Below the pieces are notes generated by a model that was not told the origin of the DNA, did not search any database, and was given only the letters and a program-made list of their open reading frames with translations. 64,000 nt of DNA from NCBI RefSeq assembly GCF_003860565.1, contig NZ_CP034157.1, positions 2,170,001 through 2,234,000 of the forward strand. Reading direction: 5' to 3'. The stretch is from Cloacibacterium normanense (GTDB lineage Bacteria > Bacteroidota > Bacteroidia > Flavobacteriales > Weeksellaceae). A program made the translations under genes and the position numbers. Positions 1 to 64,000 of this stretch are shown here, piece by piece (positions within the stretch are counted from its first letter, which is position 1; each line of letters starts with the position of its first letter).

Positions 1-1752
1 TGGTTTTTCTAAAACACTTAAATTATTCTCGTGATTATTTTTACCAATAACTCCTAAAAGTGGAATTTTAGTTGCATTTACGATTTCTTTAATCACTCTT
101 ACTTTATTGTCTAATAACTCAGAAATGAGCAGAATCAATAAAGGAATTAATAAAAATCCTAACAAAAGAATATTCCTAATGAACGCAATATTAGGAGAAA
201 TAGGTGCTTGTCCTAGATTTTTAGCTTTGTCAATAACTGTAATATCAGAGGTATTGGTTTTCAGTCTCAGTTCTGCTTCAGAAAGTTTTTCTAGAAGTGT
301 ACTATAAGTTGTTTCATTTACGGTGAAACCTCTTTGTGCATCTACAAATTTTTGTTGTTTATATGGAAGAGAACCCAATTCCATTTCATATTTTGTAATC
401 TGATTATTAAGCGTAGCCAATTCCGCATCATAAACTCCATAATATCTGTTGAGATGTTTATAAGAATTTCCTCTCGCCTCATTAATTAATCGATTAATTT
501 CTTTTATAGGTTCTGATTGCGGTGTGTAAATGGTAGAAAGTTCTGCTCTTTTTGCGTAAAGTGTTTTAAGCTCTGCAACAGAAGCGTTAAAAGTACCATC
601 TTCTACACCGGCTGCATTTAAATTGATAATATTATCAAGATTTTTCCCGACAGAGTTTCTTACAGCATTTAGCGCATTAACTTTAGTAAGAATTTCCGCT
701 CTTTTTTGTTCTAAAGTATTGATATTTTGCAAAATACCAGAAACATCTCCTTTTTCATCGGTTAGTTTTTCTTGAACTTTTATTGTATTCAATCTGGCAG
801 AACTAGAATCTAGTTTTATTTTGGCTTTATCTAAATTTTCCTTGATAAATTCTACGGTATTTTTTTCTACAATGCTTTTATCTCTTTTCCTTTTTTCGAT
901 GAGTTCTTCTACACTTCTATTGAGAAAATTTACGGTACTGTTAAGATTATATCCTTTTTTAGAAATAATCATCATGGTACTCAGTTCTTCGTCAAATTCA
1001 ATGGAAAGCGTAGATTTAATTTCATTTACCGTTTGGTCGATGGTTCTGAGATTAATTACAATATTCTGTAAATCTATTTCAAGAGGTTGATTATTTTTTA
1101 CCAATTTGAATTTAAGGAATGGCGTTTCATACCATTCATTTATACCAATAATTTTATTAGGAACTCTTTTAAAATTTAAAGTTCTTCTAAATTCCTCCGC
1201 ATTATAATCATAAAGATGATTCACAGAGAATTCTTCTGGTAAAACCACTTCATATTTTCCTGAAGATTTAGGAATAAGTGTTATTTCTTGATTTACAACC
1301 TGTGGATGATTTTTATCTATCACTAAAAAAACTGGCGAATCGTCTTTGTCTACATAAGTACTTTTAAGTCTTCCTTTGGTACTGTAATTTACAAATAAAT
1401 CTAGTTTTTGGGCTAAATATTCATTGTGAGATCTAGAAGTAAGAAGCTTTTTAAGAAATAAGCCTTCTTGATTAGAACTATTTCCCCAAATAAAGTTAAT
1501 AGACTGATTAGGAGTGAAATAGCTAGAAGAATTATTGGAAATACTTACGGTAGTACTAGAAGCATAAACTCTCTGCGCATAATATTTATTGTAAATATAT
1601 GCGGTAACGTATCCTAAAAATCCTAAAATTAAAAACCAATACCAGTTTTTAATTATTCTGCTAAGAAAGTGCTCAAAATTAAAGAAATCAAAAGTTCCTA
1701 CTTTTTCTTTTTCCGGATTATTACTTTCATTTATGTTTTTTTCAGGAATCAT
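1..1752 (-). CDS. Wzz/BY-kinase exopolysaccharide co-polymerase (C-terminus off window)
   Basis: The frame is open for 584 codons from an ATG at 1752 to the left edge, so the gene is partial. A cytosolic N-terminus is followed by a membrane segment near residues 37-56 (NWYWFLILGFLGY), a long coiled periplasmic region, a GNVR-like motif (RGFTVNETTYSTLLEK) and a second membrane segment near residues 510-535. The visible part ends in PLLGVIGKNNHENNLSVLEK, the linker that normally precedes the tyrosine-autokinase domain, so that domain probably lies outside. Known role of the family: controls chain length and export of capsule/EPS with a Wza pore. It starts 3 nt after the stop of the wza-like gene, clearly the same operon. 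Confidence 0.9.
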   Translation of the reverse strand, partial: MIPEKNINESNNPEKEKVGTFDFFNFEHFLSRIIKNWYWFLILGFLGYVTAYIYNKYYAQRVYASSTTVSISNNSSSYFTPNQSINFIWGNSSNQEGLFLKKLLTSRSHNEYLAQKLDLFVNYSTKGRLKSTYVDKDDSPVFLVIDKNHPQVVNQEITLIPKSSGKYEVVLPEEFSVNHLYDYNAEEFRRTLNFKRVPNKIIGINEWYETPFLKFKLVKNNQPLEIDLQNIVINLRTIDQTVNEIKSTLSIEFDEELSTMMIISKKGYNLNSTVNFLNRSVEELIEKRKRDKSIVEKNTVEFIKENLDKAKIKLDSSSARLNTIKVQEKLTDEKGDVSGILQNINTLEQKRAEILTKVNALNAVRNSVGKNLDNIINLNAAGVEDGTFNASVAELKTLYAKRAELSTIYTPQSEPIKEINRLINEARGNSYKHLNRYYGVYDAELATLNNQITKYEMELGSLPYKQQKFVDAQRGFTVNETTYSTLLEKLSEAELRLKTNTSDITVIDKAKNLGQAPISPNIAFIRNILLLGFLLIPLLILLISELLDNKVRVIKEIVNATKIPLLGVIGKNNHENNLSVLEKP

Positions 1753-1755
1753 CAA

Positions 1756-2592
1756 TTATATTTTAGTTATCAATAAATAAATCGAAAGAGCTGTAGTAAG
1801 TATAGAAACTCCAGTAGTAAGCGTTTGTAGAGGCTCTTTACCAAAGCCATAAAAACTCTTCGCTCTAGTATTAAAGACTACCAAATCTCCATTTTGCAAC
1901 CAAAAGTAAGGTGAGTTTTGTAAATCTTCTCTGGTTAAATCAATTTGAGCTTTTTTTATACCTTCAGGAAATTTTCTATAAATGATTACATTTTTTCTGT
2001 CTACACTTCTGTCTAAACCTCCATTTTCTGCTATAGCTTCTAAAATATTAACAGATACATCTGTTGCAGTTTTTTGGAGCGACCTTCCCTGCATATCGTA
2101 AAGAAATGTATATTTAATGCCTTCTAAAAAAAGTCTTGCTTCTGATTTTTCTGGCAAAAAGTTTTCGTTTACTTTATTTTGAATATCATTTGCAATTTCA
2201 TCTAAAGTTCTACCTTCTGCTTTTATTTTGCCAATTCCTAGAATATAAACTTCGCCTTGATCATCTAATCTCAATCCATTAAAATAAAAACTAGAACCAT
2301 TACCGCCTCCTGAAGAATTATTAGAACCACTACCAGAAGTTGCTCCACCTTGCTGAGCATGCAGACTAGAGTAAAATTGTGCAGCATCTCCTTTTGAAGT
2401 AGTAATGATGTTCAGTTTCAGAATATCATGTCTTGTCACTCTGTATTTGGGCATATTATCATAAGAAATAAGTCCTTCAGAATTAAGAACAAGATTTTCA
2501 TTGGGCTGTAAGTACCTTACATCTTGTACATTGATACAAGAAGTAACGATAAGAAACATGAATAAAATGAGCAGGTTAAATTTCTTCATCAT
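1756..2592 (-). CDS. Wza-like polysaccharide export lipoprotein
   Basis: The 278-residue protein begins with a lipoprotein signal (LFMFLIVTSC, Cys19), then a polysaccharide-export domain (VTRHDILKLNIITTS) and an SLBB-like region (YILGIGKIKAEGRTLDEIA). A Gly/Ser-rich insertion lies near residues 85-105. The C-terminus (TLTTGVSILTTALSIYLLI) is hydrophobic and could be the membrane-spanning helix seen in Wza-type channels. It is expected to form the outer-membrane channel for exopolysaccharide with the Wzz-kinase encoded 3 nt downstream. The WecA-like gene lies 28 nt upstream on the same strand. Confidence 0.9.
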   Translation of the reverse strand: MMKKFNLLILFMFLIVTSCINVQDVRYLQPNENLVLNSEGLISYDNMPKYRVTRHDILKLNIITTSKGDAAQFYSSLHAQQGGATSGSGSNNSSGGGNGSSFYFNGLRLDDQGEVYILGIGKIKAEGRTLDEIANDIQNKVNENFLPEKSEARLFLEGIKYTFLYDMQGRSLQKTATDVSVNILEAIAENGGLDRSVDRKNVIIYRKFPEGIKKAQIDLTREDLQNSPYFWLQNGDLVVFNTRAKSFYGFGKEPLQTLTTGVSILTTALSIYLLITKI

Positions 2593-2620
2593 TAATTTTT
2601 ATTTTTAACAAAAGTAACAC

Positions 2621-3733
2621 TTAATTCTTAATTTTTTTCCTCATGAAGATATCAGGCAAATAAGCTCCTAAAAAACCTAAACCAATGATAAGAACTAAAA
2701 GAGAATTATTTTCCATATGTCTCAAAAAATAAGCTACTAAAACAATGAAAAGATAGTAAGAAATAATATAAAAAGTAGCTCTTTTATGAGATAATCCCAT
2801 TCTCAGTAATTTATGATGTATGTGATTTTTGTCTGCTTCGAAAGGTGAACGCTTTTCCGCTAATCTTATAATGATAACGTTTAAAGTATCAATTATTGGC
2901 AAAATTAAAATCGCAACAGCAATCACCGGCGCTGAATTTAAATGATAATAAACTACACCTGGACCTCTTTTTGCGATAAAAATATCAATAAAACAAATCG
3001 CCGTAAAAGTTAGCAGAAACCCTAAAACCATAGAACCGGTATCTCCCATAAAAATTTTCTTGGTCCGGTCTGATAAATTATAAGATAAAAATCCAATTAT
3101 ACTTCCCATGATTGTAGTAGACAAAATCACCAACGGATAATTATATTCTCCTAATCGGTAGTAACTAATCCCAAAAAGTCCAAAACAAATCAATCCATAA
3201 CTGCCGGCTAAACCATCTATTCCATCAATCAAATTAAATGCATTCACCAAAATAATAAACGTAATAATACTAAAGACCACACTCAAAAAATAATTGAGTT
3301 CATAAACGCCAAAAACTCCAAAAAGATTCCTTATTCTTACATCTGAACCTATAACCAACATAGCAGAAACCACTAATTGTGCTACTAATTTTTTATAAGC
3401 CCTCATCACTACTATATCATCCATCACCCCGATGTATAACAAAATAACCAATGAAGCAAACAAAAATTTATACAAATCAAACAATTGATATGCATAAATA
3501 GAAGCGCTTACAGAAATGGCAAAAAATAGAGCTATCCCTCCTAAATTAGGAATTTTTCTTTCGTGGGAACTTCTTTGCCCTGGTTCATCCATCAAGTTTT
3601 TTCTTCTAGAAATTTTTATAATGGTAGGAATAGAATAATACGTAATCAGAAGCGAAGTGATAAAAGAGAGTATCACCTTTAAATAAAAACCTGGAAAATT
3701 TATTGTCTGAAAAAAAGCATCTATTTTATCCAT
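2621..3733 (-). CDS. Undecaprenyl-phosphate GlcNAc-1-phosphate transferase (WecA/TagO/MraY family)
   Basis: A 370-residue polytopic membrane protein with the family motifs: DD at 105-106 (VMDDIVVMRAYKK), NAFNLIDGIDGL (N167, D170, D173), FMGDTGSM (D231) and a HIHH motif near 306. These residues bind Mg2+ and the nucleotide-sugar in characterised members. The enzyme should load the first sugar-1-phosphate on undecaprenyl phosphate and so start a polysaccharide repeat unit. Its place between the polymerase and wza-like genes favours an EPS/O-antigen role over peptidoglycan MraY. The exact sugar donor cannot be read from sequence. Confidence 0.9.
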   Translation of the reverse strand: MDKIDAFFQTINFPGFYLKVILSFITSLLITYYSIPTIIKISRRKNLMDEPGQRSSHERKIPNLGGIALFFAISVSASIYAYQLFDLYKFLFASLVILLYIGVMDDIVVMRAYKKLVAQLVVSAMLVIGSDVRIRNLFGVFGVYELNYFLSVVFSIITFIILVNAFNLIDGIDGLAGSYGLICFGLFGISYYRLGEYNYPLVILSTTIMGSIIGFLSYNLSDRTKKIFMGDTGSMVLGFLLTFTAICFIDIFIAKRGPGVVYYHLNSAPVIAVAILILPIIDTLNVIIIRLAEKRSPFEADKNHIHHKLLRMGLSHKRATFYIISYYLFIVLVAYFLRHMENNSLLVLIIGLGFLGAYLPDIFMRKKIKN

Positions 3734-3755
3734 AACTTTTCTCTTTGTTCAAATT

Positions 3756-4889
3756 TTATTTCCAAAGTATATTCTGATATTTACTTGGTGTGAAATTCCC
3801 TGCTTCTCCATTAGATTTAGCAAAATTGAAATACATTAAAGAAAGGTATAACAAATATCCTGATATCAAAACTTTTTTCACTCTATCTTCTACTGCGTAA
3901 ATTAAACTAGGTATCACAAACATAGTCAAGAAGAACATGTAAACTCCCGGTAATCTAATTGCAAAAATTCTAGTCCCTCTAAAAAGATAGTACATACATA
4001 AACCAAAAACAGCTAAATTCCTCATATATTCAAAATAAGCTATCTTTTTAGAACCTTCTTTCTCAAAAATCAGTAAAGTAATGATAAAGAAAATTTTTAC
4101 AATATCTGTAATCCCATATTCTAAATCTCCACCAAACTGACTATCATTCACATACGCATCATAACCTCCTGAAACATCTTGAGGTAGAAGCGAAGTGAAC
4201 ATATCTCCAAAAAGTTTATACGGTTCTAGTGGTGAAAGCAATAAACAAATCACCAATGCCCACAATATCCTCTGACTATTCATAGGAATTTTCACAAGCC
4301 AAAACGCAGGTAAAAAAACGATAGAAGTCTTATGAAATCCTAATGCTAAATAAATGCAAAGCAAAAACATCATTAAGTTTCGCTCTACAATATACCGAAA
4401 AGAGTAAACGCAGATGGCAATTCCTACCCCTTGTCTCATCTGTCCAGAATCCTCGAAAAAAAATACTGGCATAAAATAAAACAACGTAGACAAAGCAGGA
4501 AGCGGAGAGAATTTATAAATGGTAGAAAGTTTAAGACTTATAGTAATAAGCGCCATCACAAAAGTCACGATGTAAAAGGGCATTCCTAAATCAAAAATGA
4601 TTTTATTAATCAATACAAAAATCCATTCTATCTCTTCTGCCGATTTTTTAAAGATTGCTTTATTAAAGACATCTGAATAGTCTGTGTAAATAGAAAAACC
4701 TACGAATAAATTTTTGTAAGCGGGATAATCTGCTCCTACATAATATCTAAATCCTGCTAAAATAATAAGCACCACTCCCGCAATTATAGTAAACACGGGA
4801 GTCTTTTTCTTATATTGGAAAAGTTCTAATAAAGAAGCAAAAAAAAGAAAAATAAATAATAAAGTAAATGCAGGGTGTAAAAAAACCAT
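3756..4889 (-). CDS. EpsG-family polysaccharide polymerase (Wzy-like)
   Basis: A 377-residue protein with about ten hydrophobic segments, a hydrophilic loop with RYYVGADYPAYKNLF near residues 47-61 and a second with EDSGQMRQGVGIAICVYSFR near 145-165. The FR(Y)-VG-DY and Q-RQG-A patterns are typical of EpsG/Wzy-like polymerases that join lipid-linked repeat units in the periplasm. It is the first gene of the four-gene minus-strand operon (polymerase, WecA-like, Wza-like, Wzz/kinase), 22 nt upstream of the WecA-like gene. Confidence 0.85.
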   Translation of the reverse strand: MVFLHPAFTLLFIFLFFASLLELFQYKKKTPVFTIIAGVVLIILAGFRYYVGADYPAYKNLFVGFSIYTDYSDVFNKAIFKKSAEEIEWIFVLINKIIFDLGMPFYIVTFVMALITISLKLSTIYKFSPLPALSTLFYFMPVFFFEDSGQMRQGVGIAICVYSFRYIVERNLMMFLLCIYLALGFHKTSIVFLPAFWLVKIPMNSQRILWALVICLLLSPLEPYKLFGDMFTSLLPQDVSGGYDAYVNDSQFGGDLEYGITDIVKIFFIITLLIFEKEGSKKIAYFEYMRNLAVFGLCMYYLFRGTRIFAIRLPGVYMFFLTMFVIPSLIYAVEDRVKKVLISGYLLYLSLMYFNFAKSNGEAGNFTPSKYQNILWK

Positions 4890-4984
4890 TTCCTGTAGCT
4901 ATCTCAACAATATACAAATATATAATTTTTTTAATCGTTAGGTAAACTATTGCTTTATTAATTCCATTATTCAGCGAAAAAAAT

Positions 4985-4992
4985 TAAATTTG
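4985..4992 (+). promoter_or_regulatory. Candidate Bacteroidota -7 element
   Basis: TAAATTTG matches the TAnnTTTG -7 box of the Bacteroidota primary sigma factor. No good TTTG is seen 19-21 nt upstream. A start of transcription about 7 nt downstream would put the ATG at 5011 just inside the mRNA, which supports that start over the TTG at 4990. Confidence 0.4.
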
Positions 4993-5010
4993 TTATCAAA
5001 TAATTTGCTG

Positions 5011-6009
5011 ATGCAGAAAATCTCTGATAAACTCCTGATAAATTTATTGCTACCAATAGTCCTTTTGACGATGGTGTTCTATGGCTTTAATTCTGCTTAT
5101 TTTCCTTATTCAACATTAGAAAAACTGCCAGATTATTACTACAGCAATGTTTACAATTTTAGATTTATCTCCAGAGATGCTTTGGTTTGGTTTTTTGAAC
5201 AATTTAATGCCGTTTTTACTAACCTAAATCCTCCTATAAAAGAATATGCACTACAGTACGGAACTCTCTTTTATCATAGTTTTTTCCTTTTCAATGCTTT
5301 TTTTCTTGTGCTTACTTCATGGTGTTTGAGCAAAATTTTCGCACTGAAAACATTTGCTAATACTTCAGAAGTAGTCAAAATTATAATTCACACCTTTATT
5401 TTATTGTTGATTAGTGTTACCAGCTACGTTTTAACACCTTATGACAGTCCAGCTCTATTTTTATTTGCAATTACCGTATTTTTCACACTGAAATATTTCG
5501 AAGAAAGAAAACCGCAACAACTCATTATCATTTCAGCACTCATTTTTATTTCTACCTTAAATAGAGAAACTTCTAGCTTGAATATCGCTTTTTTAGGCGC
5601 TTTATTTCTAAACAAAGAAATATTGAAAAAAGAAAAATTACAGAAATTCACCAGAATCATTGCATTACCCGTTTTTGCTTTTTTGTTGGCTTATATTTCG
5701 GTGAGAATTTTCATGAAAACAGACGAAGCAACCGTAAGTGAAGGTATTTATTTGGTGCAAAATCTTACCAAACCCAATAATATTTTAGGCATCCTATTCT
5801 TCATTATTTTCATCAGATGGACTCAAAAAATAAGCAGTTCACAACAAAACATTAGCAAAATTTCAGCCTTCTTGCTTCTTTGTTCGCCTTATTTATTAAT
5901 GATTTTAATGGTTGGGATTCTTTGGGAAATCAGACTTTTCATTCCTATCATTATCGGAATAATTCTGCTCTCTCAAATGAATTTTGAGGAAGAAACAAAA
6001 ATGGATTAA
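5011..6009 (+). CDS. Polytopic membrane protein, unknown function
   Basis: 332 residues from the ATG at 5011; a TTG at 4990 would add seven residues but sits inside the likely promoter. The protein has about nine hydrophobic helices and a soluble stretch early on (residues about 30-70, with FRFISRDALVWFF). I see no diagnostic motif. Its position between polysaccharide genes suggests a role in glycan synthesis or glycosyl transfer at the membrane, but that is inference from context only. It is transcribed away from the EPS operon and towards the convergent GT2 gene. Confidence 0.7.
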   Translation: MQKISDKLLINLLLPIVLLTMVFYGFNSAYFPYSTLEKLPDYYYSNVYNFRFISRDALVWFFEQFNAVFTNLNPPIKEYALQYGTLFYHSFFLFNAFFLVLTSWCLSKIFALKTFANTSEVVKIIIHTFILLLISVTSYVLTPYDSPALFLFAITVFFTLKYFEERKPQQLIIISALIFISTLNRETSSLNIAFLGALFLNKEILKKEKLQKFTRIIALPVFAFLLAYISVRIFMKTDEATVSEGIYLVQNLTKPNNILGILFFIIFIRWTQKISSSQQNISKISAFLLLCSPYLLMILMVGILWEIRLFIPIIIGIILLSQMNFEEETKMD

Positions 6010-6019
6010 TTTTTATTTT

Positions 6020-6085
6020 AACGAAGTTAAAATCTTTGCGACCTAAAAATGTAAAATTTCAAAAACTCATTTTGCGACTTTGCAT
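6020..6085. repeat. Intergenic CTTTGCGA-type repeat tract
   Basis: The gap between two convergent genes holds repeated short words, ATCTTTGCGACCT and TTTTGCGACTTTGCATG, with AACGAAGTT before them. A similar tract lies at 8397-8450. These look like the low-complexity intergenic repeats common in Flavobacteriales genomes. No U-tract terminator is clear. Confidence 0.4.
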
Positions 6086-6090
6086 GTTTT

Positions 6091-7077
6091 TCAAATCATT
6101 TTTCTAATTAATTTTTCAAAACCGAAGAAATACAGAAAGTAATACACCTGTTTTTTCAGAGGAAGCGAAAGCAAATAGTTTTTTCCAAATCTTTGATATT
6201 TCAAAATTTCAAAAGTTGAAATTTTCCTTTCTTTAATGAACTTTTTCAATTCCGAAGACATTTTTTGGTACACCTCATCCTCTTTTACGAAAGCGAGATA
6301 CGCCAAAAAAGTATAAACACCTTCTAAAATTTGAAAGTTTTTCAGTTCTGTTTTCTTGTGTGAATATTTTGAATTTTCAAATGCAATTTCTACATTTTTC
6401 ACAGCTTTTATAATATCCAAACCTCTTTCCGTGTGAGATTTCGAGATAGAATTGCTTCTTTCTAAATATTGATAATGAAACGCATCTGTTTTTGCCAAAG
6501 TTTTACATTGAAGCAGAATTTGCGGAATCAATTCGATATCCTCGAAATGCATTCCTTTTTGAAATCTTTTCCCTTCAAAAAGTTCTCGTTTGAAAACTTT
6601 ATTACAAGCAAAATAAGAAATATCCGAAAACACTGAAAAATGCTTTTCTAAGTCAACTTTTTCAGGCAAATTCGGGATTTGCGTGAGTTTTTGAGTCACG
6701 ATTCCGTTTTCGTCAACTTTTTGGAGATTACAAATTACAATTTCGGCTTCGTTTTTTTTTGCTAAACCATACATTTCTTCCATCATTGTTACCGAAACAT
6801 AATCATCTGAATCTACAAAAGCAAGAAATTCACCAGTTGCTCTGTCTATTCCATAATTTCGCGCATCGCTTAAACCTCCGTTTTCCTTTGCAAAAGTTTT
6901 TATTTTTTGAGGAAATTTATTTTGAAAATCCTCTATAATTTTTTGAGAATCATCCGTACTTCCGTCATTGATGACTAAAATTTCTATTTCCTGCAAAGTC
7001 TGATTCACTAGAGAATTGAGACATTTCTCTAGGTAATTTTCAACATTATAAATCGGAACGATTACGGATATTTTCAT
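6091..7077 (-). CDS. Glycosyltransferase family 2
   Basis: 328 residues with a clear GT-A fold N-terminus: SVIVPIYNVENYLEKCLNSL at residues 3-22, NDGSTDDS (nucleotide-sugar binding) near 37-44, ENGGLSDARNYGI near 65-77, and the metal-binding DSDDY near 89-93. No membrane segment is obvious. It probably adds a sugar to a lipid-linked glycan on the cytoplasmic face; donor and acceptor are unknown. It is a single gene, convergent with the membrane-protein gene ending at 6009. Confidence 0.9.
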   Translation of the reverse strand: MKISVIVPIYNVENYLEKCLNSLVNQTLQEIEILVINDGSTDDSQKIIEDFQNKFPQKIKTFAKENGGLSDARNYGIDRATGEFLAFVDSDDYVSVTMMEEMYGLAKKNEAEIVICNLQKVDENGIVTQKLTQIPNLPEKVDLEKHFSVFSDISYFACNKVFKRELFEGKRFQKGMHFEDIELIPQILLQCKTLAKTDAFHYQYLERSNSISKSHTERGLDIIKAVKNVEIAFENSKYSHKKTELKNFQILEGVYTFLAYLAFVKEDEVYQKMSSELKKFIKERKISTFEILKYQRFGKNYLLSLPLKKQVYYFLYFFGFEKLIRKMI

Positions 7078-7090
7078 TTTTTTATTTTTT

Positions 7091-7163
7091 CTCGCTGATT
7101 TTACAGGTATAGCAGATAAATATTTTTTAAAAAATCAGCCAAATCAGCTCAATCTGCGAGAGA
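7091..7163. repeat. Inverted repeat between GT2 and arginase-like genes
   Basis: Outer arms TCTCGC (7091-7096) and GCGAGA (about 7157-7162) enclose further related words, TGATTT and AATCAGC (twice). The gap lies upstream of the GT2 gene and downstream of the arginase-like gene. It resembles flavobacterial intergenic palindromes; it lacks a clean U-tract and so is not called a terminator. Confidence 0.4.
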
Positions 7164-7166
7164 TTC

Positions 7167-8240
7167 TTAAACTCTTAAAAGTCTCTCACTCAAAACTCCA
7201 TTCTTTGCCAAATCATACTCATACTGTGAACAAGGAACACATTTTTGAATATTCTCATCACTTCCAAAATACCACAATCCCGTAAAACTGTCTCTTTTGA
7301 AAGCAAATTCCTGATCATCTATCAACACCCAAAAAGTATCGTAATGACGTTCTTTTGGATGCGTTTTTTGAATATCAATTCCTTCCAATAAATACCAAAG
7401 CATTTGTGCCAACAATTGATGATTCAATATATTTTCCGCATCTGCATTGAAATTAAAAATTCCCGCCAATTTCAGATTTTCACCTAAGCCAATTTCTTTC
7501 ATCACGGCACAAATTTCCCTTCTGTTCAAACCATTAATTTGAGGATTTACCGAAAAAGGTTCTGCAAAACTTTCCACCGCATCACAATTCAGCGTTACCA
7601 AATCTGCTCTACGGAAAAACGGTTCTATTCTATCGGTATTTCCCATCATTTCGGCTAGTCTAATGACATCAAACTCTACACTTTTCATCAATTTCACCGC
7701 ATCGATTTCGTTCAAATGCTTCTGATAACCGAGATGATGATAATCTTTAAGGCTCAACAATTTAGAGTTGAAAATTTTCTGCAAAAAGTTCTTTTCTGAA
7801 ATCTCATCGCCTTCATTGGAAAGGTCAATTTTATTATTAATTTGAGTATATCTAATGTTTTTTTGATGAAAATTAAGCGCATAAATCATTGCAATAGACA
7901 AATCATTTCCTCCACCTACAACAATCGGAACTGTATTTTTATACAAACAAGATGATAGAACTTCCTGCAAAATATAGTGCGTATCTTGAAGAGATTTCCC
8001 AGAAATGAGATCTCCCAAATCACAAATAGGAATTTCAAAATCAAATTTCGAAAGTTTGTAAAATTCGTCTCTTACTGTATCAAAATTTTTGGCAACTGCA
8101 TTTCCTTTTCCGCCTCTGTAATCGCTACAAAAAACCAACAAAATTCCGTTTTCTGGAATTTCATTCGTAATCAAACTTCCTAATTGCCAAGGTCGAGTTT
8201 CTATTTTTTTTGGTGAAATGATAATGTCTTCTATGTTCAT
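7167..8240 (-). CDS. Arginase/formimidoylglutamase-fold protein with degenerate metal site
   Basis: 357 residues related to the ureohydrolase family by motif order: VVGGGNDLS near 128-136 (GGDHS in arginases), INNKIDLSN near 154-162 (DAHxD in arginases) and VTLNCDAVES near 235-244 (SxDxDxxDP in arginases). Most Mn2+ ligands are replaced (His by Asn, Asp-Ala-His by Asn-Asn-Lys, the first Asp by Asn), so hydrolysis by the usual mechanism is doubtful. I recall flavobacterial genomes often carrying this divergent homologue beside topA, as here. Function is unknown; a non-catalytic or altered activity is inference. Confidence 0.75.
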   Translation of the reverse strand: MNIEDIIISPKKIETRPWQLGSLITNEIPENGILLVFCSDYRGGKGNAVAKNFDTVRDEFYKLSKFDFEIPICDLGDLISGKSLQDTHYILQEVLSSCLYKNTVPIVVGGGNDLSIAMIYALNFHQKNIRYTQINNKIDLSNEGDEISEKNFLQKIFNSKLLSLKDYHHLGYQKHLNEIDAVKLMKSVEFDVIRLAEMMGNTDRIEPFFRRADLVTLNCDAVESFAEPFSVNPQINGLNRREICAVMKEIGLGENLKLAGIFNFNADAENILNHQLLAQMLWYLLEGIDIQKTHPKERHYDTFWVLIDDQEFAFKRDSFTGLWYFGSDENIQKCVPCSQYEYDLAKNGVLSERLLRV

Positions 8241-8355
8241 TTTTTGAATTTACTGTTTTCTGATTAGGTTCTTTTAAAAACCTTTACTACAAACTTACAA
8301 AATAAGTTCTGCAACTAAAAATTTTAATTTCTGCTAAAGCCAAATAGTTTCTCCA

Positions 8356-8380
8356 CAAAAAAAGCGGACTAAAGTCCGCT
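8356..8380 (-). terminator. Rho-independent terminator of topA
   Basis: AGCGGACT (8363-8370) and AGTCCGCT (8373-8380) form an 8-bp palindrome; read on the minus strand it is followed by a run of T. It lies about 70 nt past the topA stop and ahead of the arginase-like gene. Confidence 0.7.
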
Positions 8381-8396
8381 CCTATTGATAATATTT

Positions 8397-8452
8397 TATA
8401 AAAATCTTTGCGCTCATTGCGTAAAACCTTTACGACATTGCGTGAAACAAAA
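8397..8452. repeat. Intergenic TTTGCG/TTGCGT repeat
   Basis: Words ATCTTTGCGCTCATTGCGT, AAACCTTTACGACATTGCGT repeat imperfectly just after the topA stop codon. This is the same class of tract as at 6020-6085. Confidence 0.4.
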
Positions 8453-10993
8453 TTATTTTTTCTTCGTTGCTGGTTTTTTAGCTGCTGTTTTCTTTGCAGC
8501 AGGTTTTTTCTTTTCAGCAAAAGCTGTTTTATCTTGGTCGGTAATCCATTTTTTTACTTCATCCAAAGAGACGGTTTGCAATTCTTCTGCTTCATACTTG
8601 ATTCCGTCTTCTTTTTTAGGAATTTTCAACATTCCTTTTCCGAATTTGATGAAAGGTCCCCATCTTCCGTTTTCAATAGAAATTTTTTCTTTTTCCCATT
8701 GCTGAATATAACGATTCGCTTCTTTCTCTAATTTTGCAGAAATAAGTTCTTCAATATCTCCTTGAGTAAGATTGTCAAAATCATATTTCTTAGGAACATT
8801 TACATATAAATCTTTGTATTTTACAAATGGCCCAAATCTTCCCGTTCCTTTCGTTACTGGTTCACCTTTATAAGTGGCAATTGGCGCATCTGCTTCTATT
8901 TTTTCTTTGATGAAATTTTCTGCAACTTCTTGAGTTACCGAAAAAGGATCTGTTCCTCTTCCAATAGAAATAAAAGCATCTCCCCATTTTACATAAGGTC
9001 CGAATCTTCCTACGCCAACAGAAACTGGTTTTCCTTGGAATTCATTTAAATCAAAAGGAATTTTAAATAATTCTAAAGCTTCTTCAAAACTGATGGTATT
9101 GATATTTTGCGTTGGCAAAAGTGAAGCGTAAGTTGGTTTCTCTTCATCATCATTTTCCCCAATTTGAATCATCGCACCATATCTTCCCATTCTAGCGTAA
9201 ACATTTTTGCCAGATTTAGGATCTACACCTAATAATCTCTCACCAGTAGCTCTATCTGCATGTTCTTCTACATCTTCTATTTTTGGATGGAAATTATCAT
9301 AGAAATGTTTCAGTGTTTCTTTCCATTTTTCTGAACCATTGGCAATATCATCAAAATCTTGCTCTACTTTTGCAGTAAAACCATAATCTAAAATTTCATT
9401 GAAATTATTGATTAAGAATTCATTCACCACTTCGCCAATATCTGTAGGAACGAATTTATTTTTATCTCCACCGAATTTCTCCGTCAAAACTTCTTTTTTC
9501 AGTCCAGATTTTCCTAGAGAAAGTTTTACAATTTCCCTTTCTTGTGGAAGAATTTCTCTTTTATCTACATATCCTCTATTCTGAATCGTCTGAATCGTTG
9601 GTGCATAAGTAGAAGGTCTACCAATTCCCAATTCTTCTAATTTTCTTACCAAAGCAGCTTCCGTATATCTTGCTGCTGGTTTAGTGAATTTTTCGGTAGC
9701 TGTAATTTTTTTATAGCTTAAAACTTCGCCAACATTTACTTTTGGCAATAGTTTTTCGTTGTTTTCCTCATCATCTTCTTCAGTTTTTGAAATTCCATAG
9801 ACTTTTAGGAAACCATCGAAAACAACTACTTCACCTTGCGCTTCGAAATGACTTGGCAAAGCAGAATTCCCAATTTCAATGACGGTTTTTTCAATTTTTG
9901 CATTCGCCATTTGAGACGCCAAAGTTCTCTTATATATTAATTGATATAATTTATTCAATTGAACATCATCAATCGATTTTACAGAAAAATCAGTCGGACG
10001 AATCGCTTCGTGCGCTTCTTGTGCTGATGAAGATTTCGTGGTATAATTTCTTGGCGAAGAATAAGCTCCACCGAATTCTTTTTCAATGAAATCTTTAGCA
10101 GAATTAATCGCTTCTTGAGACAAATTCACAGAATCGGTTCTCATATAAGTAATGTACCCTTCTTCGTAAAGACGTTGCGCAATTCTCATCGTAGAAGTTA
10201 CGTTGTAACCCAATCTATTACTCGCTTCTTGTTGCAAAGTAGAAGTGGTAAAAGGTGCAGAAGCAGAACGAGAACCTGGTTTAGTTTCTACATTTAAGAC
10301 TTTAAATTCTACATTTTGAGATTTTTCTAAAAATGCTTCCGCTTCGTTTTCTTTAGTGAAATCTTTTTTCAGTTTTGCAGAAATATCTTGTTTTTCAGCA
10401 TTTGTAAAAACTCCTTCTACTTTATATGATGAAGTTGGTTTAAAATTTCTAATTTCTTGCTCTCTTTCTACCACCAATCTCACTGCAACAGATTGAACTC
10501 TACCAGCTGAAAGTCCGGTTTTTACTTTTTTCCAAAGAACTGGCGACATTTCAAAACCTACAATTCTATCCAGAACCCTTCTTGCTTGTTGCGCATTTAC
10601 GAGATTTTGATCAATTTTTCTAGGATTTTCAATGGCTTTTAGAATCGCATTTTTGGTAATTTCGTGGAAAACAATTCGTTTTGTGTTGTCGTCTTTTAGT
10701 TTCAGTTCATCAGCAAGATGCCACGCAATTGCTTCACCTTCACGATCTTCATCGGAAGCCAACCAAACCATTTCTGCTTTTTTCACTGCCGCTTTCAGTT
10801 CTGTTACGAGTTTCTTTTTATCAGCAGAAACTTCGTAATCTGGCGTGAATGTTTTTAAGTCTATTCCCATTCCTTTTTTAGGCAAATCTCTAATGTGTCC
10901 GAAACTGGATTTCACCTCGAAATCTTTACCTAAATACTTTTGAATGGTCTTCGCTTTTGCTGGTGACTCTACGATTACTAGATTTTTTGACAT
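8453..10993 (-). CDS. topA: DNA topoisomerase I
   Basis: 846 residues from the ATG at 10993 (MSKNLVIVESPAKAKT); a TTG six bases upstream gives an unlikely longer start. The Toprim domain has ESPAKAKTI at 9-17 and DEDREGE at 81-87; the catalytic tyrosine is Tyr283 in YITYMRTDS. The C-terminus carries repeated Topo_C modules (GRFGPYVKWGD, GRFGPFVKYKD, GRWGPFIKFGK) in place of zinc ribbons and ends in an Ala/Lys-rich tail. It relaxes negative supercoils behind RNA polymerase. Single gene with its own terminator. Confidence 0.97.
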   Translation of the reverse strand: MSKNLVIVESPAKAKTIQKYLGKDFEVKSSFGHIRDLPKKGMGIDLKTFTPDYEVSADKKKLVTELKAAVKKAEMVWLASDEDREGEAIAWHLADELKLKDDNTKRIVFHEITKNAILKAIENPRKIDQNLVNAQQARRVLDRIVGFEMSPVLWKKVKTGLSAGRVQSVAVRLVVEREQEIRNFKPTSSYKVEGVFTNAEKQDISAKLKKDFTKENEAEAFLEKSQNVEFKVLNVETKPGSRSASAPFTTSTLQQEASNRLGYNVTSTMRIAQRLYEEGYITYMRTDSVNLSQEAINSAKDFIEKEFGGAYSSPRNYTTKSSSAQEAHEAIRPTDFSVKSIDDVQLNKLYQLIYKRTLASQMANAKIEKTVIEIGNSALPSHFEAQGEVVVFDGFLKVYGISKTEEDDEENNEKLLPKVNVGEVLSYKKITATEKFTKPAARYTEAALVRKLEELGIGRPSTYAPTIQTIQNRGYVDKREILPQEREIVKLSLGKSGLKKEVLTEKFGGDKNKFVPTDIGEVVNEFLINNFNEILDYGFTAKVEQDFDDIANGSEKWKETLKHFYDNFHPKIEDVEEHADRATGERLLGVDPKSGKNVYARMGRYGAMIQIGENDDEEKPTYASLLPTQNINTISFEEALELFKIPFDLNEFQGKPVSVGVGRFGPYVKWGDAFISIGRGTDPFSVTQEVAENFIKEKIEADAPIATYKGEPVTKGTGRFGPFVKYKDLYVNVPKKYDFDNLTQGDIEELISAKLEKEANRYIQQWEKEKISIENGRWGPFIKFGKGMLKIPKKEDGIKYEAEELQTVSLDEVKKWITDQDKTAFAEKKKPAAKKTAAKKPATKKK

Positions 10994-11139
10994 ACACAAA
11001 ATTTTTGCAAAAGTAGAAACTTTTTTTTAAACGAGATTTTTTAATATTATTTTTCCTTGTTTTATGACATATTTTACCTAATTTTTCGGATATATTCATT
11101 TTATCTATCACAACAAAAAAGATATTTTTTCATCAAAAA

Positions 11140-11171
11140 TTTGGAAAACCAATAAACTTGATATAGTTTTG
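11140..11171 (+). promoter_or_regulatory. Promoter of the polycysteine leader/TonB receptor
   Basis: TTTG at 11140-11143, 20 nt spacer and TAGTTTTG at 11164-11171 match the Bacteroidota promoter pattern. Transcription should start near 11178, a few bases before the leader ORF. Confidence 0.65.
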
Positions 11172-11181
11172 CCAAAGATTT

Positions 11182-11301
11182 ATGACAACAAACGAAATCA
11201 TATCAAACTATTCTTATATCAACATTATAACAATGATGTGCTGTTGTTCTCCTATTATGCAAAATAAGAGGGCAATAAATTGCGTCATTATGATTGATTA
11301 A
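11182..11301 (+). CDS. Polycysteine leader peptide (39 aa, predicted uORF)
   Basis: An open frame ATG 11182 to TAA 11301 encodes 39 residues, beginning MTTNEIISNYSYIN, with the central MMCCCSPIMQ and one later Cys. An internal ATG at 11233 gives a 22-residue version. It lies at the very 5' end of the predicted mRNA and is followed by a terminator hairpin at 11333-11354, then the TonB receptor at 11389. Tandem Cys codons at 11239-11247 are what a cysteine-sensing ribosome-mediated attenuator needs; polycysteine uORFs controlling sulfur genes are known in mycobacteria. There is no homology evidence here, so translation is predicted only. Confidence 0.6.
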   Translation: MTTNEIISNYSYINIITMMCCCSPIMQNKRAINCVIMID

Positions 11302-11361
11302 GTAGAAATTCTATTAACAATATATATTAATGAGCCCTCAGTTTTCTGAGGGCTTTTTTTG
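11261..11361 (+). promoter_or_regulatory. Transcription attenuator: antiterminator versus terminator
   Basis: Terminator: AGCCCTCAG (11333-11341), loop TTTT, CTGAGGGCT (11346-11354), then Ts to 11360. Alternative pairing: GAGGGC inside the leader ORF (11268-11273) is complementary to GCCCTC (11334-11339), the 5' arm of the terminator, and AAAA (11261-11264) can pair with TTTT (11342-11345). A ribosome stalled on the Cys codons at 11239-11247 would leave 11261 onward free, favouring antitermination. A ribosome reaching the stop at 11301 would cover 11261-11273 and allow termination. Confidence 0.6.
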
Positions 11362-11388
11362 TTCAAAAAAAAAATTAAACTTTAAAAT

Positions 11389-14124
11389 ATGAAAAGAAAA
11401 CAACAATTGTTAGGATTATTGGTAATTACAGGATTAGGAATTCCTACATTATCAAATGCACAAAAGAAAGATTCTGTACAAGAAAAAAACATCGAAGAGA
11501 CCGTTTTGTTAGGTTCTAGAGGAGGTGTAAGGTCAAAAACAGACAGCCCCGTTCCTGTAGATGTATTCAACTTAAAGAAAGAAAGTATCATACTTCCTCA
11601 ATCAAATATTAATCAAATTCTTAATATCATTGCACCGTCTTTTACTTCTACAGTGCAGACAGCAGCAGATGGAACAGACCATTTAGATCCCGCTCAATTA
11701 AGAGGTCTTGGACCAGACCAAGTTCTGGTTTTAGTAAACGGAAAAAGAAGACACTCTTCTGCTCTAATTAATGTAAACGGAACACCAGGAAGAGGAACTG
11801 TAGGAAAAGACCTTAATGCTATCCCGTCTTTTGCAATAGACAGATTAGAAGTTTTGAGAGACGGAGCTTCTGCGCAATATGGTTCTGATGCAATTGCTGG
11901 AGTTATCAATTTAGGCTTAAAAAGAGACACAGGAAAACTTAGTGGACAGTTTACTTACGGTGGAAATCTAACTCCAACAGCTAATGACCATACTGGAAAT
12001 TTTGACGGACAAAACATTCAGGTAGATTTAAATTACGGAAATAAAATAGGCGAAAAAGGTGGTTTCTATAACATTACTTGGTCTTCTCAGTTTAGAGATG
12101 CTACTTCTAGAGCAGGAACAGAAAGCGGAAATTTATTTAATGCTTACAATGCAATAGAACAACGTGCCTTAGAAAATGGAGTAAATCTTTCATCTCTTTT
12201 CAGCAATATTAATAACACGCCAAATTCTCAGCAGATTATTAATTACATTCATCAATACGCACAAAATGTAAATTATTTTTCTAGTGCTTACCAAAGTCAA
12301 ATTCAAAATGCAAGCACAATCTCGGCACTTCAAGGAATACTAACTACCAATTTCACAGACCAAGAATTAGCTTATAGAGGTCTTACTAGAAAAGATTTCA
12401 ACATGCAAATTGGTCAATCTAAACTAAACAACCATCAGCTTTTTGCAAACATTGAAGTTCCTGTTAGCGACCATTGGAAAGTTTATACTTTTGGAGGATA
12501 TAGCTACAGAAACGGTGTTTCGGGAGGTTTTTACAGAAGACCAAACCAATCAAGAACATTTACAGGATTGTATCCAAATGGCTACCTTCCTCAAATTGGA
12601 ACTCAAATTCAAGACATTTCTTTTTCTACAGGAATTAAAGGCGATTGGAAAGGTTGGAATATCGACTTGAGCAACACTTTCGGACAAAATTCTTTCGATT
12701 ACACCATCAAAAACACAGGAAATACTTCTCTTAGATTTGCTTCTCCTAACGAATTTGACGCTGGAGGTTTAAGATTTACTCAAAACACCATCAATTTAGA
12801 TTTCAATAAAGATTACGACATTCTTTCTGGATTAAATGTTGCATTCGGAGGAGAACACAGATACGAAAATTTCAAAATTTCTGCGGGAGAAGAAGCTTCA
12901 TATACCGCTTATGACATTTTCGGAAATCCACAAACAACTACTACAGCAGCTAACCAAAAACCTACAGACTTTTTTGGAAACACACTTCCTGGAGGTTCAC
13001 AAGTTTTCGGAGGTTTCAGACCAGACAATGCCGTAAGCAAAAACAGACAATCTGTAGCTGGATATGTAGATTTTGCGCTTAATATTACAGATTGGTTCTT
13101 GGCAGATGCAGCTGCTCGTTATGAAAATTATTCAGATTTTGGCTCTACATTTAACTATAAATTAGCTTCAAGAATTAAAGTTGCAGACAATTTCAATTTT
13201 AGATTTGCAGGTTCTACAGGCTTCAGAGCGCCTTCTATTCATCAAATTTATTACAATGTAACTTCTACTTTGTTCACCAGCGGACAACTTTTGGAAGTAG
13301 GAACATTCAGCAACGATTCAAAAATTGCAAATCTTCTTGGCATCCCAAAACTTAAACAAGAAACTTCAAAATCAGCAAGTGTAGGTTTTACTTATAAAAT
13401 TCCTTCGGCAAACCTTACCATTACAGCAGATGGTTATTTCACAAGAATTGATGACAGAATTCTTTTAACTGGACAATTTTCAAGAGCTGCTGTTTCTGCC
13501 GTTGCAAAAGCTGCTTACGATGAAGCTCAGGTAAATGCAACTCAATTTTTTGTAAATGCAATTGATACTGAAACCAAAGGTTTAGACTTTGTAATTACTC
13601 AAAACAGTAAAATCTCTAATGTGAAAATTGATAACAATTTTGCGATAAACCTCAACAAAACTAAAAAAGTTGGAGCAACGCACACTTCCGGTTTATTACA
13701 ATCTCCAGATTTAGAAAAAGTATATTTCGCCGAAAACGTTAGGGTTTATTTAGAAGAAGCTACTCCAAGAGTGAAAGCTACATTATCTCACAATATCTCT
13801 TGGAAAGACTTTTCTTTCTACCTAAGAAATACCTATTACGGAAAAGTAACATCTCCAGATTTAATAGACGTAAACGGTGACGGAACAATTGGCGCACAAG
13901 AACACCAATCTATTGCAGATAAAGTAATTACAGACGTGTCTGCGGCTTATCAATTTACAAAAAATGTAGGTTTATCTCTTGGCGTAAACAATGTTTTTGA
14001 CATTTATCCAACCAAAAACCTTACCGCTTCTACCAATAACGACCAGTTTATCTACTCTCGTTCCACCTCACAATTTGGACTAAACGGAAGATACGTTTTT
14101 GCTAGAATTAATTTTAATTTCTAA
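11389..14124 (+). CDS. TonB-dependent outer membrane receptor, cysteine-attenuated
   Basis: 911 residues. A signal peptide ending at SNAQ (about residue 24) is followed directly by a plug domain with LRGLGPDQVLVLVNGKRR and RDGASAQYGSDAIAGVINL, then a long beta-barrel ending in Phe (ARINFNF). No carboxypeptidase-regulatory-like domain is present, so it is not a SusC type. The substrate is not readable from the protein. The polycysteine leader and terminator upstream, and the DUF4395 gene with a CxxC motif downstream, suggest import of a sulfur compound; this is inference. Confidence 0.93.
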   Translation: MKRKQQLLGLLVITGLGIPTLSNAQKKDSVQEKNIEETVLLGSRGGVRSKTDSPVPVDVFNLKKESIILPQSNINQILNIIAPSFTSTVQTAADGTDHLDPAQLRGLGPDQVLVLVNGKRRHSSALINVNGTPGRGTVGKDLNAIPSFAIDRLEVLRDGASAQYGSDAIAGVINLGLKRDTGKLSGQFTYGGNLTPTANDHTGNFDGQNIQVDLNYGNKIGEKGGFYNITWSSQFRDATSRAGTESGNLFNAYNAIEQRALENGVNLSSLFSNINNTPNSQQIINYIHQYAQNVNYFSSAYQSQIQNASTISALQGILTTNFTDQELAYRGLTRKDFNMQIGQSKLNNHQLFANIEVPVSDHWKVYTFGGYSYRNGVSGGFYRRPNQSRTFTGLYPNGYLPQIGTQIQDISFSTGIKGDWKGWNIDLSNTFGQNSFDYTIKNTGNTSLRFASPNEFDAGGLRFTQNTINLDFNKDYDILSGLNVAFGGEHRYENFKISAGEEASYTAYDIFGNPQTTTTAANQKPTDFFGNTLPGGSQVFGGFRPDNAVSKNRQSVAGYVDFALNITDWFLADAAARYENYSDFGSTFNYKLASRIKVADNFNFRFAGSTGFRAPSIHQIYYNVTSTLFTSGQLLEVGTFSNDSKIANLLGIPKLKQETSKSASVGFTYKIPSANLTITADGYFTRIDDRILLTGQFSRAAVSAVAKAAYDEAQVNATQFFVNAIDTETKGLDFVITQNSKISNVKIDNNFAINLNKTKKVGATHTSGLLQSPDLEKVYFAENVRVYLEEATPRVKATLSHNISWKDFSFYLRNTYYGKVTSPDLIDVNGDGTIGAQEHQSIADKVITDVSAAYQFTKNVGLSLGVNNVFDIYPTKNLTASTNNDQFIYSRSTSQFGLNGRYVFARINFNF

Positions 14125-14140
14125 TAATTTTTATACCAAT

Positions 14141-14174
14141 AAACCGGCAGTAGCACAAATTTTGCTGTCGGTTT
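14141..14174 (+). other. Intercistronic hairpin
   Basis: AAACCGGCAGTA (14141-14152) pairs with TGCTGTCGGTTT (14163-14174), 12 bp with two G-T pairs and a 10-nt loop. No U-tract follows on either strand, so it is not a standard terminator. It may set the mRNA ratio or stability between the receptor and DUF4395 genes. Confidence 0.5.
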
Positions 14175-14195
14175 ATAAAAAAACAAAACAAATTT

Positions 14196-14594
14196 ATGCC
14201 CACAGAAAACAAAATCAGAATAACCGCATTTTTAGTATTTATCTTAACCATTTTATACATCACCACTCATTCCATTTGGATTCCTCTTTTTCTATTGATA
14301 GATTTCGCTTTCAGAGGTTCTGGATACGGAAAATGGAGCATTTTAGGATTAATTGCCGAAAGATTAGTAAACATTCTTAAATTAGAACAAAAACCAATCT
14401 ATTTCCCACCGAAACAATTTGCAGCACAAGTAGGTTTTATTTTTTCATTGACCTTGTTGGTTTTTAATCTTCTCGAAATCAACAGTCTTATTGTAAGCGG
14501 AATTTTGCTGATTTGCGCAGGTCTGGAAGCGTTTTTCAATTTCTGTGTAGGATGTTATGTGTACAATGCTTATTATCACATCAAAAATAAATAG
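14196..14594 (+). CDS. DUF4395 family membrane protein
   Basis: 132 residues with four hydrophobic segments and the DUF4395 C-terminal signature GLEAFFNFCVGCYVY (Cys117 and Cys120, CxxC). An amphipathic loop RLVNILKLEQKPIYFPPKQF lies mid-protein. In other phyla DUF4395 proteins occur beside thioredoxin or sulfurtransferase genes, from memory, so a role in thiol or sulfur handling is plausible. It follows the TonB receptor by 71 nt with a hairpin between them and may be co-transcribed under the cysteine attenuator. Confidence 0.8.
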   Translation: MPTENKIRITAFLVFILTILYITTHSIWIPLFLLIDFAFRGSGYGKWSILGLIAERLVNILKLEQKPIYFPPKQFAAQVGFIFSLTLLVFNLLEINSLIVSGILLICAGLEAFFNFCVGCYVYNAYYHIKNK

Positions 14595-14639
14595 CATTTA
14601 TTTAACATTTCCAAAAGGTGCAACTGCACTAAATTCTAT

Positions 14640-14647
14640 TATTTTTG
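14640..14647 (+). promoter_or_regulatory. Candidate -7 element of the DUF2062 gene
   Basis: TATTTTTG matches TAnnTTTG; the -33 region is weak (GGTG at 14617-14620). The predicted transcript would start about 15 nt before the TTG start codon at 14669. Confidence 0.4.
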
Positions 14648-14668
14648 TAGAATACAAATCTTATTTTA

Positions 14669-15154
14669 TTGAAAAACTTCATTCAAAATTCCATTAAAAG
14701 TCAGAAAGTATTCTATCGATATTTTCGCAGGAAAGGTATTAAAAGACTTTTCAAAGAAAATATCTTAGAAAGTGATGGAAACAACAAAAGTAAAGCGCTT
14801 TCTATCGCCTTAGGAATTTTTATTGGAGTTTCTCCTTTTTGGGGATTTCATACTGTTTTAGCACTTTCATTGGCAACAGTTTTTAAGCTGAATAAGTTTC
14901 TTACATTTGTATTTTCTCAAATCAGTTTAGCGCCTTTCATTCCCTTTATTATAGGGATTTCTATGTTTTTCGGTTCGTTTTTCGTGGAAGGGAAAACCAA
15001 TTTTTCTCATCAAGAATTGAATTTAGAAATGGTAAAACACAACTTGTTACAATACTTAGTGGGAAGTTTTATTTTCGCCACTTTGTTAGCGATTAGTTTT
15101 GGTTTTACATTTTTCTATCTATTAAATCTTTTCCGAAAAGAAAGCACGTCTTAA
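14669..15154 (+). CDS. DUF2062 family membrane protein
   Basis: 161 residues from a TTG start; no in-frame ATG is available before the conserved region. A basic N-terminus (YRYFRRKGIKRLF) precedes the DUF2062 core: ALSIALGIFIGVSPFWGFHT, then two to three membrane helices with NKFLTFVFSQISLAPFIPF. Family function is not established; members are small inner membrane proteins, sometimes linked to lipid or glycan genes. A promoter-like element at 14640 suggests separate transcription from the DUF4395 gene. Confidence 0.8.
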   Translation: MKNFIQNSIKSQKVFYRYFRRKGIKRLFKENILESDGNNKSKALSIALGIFIGVSPFWGFHTVLALSLATVFKLNKFLTFVFSQISLAPFIPFIIGISMFFGSFFVEGKTNFSHQELNLEMVKHNLLQYLVGSFIFATLLAISFGFTFFYLLNLFRKESTS

Positions 15155-15254
15155 CTCACTTAAAACCAATATTTTTAACCAAAAATTAATAAAAAATTCA
15201 CGAAAATTCATTATATTCGCACACTTAAATTTTAACAGTAGAAACCGAGATATA

Positions 15255-18200
15255 ATGAAGAAGTTCACAGAATACAAGCAACTTAACCTAAATGCTGTAG
15301 CAGATAACGTTGCCAATTTTTGGAAAGCCAATCAAACTTTTAAAAAATCCGTAGAAACACGCGAGGGAAAACCTGAATACGTTTTTTACGAAGGACCGCC
15401 TTCTGCAAACGGAATGCCGGGAATTCACCACGTAATGGCAAGAGCGTTGAAAGATATTTTTTGCCGTTACCAAACGCAAAACGGAAAACAAGTTTTCCGT
15501 AAAGCTGGTTGGGACACGCATGGTTTACCTGTAGAATTAGGCGTAGAAAAAGAACTCGGGATTACCAAAGAAGACATCGGTAAAAAAATTACCGTAGAAG
15601 AATACAACCAAGCGTGTAGAAATGCTGTAATGCGTTATACAGACGTTTGGAATGACCTTACGGAAAAAATTGGATATTGGGTAGATTTAGACAATCCTTA
15701 CATCACCTACGAACCAAAATACATGGAAACAGTTTGGTGGTTGCTCAAACAATTGTACAACAAAGATTTATTGTACAAAGGTTACACCATTCAGCCGTAT
15801 TCTCCAAAAGCAGGAACTGGACTTTCTTCTCACGAACTGAACCAACCAGGAACGTACAGAGATGTTTCTGACACTACGGTTGTCGCGCAGTTTTCAGTAA
15901 AACAACTTTCAGAAAAAGCATCAGAAAAAATCTCAAATCTCGAATCTCAAATCTCAAATCTAAGTATTTTGGCTTGGACGACTACTCCTTGGACATTGCC
16001 TTCTAACACCGCTCTTGCAGTTGGTAGAGATATAGAATATGTTTTGGTAAAAACCTTCAATCAATATACTTTTGAGCCGATTAATATTATTTTGGCTCGA
16101 CCGTTATTGGAAAAACAATTCGGAAAAAAATTTGTTGAAGGAACAGATGAAGATTTTGCCAATTACACCGCTGAAAGTAAAACCATTCCTTACCAAGTTT
16201 TAGCAGAATTTACAGGGGAAGATTTGGCTGGAACCACTTACGAACAATTAATTCCTTGGTTTTTACCCGCAGAAAATCCTGAAAAAGCATTTAGAGTAAT
16301 CATCGGAGATTTTGTAACTACGGAAGACGGAACGGGAATTGTTCACATTGCGCCAACTTTCGGGGCTGATGATAATAGAGTTGCTCAGGAAAACGGAATT
16401 CCGCCAATGTTGGTAAAAGATGAAAATGATAATTTGGTTCCATTGGTTGACTTAACCGGAAGATTTTTGAAAGGCGAAAACGTTCCTGAACTTTTCAGTG
16501 GAAAATATATTAAAAACGAATATTACGATGAAGGAACCGCTCCTGAAAAATCTTGGGATGTAGAACTCGCGATTTTGTTAAAAACCGAAAACAAAGCCTT
16601 CAAAGTTGAAAAATATGTTCACAGTTATCCGCATTGTTGGAGAACTGATAAGCCAGTATTGTATTATCCTTTGGATTCTTGGTTTGTAAAAATGACTTCC
16701 GTGAGAAATCGTTTGGTAGAACTCAATGAAACCATCAATTGGAAACCAAAATCTACAGGTGAAGGAAGATTTGCCAACTGGTTAGAAAATGTAAACGATT
16801 GGAATCTTTCTCGTTCAAGATATTGGGGAATTCCTTTGCCAATCTGGAGAAGCGAAGATTTGAAAGAGCAAAAAGTTATTGGTTCTGTAGAAGAATTGGT
16901 GAATGAAATTCAAAAATCAATTGAAGCAGGTTTTATGACGGAAAATCCTTTCAAAGATTTTGAAGTAGGAAATATGTCTGCTGAAAATTATGCAAAAATA
17001 GATTTACACAAAAATATTGTTGATGCCATCACTTTAGTTTCAGACAGCGGAAAACCAATGAAACGTGAATCTGATTTGATTGATGTTTGGTTTGACTCTG
17101 GTTCTATGCCTTATGCACAATTGCATTATCCTTTTGAAAATAAAGAATTAATCGACAGCGGAAAAGCTTTTCCGGCAGATTTTATTGCAGAAGGAGTTGA
17201 CCAAACTAGAGGTTGGTTCTATACACTTCACGCCATTGGAACTACGGTTTTTGATTCTATTGCTTATAAAAATGTAATGTCTAACGGTTTAGTTCTTGAC
17301 AAAAACGGACAAAAAATGTCTAAACGTCTCGGAAATGCAATTGATCCTTTTGAAACTTTACAAAAATACGGTCCCGATGCAACGCGTTGGTATATGATTT
17401 CTAACGCCAATCCTTGGGAAAATTTAAAATTTGACTTAGAAGGAATAGATGAAGTTCGTAGAAAATTCTTTGGAACGCTTTATAACACGTATTCTTTCTT
17501 TAGTTTGTACGCGAATGTTGATGGTTTCAATTATTCTGAAGAAGAAGTTGAAAACAGACCAGAAATTGACAGATGGATTCTTTCTGAACTCAATTTATTG
17601 GTGAAAGATGTTACCGAATTCTATGAAGACTACGAACCAACGAAAGTAGCAAGAGCGATTAACAATTTCGTAAATGATAATTTAAGCAACTGGTATGTAA
17701 GATTGTGTAGAAGACGTTTCTGGAAAGGTGATTACAGCGAAGACAAAATTTCGGCTTACCAAACTTTATACACTTGTTTAGAAACTGTCGCGAAAATTTC
17801 AGCTCCAATTGCTCCGTTCTTTATGGATCAATTGTACCAAGATTTGAACGCTGTTACAGGAAAAGATGCAGCAGAATCTGTTCACTTAACCGATTTCCCG
17901 AAAGTTGATGAAAGCTTAATCGACCAAAATTTAGTAGAAAAAACGCATTTGGCTCAAACCATCACTTCTATGGTATTCTCTTTGAGAAAGAAAGAAAACG
18001 TGAAAGTTCGTCAACCACTTCAAAAAGTGATGATTCCTATTCTAGACAAGAAAACCGAAGAGCAAATTTTAGCGGTTTCGGAACTCATCAAACAAGAAGT
18101 AAACGTAAAAGAATTGCAATTAATTAATGCAGAAGAAGCAAGTCATTTAATTGTAAAACAAATTAAGCCGAATTTCAAATCTTTAGGTCAAAGACTAGGA

Positions 18201-18662
18201 AAAGATATGAAAACGGTTGCTGGTGAAATTACTAATATGACTTCAGAGCAAATTTCCACCATTGAAAAAGAAGGAAAAATGACCATCGCAGGTTACGAAA
18301 TCGGTTTAGAAGATGTAGAAATTTCTACAAAAGATATCCCAGGTTGGACGGTTGCTAGCGAAGGAAAAACAACGGTAGCGCTTGATTTAACCATTACAGA
18401 TGAATTAAAATCTGAAGGAATTGCGAGAGAATTCATCAATAGAGTTCAGAATTTAAGAAAAGACAAGGATTTCGACCTAACAGACAGAATTTCAATCAGT
18501 TTAGAAGAAAACTGTCCGTTTAGAAAAGAACTTACTAACAATGAACAATATATTTGTACAGAAGTATTGTCAGATAAAATAGAATTTGTAATTTCACTCG
18601 CAAATTTTGAAGAAATCGAAATTGACGAAGTTAAATTTAATGTTAATATTGAAAAAATATAA
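15255..18662 (+). CDS. ileS: Isoleucyl-tRNA synthetase
   Basis: 1135 residues. The class I HIGH motif appears as PGIHH in PPSANGMPGIHHV (residues 48-60) and KMSKR at 687-691. The CP1 editing domain contains AWTTTPWTLPSN and DFVTTEDGTGIVHIAPTFG; GWDTHGLPVE and DQTRGWFYTLH fit IleS. The C-terminal anticodon-binding domain is of the longer, eukaryote-like type common in Bacteroidota, ending without a zinc finger. An odd heptad-repeat segment (15931-15961) adds about ten residues just before the editing domain. The dksA-like gene follows after 5 nt, suggesting co-transcription. Confidence 0.97.
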   Translation: MKKFTEYKQLNLNAVADNVANFWKANQTFKKSVETREGKPEYVFYEGPPSANGMPGIHHVMARALKDIFCRYQTQNGKQVFRKAGWDTHGLPVELGVEKELGITKEDIGKKITVEEYNQACRNAVMRYTDVWNDLTEKIGYWVDLDNPYITYEPKYMETVWWLLKQLYNKDLLYKGYTIQPYSPKAGTGLSSHELNQPGTYRDVSDTTVVAQFSVKQLSEKASEKISNLESQISNLSILAWTTTPWTLPSNTALAVGRDIEYVLVKTFNQYTFEPINIILARPLLEKQFGKKFVEGTDEDFANYTAESKTIPYQVLAEFTGEDLAGTTYEQLIPWFLPAENPEKAFRVIIGDFVTTEDGTGIVHIAPTFGADDNRVAQENGIPPMLVKDENDNLVPLVDLTGRFLKGENVPELFSGKYIKNEYYDEGTAPEKSWDVELAILLKTENKAFKVEKYVHSYPHCWRTDKPVLYYPLDSWFVKMTSVRNRLVELNETINWKPKSTGEGRFANWLENVNDWNLSRSRYWGIPLPIWRSEDLKEQKVIGSVEELVNEIQKSIEAGFMTENPFKDFEVGNMSAENYAKIDLHKNIVDAITLVSDSGKPMKRESDLIDVWFDSGSMPYAQLHYPFENKELIDSGKAFPADFIAEGVDQTRGWFYTLHAIGTTVFDSIAYKNVMSNGLVLDKNGQKMSKRLGNAIDPFETLQKYGPDATRWYMISNANPWENLKFDLEGIDEVRRKFFGTLYNTYSFFSLYANVDGFNYSEEEVENRPEIDRWILSELNLLVKDVTEFYEDYEPTKVARAINNFVNDNLSNWYVRLCRRRFWKGDYSEDKISAYQTLYTCLETVAKISAPIAPFFMDQLYQDLNAVTGKDAAESVHLTDFPKVDESLIDQNLVEKTHLAQTITSMVFSLRKKENVKVRQPLQKVMIPILDKKTEEQILAVSELIKQEVNVKELQLINAEEASHLIVKQIKPNFKSLGQRLGKDMKTVAGEITNMTSEQISTIEKEGKMTIAGYEIGLEDVEISTKDIPGWTVASEGKTTVALDLTITDELKSEGIAREFINRVQNLRKDKDFDLTDRISISLEENCPFRKELTNNEQYICTEVLSDKIEFVISLANFEEIEIDEVKFNVNIEKI
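15931..15961 (+). repeat. Heptamer tandem repeat inside ileS
   Basis: TCTCAAA occurs four times (the second copy is TCTCGAA) followed by TCT. It is in frame and encodes SNLESQISNL, just before the conserved ILAWTTTPWTLPSN. The same kind of word is typical of intergenic repeats, so this looks like a repeat that expanded inside a surface loop. Confidence 0.75.
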
Positions 18663-18667
18663 CAAAG

Positions 18668-19048
18668 ATGGCAGAAGAAAGAGTAAGATATAGTGACGCT
18701 GAGTTACAAGAATTTAAGAAAATCATACAAGACAAAATAGCAAAGGCTGAAAAAGATTTAGCCCTTATTAACGAAAGTTTCATCAATGACCAAAATAATG
18801 GCACAGATGACACTTCTCCTACCTTCAAAGCTTTCGAAGAAGGAGCAGAAACGCTAAGCAAAGAGCAAAATTCTATTTTGGCTGGAAGACAAGAAAAATT
18901 CATTCGTGACCTAAAACACGCTTTAATAAGAATTGAAAACAAAACTTACGGCGTTTGTAGAGTGACTGGTAAATTAATCCCAAAAGAAAGATTAATGGCG
19001 GTTCCTCATGCTACATTAAGCATTGAAGCGAAAAATATGCAAAGATAA
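18668..19048 (+). CDS. DksA/TraR-family protein lacking the zinc cysteines
   Basis: 126 residues: an N-terminal coiled coil (LQEFKKIIQDKIAKAEKDL), a central EGAETLSKEQNSILAGRQEKF, and a C-terminal globular part YGVCRVTGKLIPKERLMAVP resembling the DksA zinc finger. Of the four zinc ligands in classical members only one Cys remains (YGVC), so the finger is zinc-free or rebuilt. DksA proteins bind in the RNA polymerase secondary channel and modulate initiation with ppGpp. It lies 5 nt after ileS. Confidence 0.85.
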   Translation: MAEERVRYSDAELQEFKKIIQDKIAKAEKDLALINESFINDQNNGTDDTSPTFKAFEEGAETLSKEQNSILAGRQEKFIRDLKHALIRIENKTYGVCRVTGKLIPKERLMAVPHATLSIEAKNMQR

Positions 19049-19049
19049 A

Positions 19050-19135
19050 TTTGTACTTTGTACAACTTATAATGTGCAATGTATAATGTATTTTGAAAAA
19101 GATTCATTGTACTTTGTGCATTTTATATTTTTATA
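19050..19135. repeat. Intergenic TGTAC/TGCA palindromic repeats
   Basis: TTGTACTTTGTACAA is palindromic and recurs as ATTGTACTTTGTGCAT; ATAATGTGCAATGTATAATG lies between them. It separates the DksA-like gene from the next ORF and looks like a flavobacterial intergenic repeat. Confidence 0.4.
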
Positions 19136-19144
19136 CCATCAACT

Positions 19145-19387
19145 ATGGAACTTTTATTTCTAGTGCTTGCCATTGCAGTCATTTTTATTTTTTTCTTCAG
19201 AAAAGACATCAAAGAAAAAATAAATCCTGACCAAACTAAAAACTACACCATAGATGATAAATATAATGCTGCCAAACGCGAAAGAGAAAAAGAAATAGAC
19301 CAACTCTTAAGCAAAATGGGCAAAAACGGAATTGCAGATTTAAGCGAAAAAGACCGAAAAAGATTAGAAGAATTATCTAAAAAATAA
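19145..19387 (+). CDS. Small membrane-anchored protein, DUF6576-like tail
   Basis: 80 residues: one N-terminal membrane helix (LLFLVLAIAVIFIFFF), a charged linker and a helical C-terminus (IDQLLSKMGKNGIADLSEKD) that resembles the short tail found at the end of Bacteroidota rhomboid proteases (DUF6576 type). Such tails are probably protein-interaction segments. Function is unknown. It sits in a run of same-strand genes leading to lspA. Confidence 0.65.
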   Translation: MELLFLVLAIAVIFIFFFRKDIKEKINPDQTKNYTIDDKYNAAKREREKEIDQLLSKMGKNGIADLSEKDRKRLEELSKK

Positions 19388-19440
19388 ATGAATAAGCGTT
19401 ATCAATTTGTAAAATCATAACGCTTTTAAATAAACCTAAA

Positions 19441-19641
19441 ATGGAATCACTTATCGTTCACCTAAAAAACCAAATGGAACTCAATGCACTGAAAAGTGTA
19501 ATGAAAGAAATGGGGATTAAATATGAAAAATTTCACACCAGAAATAATAAAACAAACCCTTTTGTAGAAAAAAAAATTTCAGCCAAAAAAGCGGTAAAAA
19601 CCACTAAAAACTTTAAAGAAAAACCAAAATCAGGATTATAA
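19441..19641 (+). CDS. Small basic hypothetical protein
   Basis: 66 residues. The N-terminal 35 (ESLIVHLKNQMELNALKSVM) resemble a small Bacteroidota family of proteins often annotated as hypothetical or antitoxin-like; the tail is Lys-rich. Its stop codon overlaps the ATG of lspA (TAATG at 19639-19643), so translation is probably coupled. No toxin partner is adjacent, so an antitoxin role is not supported here. Confidence 0.65.
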   Translation: MESLIVHLKNQMELNALKSVMKEMGIKYEKFHTRNNKTNPFVEKKISAKKAVKTTKNFKEKPKSGL

Positions 19642-20264
19642 TGAAAAAAATCGTACTTGTTACTTTTATCGTTTTATTAATCGACCAATTGTCTAAAATT
19701 TACGTAAAAACTCATTTTAATCTCAATGAAAGCATAGAAGTTTTCGGGCAAGATTGGTGGAGATTCACTTTCGTAGAAAACCCTGGAATGGCTTATGGTT
19801 TACAATTCGGCGGCTTACTTGGTAAATATGCACTTGTCATCATCAGAATTTTCTTAATTGGAGGAATGATTTATCTTTTTAGAAAATGGCTCAAAGAAGG
19901 CGCTTCTAATTATTTATTGATTCCGATGTCTATGATTTTTGCAGGAGCCATCGGAAACTTGATTGACGGAATGTTCTATGGATTAATTTTCGATTCTGGA
20001 ATGGTTTATGACTCAACGATTGATAGATGGATTGGTTATGACGGGATTTCTCAATTTACAGAATTCGGGAAAGGCTATTCACATTTCATGAAAGGTTGTG
20101 TAGTAGACATGTTTCATTTTCCGATGTTCTCATTTAATCTTTTTGGAAAGCATTTTGAATTTTTCAGTTACATTTTTAATGTAGCCGATTCTGCCATCAC
20201 CATTGGTGCTATTTTCTTACTTATTTTCAAAAGGAAAGCTTTTCCTAATGGATTTGAACTGTAA
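19641..20264 (+). CDS. lspA: Lipoprotein signal peptidase (signal peptidase II)
   Basis: 207 residues with four membrane helices. Family motifs: DQLSKIYVK near residues 15-23, FVENPGMAYGL, AGAIGNLIDGMFYG, and the two catalytic aspartates in GCVVDMFHFP and FNVADSAITIG. It cleaves the signal peptide from diacylglyceryl-modified prolipoproteins in the inner membrane, and many lipoproteins in this window would be substrates. It is slightly longer than the E. coli enzyme because of a loop around SGMVYDSTIDRWIGYDGIS, common in Bacteroidota. Confidence 0.96.
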   Translation: MKKIVLVTFIVLLIDQLSKIYVKTHFNLNESIEVFGQDWWRFTFVENPGMAYGLQFGGLLGKYALVIIRIFLIGGMIYLFRKWLKEGASNYLLIPMSMIFAGAIGNLIDGMFYGLIFDSGMVYDSTIDRWIGYDGISQFTEFGKGYSHFMKGCVVDMFHFPMFSFNLFGKHFEFFSYIFNVADSAITIGAIFLLIFKRKAFPNGFEL

Positions 20265-20267
20265 AGA

Positions 20268-20910
20268 TTGAAAACATTAAAAAAAATAATATATTTTGGT
20301 CTGATTTTCTTCGGAATCTCAGTCCTTTTTATCTTTTGGGCAAATTATAAAAATAGAATCTGAAACCAAGGATTTAGTTACTTATGATATTCAAAAACTA
20401 CCCAACGAAAAAGTGGGCTTACTGCTCGGAACTGGCAAATTTTTAAAAAATGGATGTAAAAATCTCTATTTTTTCAACAGAATAGATGCCACCGAACAAC
20501 TCTATAAATCGGGAAAAATACAATATATTTTGATTAGCGGAGATAATTCTACAAAAAATTACAGCGAACCAGAAGATATGCAAGCTGAATTGATAAAAAG
20601 AGGAATCCCAGCTGATAAAATCGTGCTGGATTTCGCAGGTTTTAGAACTTTGGATTCTGTAGTGAGAGCTAAAGAAATTTTCGGACAAAATTCTTTCATC
20701 ATCATTTCACAGAAATTCCACAACGAAAGAGCAATCTTTCTTGCTAGAAAATACGGAATTGAAGCCTATGGTTTTAATGCAAAAGATGTGAATAAATACT
20801 TCGGTTTTAAAACTAAAGTAAGAGAATATTTTGCCAGAGCTAAAGTTTTTGTAGATTTTCTTTTAGGAGTAGAACCTAAATTTGGTGGGGAGAAAGTGGA
20901 GATTTCTTGA
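20268..20910 (+). pseudogene. SanA/YdcF-like (DUF218) protein with a +1 frameshift
   Basis: A TTG at 20268 opens a frame with a typical membrane anchor (KKIIYFGLIFFGISVLFIFW, then ANYK) that stops at TGA 20361. The continuation IESETKDLVTYDIQKLPNEK then GLLLGTGKF is in another frame and runs to 20910. The two halves join if one A is removed from the AAAAA run at 20349-20353, giving 213 residues, the usual SanA length. The 3' part alone would start at GTG 20413 (165 residues) without its anchor. DUF218 proteins affect the envelope barrier. The defect may be a real mutation or a homopolymer sequencing error. The gene starts 3 nt after lspA. Confidence 0.8.
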
Positions 20911-20952
20911 AAATCTAAATTAACAATTTATTTTTTACCCCGAATATTATAA

Positions 20953-21627
20953 TTATTTTTTTGTTGATTTATACTGTTTAAATGTTGAATGTAATCCATC
21001 AATATGTTCAAAAAGATGTGGTTTGATTGGATTCCACATCGGATCAAGTAAAAAATCAATCCCCTCTCGTCTTGCTAATTTAGCTGCAGGAACAAAATCA
21101 CTATCCCCAGCTATTAAGATAATTTGATCAACTTGTTTTTTTAATGTAATTGATGCAATGTCCAATCCGATTTTCATATCAACCATCTTTTGAGTAAAAT
21201 CAAATTGAACATCGTTTTCAGTTAAGTCACTTATTACAATTTTTCCATTCAAAAGGTCTTTAGTTTTAGATGGCTTAATTATCCACTTATTTTTATCTTC
21301 TAAAACACCTAATCTTAAAGCTACTTTCCTTTTTTTTCTAAGTTCTTCAAAAAAAGCGACTTGAAATTTATATTGGTCAGTCTTAGAGAAGTCTAAAGCT
21401 TTTCCAGTAACAGGATTGTGTTGTTTTTTATCATATGGCAAACAATCATAATAAAATATTCTATATAAATCATACTTCTCACTTTTTGCTTGCTCTAAAT
21501 GTTTTATACACATTGTCCATAAATCATTCGCGGTTCTAATAGGGTCTAAACTCGTGGCTCTAATAATACTTCTGTATCTTTTAATAAAAAATCCACCATC
21601 TACTAAAATTGCTGTTTTCTTTTTCAT
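20953..21627 (-). CDS. NYN-domain (LabA/DUF88-like) putative ribonuclease
   Basis: 224 residues of the PIN-like NYN fold: ILVDGGFFIKRYR at residues 7-19 (first acidic residue D9), KMVDMKIGLDIASITLKK in the middle (acidic residues after QKMVD) and LIAGDSDFVPAAKLARREG with the DSD pair, then LLDPMWNPIKPHLFEHIDGL. The acidic cluster is intact, so Mg2+-dependent RNA cleavage is expected from the family. Substrate is unknown. It is preceded by a strong promoter and a compact hairpin RNA with U-tract (21641-21710), an arrangement worth testing as autoregulation or an RNA partner. Confidence 0.85.
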   Translation of the reverse strand: MKKKTAILVDGGFFIKRYRSIIRATSLDPIRTANDLWTMCIKHLEQAKSEKYDLYRIFYYDCLPYDKKQHNPVTGKALDFSKTDQYKFQVAFFEELRKKRKVALRLGVLEDKNKWIIKPSKTKDLLNGKIVISDLTENDVQFDFTQKMVDMKIGLDIASITLKKQVDQIILIAGDSDFVPAAKLARREGIDFLLDPMWNPIKPHLFEHIDGLHSTFKQYKSTKK

Positions 21628-21640
21628 AAATTAAACTATA

Positions 21641-21710
21641 AAAAAAGCTCTAGGGTAGGCATTCTCGCTATATGTTTGAAAATGAGAATACTTTGCCAAG
21701 AGCACTATTA
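21641..21710 (-). ncRNA. Structured leader RNA upstream of the NYN gene
   Basis: Read on the minus strand: GCTCT (21703-21699) pairs with AGAGC (21651-21647); GGC (21697-21695) with GCC (21660-21658); TTCTC (21688-21684) with GAGAA (21666-21662). The stem is interrupted by internal loops and capped by a 17-nt loop, and is followed by a run of six or seven T (21646-21640). Transcription should start near 21710, so the RNA is about 65-70 nt. It ends 14-20 nt before the NYN ATG at 21627. No known Rfam family is recognised from memory. Confidence 0.55.
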
Positions 21711-21716
21711 TATTTA

Positions 21717-21747
21717 CAAATTTACAACTTGTTTTTAAATTTGCAAA
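21717..21747 (-). promoter_or_regulatory. Promoter of the NYN leader RNA
   Basis: On the minus strand TTTG (21747-21744), exactly 19 nt, TAAATTTG (21724-21717): a full match to the Bacteroidota promoter pattern. Confidence 0.7.
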
Positions 21748-21931
21748 TTTCTTGCCATCTTTTTTGTTTAATTAAGTAAATACTTGTTAATGATTTTAAA
21801 AATCAACATGTGCAAATATATTGCCAGAACAATAATTTTTCTTAAACTAGCTTTCCGTAAAAAGCCAAAACACCAAAAATCTTTAGAAAGAATGTAATGA
21901 TTTTCTAAGCTGGAAAACCATTTCTTTTCCG

Positions 21932-21939
21932 TATTTTTG
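21932..21939 (+). promoter_or_regulatory. Candidate -7 element of trpS
   Basis: TATTTTTG matches TAnnTTTG. The -33 position is weak. It implies a leader of about 80 nt that contains the repeats at 21944-22018. Confidence 0.4.
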
Positions 21940-21943
21940 CAAA

Positions 21944-22018
21944 ACTTTGTCAAAGATTCCTTTGCTTCACAAAAACTTTGACAAAGTAATCATTTATCAA
22001 TCATCATTTATCAATCAT
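21944..22018. repeat. Inverted and tandem repeats in the trpS leader
   Basis: A 12-bp inverted repeat, ACTTTGTCAAAG (21944-21955) and CTTTGACAAAGT (21976-21987), each arm itself nearly palindromic, is followed by a perfect tandem duplication of CATTTATCAATCAT (21991-22004 and 22005-22018). The rest of the 21748-21931 gap shows no gene. Confidence 0.7.
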
Positions 22019-22024
22019 AGAAAA

Positions 22025-22993
22025 ATGTCAAGAATTTTAACCGGAATACAAGCAACAGGAACTCCACATTTAGGAAATCTTTTGGGAGCCATCATTCCTG
22101 CTATAGAATTATCTAAAAAATCTGAAAACGAATCGTTTTTGTTTATCGCAAACATGCACTCTTTAACGCAGATTAAAAATGCAGAAGAACTTAGACAAAA
22201 CACTTACGAAATCGCAGCAGCGTGGTTAGCTTGTGGTTTAGACACCGAAAAAACTTATTTCTATAGACAAAGTGATATTCCTGAAGTTTGTGAACTTTCT
22301 TGGTATTTATCTTGCTTTTTTCCTTTTTCCAGATTGCAATTAGCGCATTCTTTCAAAGATAAAGCAGACCGTTTAGAAGATGTAAATGCAGGACTTTTCA
22401 CCTATCCTATGTTGATGGCGGCAGATATTTTATTGTATGACGCAGAAATCGTTCCTGTAGGAAAAGACCAGTTACAGCATTTGGAAATGGCGAGAGATGT
22501 AGGTGCGAGATTCAACAATCAAATGGGAGAAATTTTCGTACTTCCACAAGCTGAATTGCAAGAAAACACGAAATACGTTCCGGGAATTGACGGACATAAA
22601 ATGTCTAAATCTAGAGGAAATATCATCAATATTTTCCTTCCAGAAAAGCAATTAAAAAAACAAGTGATGGCTATCGAAACGGATTCTACTCCTCTAGAAG
22701 AGCCGAAAAACCCTGACACTTGTAAAGTTTTTGCCATTTATTCTTTACTCACAAATGAAACGCAAATCGCAGAAATGCGTGCTAAATATTTGGCAGGAAA
22801 TTACGGTTATGGTCATGCTAAAACAGAATTACTCAATCTAATTCTAGAAAATTTCAAAACGGAAAGAGAGAAATTCGATTATTACATGAACAATCTTTCT
22901 GAATTGGACGCTAAATTGCAAGAAGGCGCAGAAAAAACCAGAAAAATTGCCGCAGAAACTTTAAAAAGAGTAAGATTAAGCTTAGGAATGTAA
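22025..22993 (+). CDS. trpS: Tryptophanyl-tRNA synthetase
   Basis: 322 residues from ATG 22025 (MSRILTGIQATGTPHLGNLL); an upstream TTG in frame would add 26 residues encoded by the repeat-rich leader and is rejected. Class Ic motifs: TGTPHLGNLLGA (HIGH equivalent) and GHKMSKSRGN (KMSKS). PVGKDQLQHLEMARD is the Trp/ATP-binding segment. Length is normal. It charges tRNA-Trp. No Trp codon leader or T-box is visible upstream. Confidence 0.97.
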   Translation: MSRILTGIQATGTPHLGNLLGAIIPAIELSKKSENESFLFIANMHSLTQIKNAEELRQNTYEIAAAWLACGLDTEKTYFYRQSDIPEVCELSWYLSCFFPFSRLQLAHSFKDKADRLEDVNAGLFTYPMLMAADILLYDAEIVPVGKDQLQHLEMARDVGARFNNQMGEIFVLPQAELQENTKYVPGIDGHKMSKSRGNIINIFLPEKQLKKQVMAIETDSTPLEEPKNPDTCKVFAIYSLLTNETQIAEMRAKYLAGNYGYGHAKTELLNLILENFKTEREKFDYYMNNLSELDAKLQEGAEKTRKIAAETLKRVRLSLGM

Positions 22994-23015
22994 TTTCTAA
23001 TGAATCATAAATTAA

Positions 23016-23044
23016 AAAACCTTTCAGAAGTCTGAAAGGTTTTT
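23016..23044. terminator. Bidirectional terminator between trpS and HAD gene
   Basis: AAAACCTTTCAGA (23016-23028) and TCTGAAAGGTTTT (23031-23043) form a long stem with A-runs and T-runs on either side, so it can serve both convergent genes. Confidence 0.8.
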
Positions 23045-23047
23045 GTT

Positions 23048-23746
23048 TTATAAATAGTTTTTAATTTCCTCCAAATTTTGAATGGTTTTCAGACCTTCCT
23101 CAGATTTATCTTCTTTTAGCGCATCAAAGAAAATAATATCTAAACCAAAATTCTGAGCTCCTTTTACATCTGCCACCCAATCATCGCCAATAAATATTGA
23201 CTCAGATTTCTCTGCATTGGCTAAATTCAAGGAATATTCGAAAATTCTTTCATCTGGTTTCATGGCATGAGCATCTTCAGCGCTCGTTACCGTTTCAAAA
23301 TATTTTTTAAGTCCAGATTTTTCTACTTTTCTGTTCGTCACTTCATGGAAACCGTTAGAAACTACGTGAAGTTGATAACCTTTCTCTTTTAAATATTCTA
23401 AAACTTCAATAGTTTGCGGAATCAATTCATTGAAATTGATGATTTCGTCTAAGAAATGCTTTTCAAAATATTGCGCTAACTGTTCGTCATCTATTCCGAA
23501 ATGTAGAAAAGTATCATAAAATCTATGTTTTCTTAGGAAATCTTTATCTATTATTCCGTCTCTAATTTTCACCCATAAATCTTCATTGATTTCATCATAT
23601 TTAGCATGAAATTCGTGAAAAAGGATGTTGTATTTTTCTGAAATTTCTTTTCTTTGGAACAATTCTTCTAAGGTAAGAACTGCATTTTTGCGGTGATCCC
23701 AAAGTGTATTATCGAGGTCAAAAAAAATGTGCCTTATGTTTTTCAT
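23048..23746 (-). CDS. HAD-family phosphatase, YjjG-like (pyrimidine 5'-nucleotidase)
   Basis: 232 residues from ATG 23746 (MKNIRHIFFDLDNTLWD); a TTG at 23755 is less likely. HAD motifs: DLDNTLW (motif I), VVSNGF (motif II), KSGLKKYFETV with a lysine nearby (motif III) and GDDWVADVKGA (motif IV). The C1 cap is helical. YjjG-type enzymes hydrolyse nucleoside monophosphates, including non-canonical ones; substrate assignment rests on overall similarity. Converges with trpS. Confidence 0.85.
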   Translation of the reverse strand: MKNIRHIFFDLDNTLWDHRKNAVLTLEELFQRKEISEKYNILFHEFHAKYDEINEDLWVKIRDGIIDKDFLRKHRFYDTFLHFGIDDEQLAQYFEKHFLDEIINFNELIPQTIEVLEYLKEKGYQLHVVSNGFHEVTNRKVEKSGLKKYFETVTSAEDAHAMKPDERIFEYSLNLANAEKSESIFIGDDWVADVKGAQNFGLDIIFFDALKEDKSEEGLKTIQNLEEIKNYL

Positions 23747-23779
23747 AGGGCACAAATTTAAGTAAAATAAGCGGTTTAT

Positions 23780-23915
23780 TTAATTTTTAGAAATGATAAA
23801 TTTCTTTTCATTTGAAGTTAAAACTGCTATACTTTTAGAATAATTTAATAAAAAATTTACTGTTGATTTTTTAGGATTCAAAACAGGTGTTTTAAGAGAG
23901 TAATTATTTTTCATA
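23780..23915 (-). pseudogene. Small hypothetical protein with a one-base frameshift (44 aa when repaired)
   Basis: ATG 23915 reads MKNNYSLKTPV, then hits a stop four codons later because of a run of five T (A at 23880-23884 on the plus strand). With four T the frame continues LNPKKSTVNFLLNYSKSI and ends at 23780, 44 residues. The continuation is rich in ordinary residues and ends cleanly. The ORF follows the ECF sigma gene on the same strand. I believe similar small proteins exist in related genomes, but could not check. The indel may be a sequencing error. Confidence 0.45.
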
Positions 23916-23969
23916 GGCTAAAAAAGTTTGTATTTTTAATCAAAACGAAACCTTTTTAGCTTTATTGTA

Positions 23970-24560
23970 TTACCTCGTTAAAATTATTTGATTTTCTTCC
24001 ATAATTTTCCTCATGTTAATCAGTGCATAACGCACTCTACCTAGCGTAGTATTGATACTCGTATTGGTTTGCTCTGCAATTTCTTTGAAACTTAATCCAT
24101 CAAAAAATCTTAATTTGATGACTTCTTGTTGGTTTTCGGGTAAGAAAACGAGCATTTTCATCAGGTCATCATAAATTTGATTTGTAATTAACCTTTCTTC
24201 TATGTTTTCCTCTGTTTCTTTAAGCAAATCAAAAATAGAAAACTCTTCGTTTTCATAAGTTGTTTCAGAAACTTTTATGTGCTTAGATTTAAGTCGATAA
24301 TGGTCTATAATAAGATTGTGCGAAATTCTTTTTGCCCAAAGAATAAATTTACCATCATCATTATATCTTCCTTCTTTTAGGGAAACAATGATTTTCATGA
24401 AGGTATCTTGAAAAACATCATTAGCGAGTTCTTCATCCATCAATTTATAGAAAATAAAAGAGAAAAGTTCTTTTTGGTGTCTTGAAATAAGAATAGAAAG
24501 TGCGTTTTCGTCGCCTTTTTGATATCTCGAAATCAGCAAACTATCAGTATGTGTTTCCAT
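23970..24560 (-). CDS. ECF-type RNA polymerase sigma factor
   Basis: 196 residues. Region 2: LISRHQKELFSFIFYKLMDE, ELANDVFQDTFMKII and FILWAKRISHNLIIDHYR (-10 recognition). Region 4: LPENQQEVIKLRFFDGLSF and KEIAEQTNTSINTTLGRVRY, the HTH. The linker is acidic (ENEEFSIFDLLKETEENIEE). No anti-sigma gene is adjacent; a frame-broken small ORF follows it. Such stand-alone ECF factors in Flavobacteriia often act in envelope or general stress responses; target genes cannot be read here. Confidence 0.93.
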   Translation of the reverse strand: METHTDSLLISRYQKGDENALSILISRHQKELFSFIFYKLMDEELANDVFQDTFMKIIVSLKEGRYNDDGKFILWAKRISHNLIIDHYRLKSKHIKVSETTYENEEFSIFDLLKETEENIEERLITNQIYDDLMKMLVFLPENQQEVIKLRFFDGLSFKEIAEQTNTSINTTLGRVRYALINMRKIMEENQIILTR

Positions 24561-24735
24561 AACTTTAACTTCATTATTATGAAACAGACTAACAAAAGCT
24601 AGCTATTTCTGGTTTTTACAGTTTATTAAATGAAGTAAAGTTTGCTCAATAGGCGATTCGATTTACGTTTTGTATGACAAATTTATAAAAAATGTTAAAT
24701 ATTCAAAATAATTTTTCAAAAAAATCGTTATTTGA

Positions 24736-25230
24736 TTATTTATTTTTCTTTGATTTACTGAAAACAACTAACGGAATATTAACCGTGAAATTTAAATTAA
24801 GTCCTTCCATTACTCTATCATTCAACTGGCTATTTCCTAGCTTAAATGCGTAACCACCAGTAAAATCTATAATTCCGAAAAGGGAGATTCCTGCTTTTGG
24901 TGCAACAAATTGAGGCGTAATTTCTGTACCTGCAAGAAAATAATAAGAATGCTGTATATCTACGTTTTTTTCGAAGTTCAATAAAATATCTCCTTGAAAC
25001 TTAGGCAAAATCGCAAATTCACCGTTTACTTTTCCCATCAAAGCAGAACCAGAAACTCTGTAAAGAACATTATCGTTCTTTAGAAAAATGAATCTTGCTC
25101 CAACTTCTCCAAAGTTTGAGTTTTGATATTCGTAACCTGCAAAAACCATAGGATGAACCGTAACCTGCGATTGCGCACGAAATCCAATGAAGAAAATACC
25201 GAAGAAAAATATATGTTTAAGAGCTTTCAT
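24736..25230 (-). CDS. Secreted/outer-membrane hypothetical protein
   Basis: 164 residues from ATG 25230 (MKALKHIFFFGIFFIGF); a longer start at 25266 would fall in the metK terminator. A signal peptide ends near RAQSQV. The mature part alternates short aromatic-rich strands (VMFAGYEYQNS type, GISLFGIIDFTGGYAFKLG, LNLNFTVNIPLVVF), suggesting a small outer membrane beta-barrel. No family recognised. It lies downstream of metK beyond a terminator. Confidence 0.7.
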   Translation of the reverse strand: MKALKHIFFFGIFFIGFRAQSQVTVHPMVFAGYEYQNSNFGEVGARFIFLKNDNVLYRVSGSALMGKVNGEFAILPKFQGDILLNFEKNVDIQHSYYFLAGTEITPQFVAPKAGISLFGIIDFTGGYAFKLGNSQLNDRVMEGLNLNFTVNIPLVVFSKSKKNK

Positions 25231-25249
25231 TCTGAAAATTTTTGTAAAA

Positions 25250-25279
25250 ATAAGAAAACCGTTCATTTCTGAACGGTTT
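25250..25279 (-). terminator. Terminator of metK
   Basis: AAACCGTTCA (25256-25265), loop TTTC, TGAACGGTTT (25270-25279); on the minus strand it is followed by TCTTATTTTT. It lies 6 nt beyond the metK stop. Confidence 0.75.
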
Positions 25280-25284
25280 ATTGA

Positions 25285-26562
25285 TTATAAGTTGAAGGCT
25301 TTCTTAATATCTTCTACTCTGTCTAGCTTTTCCCAAGTAAAGAATTCTAGATTATCGAGTGTAATTTCATTTTTTTGACCTTTATTGAAAGTCTTGCTTC
25401 CTACGTAGTAATCTCTTCCCATGTGTCCGTAAGCTGCAGTTTCTTGATAGATTGGATTTCTCAACTTCAAGTTATGCTCAATTGCGTAAGGTCTTAAATC
25501 AAATAATTCTTGAACTTTTTTTGCTAATTCACCATCATTGACTCCTACTTTAGAAGTTCCGTAAGTATTAATAAACAAACCACAAGGTTCTGCTACACCA
25601 ATTGCGTAAGAAACCTGAACCAAAACTTCATCTGCGACTCCTGCAGCTACTAAGTTTTTAGCAATGTGTCTTGTTGCATAAGCAGCACTTCTGTCTACTT
25701 TTGATGGATCTTTTCCAGAAAAAGCACCACCACCGTGAGCTCCTTTTCCGCCGTATGTATCTACGATAATTTTTCTACCAGTTAAACCAGTGTCACCGTG
25801 AGGTCCACCAATTACAAATTTTCCAGTTGGGTTAATGTGGTATTTAATTTGGTCATTAAACAATGCTTGGATTTCTGGCTTTTGTTGAGCGATTACTCTA
25901 GGCATTAGAATTTCGATGATATCTTTTCTAATTTTCGCTAACATTTCTTCATCTTCTGCAAAATCATCATGCTGTGTAGAAACTACAATAGCGTCTATTC
26001 TTTGTGGTTTATGATCATCTGAATATTCAATTGTTACTTGAGACTTCGCGTCTGGACGAAGATATTTAATCTCTGTTCCTTCCCTTCTGATTGCTGAAAG
26101 TTCTCTTAAAATAGAATGTGCTAAATCTAATGCAAGTGGCATATAATTTTCGGTTTCATTGGTTGCATAACCGAACATCATTCCTTGGTCTCCTGCTCCT
26201 TGAGCATTTGCTTTTTCTTCAAAAGATTCTCCAGATTTTCTATCAACTCCTTGATTAATATCTGAAGATTGCTCGTGAATTGCAGAAATTACACCACAAG
26301 AATCACCATTAAACATATATTCACCTTTGGTATAACCTATTCCATTGATGACTTCTCTAGCGATGGTCTGTACATCTAGATAAGCTTCTGATTTCACTTC
26401 TCCTGCTAGTACAACTTGTCCTGTAGTGACTAAAGTTTCACAAGCGACCTTAGAATTTCTATCATGAGCTAAAAAATTATCAATAAGCGCATCAGAAATT
26501 TGGTCTGCTACTTTGTCTGGATGTCCTTCTGAAACAGATTCAGATGTAAATAAATAAGGCAT
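25285..26562 (-). CDS. metK: S-adenosylmethionine synthetase
   Basis: 425 residues. Signature segments: [19 protein letters not shown] at residues 7-25 (ATP site, His14), [12 protein letters not shown], and [19 protein letters not shown] (P-loop-like). [20 protein letters not shown] carries substrate-binding residues. It makes SAM from methionine and ATP in the cytosol. A promoter at 26701-26731 and a SAM-II-like aptamer at 26638-26686 precede it, so product feedback at the RNA level is likely. Confidence 0.97.
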
Positions 26563-26637
26563 ATTATTATTTTCTTTTTAAGGATTAAAATAGAAAAAAA
26601 TGGAAGGCAAACCTTATGAGAACTAAAAAGAAGAAAT

Positions 26638-26690
26638 CTGTTTTAGCATTTTTTATTGAGGTTGCAATCAGTCCAAATTTTTCCTCTAAA
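26638..26690 (-). promoter_or_regulatory. SAM-II-like riboswitch upstream of metK
   Basis: Minus-strand features in order: P1 5' arm GAGG (26686-26683), loop containing ATTTGGACTGATTGCAA, P1 3' arm CCTC (26661-26658), AATAAAAA, the conserved TGCTAAAA (26648-26641) and CAG (26640-26638), which can pair with CTG in the loop (26671-26669) to form the pseudoknot. ATTTG, TTGCAACC and TGCTAAAA match my memory of the SAM-II consensus. Gene context (metK) and the promoter just upstream agree. It ends about 75 nt before the start codon. Confidence 0.7.
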
Positions 26691-26700
26691 ATTTGTTGGG

Positions 26701-26731
26701 CAAAATTACAGAGTATTTTATTAATATCAAA
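26701..26731 (-). promoter_or_regulatory. Promoter of metK
   Basis: Minus strand: TTTG (26731-26728), 19 nt, TAATTTTG (26708-26701). Transcription would begin about 26694, directly ahead of the riboswitch. Confidence 0.7.
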
Positions 26732-26740
26732 ATACTTAGA

Positions 26741-26769
26741 AAAAAAGCTCCTCAAAAATTTGAAGAGCT
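26741..26769 (-). terminator. Terminator of oxyR
   Basis: AGCTCCTCAA (26746-26755) and TTGAAGAGCT (26760-26769) form a 10-bp stem with one G-U pair; the minus strand continues in a T run (26745-26740). It separates oxyR from the metK promoter. Confidence 0.75.
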
Positions 26770-26781
26770 TCTTGACAAAAA

Positions 26782-27735
26782 TTATTGTGGTTTTATTTTT
26801 ACAAAATCTTGTGGGAATTGGGTATAATTCAGCTTCGGTTCTAGTGAAGTTTTAATAGATTTCACCAATTCGTCTAGAATTTTTTGTTTGTAAGTAGGTT
26901 TGTAATAAATCATGCTGATTTCTCTACTTGGGAAAGGCTTTTTGAAACGGTGAATTTTATCTTTTTGATTTTCCTGAAGCTGTGATACTGCTAATTCTGG
27001 TAAAACGGTTAAACCGCCTACTTTATCTACCATTTGCACTAAAGTATTAATGTTAGAGGCCATGAAATCAAGATTTTTAGGCTTCAGAGAGTTTTCTTTA
27101 AGGTTGCAGATATTTTCGAATTGTGTTCTTAAGCAGTTTCCTTCTTCTAAAAGCCAAACTTTATTCACATCTACATCTTCTGGCAAGATGAATTCATCTT
27201 TATTATCATTCGCAATTTTATCCGCTGAATACACCATCAACTCTTCATTGAACAAAAAGTCGCTGAAAAACTCTTCTGCATCAGAATAAGGTGTAGAAAT
27301 AATTCCCGCGTCTAATTCTCCTGATTTCAGTGCTTTAATAATGTTTTCAGTGGTCATTTCTTTTACATTCAACTCAATTTTTGGGTTTTTAGAAAGAAAA
27401 TCAAAAATTTCTGTTGGCAAAATAAAACTTGAAACGGTAGGAATAATCCCTAAATTAATTCTCCCAGCAAGAACATTGTTTAAAATACTTGCTTTGTTTT
27501 TCAGTTCCATTACAGAATCTACTACTACTTTTGCTTGATCTATGATTTGCGCACCAATATCTGTAGTTCTAATAGGATGGGTAGTTCTATCAAAGATTTT
27601 TACTTCCATCTCATCTTCAAACTTCTGAATCATTGCACTTAAAGTAGGTTGGGTAATAAAACAAGCTTGAGCAGCTTTTCCGAAGTGTTTATATTTATCT
27701 ACTGCGATAAGATATTCTAATTGTTGAATATTCAT
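26782..27735 (-). CDS. oxyR: LysR-family hydrogen peroxide regulator OxyR
   Basis: 317 residues. N-terminal winged HTH: MNIQQLEYLIAVDKYKHFGK and ITQPTLSAMIQKFEDEM. The effector domain has two cysteines, Cys201 and Cys210, in LLEEGNCLRTQFENIC, with the same spacing as the redox pair Cys199/Cys208 of E. coli OxyR. Peroxide sensing by disulfide formation is therefore expected. The divergent neighbour is a catalase, the classic target. DNA between them (27736-27929) should hold the operator. Confidence 0.93.
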   Translation of the reverse strand: MNIQQLEYLIAVDKYKHFGKAAQACFITQPTLSAMIQKFEDEMEVKIFDRTTHPIRTTDIGAQIIDQAKVVVDSVMELKNKASILNNVLAGRINLGIIPTVSSFILPTEIFDFLSKNPKIELNVKEMTTENIIKALKSGELDAGIISTPYSDAEEFFSDFLFNEELMVYSADKIANDNKDEFILPEDVDVNKVWLLEEGNCLRTQFENICNLKENSLKPKNLDFMASNINTLVQMVDKVGGLTVLPELAVSQLQENQKDKIHRFKKPFPSREISMIYYKPTYKQKILDELVKSIKTSLEPKLNYTQFPQDFVKIKPQ

Positions 27736-27806
27736 ATGTAGGGTACTTATTTATAAATTCTATTACAAATATAGAGAAGATATGCGAGAAAAAATAATAT
27801 TTCTGC

Positions 27807-27820
27807 ATGATAGACGTCAT
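27807..27820. promoter_or_regulatory. Candidate Crp/Fnr-type operator upstream of katA
   Basis: ATGAT-AGAC-GTCAT, a near-palindrome with TGA-N6-TCA core, in the oxyR-katA divergent region. The same ATGAT-N4-GTCA pattern occurs at 55782-55795 and 58305-58318. It could alternatively be part of an OxyR site. Confidence 0.4.
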
Positions 27821-27929
27821 GTGTTGGATTCTAATTTTTAATTGATGTTATATATAATTAGACTTGAAATTTTTCGCTCTAAAATTTAATTTTTATTTGT
27901 TACTTTGTTATCCAGAAAAAACAACCATC

Positions 27930-29414
27930 ATGAGTAAGAAGCTAACCAATTCATCAGGAATACCGTATTTTGAACATCAAGATTCTCAAACGGTTGGAGC
28001 AAGAGGACCTGTTTTGCTGCAAGATTTTATTCTACAAGAGAATCTAGCGCATTTTGTAAGAGAAAGAATTCCAGAAAGAATCGTTCACGCAAAAGGAACA
28101 GGCGCTTACGGAAAATTTACCGTAACTCACGATATTACTAAATATACCAGAGCCAAATTATTCTCTAAAGTAGGAAACACATGTAGAATGTTTGCTAGAT
28201 TTTCTACTGTAGGCGGAGAAAAAGGAAGCGCAGATACAGCAAGAGATCCTAGAGGTTTTGCACTAAAATTTTATACAGAAGATGGAAATTGGGATTTGGT
28301 AGGAAATAACACACCGGTATTTTTCATCAAAGACGCTAAAAAATTCCCAGATTTTATTCATACTCAAAAAAGACACCCAAAAACCAACTTGAAATCTCAT
28401 ACCATGATGTGGGATTTTTGGAGCTTAAATCCAGAAAGTTTACATCAAGTTTTGATTTTAATGAGCGACAGAGGAACTCCTTATGGTTACAGACACATGC
28501 ACGGTTTTGGCTCTCATACTTTTTCGATGATTAACGATAAGAATGAGAGAATTTGGGTGAAATTTCATCTAAAAACTAAACAAGGCATTAAAAACTTCAC
28601 CGATGCAGAGGCAACTCAAATGGCAGGAGAAAATCCAGATTTTGCACAAGAAGATCTTTGCAATGCTATAGAAAATGGAGATTTCCCGAAATGGACCATG
28701 TACATCCAAGTAATGACCGAAGAAGAATCTAGAGAATTTAAATGGAATCCTTTTGACATTACTAAAGTTTGGCCTCAATCAGAATTTCCACTGATTGAAG
28801 TCGGTGAAATGGAACTCAATGAAATTCCAAAAAATTATTTTGCACATGTAGAACAATCTACTTTTTCGCCAAGTAATTTGGTTGATGGAATTAGTTTTTC
28901 GCCTGATAAAATGCTTCAAGGAAGATTATTTTCTTATCCAGATGCTCACAGATATAGAGTGGGCGTAAATGCACATCAACTAGAAGTTAACAGATGTCCT
29001 TTTGCAACTCATAATTATCAAAGAGACGGATTTATGGCAGATTCTAGAGACTATGAAGACGCACCGAACTACCATCCTAATAGTTTTGACGAAATAAAAC
29101 CAGACCCTTCTTACAAAAAATTTGAAGAGGAACTAGACAGCAATCGTGTAGCGCATTTCGATAGAAATGAAAATGATAACGACCATTATACACAGCCAGG
29201 CCTACTCTACACCAAAGCGATGAACCAAGAAGACAGAACCAATTTGGTGAATAACATCATTGGTCACATGAAAAAAATTGACGGACCGAAAAGAGATGAA
29301 ATCATCAACAGACAATTGTGTCATTTCTTTAGAGCGAATGTAGAAATGGGAATGAGAATTGTGGCAGGACTTCAAGTAAAACTAGACGATGGAATTATGA
29401 ACCACGCCAAATAA
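27930..29414 (+). CDS. katA: Monofunctional haem catalase
   Basis: 494 residues from ATG 27930 (MSKKLTNSSGIPYFEHQDSQ); a TTG at 27864 would add 22 residues of promoter-like sequence. Catalytic His53 in RIVHAKG, the distal Asn in VGNNTPVFFIKDA, the haem-ligand Tyr336 in RLFSYPDAHRYR, and RDPRGFALKFYTEDG identify a small-subunit clade-3 catalase. It degrades hydrogen peroxide in the cytosol (no signal peptide). Divergent from oxyR, which probably activates it; a terminator follows. Confidence 0.97.
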   Translation: MSKKLTNSSGIPYFEHQDSQTVGARGPVLLQDFILQENLAHFVRERIPERIVHAKGTGAYGKFTVTHDITKYTRAKLFSKVGNTCRMFARFSTVGGEKGSADTARDPRGFALKFYTEDGNWDLVGNNTPVFFIKDAKKFPDFIHTQKRHPKTNLKSHTMMWDFWSLNPESLHQVLILMSDRGTPYGYRHMHGFGSHTFSMINDKNERIWVKFHLKTKQGIKNFTDAEATQMAGENPDFAQEDLCNAIENGDFPKWTMYIQVMTEEESREFKWNPFDITKVWPQSEFPLIEVGEMELNEIPKNYFAHVEQSTFSPSNLVDGISFSPDKMLQGRLFSYPDAHRYRVGVNAHQLEVNRCPFATHNYQRDGFMADSRDYEDAPNYHPNSFDEIKPDPSYKKFEEELDSNRVAHFDRNENDNDHYTQPGLLYTKAMNQEDRTNLVNNIIGHMKKIDGPKRDEIINRQLCHFFRANVEMGMRIVAGLQVKLDDGIMNHAK

Positions 29415-29441
29415 AAACAAACTTATACCAAACTTAAAAGA

Positions 29442-29469
29442 GTCAAGCATATAAGTGCTTGGCTTTTTT
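29442..29469 (+). terminator. Terminator of katA
   Basis: GTCAAGCA (29442-29449) pairs with TGCTTGGC (29456-29463) with one G-U pair, followed by TTTTTT. Confidence 0.8.
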
Positions 29470-29537
29470 GTATTTTAGGCCAAAAATTAGTTATTTTGCA
29501 CTTATCCTTAAAATCGTAAAATTAATACTACTCTACC

Positions 29538-30305
29538 ATGAATTTCCAAAATATTCTCTTAGAAAACGAAGGTCAGATTTCTACAATTACCATTAATAGA
29601 CCACAGAGTTTAAACGCTTTAAATGGCGCTACCATCAGTGAATTGAGCGAAGCTTTATCTCAGCTAGAACAAGATTCTAATTGCAGAGTCATCATCATTA
29701 CAGGAAGTGGCGAAAAATCATTTGTAGCAGGAGCAGACATTAAAGAATTTTCTGATTTCGGTCAAGACAAAGCAGAAGAATTAGCCAGAAACGGACAAAA
29801 TTCACTATTCAATAAAATCGAAAATTTAAGAAAACCCGTTATTGCCGCTGTAAATGGATTTGCATTGGGTGGTGGTTTAGAACTTGCGATGGCTTGTCAC
29901 ATAAGATATGCTTCAGAAAACGCAAAGTTAGGTTTGCCAGAAGTTACTTTAGGTCTTATTCCAGGATATGGAGGCACGCAAAGACTACCAAAATTAGTAG
30001 GAAAAGGACTTGCAAATGAATTGATTTTCTCTGCTAAAATGATTTCGGCGGCTAGAGCAAAAGAAATTGGTTTGGTAAACGAAGTTTTTAGTTTAGAAGA
30101 ATTATTATCAAAAACTAAAGAATTAGCAACCCTTATTTCTAAAAATTCACCGCAAGGAATTTCTAAAGCAATTGCTGCGGTGAATGCATCAGATTCTGCT
30201 GAGGGTTATGAATTAGAAATCAAATCTTTCGGAAAATTATTCGAAATGGAAGATAAAAAAGAAGGCGTTTCTGCATTTTTAGAAAAAAGAAAGCCTAATT
30301 TCTAA
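29538..30305 (+). CDS. Enoyl-CoA hydratase/isomerase (crotonase family)
   Basis: 255 residues. Oxyanion-hole and catalytic segments are intact: AGADIKEFSDF near 65-73, VNGFALGGGLELAMACH with Glu115, and LPEVTLGLIPGYGGTQRL with Glu135. Having both Glu residues in the positions of rat hydratase Glu144/Glu164 supports a true hydratase rather than an isomerase. It probably hydrates short-chain enoyl-CoA in fatty acid or amino acid breakdown. First of a same-strand run with dCMP deaminase, xerD and Nudix genes. Confidence 0.92.
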   Translation: MNFQNILLENEGQISTITINRPQSLNALNGATISELSEALSQLEQDSNCRVIIITGSGEKSFVAGADIKEFSDFGQDKAEELARNGQNSLFNKIENLRKPVIAAVNGFALGGGLELAMACHIRYASENAKLGLPEVTLGLIPGYGGTQRLPKLVGKGLANELIFSAKMISAARAKEIGLVNEVFSLEELLSKTKELATLISKNSPQGISKAIAAVNASDSAEGYELEIKSFGKLFEMEDKKEGVSAFLEKRKPNF

Positions 30306-30345
30306 AAACTTAGAAAGAGTAAGAAGCTAATTTTAAAATTTTAAA

Positions 30346-30771
30346 ATGAATCACAATAAATTTGACTTAGCCTATCTTAAAATGGCTAAAGAATGGGCAA
30401 AACTTTCTTACTGCGAAAGAAAAAAAGTAGGAGCACTCATTGTAAAAGACAGAATGATTATTTCTGACGGATATAACGGAACTCCTTCTGGTGCAGAAAA
30501 TTGTTGTGAAGACGAAGACGGAAAAACGCATTGGTACGTGCTTCATGCAGAAGCAAATGCCATTTTAAAATTAGCTTCTAGCACCCAGTCTGCAAAAGGA
30601 GCTACTCTTTACCTTACACTTTCGCCGTGTAAAGAATGCAGCAAACTTATATTACAATCTGGCATCAAAAGGCTCGTTTATATAGACCAATACTCAGATA
30701 CAGAAGGATTAGAATTTTTAGAAAATTCTCAAGTAGAAGTTCTTCAAATCTCTGAGGAAAATCTAAAATAA
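30346..30771 (+). CDS. Deoxycytidylate (dCMP) deaminase family protein
   Basis: 141 residues with zinc-deaminase motifs HAEANAI (His67, catalytic Glu69) and PCKECSK (Cys95, Cys98). The segment CERKKVGALIVKDRMIISDG and NGTPSGAENCCEDEDGKTHW are typical of ComEB/dCMP deaminases, which supply dUMP for thymidylate synthesis. Located 40 nt after the crotonase gene. Confidence 0.9.
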   Translation: MNHNKFDLAYLKMAKEWAKLSYCERKKVGALIVKDRMIISDGYNGTPSGAENCCEDEDGKTHWYVLHAEANAILKLASSTQSAKGATLYLTLSPCKECSKLILQSGIKRLVYIDQYSDTEGLEFLENSQVEVLQISEENLK

Positions 30772-30834
30772 GACAGTTTAGCATGATATTTGCATGCTCA
30801 TCTGCACTTAAAAACACAATAAAAACAAACACAA

Positions 30835-31737
30835 ATGACTTGGAATGAAACGATTGAGAATTTTTCACATTTTCTCAAATTCGAGAGGAATTTCTCTGAT
30901 AATACTTTAGATGCATACATACGAGATGTGAAGAAACTAAAAGCTTTCTCAGAGGAGAAACTAGACAACACTACTCCCGACAAAATAACTTTTGAAAACT
31001 TACAAGAATTTCTCCTTTATCTTACCAGAGAAAAAATAAGCGAAAGAACTCAAGCAAGAGGTATATCCTCTATTAAATCTTTTTTTAAATATCTTATCGA
31101 AGAAGAAATTAGAGAAGACAATCCTTCCACACTTCTTGAAGGTCCAAAATTAGGATTATATTTACCTGATACGCTAAGCTTCGAAGATGTAGAAAAAATC
31201 ATTAAAGCCATCGATTTAAGCACTGATTTAGGCGTGAGAAATCACTGCATCATAGAAGTATTGTATGGTTGCGGTCTTAGAGTTTCTGAATTAATAGAAC
31301 TTAAAATTTCTGATATTAATTTCAAAGAAAATTTCATAAAAGTAGAGGGAAAAGGTAAAAAGGTGAGATACGTTCCGCTTGCTAATTACACGGCAAATCT
31401 TATTTTGAACTACATCAATAACGTAAGAGCCAATAATAAAATAGGCAAAAAATATGAAGACCACATTTTCCTAAACAGTAGAGGTTCTTCAATGTCTAGA
31501 GTGATTGTATTTATCATCATCAAAGAATTGGTAGAAAAAGCGGGAATCAGAAAAAGCATTTCTCCTCACACTTTCCGTCATTCTTTTGCTACGCATCTTT
31601 TGCAAAACGGTGTAGATTTAAGGTTTATCCAAGAAATGTTGGGACATTCTAGCATTACCACCACAGAAATTTATACCCATTTAAAAACCGAAGAATTGCA
31701 TGATGTAATTCTGAAATACCACCCAAGAAACAAATGA
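30835..31737 (+). CDS. xerD: Tyrosine recombinase XerD
   Basis: 300 residues, N-terminal SAM-like core-binding domain (FLKFERNFSDNTLDAYIRDV) and C-terminal catalytic domain with Arg149 (GCGLRVSEL), Lys173 (GKGKK), His245-x-x-Arg248 (SPHTFRHSFATHLL), His271 (LGHSSITTTEIY) and nucleophile Tyr280. Full length and intact, embedded among housekeeping genes, so this is the chromosome-dimer resolvase rather than a mobile-element integrase. The Nudix gene overlaps its stop by 4 nt (ATGA). Confidence 0.94.
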   Translation: MTWNETIENFSHFLKFERNFSDNTLDAYIRDVKKLKAFSEEKLDNTTPDKITFENLQEFLLYLTREKISERTQARGISSIKSFFKYLIEEEIREDNPSTLLEGPKLGLYLPDTLSFEDVEKIIKAIDLSTDLGVRNHCIIEVLYGCGLRVSELIELKISDINFKENFIKVEGKGKKVRYVPLANYTANLILNYINNVRANNKIGKKYEDHIFLNSRGSSMSRVIVFIIIKELVEKAGIRKSISPHTFRHSFATHLLQNGVDLRFIQEMLGHSSITTTEIYTHLKTEELHDVILKYHPRNK

Positions 31738-32243
31738 AACACTTAAAATATTGCCCAAAGTGCGGCCAAGAAACGCTCATTTTTGATGGAGAAAAGAAAT
31801 TTTCTTGTTCACAATGTGATTTTGTGATGTATCATAATTGCGCCGCCGCAGTTGCAGTATTAATAAGATGCGAAGATGAATTATTATTGACCAAGAGAAA
31901 CCAAAATCCTAAAATCGGGAAATTAGATTTAGCTGGCGGTTTCACAGACCCAAAAGAAAGCGCCGAAGAAACTTGTGCTAGAGAATTAAAAGAAGAATTG
32001 GGAATAGAAATAGACCTCAAAAATTTAAAATTCGTAGGAAGTCTGCCCAATGTTTATCATTACAAAGAAGTAGACTATAATACTTTGGACTTATTCTTTG
32101 AATATCAAGTAGAAGAAAAAATAGCAATCAAAAAACTAGAAGCTCACGAAATTTCAGAAACCATTTGGGTGAAAATTTCCGAACTCAATCTTGAAGAAAT
32201 TGCTTTCGATTCGCAAAGAAAATTTTTAGAAAATTATCAATAA
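31734..32243 (+). CDS. Nudix hydrolase with N-terminal zinc ribbon
   Basis: 169 residues. N-terminal CPKCGQET...CSQC ribbon (Cys7, Cys10 and a later CxxC) resembles NADH pyrophosphatase NudC-type proteins. Nudix box: GGFTDPKESAEETCAREL followed by KEELGI, fits GX5EX7REUXEEXGU fully. It hydrolyses a nucleoside diphosphate linked to another group; NADH or a related dinucleotide is a guess. Start overlaps xerD stop by 4 nt, so translation is coupled. Confidence 0.9.
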   Translation: MKHLKYCPKCGQETLIFDGEKKFSCSQCDFVMYHNCAAAVAVLIRCEDELLLTKRNQNPKIGKLDLAGGFTDPKESAEETCARELKEELGIEIDLKNLKFVGSLPNVYHYKEVDYNTLDLFFEYQVEEKIAIKKLEAHEISETIWVKISELNLEEIAFDSQRKFLENYQ

Positions 32244-32269
32244 AAAAAGCTCCTTTTCGGAGCTTTTTT
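32243..32269. terminator. Bidirectional terminator between Nudix and haem-binding genes
   Basis: AAAAAAGCTCC (32243-32253), loop TTTTC, GGAGCTTTTTT (32259-32269). A and T runs on both sides fit use by both convergent genes. Confidence 0.85.
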
Positions 32270-32274
32270 AGTTT

Positions 32275-32724
32275 TTAGTACTGACCAGATTTTTGTAATC
32301 CTTTAAAATAATCAATCAATATTTTTCTTTGAGCATCAGTAAGGTCTGCTTCTGGATGCATCGGAATATAGCCTTTAAATGGCATTTCTTTACGCTCTAT
32401 CGTTTCGATGACCTCATCTAAAACATGCTCTTTTTGGTCTTTATTATACGTCATCCATTCAGAGAAATTCACATTTTCTTTGCCTTCATTTACGTGATGC
32501 TTAATCGACCAAGAAATAGGAGCAATGTAAGCATAACTAGGATATTTCACCTCGTTGCTATGACAATCGTAACACGCATTTTTCAGCATTTCGGTTACAT
32601 CTTTCGGAGTTTTGAGCACCTCTACAAAATTCTGTTTCGGGTCTACAGGTTTATTGGTTCTGTCGATAGGAATAAGTTGTATTAAAACCAAGAAAACAAC
32701 GATTCCGATGAGTACTTTTTTCAT
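32275..32724 (-). CDS. Haem-binding domain protein (membrane-anchored, CxxCH)
   Basis: 149 residues: an N-terminal membrane helix (VLIGIVVFLVLIQLIPI) then a periplasmic domain with NACYDCHSNEVKYPSYAYIA, the haem c motif of the Haem_bd family, and a helical tail containing MPFKGYIPMHPEADLTDAQR. It probably carries electrons or senses redox in the periplasm; the partner is unknown. Followed on the same strand after 37... nt upstream by the Ig-like lipoprotein gene (32768-34387). Confidence 0.85.
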   Translation of the reverse strand: MKKVLIGIVVFLVLIQLIPIDRTNKPVDPKQNFVEVLKTPKDVTEMLKNACYDCHSNEVKYPSYAYIAPISWSIKHHVNEGKENVNFSEWMTYNKDQKEHVLDEVIETIERKEMPFKGYIPMHPEADLTDAQRKILIDYFKGLQKSGQY

Positions 32725-32767
32725 TTGAATATATTTATGAGTTCAAAATATTCTAAAATTTTACTTT

Positions 32768-34387
32768 TTAACGATTGGTAAGTTCCCAATCTTCTTTTAT
32801 TTCCCAAAGTGGTCTTACATTAATTTCTTTCTCAAAAATGTATACATCTTCGGCAGCGATATTTTGCGCAAAATCTGCTTCGTCCCAGAATCCATTTCCA
32901 TTATTGTCTACTCTAATTCTGGCAATATAAGTCGCTGGTTTCAAATTTTTAAAGGAAACTTCTGAGGCATTGGTGAACTGAGAATACAAGATTTCGCCTT
33001 TTTCATTGGTCAATTCTACCCAAAATTTAGCCGTAGGTTTATTTTTAATCACAGCCGTGAAAGAACCATAATTTTCTGGTTTATCAATCTCAAATTGAAA
33101 TTGGAACGACTTATCATTACTGCTGTAATAAGAAGAAACGGTTTCTTTTGGTATGGTTAAAACATATTTTTTCGTCGGTTTAAAACTAGAATTCACTAGA
33201 ATTTTAAACGGATTTTTCTCTGAAATTTTCGCAGTGAAATCTTGTGCAATGCTATCGCTTTCCAATTTCCAAGAAAAAGTGTTAAGATTTTCTATGGGCA
33301 ACGATGTGTTAATCACAAAATTATTTTCTGGCGCGATTAAATTCCCGGCTTCATTAGAGAGTTTAAACTCATCTTTCACTGCTTTATAACTCACGGAAAT
33401 GGTATCGCTAATCGTAGGCGTGAAATAACTTAATTTCACTTGCTTAGAAATATTCCCGCCCAAATTACTTTTTTCTGCATCAAACCATATATTCACAGAA
33501 TCCGAACGTTTTGCATGTGTCACCTTGAAATCTTTCAGTTCTTCTGAAAGTGATTTTACATCTACCGTTTCTGGATTTCCTTCAAAAGTCATCAACAAAC
33601 CGCCATTAATGGCTTTACTTTCTTTATATTTTACCACTTTTTTAGAAGGGTAAAGTTTCAATTTTAGACCTCTAACACTCGTGCTGTCTAAAGTGATTTT
33701 TTCTTTCAAAAAAGAGACTTTTTCTTTTCCTGCATCGTAAACAGAGTTTTGATTTTCGTCATCAAAAGCTATAATTACAAATTCCCCTTTTGGTAAAAAA
33801 TTGAGTTCAAAATAATTTTCTTCGTCTACTTTGGTAATATAATCGGGTTTCTGTTTGTAGTCTAGATTTTCGCCTGCTTTATAGAGTCCCACTACCATTT
33901 TATTGTCTTTTGCCGTTTGATTTTCTTTGATGAGCGTCATGGCATCTTTCACGGTTCCGCTCACGAAAAGGTCATCTATTTTATCTCCAGTAGAAAACGC
34001 AAAATTAAAATAAGGCAAAGGATTAGACTCATTATTGTCTACAATGGCATTTCCAAAATTAAAATTATAGGTAGTATTCGCTTGAAGCGTATCTTCCCAC
34101 TGTATCAAAACATATTTATTCGCCAGATTAGAAGGAATGACTTTTTTAATTTTCTTAATCGGTGGCGATACATTGAAATTTTTATTAAAATCCTTCAGCA
34201 TCACGTATTCATCAAAATCCAGTCTCAATTCTTTTACCGTTCTAGAAACATTTAATCGAGTAGTATCTATATTAGAGCCTAAAAATTTAGGAGCCAAAGA
34301 ATCTCTAGTACCGCCATTTGGTGCGCCAACTCTAGCACACGAAAAAAGCAAAAGGTTAAGCAAAAGGAGAAAAATTATTTTTTTCAT
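32768..34387 (-). CDS. Ig-like (SbsA/Big_5-type) lipoprotein
   Basis: 539 residues. Lipobox LLLFSC (Cys17) followed by RVGAPNGGTRDSLAPKF, the usual start of this Bacteroidota family. Residues about 30-130 form an SbsA Ig-like domain (VKELRLDFDEYVMLKDFN, TLQANTTYNFNFGNAIVDNN); the rest is beta-rich, ending with a segment IRVDNNGNGFWDEADF that resembles a Ca-binding loop. It should be anchored in the outer membrane. Function of the family is unknown, though members are widespread and conserved. Confidence 0.85.
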   Translation of the reverse strand: MKKIIFLLLLNLLLFSCARVGAPNGGTRDSLAPKFLGSNIDTTRLNVSRTVKELRLDFDEYVMLKDFNKNFNVSPPIKKIKKVIPSNLANKYVLIQWEDTLQANTTYNFNFGNAIVDNNESNPLPYFNFAFSTGDKIDDLFVSGTVKDAMTLIKENQTAKDNKMVVGLYKAGENLDYKQKPDYITKVDEENYFELNFLPKGEFVIIAFDDENQNSVYDAGKEKVSFLKEKITLDSTSVRGLKLKLYPSKKVVKYKESKAINGGLLMTFEGNPETVDVKSLSEELKDFKVTHAKRSDSVNIWFDAEKSNLGGNISKQVKLSYFTPTISDTISVSYKAVKDEFKLSNEAGNLIAPENNFVINTSLPIENLNTFSWKLESDSIAQDFTAKISEKNPFKILVNSSFKPTKKYVLTIPKETVSSYYSSNDKSFQFQFEIDKPENYGSFTAVIKNKPTAKFWVELTNEKGEILYSQFTNASEVSFKNLKPATYIARIRVDNNGNGFWDEADFAQNIAAEDVYIFEKEINVRPLWEIKEDWELTNR

Positions 34388-34424
34388 TGATGAAATTTGA
34401 GCAAAATTAAGAAATATGCGTTAA

Positions 34425-35678
34425 TTATTCGGTAGATTCTGCCGCAGCATCGTGATTCTCTTTTGTAGTGTCTATTTCCTTGTTCATGAGTTTATTCAAT
34501 TTCTCTCTTTCTAAAGGAAAATCTTCAAACAATGAAGAAAGCGTGAGAGCAGAATACACTCTTCTAGAAAATTTATTTCCAAGAGCAATAATCGTGACTT
34601 TAGATTTTTGTAAATGAACAAAAGCGGTATTGCTTCCATGCCACCAACCATTATGAAACGTAAGTTTTTCTCCATTGTCAAAAACTTTCATTCTAAAACC
34701 AATTCCATAATTGTTTACACCTCTTCTTTCATTGCTGTAAGGTGTAAAAATAGAATCTTTAAGGCTTTTTCTCAAGAAATTTTCGGCGTACATCGCTTTT
34801 GAAAACTTAAATAAATCTCTTGGCGTGGTGTAGCAGTTTTTGTCACCATAAATCCCATCTAATTTATCTGTAGGATACAATCTGCTTCCTTGATAGTAAA
34901 AAGATTGAGCAGCTCTGAGAGAATCTTTTTGCTGAAAAATATACGTATGCTCCATACCCAAAGGTTTGAAAACGATTTTCTGCATCGCCAAAGGAAAAGG
35001 ATGTGCGGTAACTTTTTCTACAATCAGTGCAAGAAGCGCATAATTGGTATTGCAATACATAAAGCCAGTGTTGGTATTTCTTGCCAAATCTGGTTTGTAC
35101 TGGATAAGCAAATCGAGAACTTCTTGGTTGGTAAAATATTTATTTTGGGGTTTAAGCCCTAGTTTTTCGATGAAATATTCATATTTCGGTAACCCACTTC
35201 TGTGATTAAGCAAGTGAATCACTTCTACTTCTTTGTAAGGGAATTTCGGAAAAAAATGGGTGACTTTATCGTGAAGATTTATTTTTCTGGCTTCTACCAA
35301 TTTAAGAACTGCCATCGCAGTAAGCGATTTAGAAATAGAAGCGATATGAAGCGGAACATCTTTATTGATGGGAACTTGATTATTTTCTTTGGCAAAACCT
35401 CTATAGCTTTCGAAGAGAATTTTATCACCTTTTGCTACGAGAAAACCACCACTTAAATCCCCTTTTTCCCAAACTTTATCATAGTATTGCTGAATGGTAT
35501 TAACTACATTTTGTTTATCTTGAAGCTTAGAATCTTCTGCAGTAAAGACATTTTCTACATCTACATTTCCGTAATTAGGCAAACCATTTTCATTCTCTTG
35601 CTGAAAAAAATTAAATTCTTTTTTACAAGAAATCAAAGTCAATAAAAGGATAAGAATTACTACAATTTTCTGCTTCAT
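34425..35678 (-). CDS. Serine hydrolase, class C beta-lactamase family, lipoprotein
   Basis: 417 residues. Lipobox LLLTLISC (Cys18). The beta-lactamase-like domain has the SxxK motif SISK (Ser114, Lys117), YCN in FMYCNTNYALL as the second motif, and HNGWWHG near the third (HxG replaces KTG), a pattern typical of AmpC-like esterases and DD-peptidases rather than resistance enzymes. An Asp/Glu-rich tail follows. Periplasmic or surface location. Likely acts on cell wall peptides or esters; no resistance function is implied. Confidence 0.88.
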   Translation of the reverse strand: MKQKIVVILILLLTLISCKKEFNFFQQENENGLPNYGNVDVENVFTAEDSKLQDKQNVVNTIQQYYDKVWEKGDLSGGFLVAKGDKILFESYRGFAKENNQVPINKDVPLHIASISKSLTAMAVLKLVEARKINLHDKVTHFFPKFPYKEVEVIHLLNHRSGLPKYEYFIEKLGLKPQNKYFTNQEVLDLLIQYKPDLARNTNTGFMYCNTNYALLALIVEKVTAHPFPLAMQKIVFKPLGMEHTYIFQQKDSLRAAQSFYYQGSRLYPTDKLDGIYGDKNCYTTPRDLFKFSKAMYAENFLRKSLKDSIFTPYSNERRGVNNYGIGFRMKVFDNGEKLTFHNGWWHGSNTAFVHLQKSKVTIIALGNKFSRRVYSALTLSSLFEDFPLEREKLNKLMNKEIDTTKENHDAAAESTE

Positions 35679-35759
35679 CTTCTGATTAATTATTTAGGCG
35701 GGGCAATTTAGCATTTTTTTGAAGCAGTGTTTTATGATTGCGTTAACATTAAGATTTTT

Positions 35760-36710
35760 TTAACAGAATTGCTGTACGATTTTATCTACGATAAATTGCG
35801 CCAGTTTTTCCTTGCTTTGATGCGTCCAACCTGCAATGTGCGGTGTAACAATGACTTGATTTGATTCCAAAAGAAATTGCAAATCTTCTTTGTTTCTTGC
35901 GCTGAGCGAAGTCGAAGTATCTAGGTTTTCGAAGGAAGATTTTTCGTATTCTAAAACGTCTAATGCTGCGGCTTTTACTTTGCCAGATTTCAGCGCATCT
36001 ACTATTGCAGAAGTTTTCACATTTTTTCCTCTTGCCGTATTGACCAAATAGAAATTTTTCTTCATCTTCGAGATGAAATTTTCATCAACTAAATATTCCG
36101 TTGAAGCATCTAAAGGAATATGCAAACTAAGAATATCTGCGCGTTCTTGCAATTCTTCTAAGGAAACTTGTTTGGCAAACTCATCTTCTAAATTCGGTAA
36201 AATATCATAGAAAATAACTTCCACTCCAAAACCAGAAAGTCTTTTGGCCGTTGCTTTTCCCATGTTTCCGTAGCCAATAATTCCAAACGTTTTTCCTAAT
36301 AATTCATCACCTCTGTTTTCCTCACGTTTCCAGACTCCGTTTTTCACCTCTTCTGAGGCAATGAACAGACGATTCATGAGAATCAATAACATCGCCACTA
36401 CATGTTCTGCTACTGCATCTCTATTTCCTTCTGGGGAATTAATCAAAGAAATTCCTAGATTTTTGGCGGTTTCTAGGTCTATGTTTTCCATTCCTGCTCC
36501 TACTCTCGCAATGAATTTGAGATTTTGGGCATTTTCTAGAAAATTTTTGTTGAGAGGAATTCTGCTCCTGATGATAATTCCATCATATTGATTGATTTTC
36601 TGCAAAACCTCATCATAAGACGAAGTAAAATCTTCTTCCAAAACAAAACCTTTTGCTAAAAGTTGCTCGGTTATTAATGGATGATTGCTATCGAGAAGGA
36701 GAATTTTCAT
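35760..36710 (-). CDS. D-2-hydroxyacid dehydrogenase (phosphoglycerate dehydrogenase-like)
   Basis: 316 residues. NAD-binding Rossmann motif GIIGYGNMGKATAKRL (GxGxxG variant), catalytic Arg in VNTARGKNV, Glu in LDVLEYE, and His in TPHIAGWTHQS. The C-terminal ACT domain of true SerA is missing. A short stretch DTSTSLSARNKEDL before the last catalytic segment may be a repeat-derived insertion. Substrate is uncertain: 3-phosphoglycerate, glyoxylate or another 2-hydroxyacid. Confidence 0.88.
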   Translation of the reverse strand: MKILLLDSNHPLITEQLLAKGFVLEEDFTSSYDEVLQKINQYDGIIIRSRIPLNKNFLENAQNLKFIARVGAGMENIDLETAKNLGISLINSPEGNRDAVAEHVVAMLLILMNRLFIASEEVKNGVWKREENRGDELLGKTFGIIGYGNMGKATAKRLSGFGVEVIFYDILPNLEDEFAKQVSLEELQERADILSLHIPLDASTEYLVDENFISKMKKNFYLVNTARGKNVKTSAIVDALKSGKVKAAALDVLEYEKSSFENLDTSTSLSARNKEDLQFLLESNQVIVTPHIAGWTHQSKEKLAQFIVDKIVQQFC

Positions 36711-36838
36711 TTTTTTGAAATGGTAAAATTGTTGATTTGTAAACCGTAAAATCGCTTATTGCCAAATTCTTAAAAACTTTAAAACTGCAATTTCACAGTT
36801 TTACAACTTAACGAATCAACGACTTTACAATAAATATT
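36711..36838. repeat. Intergenic inverted repeat (GTAAAATTGTTGATTTG type)
   Basis: GGTAAAATTGTTGATTTGTA near the left and CGAATCAACGACTTTACAA near the right are inverted and imperfectly complementary, with CTGCAATTTCACAGTTTTAC between. The pattern is common between genes of Chryseobacterium-like genomes, from memory. No gene is seen. Confidence 0.45.
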
Positions 36839-37353
36839 CTAACCAAATAACTTTTTAAGTTCTATAGAATCTTGAGCTTTCATTTTCCCAGAAAGAATTA
36901 GAGAAAGTTCTTTTCTACGAAGTGCCGCATCAAATCTTGCTTTTTCAACATCAGATTGCGGAATAAGCTCAGGAATAGGAACTGGATGGTTATTTTTATC
37001 TACCGCTACGAAAGTATAAATTCCTTCGTTGGTATGAATTTTTTCTTTGGTGATGGGGTTATCTAACCACACATCGCAATAAATTTCCATAGACGTAGAA
37101 AACGCTCTAGAAACTTTAGCTTCTACCACTACCACTCCACCTTGTGGAATAGGATATTTAAACGAAACATGGTTTACAGAAGCGGTAACAACGGTAGATT
37201 CACTATGTCTTTGCGCAGCAATAGCAGCAGCTCTGTCCATTCTAGAAAGAAGTTCACCACCAAACATATTTCCTAATGCATTGGTTTCATTGGAAGTACA
37301 ATATTGGTCATAATAGTCCTGGTTTCTGCAGGAGTTTTCGCATTTTTTTCCAT
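36839..37353 (-). pseudogene. Acyl-CoA thioesterase (hotdog fold) with an N-terminal frameshift
   Basis: From ATG 37353 the frame reads MEKNAKTPAETRTIMTNIV then LP and stops within a few codons. From 37291 the family sequence NETNALGNMFGGELLSRMD continues in another frame to 36839. Adding one base in the TT at 37290-37291 restores 171 residues, the usual length. The remaining ORF (ATG 37267, 142 residues) keeps the hotdog core (ASVNHVSFKYPIPQGGVV, TNEGIYTFVAVD) but lacks the conserved N-NETNALG start. The enzyme hydrolyses acyl-CoA thioesters. Sequencing error and true mutation are both possible. Confidence 0.8.
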
Positions 37354-37358
37354 AGAAA

Positions 37359-38045
37359 TTATTTAGAAATTCTTGATGAATCTTTTTTTGAAGTTTGTAA
37401 TGAATCTTTTTGTATAGTAGGATTTACCTTTGGCTTTTCAGGAATTCTATGGGTAGAAGTTTTCACTGAAATATCATCAAAAGACTTTTTTCCAAAAATT
37501 TGGTCTTGATAATTAATCGCCAAATAAATGATGGCTCCTACAGGTAAAATGAATAGGAAAATCCAAAGAATAGAGTTATTAAAAACGTATTGATTGTCTG
37601 ATTCTGGTAAGTCTTCAGAGTTTTCACTATTTTGAATTTGCTCTAAACTAATTTCTTCGAGGCCAAAAAATTTAGGTGTATTGGTGTATTTTTTTTGATC
37701 TAAAAGCTTTATAACATTTTCCTCTTGTGAAAATTCACCTATTTCGTCTATTGTAATTTTTTGTTCTGCAGACAATGTTTCCAGCCAAGAAGAAACTTCT
37801 TCTTTTATTAGAGACTGCACTACAAATAAATTTTCGCCTGTTTTTTCAAAAATATATTTAGCAAAATCTGCATTGAAAACATTTTTATTTTCTACGAAAG
37901 AAATTTCATAGGTTGGTGGCAAGATTTTAGAGGATTGCTCATCTAAAGTAGCCGATTTTTTCTTGAGGGTAAAAACGCCAAAACCAGGAAGTTCTGCACT
38001 TCCTTTTTCTTGCAAATAATTGTATAGATGTAATCCTAAATTCAT
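37359..38045 (-). CDS. HU-CCDC81/SPOR-type cell-surface protein
   Basis: 228 residues from ATG 38045 (MNLGLHLYNYLQEKGSAELP); TTG at 38054 rejected. Residues 1-130 contain two HU-like halves (GFGVFTLKKKSATLDEQ; ITIDEIGEFSQEEN) typical of bacterial HU-CCDC81 proteins. A single membrane helix (ILWIFLFILPVGAIIYLAIN) follows, then a Lys/Ser-rich tail. The family combination is usually linked to cell envelope binding. It lies only 5 nt upstream of the frame-disrupted thioesterase gene. Confidence 0.75.
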   Translation of the reverse strand: MNLGLHLYNYLQEKGSAELPGFGVFTLKKKSATLDEQSSKILPPTYEISFVENKNVFNADFAKYIFEKTGENLFVVQSLIKEEVSSWLETLSAEQKITIDEIGEFSQEENVIKLLDQKKYTNTPKFFGLEEISLEQIQNSENSEDLPESDNQYVFNNSILWIFLFILPVGAIIYLAINYQDQIFGKKSFDDISVKTSTHRIPEKPKVNPTIQKDSLQTSKKDSSRISK

Positions 38046-38081
38046 TTGGCACAAATTTAATATTTTTTGTTGAGTTGAGTT

Positions 38082-38110
38082 ACAAAAAAAGGTTGCTAAA
38101 AAGCAACCTT
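38082..38110 (-). terminator. Terminator of the SusE-like T9SS gene
   Basis: AAGGTTGC (38089-38096), loop TAAAAA, GCAACCTT (38103-38110), with a T run on the minus strand beyond 38089. Confidence 0.85.
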
Positions 38111-38134
38111 CTATAAAAACATTTTTTCTTTTGA

Positions 38135-39253
38135 TTAATAGGCGAATTTAATGACCTCATCATTAAGTTTAAGAATATAATTTCCTTTTTTTGGAAGATT
38201 TAGTTCTATACCATTGCTAGAAGCTTTTGCCGAAATAGTTTTAATCACTCTTCCAGAGTAATCTACTACTTGTACGCTTAGATTTCCTTGTTTATTGGTA
38301 TACAATTTCCCTTCAGAAACGAATGATTTTGCTTTCTTAACAGTTTCGCCAGTTGCTAAAGTACTGACTGTAAATGCATATTCTCCTGTTAAACGGTTAA
38401 AAGTCACATCATAGGTTCCTGGAGTTGTAGGAATATTATTATTACTATTTAAAGCACCTGTTCCTGAAGGGAAGGTTGTGCCACCCCAACTCGTTACCCA
38501 AGCATTATTTACTCTAAACTTAACTCCTCCTGTAACAAGTTGCAATCCAGATTTAGTAAAAGTTTTACCTCCGTCTGTAGAAGTAAGAGCCACATCTGTT
38601 GTCCAACTACCACCAGAAATACCATTTCCAATTAAAGTAACAGGAGCTACTTGAAATGAATAAGCAAGAGTATTTTTGTTAAAGGTTATATTGTAATATC
38701 CTGATGTCAAAGGAATATCACCTCCATTTTCTACAGCAGTACCAGAAGGAAAAGTAGTTCCTCCCCATGTTGTAATTGGAGCATTTGACTTATAAAACTT
38801 AACATTAGCAGCATTGAAATAAAAATCAGTTTTAGAATAAGTAATACCGTCTGGTGTAGAAAGAGATTCACCTGGAGTTGCATTGCTATTAAACCCTCCA
38901 TAGAAACTAATATTATCAGAAACAATAGTTGATGCGAAATTATAGGCACCTGTTGTTCTATTAAAAGTGATATTGTATGTCCCTGGAGTAACTGGTATAT
39001 TTGATCCATTTTGAGTACCTGTTCCACTAGGAAAAGCGTTTGCCCCCCAGCTCGTAGTCCAATTGCCATTTTGTCTAAACTTCACTCCTCCATTTGCAGT
39101 AAAAGTATGAGTAAGAGTATAATTTACATTATCTGTAGTAGCCATAACTACATCTCCTGACCACGAATTAAAGTCACCAATCAGACCAATTGATTGCGAA
39201 CTAAATAGGCCAAAAACAACGGAAAATAAGAAAGAAAATAAAAGTTTTTTCAT
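38135..39253 (-). CDS. SusE/SusF-like repeat protein with T9SS type A sorting signal
   Basis: 372 residues. Signal peptide to about residue 20 (FGLFSSQS). Three repeats of about 85 residues, each holding GVKFRQNGNWTTSWG, FPSGTGTQNGSNIP then GTYNITFNRTTGAYNF (copies near 52-108, 145-200 and 240-295), as in SusE/SusF starch-binding modules. The C-terminus (YTNKQGNLSVQVVDYSG, GNYILKLNDEVIKF) is the type A domain cleaved by type IX secretion. No SusC/SusD pair is adjacent, so its glycan role is untested. Confidence 0.85.
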   Translation of the reverse strand: MKKLLFSFLFSVVFGLFSSQSIGLIGDFNSWSGDVVMATTDNVNYTLTHTFTANGGVKFRQNGNWTTSWGANAFPSGTGTQNGSNIPVTPGTYNITFNRTTGAYNFASTIVSDNISFYGGFNSNATPGESLSTPDGITYSKTDFYFNAANVKFYKSNAPITTWGGTTFPSGTAVENGGDIPLTSGYYNITFNKNTLAYSFQVAPVTLIGNGISGGSWTTDVALTSTDGGKTFTKSGLQLVTGGVKFRVNNAWVTSWGGTTFPSGTGALNSNNNIPTTPGTYDVTFNRLTGEYAFTVSTLATGETVKKAKSFVSEGKLYTNKQGNLSVQVVDYSGRVIKTISAKASSNGIELNLPKKGNYILKLNDEVIKFAY

Positions 39254-39461
39254 AATAATTTTTTTTAGGATTAATAACTTAAAATTAACAAAAATTTAAA
39301 ATAAAAAAATTTTTTTTCAAAAAAAAATCAAAATTCATTGATTTTCAATTAATTACCAACCTGAAATAATTTTTATTTTCTCATTTATAAGACAATACAA
39401 ATTACTGATTAACAGTATTTTAAACAAAATTGAGAAAAATCAGGGAATTCACTAATAATCA

Positions 39462-41567
39462 CTAATTTATCCTAAAATTAAGCCCTAACATAAAATTTCT
39501 GCCAGCTTGTGCATAATAGTAAGGTCCATTATATACAAACCCATTATTTACATACTTTTTGTCAAAAATATTATTCAGCAAAAATTGTAAACTCACCTCT
39601 TGTTTTGCAATTTTAAACTCATATTGTGCATTAAAATCAGTCAAGAAATAATCATTCAGTTGTAGTGATTGGGTTTCTGTGTTGTCCAAATATTGCTTTC
39701 CAATATATTGATTATTAAGATTTAACTGTAAATTTTTAATAGGCTTATACTGAATTATAGCATTGGCAATAATATTAGGAGAGAATGAAATGTCGGTATT
39801 GCCCAAATTGGTTACTGTAGAATTTTCTTCAATTTTGAAATCTACATTTTTATTTTGGCTCAGAGTAATATTTCCTAATACGTTCAGTTTTTCTGAAACT
39901 TTAGCCAAAGTTCCAAATTCTAAACCTAATCTGTAAGATTTTCCAGAATTAATTTTAATGAATTCTCCCACCATATTGATTTCTCCACTTAGTACCAATT
40001 GATTCACATAATTCATGTAATAAGCGTTTGCAGTAAAAGAAACATTACCAAACGTTTTTTCTAAACCGAGTTCAAAATCATGTAATTTTTCTGGCTTCGT
40101 ATTAGGATTGGCAAATAAATCATCACGGTTGGGTTCTCTGTGAGCATGAGCATAAGAGAAAAATAATTTTCCGTTTTCTATCTGATAATTCACCCCGAAT
40201 TTTGGATTAAAAAACGTCCATTTCTGACTTAAATCTGCTCCTTCTTCTGCATTTTCATCTAAAATATATGTTTTATAGTCAATGTTTCTAAGTTGTAAAT
40301 CTCCAAAAAATTCAAGTTTTTCCATTTTGTAAATGGCTTTCGCAAAACCTGAAACTTCATTTTTCAAAGCATTATTTCTGTAGTATTCATGCTCGAAAAT
40401 ATCAGTATATTTCACTCCCGTCACGTTCCCAAAATGTCTCCCGAAATATTGATTGGCAGCCACTCCGAAATTCAAATTCACATTTTCAAAATTCCCATAA
40501 AGACTAGAAACTACGCCGTAAAAATCATTATCTAGCCATTTTTTTCTAATGAAATCTGTTCTGGTAATGGTATTTCCGTTTTCTACGATATTGGGCAAAT
40601 CATATTTTGAAAATTTAGCATCTTGCTTATAATTTTCATAGTAACCTTCTCCGTGAGTAAGATGAAAAGTGGTTTCTAGATTCCAAATTTTACCGAGTTT
40701 TTGTTCCCAAAGTAAATGATAATGGTTTTGTCGGTAATTATCGGTTTCATTATCATAAAAACCAATAATATTTTCCCAACTAGCATCATAAATTGCTCCA
40801 GAATAATTAAATTTCGGGTTAGATTCATAGGTAGCTTTATCAATTCCATTCCACGCTTGATACGTTTTTTCTTTACCACCGAAAGTTAAAAATCTCAGTT
40901 TCGTATTGCCTTTTTCGAAGAGCGCATTGATATTGTAAGAATTGAGTTTAGAAAAAGCTCTATCAATGTAACCATCTGAATTAATGATAGAATATCTTGC
41001 CGAAACCGACAGTAAATTGTTCAAAAATTTTCCTGTTCCTGCTTCAAAGGAATGTTTAAAGGTGTTAAAACTTCCTGCGCTTTGATTGGTCAAAAAATAA
41101 GGTTTCTCCTCTGGATTCTTGGTCAAAATATTCACACTTGCTCCGAAACTTGCTGTTCCATTGCTAGAAGTTCCTACTCCTCTCTGGATGACAATCTGCG
41201 ATGCAGAACTTGCCATGTCTGGAATATTCACAAAAAAAGTTCCCTGACTTTCTGAATCGTTATACGGAACACCATTCAGCATTACATTAATACTTGTTCC
41301 AGCGCTTCCTCTAATCCTAAAACCAGTGTAACCCACTCCGTTTCCAGCATCGGAAGTCGCGACTACAGACATTTGATTTTTGAGCAAAATAGGCAAATCC
41401 TGACCTAGATTTTTAGCTCCTAAATCTTTTTGTACGTTAATAATTTCTTTGGAAACTGGCAGCCTTTTCGTAAAGCTAACCTCTTGAATTTCTTTTACTT
41501 GCGCCGTATCTATTTGCGCAGAGAGAACAGAGCTCATTCCTAGCCCTAAAATAATAAATCCTTTCAT
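39462..41567 (-). CDS. TonB-dependent receptor under TPP riboswitch control (putative thiamine importer)
   Basis: 701 residues from ATG 41567 (MKGFIILGLGMSSVLSAQ signal peptide); a longer start at 41651 falls inside the riboswitch. Plug domain: GYTGFRIRGSAGTSINVMLN and VIQRGVGTSSNGTASFGASV; the barrel ends in RNFMLGLNFRIN. There is no carboxypeptidase-like N-terminal domain. The protein resembles FecA/BtuB-type receptors and gives no substrate clue, but a clear TPP riboswitch (41627-41710) directly upstream implies repression when thiamine pyrophosphate is plentiful, so thiamine or a precursor is the likely cargo. Confidence 0.92.
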   Translation of the reverse strand: MKGFIILGLGMSSVLSAQIDTAQVKEIQEVSFTKRLPVSKEIINVQKDLGAKNLGQDLPILLKNQMSVVATSDAGNGVGYTGFRIRGSAGTSINVMLNGVPYNDSESQGTFFVNIPDMASSASQIVIQRGVGTSSNGTASFGASVNILTKNPEEKPYFLTNQSAGSFNTFKHSFEAGTGKFLNNLLSVSARYSIINSDGYIDRAFSKLNSYNINALFEKGNTKLRFLTFGGKEKTYQAWNGIDKATYESNPKFNYSGAIYDASWENIIGFYDNETDNYRQNHYHLLWEQKLGKIWNLETTFHLTHGEGYYENYKQDAKFSKYDLPNIVENGNTITRTDFIRKKWLDNDFYGVVSSLYGNFENVNLNFGVAANQYFGRHFGNVTGVKYTDIFEHEYYRNNALKNEVSGFAKAIYKMEKLEFFGDLQLRNIDYKTYILDENAEEGADLSQKWTFFNPKFGVNYQIENGKLFFSYAHAHREPNRDDLFANPNTKPEKLHDFELGLEKTFGNVSFTANAYYMNYVNQLVLSGEINMVGEFIKINSGKSYRLGLEFGTLAKVSEKLNVLGNITLSQNKNVDFKIEENSTVTNLGNTDISFSPNIIANAIIQYKPIKNLQLNLNNQYIGKQYLDNTETQSLQLNDYFLTDFNAQYEFKIAKQEVSLQFLLNNIFDKKYVNNGFVYNGPYYYAQAGRNFMLGLNFRIN

Positions 41568-41626
41568 TCTGATGTTGTAAAAAATTAAACAAATCGAATA
41601 AAAGGATGCCACGTGTGAAAAATACA

Positions 41627-41710
41627 TCAAAGACGTTTCCATAAACAGCATTACCTGTTCTATGTTCTTTGGGTATAATCTCAGCTTTTTACAGCACCCC
41701 TTTTTCTTGA
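41627..41710 (-). promoter_or_regulatory. TPP (THI-box) riboswitch
   Basis: Minus strand shows GGGGTGC (41700-41694), CTGAGA (about 41683-41678), TACCC, GAAC (41667-41664), ACAGGTAATGCTGT (about 41658-41645) and TATGGAAAC. These match the conserved THI element core (GGGGUGC, CUGAGA, ACCC, GAAC, GGAUAAUGCC, GGGA). P1 can form from TCAAGA (41710-41705) and TCTTTGA (41633-41627). No clear terminator lies before the start codon at 41567, so the expression platform is undefined. Confidence 0.88.
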
Positions 41711-41713
41711 GTG

Positions 41714-41721
41714 CAAATGTA
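41714..41721 (-). promoter_or_regulatory. Candidate -7 element of the thiamine receptor
   Basis: TACATTTG matches TAnnTTTG and would start transcription at the base of riboswitch P1. The -33 position is weak. It overlaps the 3' side of the DUF2752 gene boundary. Confidence 0.5.
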
Positions 41722-41729
41722 TAAAATTT

Positions 41730-42098
41730 TTATAAATTTCTAAAAATCCCGAAAAGAATTATGAAAATGAACAAAATTAGTATTGTTTTCTTGCCGATGA
41801 GAAACTGTCTTAGCTTAGCAAATTTTTCTTGGCAAAAACTGGTAAAGAAAATCAATGAAAAATAAGGAATTCCTAATAGTACAAGTGCATTTTGGTGAAA
41901 CGCTTCTTCGAAGTTCAGATGTAAAATTTCGTGAAATGCTCTTTGTGAACCACAACCTGAACACTGGTAACCCGAAATCTTATAAAAGGGACAAGAAATA
42001 AAAAAATACTCTTGTTCATAAGGATTTAGAAAAAAATAATAACCTGTTATAAGCAGTATTATAACTACAAAAATCCATTTTTTTTCACCCTTGTACAT
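41730..42098 (-). CDS. DUF2752 family membrane protein
   Basis: 122 residues with three hydrophobic helices and the family core FISCPFYKISGYQCSGCGSQ followed by RAFHEILHLNFEEAF. The Cys-x-x-Cys-G motif could bind metal or a cofactor, but the function is not established. It lies about 20 nt before the TPP riboswitch on the same strand. Confidence 0.85.
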   Translation of the reverse strand: MYKGEKKWIFVVIILLITGYYFFLNPYEQEYFFISCPFYKISGYQCSGCGSQRAFHEILHLNFEEAFHQNALVLLGIPYFSLIFFTSFCQEKFAKLRQFLIGKKTILILFIFIILFGIFRNL

Positions 42099-42203
42099 AA
42101 AACAAATGTAATTCTAAACTTTATATTTTACAAGATTGATTTAAATAATATGCTTCATCTATAAAATTTTAAAAAAAGATATCCTCTGCAAATTAAATTT
42201 TCT

Positions 42204-42211
42204 TACTTTTG
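42204..42211 (+). promoter_or_regulatory. Candidate -7 element of acnB
   Basis: TACTTTTG matches TAnnTTTG; it implies a leader of about 90 nt. A -33 motif is not clear. Confidence 0.35.
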
Positions 42212-42306
42212 AGCATCATTATAAAAAGATTGATGATTATAAAAATTTTAACTACTAAAGTACAGTAAATCATCTAATTATTAAGTTTAAAAAGACTTCA
42301 AAAATT

Positions 42307-45090
42307 ATGAATATTTATCAGGATTACATCCAGGAAATCGAAGAAAGAAAAGCACAGGGGCTTCACCCAAAACCTATTGACAGTGCAGAATTGCTAAGCG
42401 CAATTATTGAGCAAATTAAAGATACAGCAAATGAGTACAGAGCTGATTCTCTTAACTTTTTCATCTATAATATTTTACCAGGCACAACTAGTGCAGCTGG
42501 TGTAAAAGCTAAGTTTTTAAAGGAAATAATCCTTGGTGAATCTATAGTGGCAGAAATCACTCCTACTTTCGCTTTTGAATTGCTATCTCACATGAAAGGA
42601 GGTCCTTCAATCGAAGTTCTTCTTGATTTGGCTTTAGGAAATAATGAAGCTATCGCAAAACAAGCTGCTGAAGTTCTTAAAACTCAGGTTTTCTTGTACG
42701 ATGCTGATACAGCGCGTTTAAAAGAAGCTTATGAAACGGGAAATGTAATCGCTAAGGATATTTTGGAAAGCTATGCAAAAGCAGAGTTTTTTACTAAACT
42801 TCCAGAAGTTCCAGAAGAAATTAAAGTTGTGACTTATATCGCTGCAGAAGGTGATATTTCAACTGATTTATTATCTCCGGGAAATCAGGCACACTCACGT
42901 TCTGACCGTGAATTGCACGGAAAATGTATGATGTCTCCTGCTCAGCAGGAAGAAATAAAGGCTTTACAGGCTCAACATCCTGATGCAAGCGTGATGTTGA
43001 TCGCTGAAAAAGGAACAATGGGAGTTGGTTCTTCTCGTATGTCGGGTGTAAATAACGTTGCACTTTGGACTGGGAAACAAGCAAGTCCTTACGTACCATT
43101 CGTAAACATCGCTCCAATTGTAGCAGGAACAAACGGTATTTCTCCAATTTTCTTAACTACAGTTGATGTAACCGGTGGTATCGGAATCGACCTTCAAAAC
43201 TGGGTAAAAAAAGTGGACGAAAACGGAAACCCTGTTAGAAATGAAAATGGCGATATTGTTTTAGAAGAAAAATATTCAGTTGCTACAGGAACTGTTCTTA
43301 CCATCAATACGAAAGAGAAAAAATTATACAATGGAGATGTTGAATTGAAAGATATTTCAAAATCATTTACTCCGCAAAAATTAGAATTTATAAGAGCTGG
43401 TGGTTCTTACGCCATCGTTTTTGGTAAAAAAATCCAAACTTTCGCTGCTAAAACTTTAGGAATTACAGCTCCTACAGTCTTTGCGCCTTCTAAAGAAATT
43501 TCTATTGAAGGACAAGGACTTACCGCTGTTGAAAAAATCTTCAACAGAAATGCAGTAGGCGTTCCAGATGGTAAATTGTTACACGCTGGTTCTGATGTGA
43601 GAGTTGAAGTAAACATCGTTGGTTCTCAGGACACAACAGGTTTGATGACCGCTCAAGAACTAGAATCTATGGCAGCAACCGTGATTTCTCCAATCGTAGA
43701 TGGAGCGTATCAGTCAGGTTGTCACACCGCATCAGTTTGGGATAAAAAAGCGCAGGCTAATATTCCTAAATTAATGAAATTTATGAACGATTTCGGGGTT
43801 ATCACAGCTCGTGACCCGAAAGGTGAATACCACGCCATGACCGATGTTATTCACAAAGTTCTGAATGACATTACCGTGGACGAGTGGGCCATTATTATTG
43901 GAGGAGATTCGCACACAAGGATGTCTAAAGGTGTTGCTTTCGGTGCCGACTCTGGAACTGTAGCATTGGCTTTGGCAACAGGTGAAGCGTCTATGCCAAT
44001 TCCTGAATCTGTAAAAGTGACTTTCAAAGGCGAAATGAAAAAGCATATGGATTTCCGTGATGTAGTTCACGCAACTCAGGCTCAGATGTTGAAGCAATTT
44101 GACGGAGAAAACGTTTTCCAAGGTAGAATTATTGAGGTTCATATCGGAACGCTTCCTGCCGACCAAGCATTTACCTTTACAGACTGGACTGCAGAAATGA
44201 AAGCTAAAGCTTCAATTTGTATCTCAGAAGACGATACTTTGATTGAATCATTGGAAATTGCAAAAAGCAGAATCCAGATTATGATTGATAAAGGAATGGA
44301 CAATAAAAATCACGTTCTACAAGGTTTAATCAACAAAGCAAATAAGAGAATTGAGGAAATCAGAACGGGTGACAAACCAGCTTTAACTCCAGATGCTAAT
44401 GCTAAATATTACGCTGAAGTTGTGGTAGATTTAGATCAAATCGTTGAACCAATGATTGCAGACCCAGATGTAAACAACGAAGACGTTTCTAAAAGATATA
44501 CGCACGATACCATAAGAGACCTTACTTATTATGGAGGTGAGAAAAAAGTTGACCTTGGTTTCGTAGGTTCTTGTATGGTTCACAAAGGTGACCTTAAAAT
44601 CGTTTCTCAAATGTTGAGAAATCTTGAAAAACAAAATGGTAAAGTAGAATTCCAAGCGCCATTGGTTGTAGCTGCTCCTACTTATAACATCATCGATGAA
44701 TTAAAAGCTGAAGGTGACTGGGAATTACTTGAAAAATATTCAGGTTTTGAATTTAACGATGCAGCTCCAAAAAGCGAAGCTCGTACACAGTATGAAAATA
44801 TGATGTACTTAGAGCGCCCAGGTTGTAATCTTTGTATGGGTAACCAAGAAAAAGCGGAAAAAGGAGACACTGTTTTGGCAACTTCCACCCGTCTTTTCCA
44901 AGGAAGAGTAGTTGAAGATTCTGATCGTAAAAAAGGAGAATCTCTATTGGCTTCTACTCCAGTCGTAGTATTGTCTGCAATCTTAGGTCGTATTCCAAGT
45001 ATTGACGAGTACAAAACAGCTGTTGAAGGAATCAACTTAACTACTTTCGTTCCATCTATTAAAGAACTGGTAACTGTTGGTCATTTTTAA
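42307..45090 (+). CDS. acnB: Aconitate hydratase B (AcnB type)
   Basis: 927 residues, the AcnB architecture: N-terminal helical HEAT-like domain, small domain (DISTDLLSPGNQAHSRSDRE), then the catalytic core. [4Fe-4S] ligands are Cys756 (GSCMVHK), Cys840 and Cys843 (PGCNLCMG). GGDSHTRMSKGVAFGADSG lines the active site. It isomerises citrate and isocitrate and may also act on 2-methylisocitrate. A second, unrelated-type aconitase follows after a terminator. Codon choice here (CCG, CGT, GGT used more freely) appears slightly different from neighbours, by eye. Confidence 0.96.
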   Translation: MNIYQDYIQEIEERKAQGLHPKPIDSAELLSAIIEQIKDTANEYRADSLNFFIYNILPGTTSAAGVKAKFLKEIILGESIVAEITPTFAFELLSHMKGGPSIEVLLDLALGNNEAIAKQAAEVLKTQVFLYDADTARLKEAYETGNVIAKDILESYAKAEFFTKLPEVPEEIKVVTYIAAEGDISTDLLSPGNQAHSRSDRELHGKCMMSPAQQEEIKALQAQHPDASVMLIAEKGTMGVGSSRMSGVNNVALWTGKQASPYVPFVNIAPIVAGTNGISPIFLTTVDVTGGIGIDLQNWVKKVDENGNPVRNENGDIVLEEKYSVATGTVLTINTKEKKLYNGDVELKDISKSFTPQKLEFIRAGGSYAIVFGKKIQTFAAKTLGITAPTVFAPSKEISIEGQGLTAVEKIFNRNAVGVPDGKLLHAGSDVRVEVNIVGSQDTTGLMTAQELESMAATVISPIVDGAYQSGCHTASVWDKKAQANIPKLMKFMNDFGVITARDPKGEYHAMTDVIHKVLNDITVDEWAIIIGGDSHTRMSKGVAFGADSGTVALALATGEASMPIPESVKVTFKGEMKKHMDFRDVVHATQAQMLKQFDGENVFQGRIIEVHIGTLPADQAFTFTDWTAEMKAKASICISEDDTLIESLEIAKSRIQIMIDKGMDNKNHVLQGLINKANKRIEEIRTGDKPALTPDANAKYYAEVVVDLDQIVEPMIADPDVNNEDVSKRYTHDTIRDLTYYGGEKKVDLGFVGSCMVHKGDLKIVSQMLRNLEKQNGKVEFQAPLVVAAPTYNIIDELKAEGDWELLEKYSGFEFNDAAPKSEARTQYENMMYLERPGCNLCMGNQEKAEKGDTVLATSTRLFQGRVVEDSDRKKGESLLASTPVVVLSAILGRIPSIDEYKTAVEGINLTTFVPSIKELVTVGHF

Positions 45091-45127
45091 TACATTGTAA
45101 ACTAAAGTCGAAAGGCTTTTTAAATAT

Positions 45128-45166
45128 AAATTGGAAGATTTCTTGAGAAGTCTTCCAATTTTTTTT
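45128..45166 (+). terminator. Terminator of acnB
   Basis: AAATTGGAAGA (45128-45138) and TCTTCCAATTT (45151-45161) with an inner CTT/AAG pair, then a T run. Confidence 0.85.
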
Positions 45167-45381
45167 ATCATAAAATATTACATTTCATAAAATAATATTA
45201 ATTTTAGCCTTACATAAAATTCAATTTCAAAAATGGATTAATAGGTATTAAAAATTCAAAACATAGACTATTTTAATATCTTATCAATCATGTAGGAATA
45301 GAATTTGATGGAGAATAATAACATCATTATCCTATCATTTGATTCCCAAATGCAAACTTTAAACAAAAAAATAAAATAGAT

Positions 45382-47655
45382 ATGACATTCGACATTAACA
45401 TGATCAAAAAAGTGTATGAGCGCTACCCTGAAAGAATTGCTGCGGCAAGACAAGTAGTACAAAAACCTCTTACACTCGCTGAAAAAATTCTTTACGCTCA
45501 TCTTTGGCAAGGTAATGCTACAGAAGCTTACGAAAGAGGAAATTCTTATGTAGATTTCGCTCCGGATAGAGTTGCAATGCAAGATGCAACTGCGCAAATG
45601 GCACTTTTACAGTTTATGCAAGCAGGAAAAGCTAAAGTTGCAGTTCCTTCAACAGTTCACGCAGATCACTTAATTCAAGCTAAAATTGGCGCTGATAAAG
45701 ATTTACAAGAAGCACTGAATAAAAATAACGAAGTTTTCAACTTCCTTTCTTCTATTTGTAACAAATATGGTATCGGTTTCTGGAAACCAGGAGCAGGTAT
45801 TATTCACCAAGTAGTTTTAGAAAATTATGCTTTCCCTGGTGGAATGATGATTGGTACCGACTCTCACACTGTAAATGCAGGTGGATTAGGAATGGTGGCA
45901 GTTGGAGTTGGAGGAGCAGATGCTGTTGACGTAATGGCAGGAATGGCTTGGGAATTAAAAATGCCAAAACTAATTGGTGTTAAATTAACTGGTAAGCTAA
46001 ACGGTTGGACTTCAGCAAAAGATGTAATCCTAAAAGTCGCAGGAATTCTTACTGTAAAAGGTGGAACTGGTGCTATTGTAGAATATTTCGGAGAAGGAGC
46101 GGTATCCCTTTCTGCAACAGGAAAAGGAACTATTTGTAACATGGGTGCAGAAATTGGTGCTACCACGTCTACTTTCGGTTATGATGATTCTATGAGAAGA
46201 TATCTTGCTGCAACAGGAAGACAAGAAGTAGTAGATGCTGCTGATAAAATTGCTGAACACTTAACTGGTGATGCTGAAGTGTACGCAGAACCAGAAAAAT
46301 ATTTCGACCAAGTAATTGAAATTAATTTAGACGAATTAACTCCACACCTTAATGGACCTTTCACTCCAGACTTAGCAACTCCAGTTGCTGAAATGAGAGA
46401 TAAAGCTATTGCAAATGATTGGCCTCTAGATATAGAATGGGCATTAATTGGTTCTTGTACCAACTCTTCTTATGAAGATTTATCTAGAGCCGCTTCTATT
46501 GTAGAAGACGCGGTAGCAAAAGGGGTAAAACCAAAAGCTATTTTAGGAATTAACCCAGGTTCTGAACAAGTAAGATATACTGCAGAGAGAGACGGATTGA
46601 TAGACACTTTCAAAAAATTTGAAAATGCGAGAATCTTTACCAACGCTTGTGGACCATGTATCGGACAATGGGACAGAGAAGGCGCTGAAAAACAAGAGAA
46701 AAACTCTATCATTCACTCATTCAATAGAAACTTTGCAAAAAGAGCAGATGGTAATCCAAATACTCACGCATTCGTAGCTTCTCCTGAGATGGTAGCTGCT
46801 GTAGCAATTTCTGGAAGATTAGATTTCAACCCAATTACTGATACATTAACCAACCAAAATGGTGAACAAGTAAAACTAGACGAACCTAAAGGTTCTGAAC
46901 TTCCAGCAAAAGGATTTGACGTAGAAGATAACGGCTACCAAGCTCCTGCAGAAGACGGTTCTGCTGTTCAAGTAATTGTTTCTCCTACTTCAGACAGATT
47001 ACAATTATTAGAACCTTTCTCACCTTGGGATGGTAAAAATATTACGGGCGCTAAACTTCTCATTAAAGCGGAAGGAAAATGTACTACTGACCACATTTCT
47101 ATGGCTGGTCCTTGGTTAAAATACAGAGGTCACTTAGATAATATTTCTAACAACATGTTAATAGGTGCTGTAAACTTCTTTAACAAAGAAACCAACAGAG
47201 TTAAAAACCAATTAACTGGAGAATACGGTGAAGTTCCTGCAGTACAAAGAGTTTACAAAGCAGCAGGCGTTCCTTCAATTGTAGTAGGAGACCAAAACTA
47301 CGGTGAAGGTTCTTCTAGAGAACATGCTGCAATGGAACCAAGACATCTTGGTGTAAAAGCAGTTTTAGTAAAATCTTTCGCGAGAATTCACGAAACGAAC
47401 CTTAAGAAACAAGGTATGCTTGCATTAACTTTCGTAAATGCTGAGGATTATGATAAAATCCAAGAAGATGATACTTTTGATTTCTTAAACCTTGATAGTT
47501 TCGCACCGAATACTCCACTTCAAATTTTAATAACACACGCAGATGGAACTACGGATACTATTCTTGCTAATCACACGTATAATGAACAGCAAATCGGATG
47601 GTTTAGAGCTGGTTCTGCGCTTAATCTAATCGCTGAAGAAGCTAAAAAAGCATAA
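45382..47655 (+). CDS. Aconitate hydratase, AcnA/mitochondrial type
   Basis: 757 residues. Fe-S ligands Cys359 (GSCTNSS), Cys423 and Cys426 ([10 protein letters not shown]). [18 protein letters not shown] and the C-terminal swivel segment [18 protein letters not shown] with the catalytic Ser are intact. The shorter length and the order fit the mitochondrial-like AcnA group. It catalyses the same TCA cycle step as AcnB just upstream. Expressed from its own leader (45167-45381) after a terminator; this gap shows no gene, only AT-rich DNA with CATTTGATTCCCAAATG as a small palindrome. Confidence 0.95.
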
Positions 47656-47676
47656 GCTTTTTTTCATAAATACTAA

Positions 47677-47704
47677 AAAACCACTCGAAAATTCGGGTGG
47701 TTTT
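47677..47704 (+). terminator. Terminator of the second aconitase
   Basis: AAAACCACTCGAA (47677-47689) and TTCGGGTGGTTTT (47692-47704), followed by CTTATTTG; the stem is nearly perfect. Confidence 0.8.
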
Positions 47705-47836
47705 CTTATTTGGTTAAAATTTAAAAAATGTTTAAAAAACTTACTTATCGCAAATTTAATTAAAGTTCATTTTCTTTATTTATAACAACTTTTGTAACAA
47801 AATAAAGTTTAGGCAGTCTTATAGAAGAATTTAAAA

Positions 47837-50059
47837 ATGAATATGAAAAAAAATTATATCATCGCTATTGGATTTCTTTTTACCACAACTTTCGTTTTTT
47901 CTCAAAACACTAAAAATGAAACACTAAAAGAGAAACAAATAGACGGTGTAACCCTTACCAAAACCAAAAAAGCAGTAGAACAGAAAGCAGACAGAACTAT
48001 TTTTGATTTTTCAGAACAAGCTCATCTCAATACTGGTAATGTAAGTGAAGGCCTCAAAAAATTGCCAGGTCTTATCGTTTCTGATGTTGCAGGGATGATG
48101 TACCAAGGGAAGCAATTAGATGTTTATATGGACGGAAGACCGCTAAATATTGGCGGTAATCAGTTGCAAGCTTTTCTCGAAGGAATGCCTGCCAATTCTG
48201 TAGAACGTGTAGAAATTGTAACGCAACCAGGTTCTGAATTTCCTGCCACTTCTGGTGGTGCAATCATTAACATTATCACCAATAAAAACGCACAAAAATA
48301 TCTTTCTGCAACTTACACCGGGAGATACGCTTTCACTAATTACGAAAAATACAGAAACAGAACCAATAATTCTATTTTGTTAAATGCCAAAAATAAATAT
48401 TTCGGGTGGCAATTAAATTTCGGGCAAAATTATAGAGAAGCTTACAGAGAATCAATCATAGACAAGGTTTCTAACGTATTTTCGGAGCAAGTGAATAGAG
48501 GTTATTTTGTGAAATCTGCACTTACTTTTAACATTGGGAAAGATAGATTATTGGTAAATTATGACATCAACCATAATAATAATGACACCGAAAATAGCAG
48601 TTCTGGTTTCATAGCCAATAGAACGGGAACCGCGCCTAATTACATTTACAGTATAGACGATTACACAACCAAAGATTTCGGGGAGACAGAAAACTGGAGA
48701 AAAGATTTAAGCGCAACGTATCAAATAAAATTTGACGATAAAAACAAAAAATTAGATTTGAACGCCAGTTATAACACTTTTGATTCAAACTATAATCTTG
48801 ATGGTAAAAAATTCATCAACTCTACTACTCAAAACAATAACATAGAAACCACTTCTCATCAAAACGTAGCGACCTTCAGAATTGATTATTCGCAACCTAT
48901 TAAAATTTTAGACGAAGGGAAAATTTCTTTCGGTGGTTTGTTTGAAAAATTAAACTACGACACAGATTTTTTCGGCATTACCAATTTAGAATACCAAAGA
49001 CAAACTACTTCTACGTATGCAGAACTTCAAGCAAAGAAAAAGAATTTTGATTTTATTTTAGGAACCAGAGCAGAAGCGTATGATATTTCTGGAAAAACCA
49101 TAGATTTAACCACCGGAAAACTTACTAAAGATCTAATTCCTTTTAAAAAATTCAGCCTTTTCCCGAATGCAAGCATTCAATATAACTTTGGGAAACAAGT
49201 CTATTTTGCACTGAATTACAACAGAAAAATTCAACTGCCTAATATTTCTTGGCTTAACCCAAATAACACCAATTACCAAAACGGAAACATCAGTTTCGGA
49301 GGAAATCCTAATCTACAACCTACTATTTTTAATAATCTCGAAGCAAAATTTTCAGTCTTTGATTATGCTTTTATTGGCTATAATCTAAGTATCGCCGAAA
49401 ATCAATCTATACAATTTGCAGAAAAGAAATATTTCTTTGCAGAGAAACCCATCATAGAAAATAGAGAAGCTTATGGAGTAAGTAATGGTTTTATAAACGT
49501 TTCTTCTATGAAAGTTCATAATTTTAATTTCGGTTTACCTATTCCTTTTATGCTTTTTACTAAAGGATTAAAGGAAACAATGAAATTTAATATCAATCCA
49601 GATAAAATGAACTTCTTATACGTTTACACAGGTTATCAACTTCATCAGTTGCCAGATAATGACAATAAAGGATTCTGGATTTTTAACATCATGGCTCAAT
49701 TTATTTTGCCAAAAGACATTAAACTAGTTGCTAATTACGGAACCATGACCAAAGGAAACTGGTACTACTACAGAATGGAAAAACCTTGGATGAATAGCTT
49801 TGACCTTACTGCTACTAAAAAATTCTTGAATGATAGACTTACCGTATCTGTTTTTGCAAATGACTTGTTTAGAAGCAACGTAAATGCGGTAACCTCGCTT
49901 TATAACAATTCTAATCTTTATTTAGGAAATAATTTTGATTCTCAAAATTTTGGAATTTCTATCAATTATAAACTTCCTACTAAGAATAAATTGGTAAAAG
50001 AAGATCCGAACTTATTGAAACAAGACAAAAAAGAAGATTCTGGATTACCGAATCAGTAA
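47837..50059 (+). CDS. TonB-receptor-like outer membrane beta-barrel protein
   Basis: 740 residues. Signal peptide to FVFSQ (about residue 22), a plug-like domain (VSEGLKKLPGLIVSDVAGMM, LDVYMDGRPLNIGGNQLQAF, NSVERVEIVTQPGSEFPATS, GGAIINIITNK) and a long barrel of the OMP_b-brl_3 kind. There is no TonB box that I can identify with confidence. A polar tail (LVKEDPNLLKQDKKEDSGLP) follows the barrel. Substrate unknown. It precedes the lipoprotein/sigma cluster but a terminator separates them. Confidence 0.85.
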   Translation: MNMKKNYIIAIGFLFTTTFVFSQNTKNETLKEKQIDGVTLTKTKKAVEQKADRTIFDFSEQAHLNTGNVSEGLKKLPGLIVSDVAGMMYQGKQLDVYMDGRPLNIGGNQLQAFLEGMPANSVERVEIVTQPGSEFPATSGGAIINIITNKNAQKYLSATYTGRYAFTNYEKYRNRTNNSILLNAKNKYFGWQLNFGQNYREAYRESIIDKVSNVFSEQVNRGYFVKSALTFNIGKDRLLVNYDINHNNNDTENSSSGFIANRTGTAPNYIYSIDDYTTKDFGETENWRKDLSATYQIKFDDKNKKLDLNASYNTFDSNYNLDGKKFINSTTQNNNIETTSHQNVATFRIDYSQPIKILDEGKISFGGLFEKLNYDTDFFGITNLEYQRQTTSTYAELQAKKKNFDFILGTRAEAYDISGKTIDLTTGKLTKDLIPFKKFSLFPNASIQYNFGKQVYFALNYNRKIQLPNISWLNPNNTNYQNGNISFGGNPNLQPTIFNNLEAKFSVFDYAFIGYNLSIAENQSIQFAEKKYFFAEKPIIENREAYGVSNGFINVSSMKVHNFNFGLPIPFMLFTKGLKETMKFNINPDKMNFLYVYTGYQLHQLPDNDNKGFWIFNIMAQFILPKDIKLVANYGTMTKGNWYYYRMEKPWMNSFDLTATKKFLNDRLTVSVFANDLFRSNVNAVTSLYNNSNLYLGNNFDSQNFGISINYKLPTKNKLVKEDPNLLKQDKKEDSGLPNQ

Positions 50060-50066
50060 ATACGAA

Positions 50067-50097
50067 AAAGATTTCTAAAATTTAGAAATCTTTTTTT
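50067..50097 (+). terminator. Terminator after the outer membrane barrel gene
   Basis: AAAGATTTCTA (50067-50077) and TAGAAATCTTT (50083-50093), then TTTT. Confidence 0.85.
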
Positions 50098-50154
50098 GTT
50101 TTAAGACGCAACCAATTGAATGTTTTTACCTCTTAATAGTAAAATATAAAAATT

Positions 50155-50565
50155 ATGAAACTTTTAAAACTCATTTTATTGGTTATCTTGTTTATTGGTT
50201 GCAGACAAGACTTAGATGAAACCAATATCATCGGAACATGGAAACTAAGTGCACAATTAATGGATCCAGGCGATGGAAGTGGTAAATTCTTACCTGTTAA
50301 CAGTAGCAGAACTGTAACTTTTAGAAATGATGGAACATATATCTCTAACGGAAGTTTTTGTAACATGAATATTGAAGCCAATCAAAACACAGACGGAAAT
50401 TATATTTATTCTTCTACAGAAAAAAAATTAACGCCAAAATGTTTTACCATAGGATTGTTATTACCTACCGTTTTATCAATAAATATTGAAAACGGCAACC
50501 TCATTATTTCTAATTATGGTTGTGACGAACCTTGTGCACAAAAATTTACCAAAATAAAAGATTAA
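50155..50565 (+). CDS. Lipocalin-like lipoprotein
   Basis: 136 residues. Lipobox LFIGC (Cys16) followed by DETNIIGTWKLSAQL, the start of a lipocalin-like domain (IGTW motif), and FRNDGTYISNGSFCNMN. Two Cys pairs later (KCF, CDEPC) may form disulfides. Probably an outer membrane or periplasmic lipoprotein with a hydrophobic pocket. It starts a four-to-five gene same-strand cluster with a sigma factor. Confidence 0.75.
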   Translation: MKLLKLILLVILFIGCRQDLDETNIIGTWKLSAQLMDPGDGSGKFLPVNSSRTVTFRNDGTYISNGSFCNMNIEANQNTDGNYIYSSTEKKLTPKCFTIGLLLPTVLSINIENGNLIISNYGCDEPCAQKFTKIKD

Positions 50566-50569
50566 GATT

Positions 50570-50980
50570 ATGAAAAAATTATTTTTTACTACAATGGCTT
50601 TATGCACTCTTGGATTTCTATTTTCTTGTGATACTAGAGAAGAAAACAACATTAGTATTTCTAGAATTAAAATAGATAGTGTGAAAATCCCTCAAGAGAA
50701 GATGGATTTATTTACTACTCAAACCATTAAAACTTACTCTACTTATGCTTCTGGTTGTGATAGATTTTATGATTATGATTATAGAATTGATAATCTGAAT
50801 AGATTTGTAACTTCTTACACCTACAAAGAAAATAATGCTTGCACACAAGCTACTTATGTAGGTGCTAATCAATTTAACTTTAAACCTGTAGAAAAAGGAA
50901 CCTACACTTTTAAGTTTTGGAACGGAAAAGACAATGCTGGAAATGATTTATGGATTACTAAAACCATAGTTGTAGAATAA
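50570..50980 (+). CDS. Hypothetical lipoprotein
   Basis: 136 residues. Signal peptide with lipobox LGFLFSC (Cys20). Mature part is beta-rich with SGCDRFYDYDYRIDNLNRF and a C-terminal YTFKFWNGKDNAGNDLWITK. No family recognised. Starts 4 nt after the lipocalin-like gene stop, so they are co-transcribed. Possibly a small surface protein. Confidence 0.7.
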   Translation: MKKLFFTTMALCTLGFLFSCDTREENNISISRIKIDSVKIPQEKMDLFTTQTIKTYSTYASGCDRFYDYDYRIDNLNRFVTSYTYKENNACTQATYVGANQFNFKPVEKGTYTFKFWNGKDNAGNDLWITKTIVVE

Positions 50981-51013
50981 AATCACTATTTTCGGTATTG
51001 TAAGTTGTATTAC

Positions 51014-51559
51014 ATGAATTTTAAAGAACTAATCTCTTCTTGTTTACAAAAAAACGCACAATCACAACGTGAATTGTATGATTATCTTGCACCAAGACTT
51101 TTTGGTACTTGTTTAAAATACGCTCAAAATCAAGATGATGCCAAAGATTATTTTCAGGAAAGTTTTATTTTAATTTTCAAAAATTTACATCAATTTAACT
51201 TTAAAAGTGATTTGTTTTTTTGGGCAAAAAAAATCACTATTAATCATTGTATTTCTCAACTCAAAAAAAACAAGAATTTAGCTTTTACAGACTTAGAAAC
51301 TATAGAAACCCATGAAGAAATAAATGAAGAAGAGGAATTCTCTATAGACCAACTTCTAAAATTGGTACAAGAACTACCTACTCAATACAAAATGGTGTTT
51401 AATCTCTATGTTTTAGACCATTATAGCCATCGTGAAATCGCAGAAATGCTTAATATTTCTGAAGGAACCAGCAAATCTAATTTGAGCAGAGCCAAAATGA
51501 TTTTGAAACAAAAAATTACATCACAACAGAAAAATACGCTTTATTACCATGAAAAATAA
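51014..51559 (+). CDS. ECF-type RNA polymerase sigma factor
   Basis: 181 residues from ATG 51014 (MNFKELISSCLQKNAQSQRE); TTG 51005 rejected. Region 2 has YAQNQDDAKDYFQESFILIF and DLFFWAKKITINHCISQLKK; region 4 has LPTQYKMVFNLYVLDHYS and HREIAEMLNISEGTSKSNLS, the HTH. It overlaps the next gene by 11 nt. Paired membrane/barrel and lipoprotein genes suggest an envelope-linked regulon; no cognate signal is known. Confidence 0.92.
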   Translation: MNFKELISSCLQKNAQSQRELYDYLAPRLFGTCLKYAQNQDDAKDYFQESFILIFKNLHQFNFKSDLFFWAKKITINHCISQLKKNKNLAFTDLETIETHEEINEEEEFSIDQLLKLVQELPTQYKMVFNLYVLDHYSHREIAEMLNISEGTSKSNLSRAKMILKQKITSQQKNTLYYHEK

Positions 51560-53003
51560 AAAAGATATAGAGCACATTTTTCAGGAAAAACTCGGAGATT
51601 TTGAAGCCAATCCGCCACAAGAATCTTGGGATTTTATTTCCGAAAAAATTAATGAAAAAGAAGAGAAAAGAAGGATAATTCCTCTATTTTGGTTGAAATC
51701 TGCAATTGTTTCTACAAGTGTAGCTGCGATTTTATTGATAAGTTATTTCTTATTTAATGATAAGATTGACAGCAATTTACCAAAAAACAACACCGAAATC
51801 GCTCATCAAAGTCCTGAAATTCAGAATCAAAAAATTACAGAAAACAACTTACATAATCATTCAAAAATAGATGCAAAGACTGCTGAAATCATTAACCATC
51901 AAAACAATATTACTGATTCTAAAAACACAAATTTTTCTGTTAATACAATTACTAAAGAAAGTTCTTTGCCTAAAAGCAATACTTCAAAAAATATAAAATT
52001 AACAAACAATACCCTAAATTCTGTAGAAAAAAATAAGACAAATCTTGAAAATCCATCTTCAGAGGAAAAAAACTTGGCGAAAAATCTTCAACCAGAAATT
52101 ACACCAAATCAACAAAATATAGAAGAAAAATCGCCAATTGTTTTAGCTGAAAACAATCTCGAAAATTCGGCTAAAAAAGAACAAGAAGTTTTGAAAAAAG
52201 AAGAAAATATTTTAGCTCAAAATAATTCAGAAGAAAGTATTTTTAAAACAAAACTAGAAAAAGAAACACAAAAAGAAACGCAAAAAAAATCTAAAAAACT
52301 ATCCGTTTTTGCTAATTATACTCCACTTTTTGCTTCTTCTACAAAAGGTTCTGCGATAAGTAATTCCTTTGATAACAATACTAAAACTTTTGATGATAAT
52401 AACAGCTTTGGAGCAGGAATTCAGTATGCTATTAATGATAAAATTTCTGTAAGAACGGGTGTAAGCAATTATAGCCTTAGTCATAAAACCGAAAATGTAA
52501 TTTTCTTTAAAGCCAACAGTACGGCTTCTATTAGTTACAACAATAGCTACAAAACGTTGTCTTTAAATGAAAACGGACAGAATATGGTTATCCTTAATAA
52601 TAATGCTTCTTTTTACAATGCATATGTAGTAGGTTCTGTAAATTCAGGGACACTGAACCAAGAGATGAGTTTTATAGAAATTCCTATTGAACTTTCGTAC
52701 AATTTACTCAATAAAAAATTGAAAATCAACACTATAACAGGTTTCAGTTCTGTCATTTTAAATAAAAATGCAGTTTCCGTTTCATCTAATAATACGAAAA
52801 CAGAAATAGGTAAGTCTAACAATATCAACGATGTACATTTTACAGGAAATGTAGGACTCGGTTTTTCTTATCCTTTTTCTAAAAATTTAGACTTGAAATT
52901 AGAACCTACTTTTAAATATCATTTTAATACATTCAAAGACAAACAAAACTCGTTTTCGCCATATTTCATTGGCGTTTATACTGGTTTTGTTTATAAATTT
53001 TAA
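51549..53003 (+). CDS. Inner-membrane/outer-membrane barrel protein, putative anti-sigma partner
   Basis: 484 residues. N-terminal cytosolic stretch (residues 1-50: DIEHIFQEKLGDFEANPPQE), one membrane helix (AIVSTSVAAILLISYFLF near 55-72), a long Asn/Lys/Glu-rich low-complexity periplasmic spacer to about 250, then a beta-barrel-like C-terminus (FANYTPLFASSTKG, GVSNYSLSHKT, GFSYPFSKNLDLKL). Overlap with the sigma gene and N-terminal position fit an anti-sigma role through the cytosolic segment; this is inference. The single helix plus barrel arrangement would span both membranes. Confidence 0.75.
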   Translation: MKNKKDIEHIFQEKLGDFEANPPQESWDFISEKINEKEEKRRIIPLFWLKSAIVSTSVAAILLISYFLFNDKIDSNLPKNNTEIAHQSPEIQNQKITENNLHNHSKIDAKTAEIINHQNNITDSKNTNFSVNTITKESSLPKSNTSKNIKLTNNTLNSVEKNKTNLENPSSEEKNLAKNLQPEITPNQQNIEEKSPIVLAENNLENSAKKEQEVLKKEENILAQNNSEESIFKTKLEKETQKETQKKSKKLSVFANYTPLFASSTKGSAISNSFDNNTKTFDDNNSFGAGIQYAINDKISVRTGVSNYSLSHKTENVIFFKANSTASISYNNSYKTLSLNENGQNMVILNNNASFYNAYVVGSVNSGTLNQEMSFIEIPIELSYNLLNKKLKINTITGFSSVILNKNAVSVSSNNTKTEIGKSNNINDVHFTGNVGLGFSYPFSKNLDLKLEPTFKYHFNTFKDKQNSFSPYFIGVYTGFVYKF

Positions 53004-53014
53004 ATTAAATCACC

Positions 53015-53446
53015 ATGAAAAAATTATTTTTACTTCTAGTTCTTGTTTGGGCAATATCATGCGAAAGACAAGATGAAAATTCTGCTAAAGAATCATTAAT
53101 AGGAAACTGGGAATGGATTTCTTCTACAGGTGGAATTGATGGCAGAACAGAAACGCCTGCTTCTACAGGAAAACAAGTGAAAATTGTCATAACAAAAGAT
53201 TCTGTAAAAGTTTATGAGAATAGCGTTTTAAAACAAAAAAACAGTTATAAAATTTCACGAGAAAAATCTGTTCTCGACAATAAAATTAAAGACATGATTA
53301 TTTACAATAGTGGTTTTAGAGACAGTTTTATGATAGATTCACAAAACCAACTGCATCTAATTGGTGATTGTTTTGATTGTTTTGCAAGTCTTTATAAAAA
53401 AGCAGAAAATCAACCTTCGCAAGCACGCCAAATTGCATCATTCTGA
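53015..53446 (+). CDS. Lipocalin-like lipoprotein
   Basis: 143 residues. Lipobox VWAISC (Cys16), then SLIGNWEWISSTGGIDG (lipocalin-like GNW motif). Cys residues near the end (GDCFDCF) may be paired. Ends convergent with and overlapping the RluA-type gene by 37 nt, which is unusual. Same-strand cluster with the sigma factor. It is similar in layout to 50155-50565. Confidence 0.75.
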   Translation: MKKLFLLLVLVWAISCERQDENSAKESLIGNWEWISSTGGIDGRTETPASTGKQVKIVITKDSVKVYENSVLKQKNSYKISREKSVLDNKIKDMIIYNSGFRDSFMIDSQNQLHLIGDCFDCFASLYKKAENQPSQARQIASF

Positions 53447-54108
53447 GGAACTGGAGCTGTAATTTCTATATTTTCTTTAGTTACTGGGTGAATAAATTCT
53501 AATTTTCTGGCGTGTAAATGAATTCCACCATCAGGATTAGAACGTGGCGAACCGTATTTTAAATCTCCTTTTATGGGCGTTCCGTTTTTAGATAATTGTG
53601 CTCTGATTTGGTGATGTCTTCCCGTTTCCAAATCGATTTCTAAAAGAAGATAATTATCTAAAGATTTAACAATATTATAAGTAAGAATCGCTTCTTTTGC
53701 ACCTTCAGTTGGTTTTGGGAAAACAATTGCTTTGTTATTTTTCTCATTTTTTTTGAGATAATGAACCAATCTTTGAGAAGGCGGAATCATTTCCTTGGCT
53801 ACCACTGCCCAATATGTTTTCTTAATCTCACGATTTTTCACCATTTGTGTGAGACGAGAAAGCGCTTTAGAAGTTTTGGCATAAATCACCAAACCAGAAG
53901 TAGGCCTATCAATTCTATGAACCAAACCTAGAAAAACATTTCCAGGTTTATTATCTCTTATTTTGATAAAATTTTTAATGGAATCTAGCAGAGATTCGTC
54001 GCCAGTTTTATCACCTTGAACCAATTGTCCCACTTTTTTATTGATGACTAAAAGGTGATTGTCTTCATAGATGATTTGAGAAGCGATATTTGAGTTTATG
54101 TTTTGCAT
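53410..54108 (-). CDS. RluA-family pseudouridine synthase
   Basis: 232 residues. Catalytic Asp67 in VHRIDRPTSGLVIYAKT, plus LLLEIDLETGRHHQIRAQLS and GDLKYGSPR as family elements. No S4 domain at the N-terminus, so it belongs to the shorter RluA/RluC-like class. Target RNA is not determinable (rRNA or tRNA). Its 3' end overlaps the convergent lipoprotein gene by 37 nt. Confidence 0.92.
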   Translation of the reverse strand: MQNINSNIASQIIYEDNHLLVINKKVGQLVQGDKTGDESLLDSIKNFIKIRDNKPGNVFLGLVHRIDRPTSGLVIYAKTSKALSRLTQMVKNREIKKTYWAVVAKEMIPPSQRLVHYLKKNEKNNKAIVFPKPTEGAKEAILTYNIVKSLDNYLLLEIDLETGRHHQIRAQLSKNGTPIKGDLKYGSPRSNPDGGIHLHARKLEFIHPVTKENIEITAPVPQNDAIWRACEG

Positions 54109-54140
54109 TTTCAGTTGAAAGTTGCAAAGTTAGAAAATAA

Positions 54141-54169
54141 AAAAAGTTGAGCAAAAAACTCAACTTTTT
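54141..54169 (-). terminator. Terminator of panB
   Basis: AAAAAGTTGAG (54141-54151), loop of seven bases, CTCAACTTTTT (54159-54169); T run on the minus strand. It lies 7 nt past the panB stop. Confidence 0.85.
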
Positions 54170-54175
54170 ATTTAT

Positions 54176-54991
54176 CTAGTAACTTTCGTTCTTATTCGGG
54201 AAGGAAACGTCTTTCACATCTTTTACATATTGTGAAACGGCGCCTGTAATTTCTGTATAAAGGTCTAAATATCTTCTTAAAAATTTCGGCGAAAATCCTT
54301 TATTCATTCCTACCATATCATGATAAACCAGAACTTGACCATCACAATCTGGTCCCGCTCCAATTCCTATCGTTGGGATAGAAATACTTTCTGAAACTTT
54401 CTTCGCTAAGTCAGCAGGAATTTTTTCTAAAACTAAAGCAAAACAACCCAGTTCTTCTAAAATTTTAGCGTCTTTTATTAGTTTTTCGGCTTCTGCATCT
54501 TCTTTAGCACGAACTTTATAAGTTCCAAATTGATAAATAGATTGGGGTGTTAAACCTAAATGTCCCATTACTGGAATTCCTGCATTAATTAATCTAGAAA
54601 CAGAATCTGCGATTTCTTCGCCACCTTCTATTTTCACAGCATGCGCTCCAGATTCTTTCATCATTCTTACCCCAGATTCTAACGCTTTTTGTGGGTCTGA
54701 CTGATACGTTCCGAATGGTAAATCTGCAACTACTAATGCTCTATCTACTCCTCTTACTACGCACTGAGCGTGATAAATCATTTGATCTAAAGTAATAGGC
54801 AAAGTAGTTTCGTGACCTGCCATTACATTCGCCGCCGAATCTCCTATTAAAATAGCATCTACTCCACCTGCATCTACCATTTTGGCAGTGGTATAATCAT
54901 AAGCAGTAAGCATTGTGATTTTTTCCTTATCGAATTTCATTTTTCGTAAGGTTTCGGTCGTTACTTTTTTAATTTCGGAATGTACTGACAT
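54176..54991 (-). CDS. panB: 3-methyl-2-oxobutanoate hydroxymethyltransferase
   Basis: 271 residues. Family segments: MLTAYDYTTAKMVDAGGVD near 27-45, LIGDSAANVMAGHETTLPIT (metal-binding Asp), AVKIEGGEEIADSV and GHLGLTPQSIYQFGTYKVR; VVADLPFGTYQSDPQKALES. Normal length. First committed step of pantothenate and CoA synthesis, using methylene-tetrahydrofolate. No other pan gene is adjacent. It has its own terminator. Confidence 0.96.
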   Translation of the reverse strand: MSVHSEIKKVTTETLRKMKFDKEKITMLTAYDYTTAKMVDAGGVDAILIGDSAANVMAGHETTLPITLDQMIYHAQCVVRGVDRALVVADLPFGTYQSDPQKALESGVRMMKESGAHAVKIEGGEEIADSVSRLINAGIPVMGHLGLTPQSIYQFGTYKVRAKEDAEAEKLIKDAKILEELGCFALVLEKIPADLAKKVSESISIPTIGIGAGPDCDGQVLVYHDMVGMNKGFSPKFLRRYLDLYTEITGAVSQYVKDVKDVSFPNKNESY

Positions 54992-55021
54992 GGGAATAAA
55001 TTTTAAAAAGTAAATGTATAA

Positions 55022-55050
55022 AAAAATGCCGACTCGCGGTCGACATTTTT
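55022..55050 (-). terminator. Terminator of the Crp/Fnr regulator gene
   Basis: AAAAATGCCGAC (55022-55033) and GTCGACATTTTT (55039-55050) with one mismatch, loop TCGCG; T run on the minus strand. Confidence 0.75.
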
Positions 55051-55055
55051 AATTT

Positions 55056-55769
55056 TTATAAAACTACGTGTCCTAATTTTCTTAGTTTTTCGTGGTTTAA
55101 GATTTTTAAGTTTCTTCCTTCCACTTCTATGTAGTTGTCTTGTTTAAATTCTGAGATTAATCTGATGGCACTTTCTGTAGCAGTTCCGATTAAGTTAGCA
55201 ATTTCTTCTCTTGTTAAAGAAATTTTGATAAAACCTTCTGGGTCTGTTCCTAATTTCTGCTCTAGAAGAAGAAGCACTTCTGCTAATCTTTCTCTTACTG
55301 TTTTTTGAGCCAAGAAAGTTACTGTATTAGAACTTTCGCCCAATTCAAAAGAGATTTTTTGAAGCATTGCAAAAGACAATTGAGGATCTACTTCTAGCAA
55401 ATGAAGAAACACATCTGCAGGAATATAAGTCGCTTGTAAATCGCTCATCGCTTCAGCAGTTGCTTGATAAGCTTCACCAATTAACAGCGCTCTATAACCA
55501 ATAATATCACCTTCTTTGATGAATCTTAAGATTTGTTCTTTTCTATTAAAACCTAGTTTATAAAGTTTTGCTGTACCACTTTCTATAAAAAAAACACCTT
55601 CTACATTTCTTCCTTCCTCGAAAAGAGATTCTCCTTTATTAAAGAAAAGAGTTTGCTTCGCATTGATATATTTAGTGTAATCTTCTTTAGATAGAATTTC
55701 CTTAAAAGCCTTGTCATTAAAAACACTTAGAAACTTGTTTTCAATAAAAATTTGTTTTTCTAAAGACAT
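55056..55769 (-). CDS. Crp/Fnr-family transcription regulator
   Basis: 237 residues. Cyclic-nucleotide-binding-like beta roll at residues 40-130 (GESLFEEGRNVEGVFFIESG, EGDIIGYRALLIGEAY), dimer helix, and C-terminal HTH SLTREEIANLIGTATESAIR. The recognition helix has Glu and Arg spaced as in Crp/Fnr (TESAIR), which contact a TGA core. The protein has no Cys at all, so it is not an [4Fe-4S] FNR sensor. It is divergent from ccoI, so regulation of the cbb3 locus is likely by analogy. Confidence 0.93.
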   Translation of the reverse strand: MSLEKQIFIENKFLSVFNDKAFKEILSKEDYTKYINAKQTLFFNKGESLFEEGRNVEGVFFIESGTAKLYKLGFNRKEQILRFIKEGDIIGYRALLIGEAYQATAEAMSDLQATYIPADVFLHLLEVDPQLSFAMLQKISFELGESSNTVTFLAQKTVRERLAEVLLLLEQKLGTDPEGFIKISLTREEIANLIGTATESAIRLISEFKQDNYIEVEGRNLKILNHEKLRKLGHVVL

Positions 55770-55781
55770 AGATGAATTTTT

Positions 55782-55795
55782 ATGATTTTCGTCAG
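55782..55795. promoter_or_regulatory. Candidate Crp/Fnr operator between crp and ccoI
   Basis: ATGAT-TTTC-GTCAG, TGA-N6-TCA core at 55783-55794, about 66 nt before the predicted ccoI start of transcription. Matches the patterns at 27807 and 58305. Confidence 0.45.
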
Positions 55796-55840
55796 CAAAA
55801 TTATCATTTTTTTCTTATTAATCATAAAGAATTTTTGTAT

Positions 55841-55848
55841 TATTTTTG
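55841..55848 (+). promoter_or_regulatory. Candidate -7 element of ccoI
   Basis: TATTTTTG matches TAnnTTTG, 19 nt before the ATG at 55867; -33 region weak. Confidence 0.45.
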
Positions 55849-55866
55849 CACATTTAATAAAAACAG

Positions 55867-58245
55867 ATGGCAGAAAATTGTTTCCATTGTGGACAAGAAA
55901 TAGATAAAGATAGAATTTTCTTCGATGAGAAGGCATTTTGTTGTAACGGATGCAAATCTGTTTATGAAATTCTTAATGCAAATAATCTCGGAAATTTTTA
56001 TGAATTAAATAAAAATTCTGGAATTAGACCAGACGAAAATCTTTCTCAGTTTGATTATTTAGATACTCCAGAAATTTTCGAAAAAGTAGTAGATTTTTCT
56101 GAAGGGAATACCAGTGTAGTCACCTTTAAAATCCCAGTGATTCACTGTAGCTCTTGTATTTGGTTATTAGAGAGTTTACAAGATTTGAATAACAATATTA
56201 GATATTCACAGGTAAATTTCACCAAGAAAACATTACAAGTTTCTTTTAACCAAAATGAATTACCTCTAAGTGAATTGGCAAAATTCTTGACGAATCTTGG
56301 TTATAAACCCGTGATTTCATTAGAAACGGCAGACAAAAAAGAAGCTGCAGTAGACAGAAGTCTCACCATAAAAGTGGCAGTTGCAGGATTTGCCTTCGGA
56401 AATGCGATGATGTTTGCGTTCCCAGAATATTTAAACACGGGTTCTTCCGTAGATTTCTGGTTAGAAGAGTTTGCACCGTTTTTCAGATTTTTAACCTTCT
56501 TACTTTCCATTCCAGTGGTAGTGTATTCTGCATCAGATTATTACAAATCTGCATGGTTTGGCTTGAAAAATAAAATTGTAAATATAGACGTCCCGATTGT
56601 CTTAGGAATTCTCGTTTTATTTTTCAGAAGTGTCTACGAAATCGCAACCAATTACGGTCCTGGATATTTTGATACGCTTTGTGGATTATTATTCTTCATG
56701 TTGTTGGGTAAAATTTTCCAAAAGAGAACTTATTCTGCACTTTCGTATGATAGAGATTACAAATCTTTTTATCCAATTGCTGTAACCAAAGTAGATTTTG
56801 GGGGACGACAACAAAATATTTTACTTTCTGATATTAAAATTGGCGATAGAATTTTAGTTAGAAACCAAGAAATTATTCCTGTAGATGCGGTTTTAATTAA
56901 TGGTGAAGGAAACATAGACAATAGTTTCATTACTGGTGAAAGTGCTACGATTACCAAAAATCCTGGGGATAAAATCTTTGCAGGAGGGAAACAAATTGGT
57001 TCCATTTTGGAACTAGAAGTCATCAAAACTGTGAACCAAAGTTATTTAACTCAACTTTGGAATAAAGAAGCCTTCAGAAAAGAAGAATTAGGACTCGATA
57101 CTTTGGTGAATCAAATTTCAAAATATTTCACTTTTATCATTTTAGGAATTACGCTTCTCGCTGGAATTTATTGGTATCAAATAGATTTTGAAAAAATGTT
57201 CCAAGTGGTTTCTGCGATTTTGATTGTGGCTTGTCCTTGTGCATTAGCGCTTTCTACTCCATTTACGATGGGACACATCATGAGAATTTTGGGCAGAAAC
57301 AAAATGTATGTGAAAGATGCTCACACCATTGAAAAAATGGCAAAAATTGACACTTTGGTTTTCGATAAAACAGGAACAATTACTTATAACAAAAAAGCCA
57401 ACATCAGTTTTGAAGGTCAAGAGATCGCTGAATTTGATTTAAAAAACATAAAATCTTTACTCAAAAATTCTAATCATCCGCTTTCTAAATCGCTTTACGA
57501 ATTTTTAGAAGTACAAGACGAATATTTACCAATTGAAAACTTCAAAGAAACTGCCGGAAAAGGTTACGAAGCCACAGTAAGAGGAAAAGTTTACAAAATT
57601 GGTTCTGCAAAATTCACGAATCAAGAAGCTAAATCACTAGAAACTGCCGTTTACATAGAAAGAGATGGTGAGTTTTTAGGAAAATATATCTTCAAAAACG
57701 AATATAGAGATGGTTTAGCTGAAATGGCAACAGAATTGAAAGATTATAAAATCCATGTATTAAGTGGAGATAATTCTTCAGAAGAACAAACACTTAAAAA
57801 TCTTATTCCAAATATTACTGAAATGAGATTTAGTCAATCGCCGGAAGATAAATTAGAGTATATCAAGCATTTACAAGATCAAGGTAAAAAAGTTGCCATG
57901 CTTGGAGATGGATTAAATGATGCAGGTGCTCTGAAACAAAGTAACATAGGAATTGCGATTGCAGATGACACCAATTCTTTCACGCCGAGTTCAGATGTGA
58001 TCATGAATGGAGGTGTTTTGACAAAGTTGCATGACTATTTTGCACTCACAAAAGATGCCATGATCATTGTGAAATTAACATTTGGGATTAGTTTTCTATA
58101 TAATGTGGTAGGTTTAACTGCAGCAGTTCTAGGCGAGATGTCTCCTTTGTTTGCTGCAATTTTGATGCCTTTAAGCTCGATAAGTGTAGTTGCATTTACC
58201 TCATTATCAACATGGTTAAGATCAAGGAAATACTTCAAATTTTAA
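55867..58245 (+). CDS. ccoI: Copper-translocating P-type ATPase for cbb3 oxidase
   Basis: 792 residues. N-terminal Cys-rich metal-binding part (CFHCGQE and CCNGCKSVYE), an HMA-like domain with HCSSCIWLLE, about eight membrane helices with the CPC motif in VACPCALALSTP, the phosphorylation motif DKTGT and GDGLNDAGAL hinge. It delivers copper for the CuB centre of cbb3 oxidase. Fits FixI/CcoI by architecture and by location upstream of ccoS-ccoNO. Divergent from the Crp/Fnr gene. Confidence 0.95.
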   Translation: MAENCFHCGQEIDKDRIFFDEKAFCCNGCKSVYEILNANNLGNFYELNKNSGIRPDENLSQFDYLDTPEIFEKVVDFSEGNTSVVTFKIPVIHCSSCIWLLESLQDLNNNIRYSQVNFTKKTLQVSFNQNELPLSELAKFLTNLGYKPVISLETADKKEAAVDRSLTIKVAVAGFAFGNAMMFAFPEYLNTGSSVDFWLEEFAPFFRFLTFLLSIPVVVYSASDYYKSAWFGLKNKIVNIDVPIVLGILVLFFRSVYEIATNYGPGYFDTLCGLLFFMLLGKIFQKRTYSALSYDRDYKSFYPIAVTKVDFGGRQQNILLSDIKIGDRILVRNQEIIPVDAVLINGEGNIDNSFITGESATITKNPGDKIFAGGKQIGSILELEVIKTVNQSYLTQLWNKEAFRKEELGLDTLVNQISKYFTFIILGITLLAGIYWYQIDFEKMFQVVSAILIVACPCALALSTPFTMGHIMRILGRNKMYVKDAHTIEKMAKIDTLVFDKTGTITYNKKANISFEGQEIAEFDLKNIKSLLKNSNHPLSKSLYEFLEVQDEYLPIENFKETAGKGYEATVRGKVYKIGSAKFTNQEAKSLETAVYIERDGEFLGKYIFKNEYRDGLAEMATELKDYKIHVLSGDNSSEEQTLKNLIPNITEMRFSQSPEDKLEYIKHLQDQGKKVAMLGDGLNDAGALKQSNIGIAIADDTNSFTPSSDVIMNGGVLTKLHDYFALTKDAMIIVKLTFGISFLYNVVGLTAAVLGEMSPLFAAILMPLSSISVVAFTSLSTWLRSRKYFKF

Positions 58246-58304
58246 TAATAAGATAAAAAAATCTTATTTAGAATATTTTTAAATTAACGTTTTTTTAACA
58301 GACC

Positions 58305-58318
58305 ATGATGAAAGTCAT
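58305..58318. promoter_or_regulatory. Candidate Crp/Fnr operator upstream of ccoS-ccoNO
   Basis: ATGAT-GAAA-GTCAT, same ATGAT-N4-GTCA pattern as at 27807 and 55782; centred about 54 nt before the predicted start of transcription. Confidence 0.45.
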
Positions 58319-58352
58319 TAAAAAACATTAATTTTGAAGCGCAAATTCATTT

Positions 58353-58360
58353 TATATTTG
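58353..58360 (+). promoter_or_regulatory. Candidate -7 element of the cco operon
   Basis: TATATTTG matches TAnnTTTG; TTTG at 58333-58336 is 16 nt upstream, shorter than usual. The transcript would start only a few bases before the GTG of ccoS, so ccoS would have almost no leader. Confidence 0.5.
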
Positions 58361-58367
58361 TAAAATC

Positions 58368-58547
58368 GTGGAAATTCTCTATTTAATGATCATCTGCAGC
58401 GTCTCTATAGCTGTAATTTTTCTAATAGTATTTATTATTAGTGCCAAGAATGGTCAGTTTGACGATGACGAATCTCCCGCTGTAAGAATCCTTCTTGAAG
58501 ACAAGAAGCAAGAAACAGAAAACAAAGAAGAAACAGAAAAAAATTAA
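58368..58547 (+). CDS. ccoS: Cytochrome oxidase maturation protein CcoS
   Basis: 59 residues from a GTG start (MEILYLMIICSVSIAVIFLI), which aligns with the usual MxxxYLxI start; an internal ATG at 58386 gives a shorter form lacking the conserved start. One membrane helix, then the signature SAKNGQFDDDESPAVRILLE of CcoS, then an acidic tail. It is needed for assembly of cofactors into cbb3 oxidase in other bacteria. It sits between ccoI and ccoNO, 14 nt before the latter. It is easily missed by gene callers that require ATG. Confidence 0.9.
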   Translation: MEILYLMIICSVSIAVIFLIVFIISAKNGQFDDDESPAVRILLEDKKQETENKEETEKN

Positions 58548-58561
58548 AGTGATTAGTTAAT

Positions 58562-60835
58562 ATGGAAACACAAAAGTTTAGTTATGACAACAGCATTGTG
58601 CGCGCATTTCTTTACGCAATGGTAGTCTTCGGTGTAGTAGGCTTCTTGGTAGGGTTAATCGTAGCAACATTGCTCTTCTTCCCTTCACTTCCGGAATATA
58701 TTTTCGGTACAGATGATGTTACTATTAGTGCAAATAGTAATATTATGGGATTAGTAAAAACTCAAGGCGCATTTGGTTTCGGTAGATTGAGAATGCTTCA
58801 CACCAGTGCAGTAATTTTCGCATTCGTAGGAAACTGTATTTTCGCAGGAGTTTATTATTCTATTCAGAGATTATTAAAAGCAAGAATGTTCAGTGATGTT
58901 CTTTCTTGGATTAATTTCTGGGGTTGGCAATTAATTATCGTTACTGTGGTAGTTACTTTCCTTATGGGAATTAACACTTCTAAAGAGTACGCAGAACACG
59001 AATGGCCAATCGATATTATGATTGCTCTAGTATGGGTAGTATTCGGTATCAATATGTTTGGTACTATTGCCAAGAGAAGAGTAAGACACCTTTACGTAGC
59101 GATTTGGTTCTACATCGCAGGATGGATAGGAATCACAATGTTACACATTTTCAACAACTTAGAAGTTCCATTATCATTTGCAGGATGGAAATCTTATTCA
59201 GCTTATGCTGGTGTAAAAGATGCTTTAGTACAATGGTGGTATGGTCACAATGCAGTAGCATTCTTCCTTACAACTCCAGTACTTGGTTTAATGTATTATT
59301 TCATGCCAAAAGCTGCTGATAGACCTGTATTCTCATACAAATTATCTATCATTCACTTCTGGTCATTAATTTTCATTTATATCTGGGCTGGTCCTCACCA
59401 CCTGCTTTACACAGCATTACCAGGTTGGGCTCAAGCTTTAGGTACTACATTCTCTATTGCTCTTATCGCACCATCTTGGGGAGGTATGCTTAATGGTTTA
59501 TTAACTTTAAGAGGAGCATGGGATAAAGTGAGAGAAAATCCTGTTCTTAAATTCTTCGTAGTAGCTGTTACTTGTTATGGTATGGCAACTTTCGAAGGAC
59601 CACTTTTAGCAACAAAAACTTTAAATAAAATCGGTCACTATACAGACTGGGTAATTGGTCACGTTCACGTAGGTGCATTAGGATGGAATGGTTTCATTGC
59701 ATTTGGTATGCTTTACTATTTATTACCAATCCTTTGGAGAACAAAACTTTGGTCTGTAAAATTGGCTAACTGGCATTTCTGGTTAGGTACATTAGGTATT
59801 ATTTTCTATGCAATTCCTTTATACGTTGCTGGATTTACACAAGGTCTAATGTGGAAACAATTTAACCCAGACGGAACATTAGTTTACAAAAACTTCTTAG
59901 ATACAGTTACTGCAATTATTCCTCACTACCAAATGAGATTTGTAGGTGGATTATTATACATCTCTGGTTCTATTTTAATGGTAATTAACCTTATTGCAAC
60001 AGTAAGACAAGGTTCATTCGAAAAAGATGTTCCAGTAGAAGCTCCTGCATTAGCTAAAATTTCTGACGCTAGAAAAGAAGGAGAAGGAAAACACCTTTGG
60101 TTAGAAAGAATGCCATTATATTTAACCCTATTATCTTTCGTGGCATTAGCAATTGGAGGTATGGTAGAAATTATCCCTACATTAACTGTAAAAGATAATG
60201 TTCCTACTATCGCATCTGTAAAACCTTATACTCCACTAGAATTAGAAGGTAGAGATTTATACATCAGAGAAGGATGTAACGCTTGTCACTCACAAATGAT
60301 TAGACCTTTTAGAGATGAAGTTGTACGTTACAATGGTAAAAACGGACAGTACTCTAAAGCTGGTGAATATGTTTATGACAGACCATTCTTATGGGGTTCT
60401 AAAAGAACAGGACCAGATTTACACAGAGAAGGTGGTAAAAACCCAGATACTTGGCATTTCAAACACATGCTAAACCCAAGAGTAACTTCTCCAGGTTCTA
60501 TCATGCCAAGATATCCATGGTTAATCTATAACGAACTAGACAGAACTAAAACTAAGGATAAATTAGTATTATTGAAAAATGTATTCGGTCACCCTTATAC
60601 AGATGAAGAAATCAATAATGTAGACAAATTAGTAGACGAACAAGCTGCTAAAATTGTAGAAGGAATCTATTCTGGAGATGCTGAAATCAAAAAAGCATTT
60701 GATGCTCAAAAAGCTCAGCAAGGTGCAGCATTCGTTCCTGTAGAAAAGAGAGAAATCGTTGCTTTAATTGCTTATTTACAAAGATTAGGTACAGACATTA
60801 AAACTACCGAAGTAAAAACAGCAAGCAATAATTAA
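58562..60835 (+). CDS. ccoNO: cbb3-type cytochrome c oxidase, fused subunits I and II
   Basis: 757 residues. Residues about 1-500 are CcoN with multiple helices and conserved His in WGWQL, WYGHNAVAFFLTTPVLG, GPHHLLYTALPGWAQ and HVHVGALGWNGFIAFG (haem and CuB ligands). A linker (EKDVPVEAPALAKISDARKE) leads to CcoO, with a membrane anchor (LYLTLLSFVALAIGGMVEI) and one haem c site EGCNACHSQMIRPFRDEVVR. The N-O fusion is typical of Bacteroidota. High-affinity terminal oxidase, reducing oxygen at low levels. Confidence 0.97.
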   Translation: METQKFSYDNSIVRAFLYAMVVFGVVGFLVGLIVATLLFFPSLPEYIFGTDDVTISANSNIMGLVKTQGAFGFGRLRMLHTSAVIFAFVGNCIFAGVYYSIQRLLKARMFSDVLSWINFWGWQLIIVTVVVTFLMGINTSKEYAEHEWPIDIMIALVWVVFGINMFGTIAKRRVRHLYVAIWFYIAGWIGITMLHIFNNLEVPLSFAGWKSYSAYAGVKDALVQWWYGHNAVAFFLTTPVLGLMYYFMPKAADRPVFSYKLSIIHFWSLIFIYIWAGPHHLLYTALPGWAQALGTTFSIALIAPSWGGMLNGLLTLRGAWDKVRENPVLKFFVVAVTCYGMATFEGPLLATKTLNKIGHYTDWVIGHVHVGALGWNGFIAFGMLYYLLPILWRTKLWSVKLANWHFWLGTLGIIFYAIPLYVAGFTQGLMWKQFNPDGTLVYKNFLDTVTAIIPHYQMRFVGGLLYISGSILMVINLIATVRQGSFEKDVPVEAPALAKISDARKEGEGKHLWLERMPLYLTLLSFVALAIGGMVEIIPTLTVKDNVPTIASVKPYTPLELEGRDLYIREGCNACHSQMIRPFRDEVVRYNGKNGQYSKAGEYVYDRPFLWGSKRTGPDLHREGGKNPDTWHFKHMLNPRVTSPGSIMPRYPWLIYNELDRTKTKDKLVLLKNVFGHPYTDEEINNVDKLVDEQAAKIVEGIYSGDAEIKKAFDAQKAQQGAAFVPVEKREIVALIAYLQRLGTDIKTTEVKTASNN

Positions 60836-60861
60836 TAATCTAATAAAGGAGTTGTTTCAAT

Positions 60862-61044
60862 ATGATACCAAGTAATATAAAAGATATCTTAGCAAATATA
60901 GATAATGCAGGAATCTACCAAACATTGTCTATGATTATCTTTATCATATTTTTCATCAGCACTGTGTTATACGTTCTTTCTAGACCGAAAAAACACTACA
61001 GCGAAGTTGAAAGAGCTCCTTTAGAAGATGATCATAACAATTAA
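60862..61044 (+). CDS. ccoQ: cbb3 oxidase small subunit CcoQ
   Basis: 60 residues: one membrane helix (TLSMIIFIIFFISTVLYVL) and the typical tail SRPKKHYSEVERAPLEDDH. Fits CcoQ by size and place between ccoNO and ccoP; it stabilises the complex. Confidence 0.85.
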   Translation: MIPSNIKDILANIDNAGIYQTLSMIIFIIFFISTVLYVLSRPKKHYSEVERAPLEDDHNN

Positions 61045-61066
61045 AAAGTTCTAAAAAACAAGAGTC

Positions 61067-61936
61067 ATGAAACATAGAACACCCGTACTTGTAAACATTG
61101 TAGTAATATTATTTATTTTAGTATTATTATTCTATATGTTTATACAAAATACCTCTTTCTTATCTTCTCCTTATTTCTGGGGAACCATAGTAATTGGTAT
61201 TGTTTTAGCATACATTTTCAATGCAATCGGTGCATTAGCTGAAAACGAAAGATTCAAGCAAATGACAGATGCAGAAAAAGCAACTTTCTTAAAAGAAAAA
61301 GAAATACCATTCTTCAAAAGATTATATGACAGTGGTTTCAAAAAACAATCAGATGTTGAAGAAAAAGACATCCTTATTGACCACGGTTTTGATGGCATCA
61401 AAGAATTAGATAATCAATTACCAAAATGGTGGTTAGGTCTATTTTACTTTGGCGTAATTTATGCAGTAGTTTATTTAATTGCATACTCAGTTTCAGATTT
61501 TGCTCACCCAGACAAAGAATATGAAGCAGAGCACAAACAGCAATTAGCAGATATCGCAGCTTATGACGCTGTTACTCCTAAAGCGACTATCGAAACTGCA
61601 AAATACAATGCAGATAATATTGCAGAAGGTGAACAAATCTTCAAGACCAACTGTGTATCATGTCACAGTGAAGGTGGAAAAGGAGGAATTGGACCAAACT
61701 TAACAGATGATTTCTGGATCAATCAACCAGAAAAAACATTATTCAAAAATGTATTCCACATGGTTGAAAATGGTAGTCCAAACAATCCTGCAATGCAAGC
61801 TTTCGGTAAAAATGGAGTTCTTAACGGTAACGACATCGAAAAAGTAGCTGCATACATCTACCACATTAACCAAGAAATGCCAGATGCTGCTGGTGGAGCT
61901 GCTCCACAAGGAACCAAGGCAAATTGGGAAAAATAA
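61067..61936 (+). CDS. ccoP: cbb3 oxidase subunit CcoP, mono-haem form
   Basis: 289 residues. Two membrane helices (VNIVVILFILVLLFYMFI; WWLGLFYFGVIYAVVYLIAY) and a C-terminal cytochrome c domain with one CxxCH, FKTNCVSCHSEGGKG near 190. Proteobacterial CcoP has two haem sites, so this is the single-haem Bacteroidota form. Donor of electrons to CcoO/N. The tail (AAGGAAPQGTKANWEK) is short. Confidence 0.9.
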   Translation: MKHRTPVLVNIVVILFILVLLFYMFIQNTSFLSSPYFWGTIVIGIVLAYIFNAIGALAENERFKQMTDAEKATFLKEKEIPFFKRLYDSGFKKQSDVEEKDILIDHGFDGIKELDNQLPKWWLGLFYFGVIYAVVYLIAYSVSDFAHPDKEYEAEHKQQLADIAAYDAVTPKATIETAKYNADNIAEGEQIFKTNCVSCHSEGGKGGIGPNLTDDFWINQPEKTLFKNVFHMVENGSPNNPAMQAFGKNGVLNGNDIEKVAAYIYHINQEMPDAAGGAAPQGTKANWEK

Positions 61937-62006
61937 ATTAAAAAAATTATATTTGTTATAAAAGAAAATATGAAAAGTTAGTTTTTATAATAAATAACAT
62001 ACAAAA

Positions 62007-63452
62007 ATGGCTAATAAAGAAGAACAAATTGGCGCTGGTCAAGTAATTCATGCAGAAACCTTCAGAGATTCTGTATCAACTATAGAACAATCAGGTTCTA
62101 GAAAATGGGTATATCCTAAAAAACCAAAAGGGAAATTTACCAATTACAGAGATATTGTCACGTTCATTTTATTAGCCATTTTCTTTATTACTCCATTTCT
62201 TAAAATAAATGGAAATGCAATGCTCAAAATAAATATTATCGATAGAGAATTTTTTATTTTCGGGCAACCATTCTATCCGCAAGACTTCTTTATTCTTGCA
62301 TTAGGAGCAATTACTTCTCTTGTTTTCATTATTCTTTTTACCGTAATCTTCGGAAGAATTTTCTGTGGTTGGATTTGTCCACAAACTATTTTTATGGAAG
62401 GTGTTTTCCGTAAAATAGAATTTTGGATTGAAGGAGATAGAAACAAACAAATTAGATTAGCCAGTCAACCTTGGAATGCAGAAAAAATATGGAAAAAAGG
62501 ATTGAAATGGTCTGTTTATGTAGTAATCTCACTTATCATTACTCACTGGATGTTTATGTACATCGTAGGTGTAGAAGACACGCTTAAAATTATGAGAGGA
62601 GGACCGGTAGAATACCCTACTAATTTCATTGTAATGGTAATTTTCACTGGATTATTTTACTTCGTTTTTGCTTGGTTCAGAGAGCAAGTGTGTACACTTG
62701 TTTGTCCTTATGGCAGATTACAAGGTGTATTGATTGACAAAGAAACCGTAAACGTTTTCTACGATTATAAAAGAGGTGAGAACAGAGCAAAATGGAGAAA
62801 AGGTGAAGACAGAAAAGCTGCAGGAAAAGGAGATTGTATCGATTGTAATCAGTGCGTAGTCGTTTGTCCTACTGGTATTGACATCAGAAATGGTCAACAG
62901 TTAGAATGTATCAACTGTACCATGTGTATTGATGCTTGTGATGAAGTAATGATCAAAACAGGTTTACCTACAGGTCTTATTCGTTACGCTACAGAAGACG
63001 AAATCGAAAAAGAAGAAAAATTCAAATTTACAAATAGAATGAAAGCGTACTCGCTTGTTCTATTAGCATTAGTTGGTGTTTTAGGTTTTTTATTAAACAA
63101 CAGAGGTGGTTTAGAAGCTAAATTCATAAAACCAGCGGGAAGTTCTTTCTATGTGAAAGACGGAAAAATTAATAATACCTACAATTACACCTTCCTAAAC
63201 AAAACTAATGATGATAAACTTGTTACCATAAAAGTAATTGAACCAAAACATGGTGAAGTTATTTTCAGTGGAAACAGTACTATCGCTCTAAAACGTGACA
63301 AAATCACCAAAGGAACTGTAAATGTAAGTTTCCCTGAAAAAGAAGTGAACCAACCAAAATTAATTGTTACTTTTGGCGTTTATGATTCTAAAGGAAAACT
63401 TTTAGACACTTTCGAAACTAATTTTGAAGGTCCATTTAAGTTACAATTCTAA
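62007..63452 (+). CDS. ccoG: Cytochrome oxidase accessory protein CcoG (4Fe-4S)
   Basis: 481 residues with about five membrane helices, cysteine pairs FCGWICPQTIFMEGVF and CTLVCPYGRLQGVL, two [4Fe-4S] motifs CIDCNQCVVVCP and CINCTMCIDACD, and a C-terminal beta-sandwich domain (YNYTFLNKTNDDKLVTIKVI). CcoG/FixG acts as a Cu(II) reductase for cbb3 copper supply in characterised species. Confidence 0.95.
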   Translation: MANKEEQIGAGQVIHAETFRDSVSTIEQSGSRKWVYPKKPKGKFTNYRDIVTFILLAIFFITPFLKINGNAMLKINIIDREFFIFGQPFYPQDFFILALGAITSLVFIILFTVIFGRIFCGWICPQTIFMEGVFRKIEFWIEGDRNKQIRLASQPWNAEKIWKKGLKWSVYVVISLIITHWMFMYIVGVEDTLKIMRGGPVEYPTNFIVMVIFTGLFYFVFAWFREQVCTLVCPYGRLQGVLIDKETVNVFYDYKRGENRAKWRKGEDRKAAGKGDCIDCNQCVVVCPTGIDIRNGQQLECINCTMCIDACDEVMIKTGLPTGLIRYATEDEIEKEEKFKFTNRMKAYSLVLLALVGVLGFLLNNRGGLEAKFIKPAGSSFYVKDGKINNTYNYTFLNKTNDDKLVTIKVIEPKHGEVIFSGNSTIALKRDKITKGTVNVSFPEKEVNQPKLIVTFGVYDSKGKLLDTFETNFEGPFKLQF

Positions 63453-63472
63453 TTTTTTAAAAAATATTTTTA

Positions 63473-63922
63473 ATGAAATTCACTTGGGGACATGGTATAG
63501 TAGTCGCTTTAGGACTTTTTATATCCTTTATTTTGTATTTAATTTTCATTTTTCCAATTGGTAAACAGAATTCTGAATTGGTTACCGAAAATTATTATGA
63601 AGACGAATTATCTTATCAAAAAGTGATCGATGCTAAAAATAATGCCGCAACCTTAACTGCAAAACCTCAATATGCACAGTTGCCTTACGGAATTAGAATT
63701 GCTTTCCCTAAAGATATCAACAATGAAAATGCTAAAATAGAGTACTATTTATACAGAACCAATGACAAAACACAAGACAAAACAGGTTCTGTGCAACTAG
63801 ATGCAGATAATAGCTTTTTAATCCCTAAGAATTTTATGATTCCAGGTTCATATACACTAAAAGTTTTGTGGACTAAAGATGGAAAAGATTATCAAGTAGA
63901 TTATGATGTAGAATGGAAATAA
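63473..63922 (+). CDS. ccoH: FixH/CcoH family protein
   Basis: 149 residues: one N-terminal membrane helix (GIVVALGLFISFILYLIFIF) and a periplasmic beta domain, with VTENYYEDELSYQKVIDAK typical of FixH. Assembly factor linked to CcoI. The next gene overlaps its stop by 10 nt. Confidence 0.9.
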   Translation: MKFTWGHGIVVALGLFISFILYLIFIFPIGKQNSELVTENYYEDELSYQKVIDAKNNAATLTAKPQYAQLPYGIRIAFPKDINNENAKIEYYLYRTNDKTQDKTGSVQLDADNSFLIPKNFMIPGSYTLKVLWTKDGKDYQVDYDVEWK

Positions 63923-64000
63923 CCCTTATTTTAGCGGCTCTAGGCTTAGGTTTTGCAAGCGGATTCCACTGTATAGGAATGTGCGGTCCCATTGCGCTTT
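63913..64000 (+). CDS. Sulfite exporter TauE/SafE-like family protein (partial)
   Basis: ATG 63913 opens a frame of 29 codons that runs off the window: MEITLILAALGLGFASGFHC then IGMCGPIAL. HCIGMCGP is the N-terminal signature of the COG2836-type membrane proteins found at the end of cbb3 loci and thought to handle copper or sulfur species. The start overlaps the ccoH stop by 10 nt. Confidence 0.8.
   Translation, partial: MEITLILAALGLGFASGFHCIGMCGPIAL

Follow-up and report, generated by a model that had tools for sequence, protein, structure and literature searches.

Classical amino-acid attenuators combine tandem codons of the regulating amino acid, alternative 1:2, 2:3, and 3:4 stems, and an intrinsic terminator. 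The locus described here, in a 64,000-nucleotide stretch of Cloacibacterium normanense DNA (the window, in whose positions all coordinates are given), shares the tandem-codon leader, the three stems, and the intrinsic terminator with the Rfam families His_leader, Thr_leader, and Trp_leader, but differs from them in amino acid, in targets (an outer-membrane receptor and a DUF4395 protein), and in phylum, and its scores against them, 18–22 bits, are sub-threshold. Polycysteine leaders of actinobacterial cys operons were reportedly described by Canestrari in 2020. In the accessible portion of a 2005 paper, actinobacterial cys leaders carry a run of Cys codons near the stop codon of a short ORF before sulfur genes, and no conserved terminator hairpin was found for those of Mycobacterium (PMC1262725). 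Unlike in the leaders as depicted there, the Cys run in the window lies 17 codons before the end of the ORF, and both a terminator and an antiterminator are present.

The uORFC-8-2 leader of cysS in Rhodobacterales has tandem Cys codons within its first stem and an intrinsic terminator, and read-through has been proposed to occur when charged tRNA-Cys is short (PMC8632094, in the portion accessible). The window leader resembles it in the Cys-codon uORF, the first stem over the codons, and the intrinsic terminator; however, uORFC-8-2 is reported in that portion only before cysS of Rhodobacterales, whereas the window leader belongs to another phylum and precedes a TonB-dependent receptor and DUF4395. 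CruR, according to excerpts of its description, is a Cys-bearing DUF2946 uORF that precedes a TonB-dependent transporter and acts by Rho-dependent termination in response to copper (PMC9426467). The window leader is likewise a Cys-bearing uORF before a TonB-dependent receptor, but it has an intrinsic terminator and no match in Pfam or NCBIfam, DUF2946 included. In related genomes, homologous receptors and metY are preceded by SAM (RF00162) and SAM-I/IV (RF01725) riboswitches, likewise a control tied to sulfur amino acids; these bind SAM directly, and neither matches the window leader.

Within Bacteroidota, attenuation has been proposed before amino-acid biosynthesis operons of Flavobacterium psychrophilum; the available part of the text names no sulfur gene (PMC9723704). 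Excerpts of another study mention short ORFs resembling leaders in Bacteroides thetaiotaomicron (PMC7366714). The part of PMC2965389 covered contains nothing on Bacteroidota. Among the literature matches listed, in which subscription journals are thinly covered, none describes a cysteine attenuator in Bacteroidota or in front of an outer-membrane receptor. As far as the literature found extends, the switch would be a variant of ribosome-mediated attenuation new for both its phylum and its targets.

Organization of the leader and its neighbouring genes

The leader region precedes genes for a TonB-dependent receptor and a DUF4395 protein, and contains the following elements, all on the + strand:

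11140–11171, +: putative promoter TTTG-N20-TAGTTTTG (TTTG at 11140–11143, TAGTTTTG at 11164–11171), recognized by sequence
11182–11301, +: leader peptide ORF of 39 codons (MTTNEIISNYSYINIITMMCCCSPIMQNKRAINCVIMID), recognized by sequence and by CCC leader ORFs in four sister genomes
11239–11247, +: three tandem Cys control codons, TGC TGT TGT, common to all five genomes compared
11244–11251, +: region 1 (UUGUUCUC), beginning within the second Cys codon, predicted to pair with region 2
11268–11275, +: region 2 (GAGGGCAA), predicted to pair with region 1 or, through GAGGGC at 11268–11273, with region 3 as the antiterminator
11332–11360, +: intrinsic terminator hairpin and T run, with the stem at 11332–11355, from a terminator scan and folding
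11334–11339, +: region 3 (GCCCTC), the 5′ arm of the terminator and partner of the antiterminator
11348–11353, +: region 4 (GAGGGC), the 3′ arm of the terminator
11389–14124, +: TonB-dependent receptor of 911 amino acids, with Pfam Plug and beta-barrel domains
14196–14594, +: DUF4395 protein with an invariant CxGC motif (Pfam PF14340)

The initial annotation had already placed the promoter, the 39-codon ORF with its Cys codons, the internal GAGGGC, and the terminator, and all of them were found at those positions. The promoter is of a type that we take to be usual in Bacteroidota; its pattern occurs eight times in the window against 4.35 expected, and is weak evidence alone. The start of the leader is uncertain, as the ATG at 11233 is an in-frame alternative. 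The Cys run is followed by 17 more codons, with a single extra Cys at codon 34. The terminator ends approximately 28 nt upstream of the receptor ATG at 11389, and is the one terminator-like site in 601 nt, where 0.1 would be expected. A complement of its 5′ arm matching the quality of GAGGGC arose in 29 of 2,000 dinucleotide shuffles of the ORF. The pattern TGYTGYTGY occurs at 214 places in the genome, against 45 for the reversed control; three of the first 30 places, all from the + strand, lie within a short ATG ORF, and none of these three has a terminator-like hairpin behind it. A search of the leader against Rfam gave nothing at the gathering threshold, the SAM riboswitch families RF00162 and RF01725 included, with the best leader families scoring 17.9–22.7 bits against thresholds of 41–55.

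Upstream of the leader, a gene on the opposite strand reads as topA, and DUF4395 is followed by a DUF2062 gene and then by a gene that reads as ileS; topA and ileS were both named by eye. The CxGC motif is invariant across seven aligned DUF4395 sequences; the family is mentioned a single time in each of two papers among the literature matches listed. The solved structures related to the receptor by sequence are siderophore, colicin I, and B12 receptors. Between the receptor and DUF4395, at 14139–14176, there is a 15-bp hairpin of −19.6 kcal/mol that lacks a T run.

Alternative pairings and conservation within the genus

The competing helices were folded at 30 °C. In the window, the 1:2 duplex has an energy of −12.5 kcal/mol, the 2:3 duplex, in which region 2 is bound to GCCCUC, −14.9 kcal/mol, and the terminator, formed by regions 3 and 4, −19.8 kcal/mol. 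When the RNA upstream of position 11258 is omitted, which mimics a ribosome waiting at the Cys codons, and the 3′ arm is absent, GAGGGC pairs with GCCCUC. Inclusion of the 3′ arm makes the terminator the more stable of the folds, and therefore the switch must be kinetic. The control codons overlap region 1 of the 1:2 hairpin, as predicted by folding in the window and by the best ungapped helix in five of five genomes of the genus.

We consider it highly probable that these elements constitute a transcription attenuator of the ribosome-mediated kind, which responds to charged tRNA-Cys and governs a receptor–DUF4395 sulfur-uptake operon. With enough cysteine, a ribosome translating the leader would pass the Cys codons and region 1 would re-pair with region 2; with region 2 held in this way, region 3 would pair with region 4 and transcription would stop. 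When cysteine is scarce, the ribosome would wait on the Cys codons and cover region 1, so that region 2 could capture the emerging region 3; the terminator could not form, and the receptor would be made together with the DUF4395 protein, presumably from one transcript. The leader and its RNA switch would thus very probably let the bacterium turn on sulfur uptake when cysteine is short. The initial annotation proposed that stalling exposes the antiterminator and that a ribosome at the stop codon hides GAGGGC. The latter we reject on distance: with 25 nt between region 2 and the stop codon, region 2 would lie behind a ribosome waiting there. Hiding of region 2 by region 1, the Cys-codon region, is preferred.

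Seven genomes of the genus were compared, the window species included. A close copy of the receptor is present in the window species only, and two other genomes have distant relatives of it, 38% identical over the larger aligned part. DUF4395 is present at 90–100% identity in five genomes, that of the window included, and in distant versions in the remaining two; the 500 nt upstream of the distant DUF4395 matches contain no ORF with CC. In the four sister genomes with a close DUF4395, the topA and DUF4395–ileS flanks align to the window at 87–96%, and between them lies a CCC leader ORF, such as MKTSTSTLTKLQKMNCCCPFKNQKRTD of L389 or MKTTLSTFTKIQKMNCCCSFKTKEDRLDDVTF of L392, followed by a terminator and directly by DUF4395. 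The leader of one sister, L390, has an in-frame ATG further upstream. By eye, the promoter upstream of the sister leaders reads TTTG-N20-TATTTTTG in three of the four and TTTG-N20-TGTTTTTG in the fourth, L390. A homologous CCC leader thus occupies this position in four sisters that lack the receptor, and the leader is therefore independent of the receptor, old in the genus, and a part of the DUF4395 locus. The receptor either was inserted between the leader and DUF4395 in the window species or was lost from the sisters. Insertion seems the likelier, because in nine loci of two other genera (g6 and g22) the receptor stands behind one other gene and not behind this leader.

In each of the five genomes, the three Cys codons are present, the 2:3 and the 3:4 helix both have six of six Watson–Crick pairs, and the best 1:2 helix begins at +5 to +7, counted from the first nucleotide of the Cys codons. 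The complementarity of region 2 to the terminator 5′ arm, first annotated for GAGGGC and GCCCTC in the window, is thus retained throughout, and since region 3 can pair fully with region 2 or with region 4 in each genome, the antiterminator and the terminator are mutually exclusive by pairing potential. Regions 2, 3, and 4 read GAGGGC, GCCCTC, and GAGGGC in the window and GAGGAC, GTCCTC, and GAGGAC in the four sisters, a change of three substitutions that keeps both alternative helices. This covariation is a single event, with one pair per helix differing between two haplotypes, and covariation in the terminator alone was matched by 87 of 500 shuffles. Sliding the partner by one to three columns lowers the pairing from 100% to 32–65%. 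Because the MAFFT alignments misplace region 2, a script was used to count its pairs.

Homologous receptors in other genera

Receptor matches with E-values up to 1e-100 were found in 197 of 320 genomes of the family. Conservation of the switch was expected before orthologous receptors, and before the nearest of these it fails: none of the 29 fetched from genera g6 and g22 has TGYTGYTGY within 350 nt upstream, and all 29 have the promoter palindrome AGTCYA-N4-TTTTGTRGACT instead. The expected conservation of Cys codons and alternative stems in relatives therefore applies to the DUF4395 locus within the genus and not to the nearest receptor orthologs. A tree of 39 selected receptors groups that of the window with g6 and g22, the palindrome genera, in a single clade (99/93); genus g30 and the genera with SAM riboswitches lie outside this clade.

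In loci L006–L034, and also in L128 and L133, a palindrome AGTCTA-N8-TAGACT upstream of the receptor spans the −33 element, where it is probably a repressor site. The palindrome of the nearest orthologs does not exceed its reversed control in the genus of the window, and in three g6 genomes, with one mismatch allowed, its nine places are barely above the five in controls. One of the g6 genomes, G165, also has the palindrome upstream of a SusC-type receptor with a SAM riboswitch and upstream of a peroxiredoxin-like gene, and the link of the palindrome to sulfur is suggestive only. A variant palindrome, CCTAC...GTAGG, was seen by eye upstream of the receptor in L134 and L143 (genera g21 and g20).

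Other homologous receptors are preceded by sulfur sensors or by leaders containing Met and Cys. A SAM riboswitch lies upstream of all ten orthologs read from genera g11 and g9 (seven of the 20 matched g11 genomes and three of the four matched g9 genomes). In three of the four g30 loci read, there is a leader MPCFMMC..., whose GCGGC repeats the 3′ arm of the terminator; taken singly, the region-2 matches in g30 leaders are weak, with 144 and 111 of 2,000 shuffles as good. In one g30 genome, an oligopeptide:H+ symporter gene (TIGR00924; L156, 4010–5794) stands behind the receptor, a hint at peptide uptake. A paralogous receptor of g6, 57–58% identical to that of the window, is preceded by a SAM-I/IV riboswitch in all 23 genomes read (L159–L173 and L241–L248), and 20 of these 23 have a leader ending in MxMCCCF, MxMCCCS, MxMCCCC, or, once, MRMHCCF. 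In L245, the riboswitch ends at position 759 and the leader ORF starts about 47 nt further on. This succession of riboswitch and polycysteine uORF may be a two-input switch. By eye, a hairpin such as GTAACC...GGTTAC can be seen behind the polycysteine uORF. Rfam gave nothing at the gathering threshold in 20 other loci, the four g30 loci and three palindrome loci among them.

As a control, 26 other receptors of the order (L209, L213, L216–L227, and L229–L240) were examined, and none had a Met/Cys leader by the pattern used; each start was placed at the first Met in the longest open frame, which may leave some upstream regions off, and six order-level loci that bear leaders (L210–L212, L214, L215, and L228) were set aside as positives. 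Among the latter, L228 (genome G322) belongs to a more distant receptor and has MNKMIINISCTMCCCC as its leader; an inverted repeat links the start of this leader to the stretch behind it. In a DNA search with the whole leader over the 320 family genomes, the best match listed besides the window reached 48.2 bits over about 50 nt; the three matches read, L097, L098, and L102, were rejected as relatives of the leader, being ordinary terminator-like stretches.

Flavobacterium leaders, metY, and the signal sensed

The receptors of Flavobacterium are approximately 52% identical to that of the window. In their leaders, of which MKLTVCNMSCMMPEPSAETLL is an example, GCAGAG repeats the 3′ arm of the terminator; in the two leaders that were folded, GCAGAG pairs with the Cys/Met codons. 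Taken singly, the region-2 matches are weak (121 and 92 of 2,000 shuffles as good). The Flavobacterium motif was found in 46 of 101 genomes with up to two mismatches, many by chance, and exactly in 17; of 12 exact matches fetched, 11 lie upstream of the receptor and one upstream of metY. The 20-mer ATGTSTTGTAWGATGCCGGA from these leaders was scanned over the GTDB 220 collection; it derives from leaders of receptors and was relaxed at one base so that it would also match a known metY-type leader, and the scan was thus not wholly blind. Its 79 places comprise 57 before this receptor, including eight identified on reading (GTRNKNR or GSRGKNR), 16 before metY, five cut off, and one chance match, L357, which was left out of the later counts. 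In the remaining 78 loci, the leader is followed by the receptor and then metY in 36, by a receptor with fewer than 1,500 bases left in three, and by metY directly in 16, and 23 are cut before the end of the receptor. Thus, metY follows the receptor in 36 of the 39 loci with a whole receptor, the other three being those with fewer than 1,500 bases left. The metY assignment rests on TIGR01326 (646 bits against a cut-off of 495).

The Met, Cys, and Pro codons of the 78 leaders were fixed by the search pattern and are uninformative. Behind the pattern, where the codons are informative, Ser TCC is kept in 76 of 78 and Ala-Glu GCA GAG in all 78. The terminator 5′ arm CCTCTGC was found by pattern in 77 of the 78 loci; 15 changed 3′ arms still pair with it, and the loop is varied. 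A second, richer leader (for example MKTIARKNMMCCSMMQMCIQPCCCQK) precedes metY in at least 23 of the 36 receptor–metY loci, as counted by a strict pattern. Two of the second leaders were folded: each has a terminator of its own, with whose 5′ arm CCAAAAG can pair, and the 1:2 pairing is not predicted (0/7 and 2/7 bases). For one first metY leader, the 1:2 pairing is partly predicted. In six Flavobacterium loci (L302, L296, L309, L341, L259, and L315), two tandem Met/Cys leaders stand before metY, each with a terminator-like hairpin. In the genus of the window, a SAM riboswitch lies upstream of metY in all six genomes where metY was found, out of seven searched. Given the leaders in Flavobacterium and the SAM riboswitches elsewhere, the receptor and metY stand behind leaders in some genera and behind riboswitches in others.

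Comparison with the sisters and with the homologous receptors thus supports what had first been proposed from the window, namely cysteine attenuation, a sulfur role, and a link to DUF4395, where the sulfur role suggested for the receptor and DUF4395 comes through homologs only. Leaders of homologous receptors in other genera are rich in both Met and Cys, and not in Cys alone. The signal could accordingly be methionine, or sulfur amino acids generally, read through Met and Cys codons. The window leader itself contains MMCCC, Flavobacterium leaders contain MSCKMPE, MSCMMPE, or MCCMMPE, the second metY leaders contain MMCCSMMQMC and those of g30 MPCFMMC, and metY is among the downstream genes. 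However, the window codons that overlap region 1 are those for Cys, Ser, and Pro, and the sisters keep CCC but have Asn (MNCCC) in place of the second Met of the window. We regard this wider signal, which would work through the same switch and overlaps with the preferred explanation, as the less probable for the window. A contribution of Met to the signal is possible, most of all in Flavobacterium.

Sensing of a metal through the nascent Cys-rich chain, rather than of tRNA-Cys charging, is very unlikely. CruR, in the portion of its description cited above (PMC9426467), sets a precedent for a copper-sensing uORF before a TonB-dependent transporter, the leaders of the g6 paralog end in patterns such as CHFYMRMCCCF that could bind metal, and by eye no intrinsic terminator was seen behind them. 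Yet the missing DUF2946 match of the window leader, the design in its genus of an intrinsic terminator with alternative stems that use the Cys codons, the related leaders before metY, and the SAM riboswitches in the same place in other genera all argue against copper. Least likely of all is a terminator preceded by a chance ORF with three Cys codons and involved in no regulation. The single elements are indeed common, as the TGYTGYTGY count and the near-chance promoter pattern indicate, but topA runs in the opposite direction and, by gene order, no + strand gene lies upstream that could use this terminator to end its transcript. What speaks most strongly against chance is the conservation of the CCC codons and the pairing regions in the four sisters, five genomes in all.

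Tentatively, attenuation by charged tRNA-Cys in the window may be one instance of a broader arrangement, in which outer-membrane sulfur import in Flavobacteriales runs on exchangeable RNA sensors: Cys attenuators, Met/Cys attenuators, and SAM riboswitches, including the g6 SAM-I/IV riboswitch directly followed by a polycysteine uORF as a two-input form. Receptor genes would move under the local sulfur sensor, as in the window, and DUF4395 would be a cysteine-controlled sulfur transport protein. The genes of one receptor family are, in related genera, preceded by three or four different kinds of control, most of them tied to sulfur. To our knowledge, a substrate is known for only a minority of the TonB-dependent receptors in Bacteroidota; this control, if true, would assign the receptor family and DUF4395 to sulfur nutrition, and the switch offers a reporter-ready means to test that assignment. 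Elsewhere in the window, on the − strand at 26633–26692, a SAM-II riboswitch (62.7 bits) lies upstream of a gene at 25285–26562 that reads, by eye, as metK, encoding SAM synthetase.
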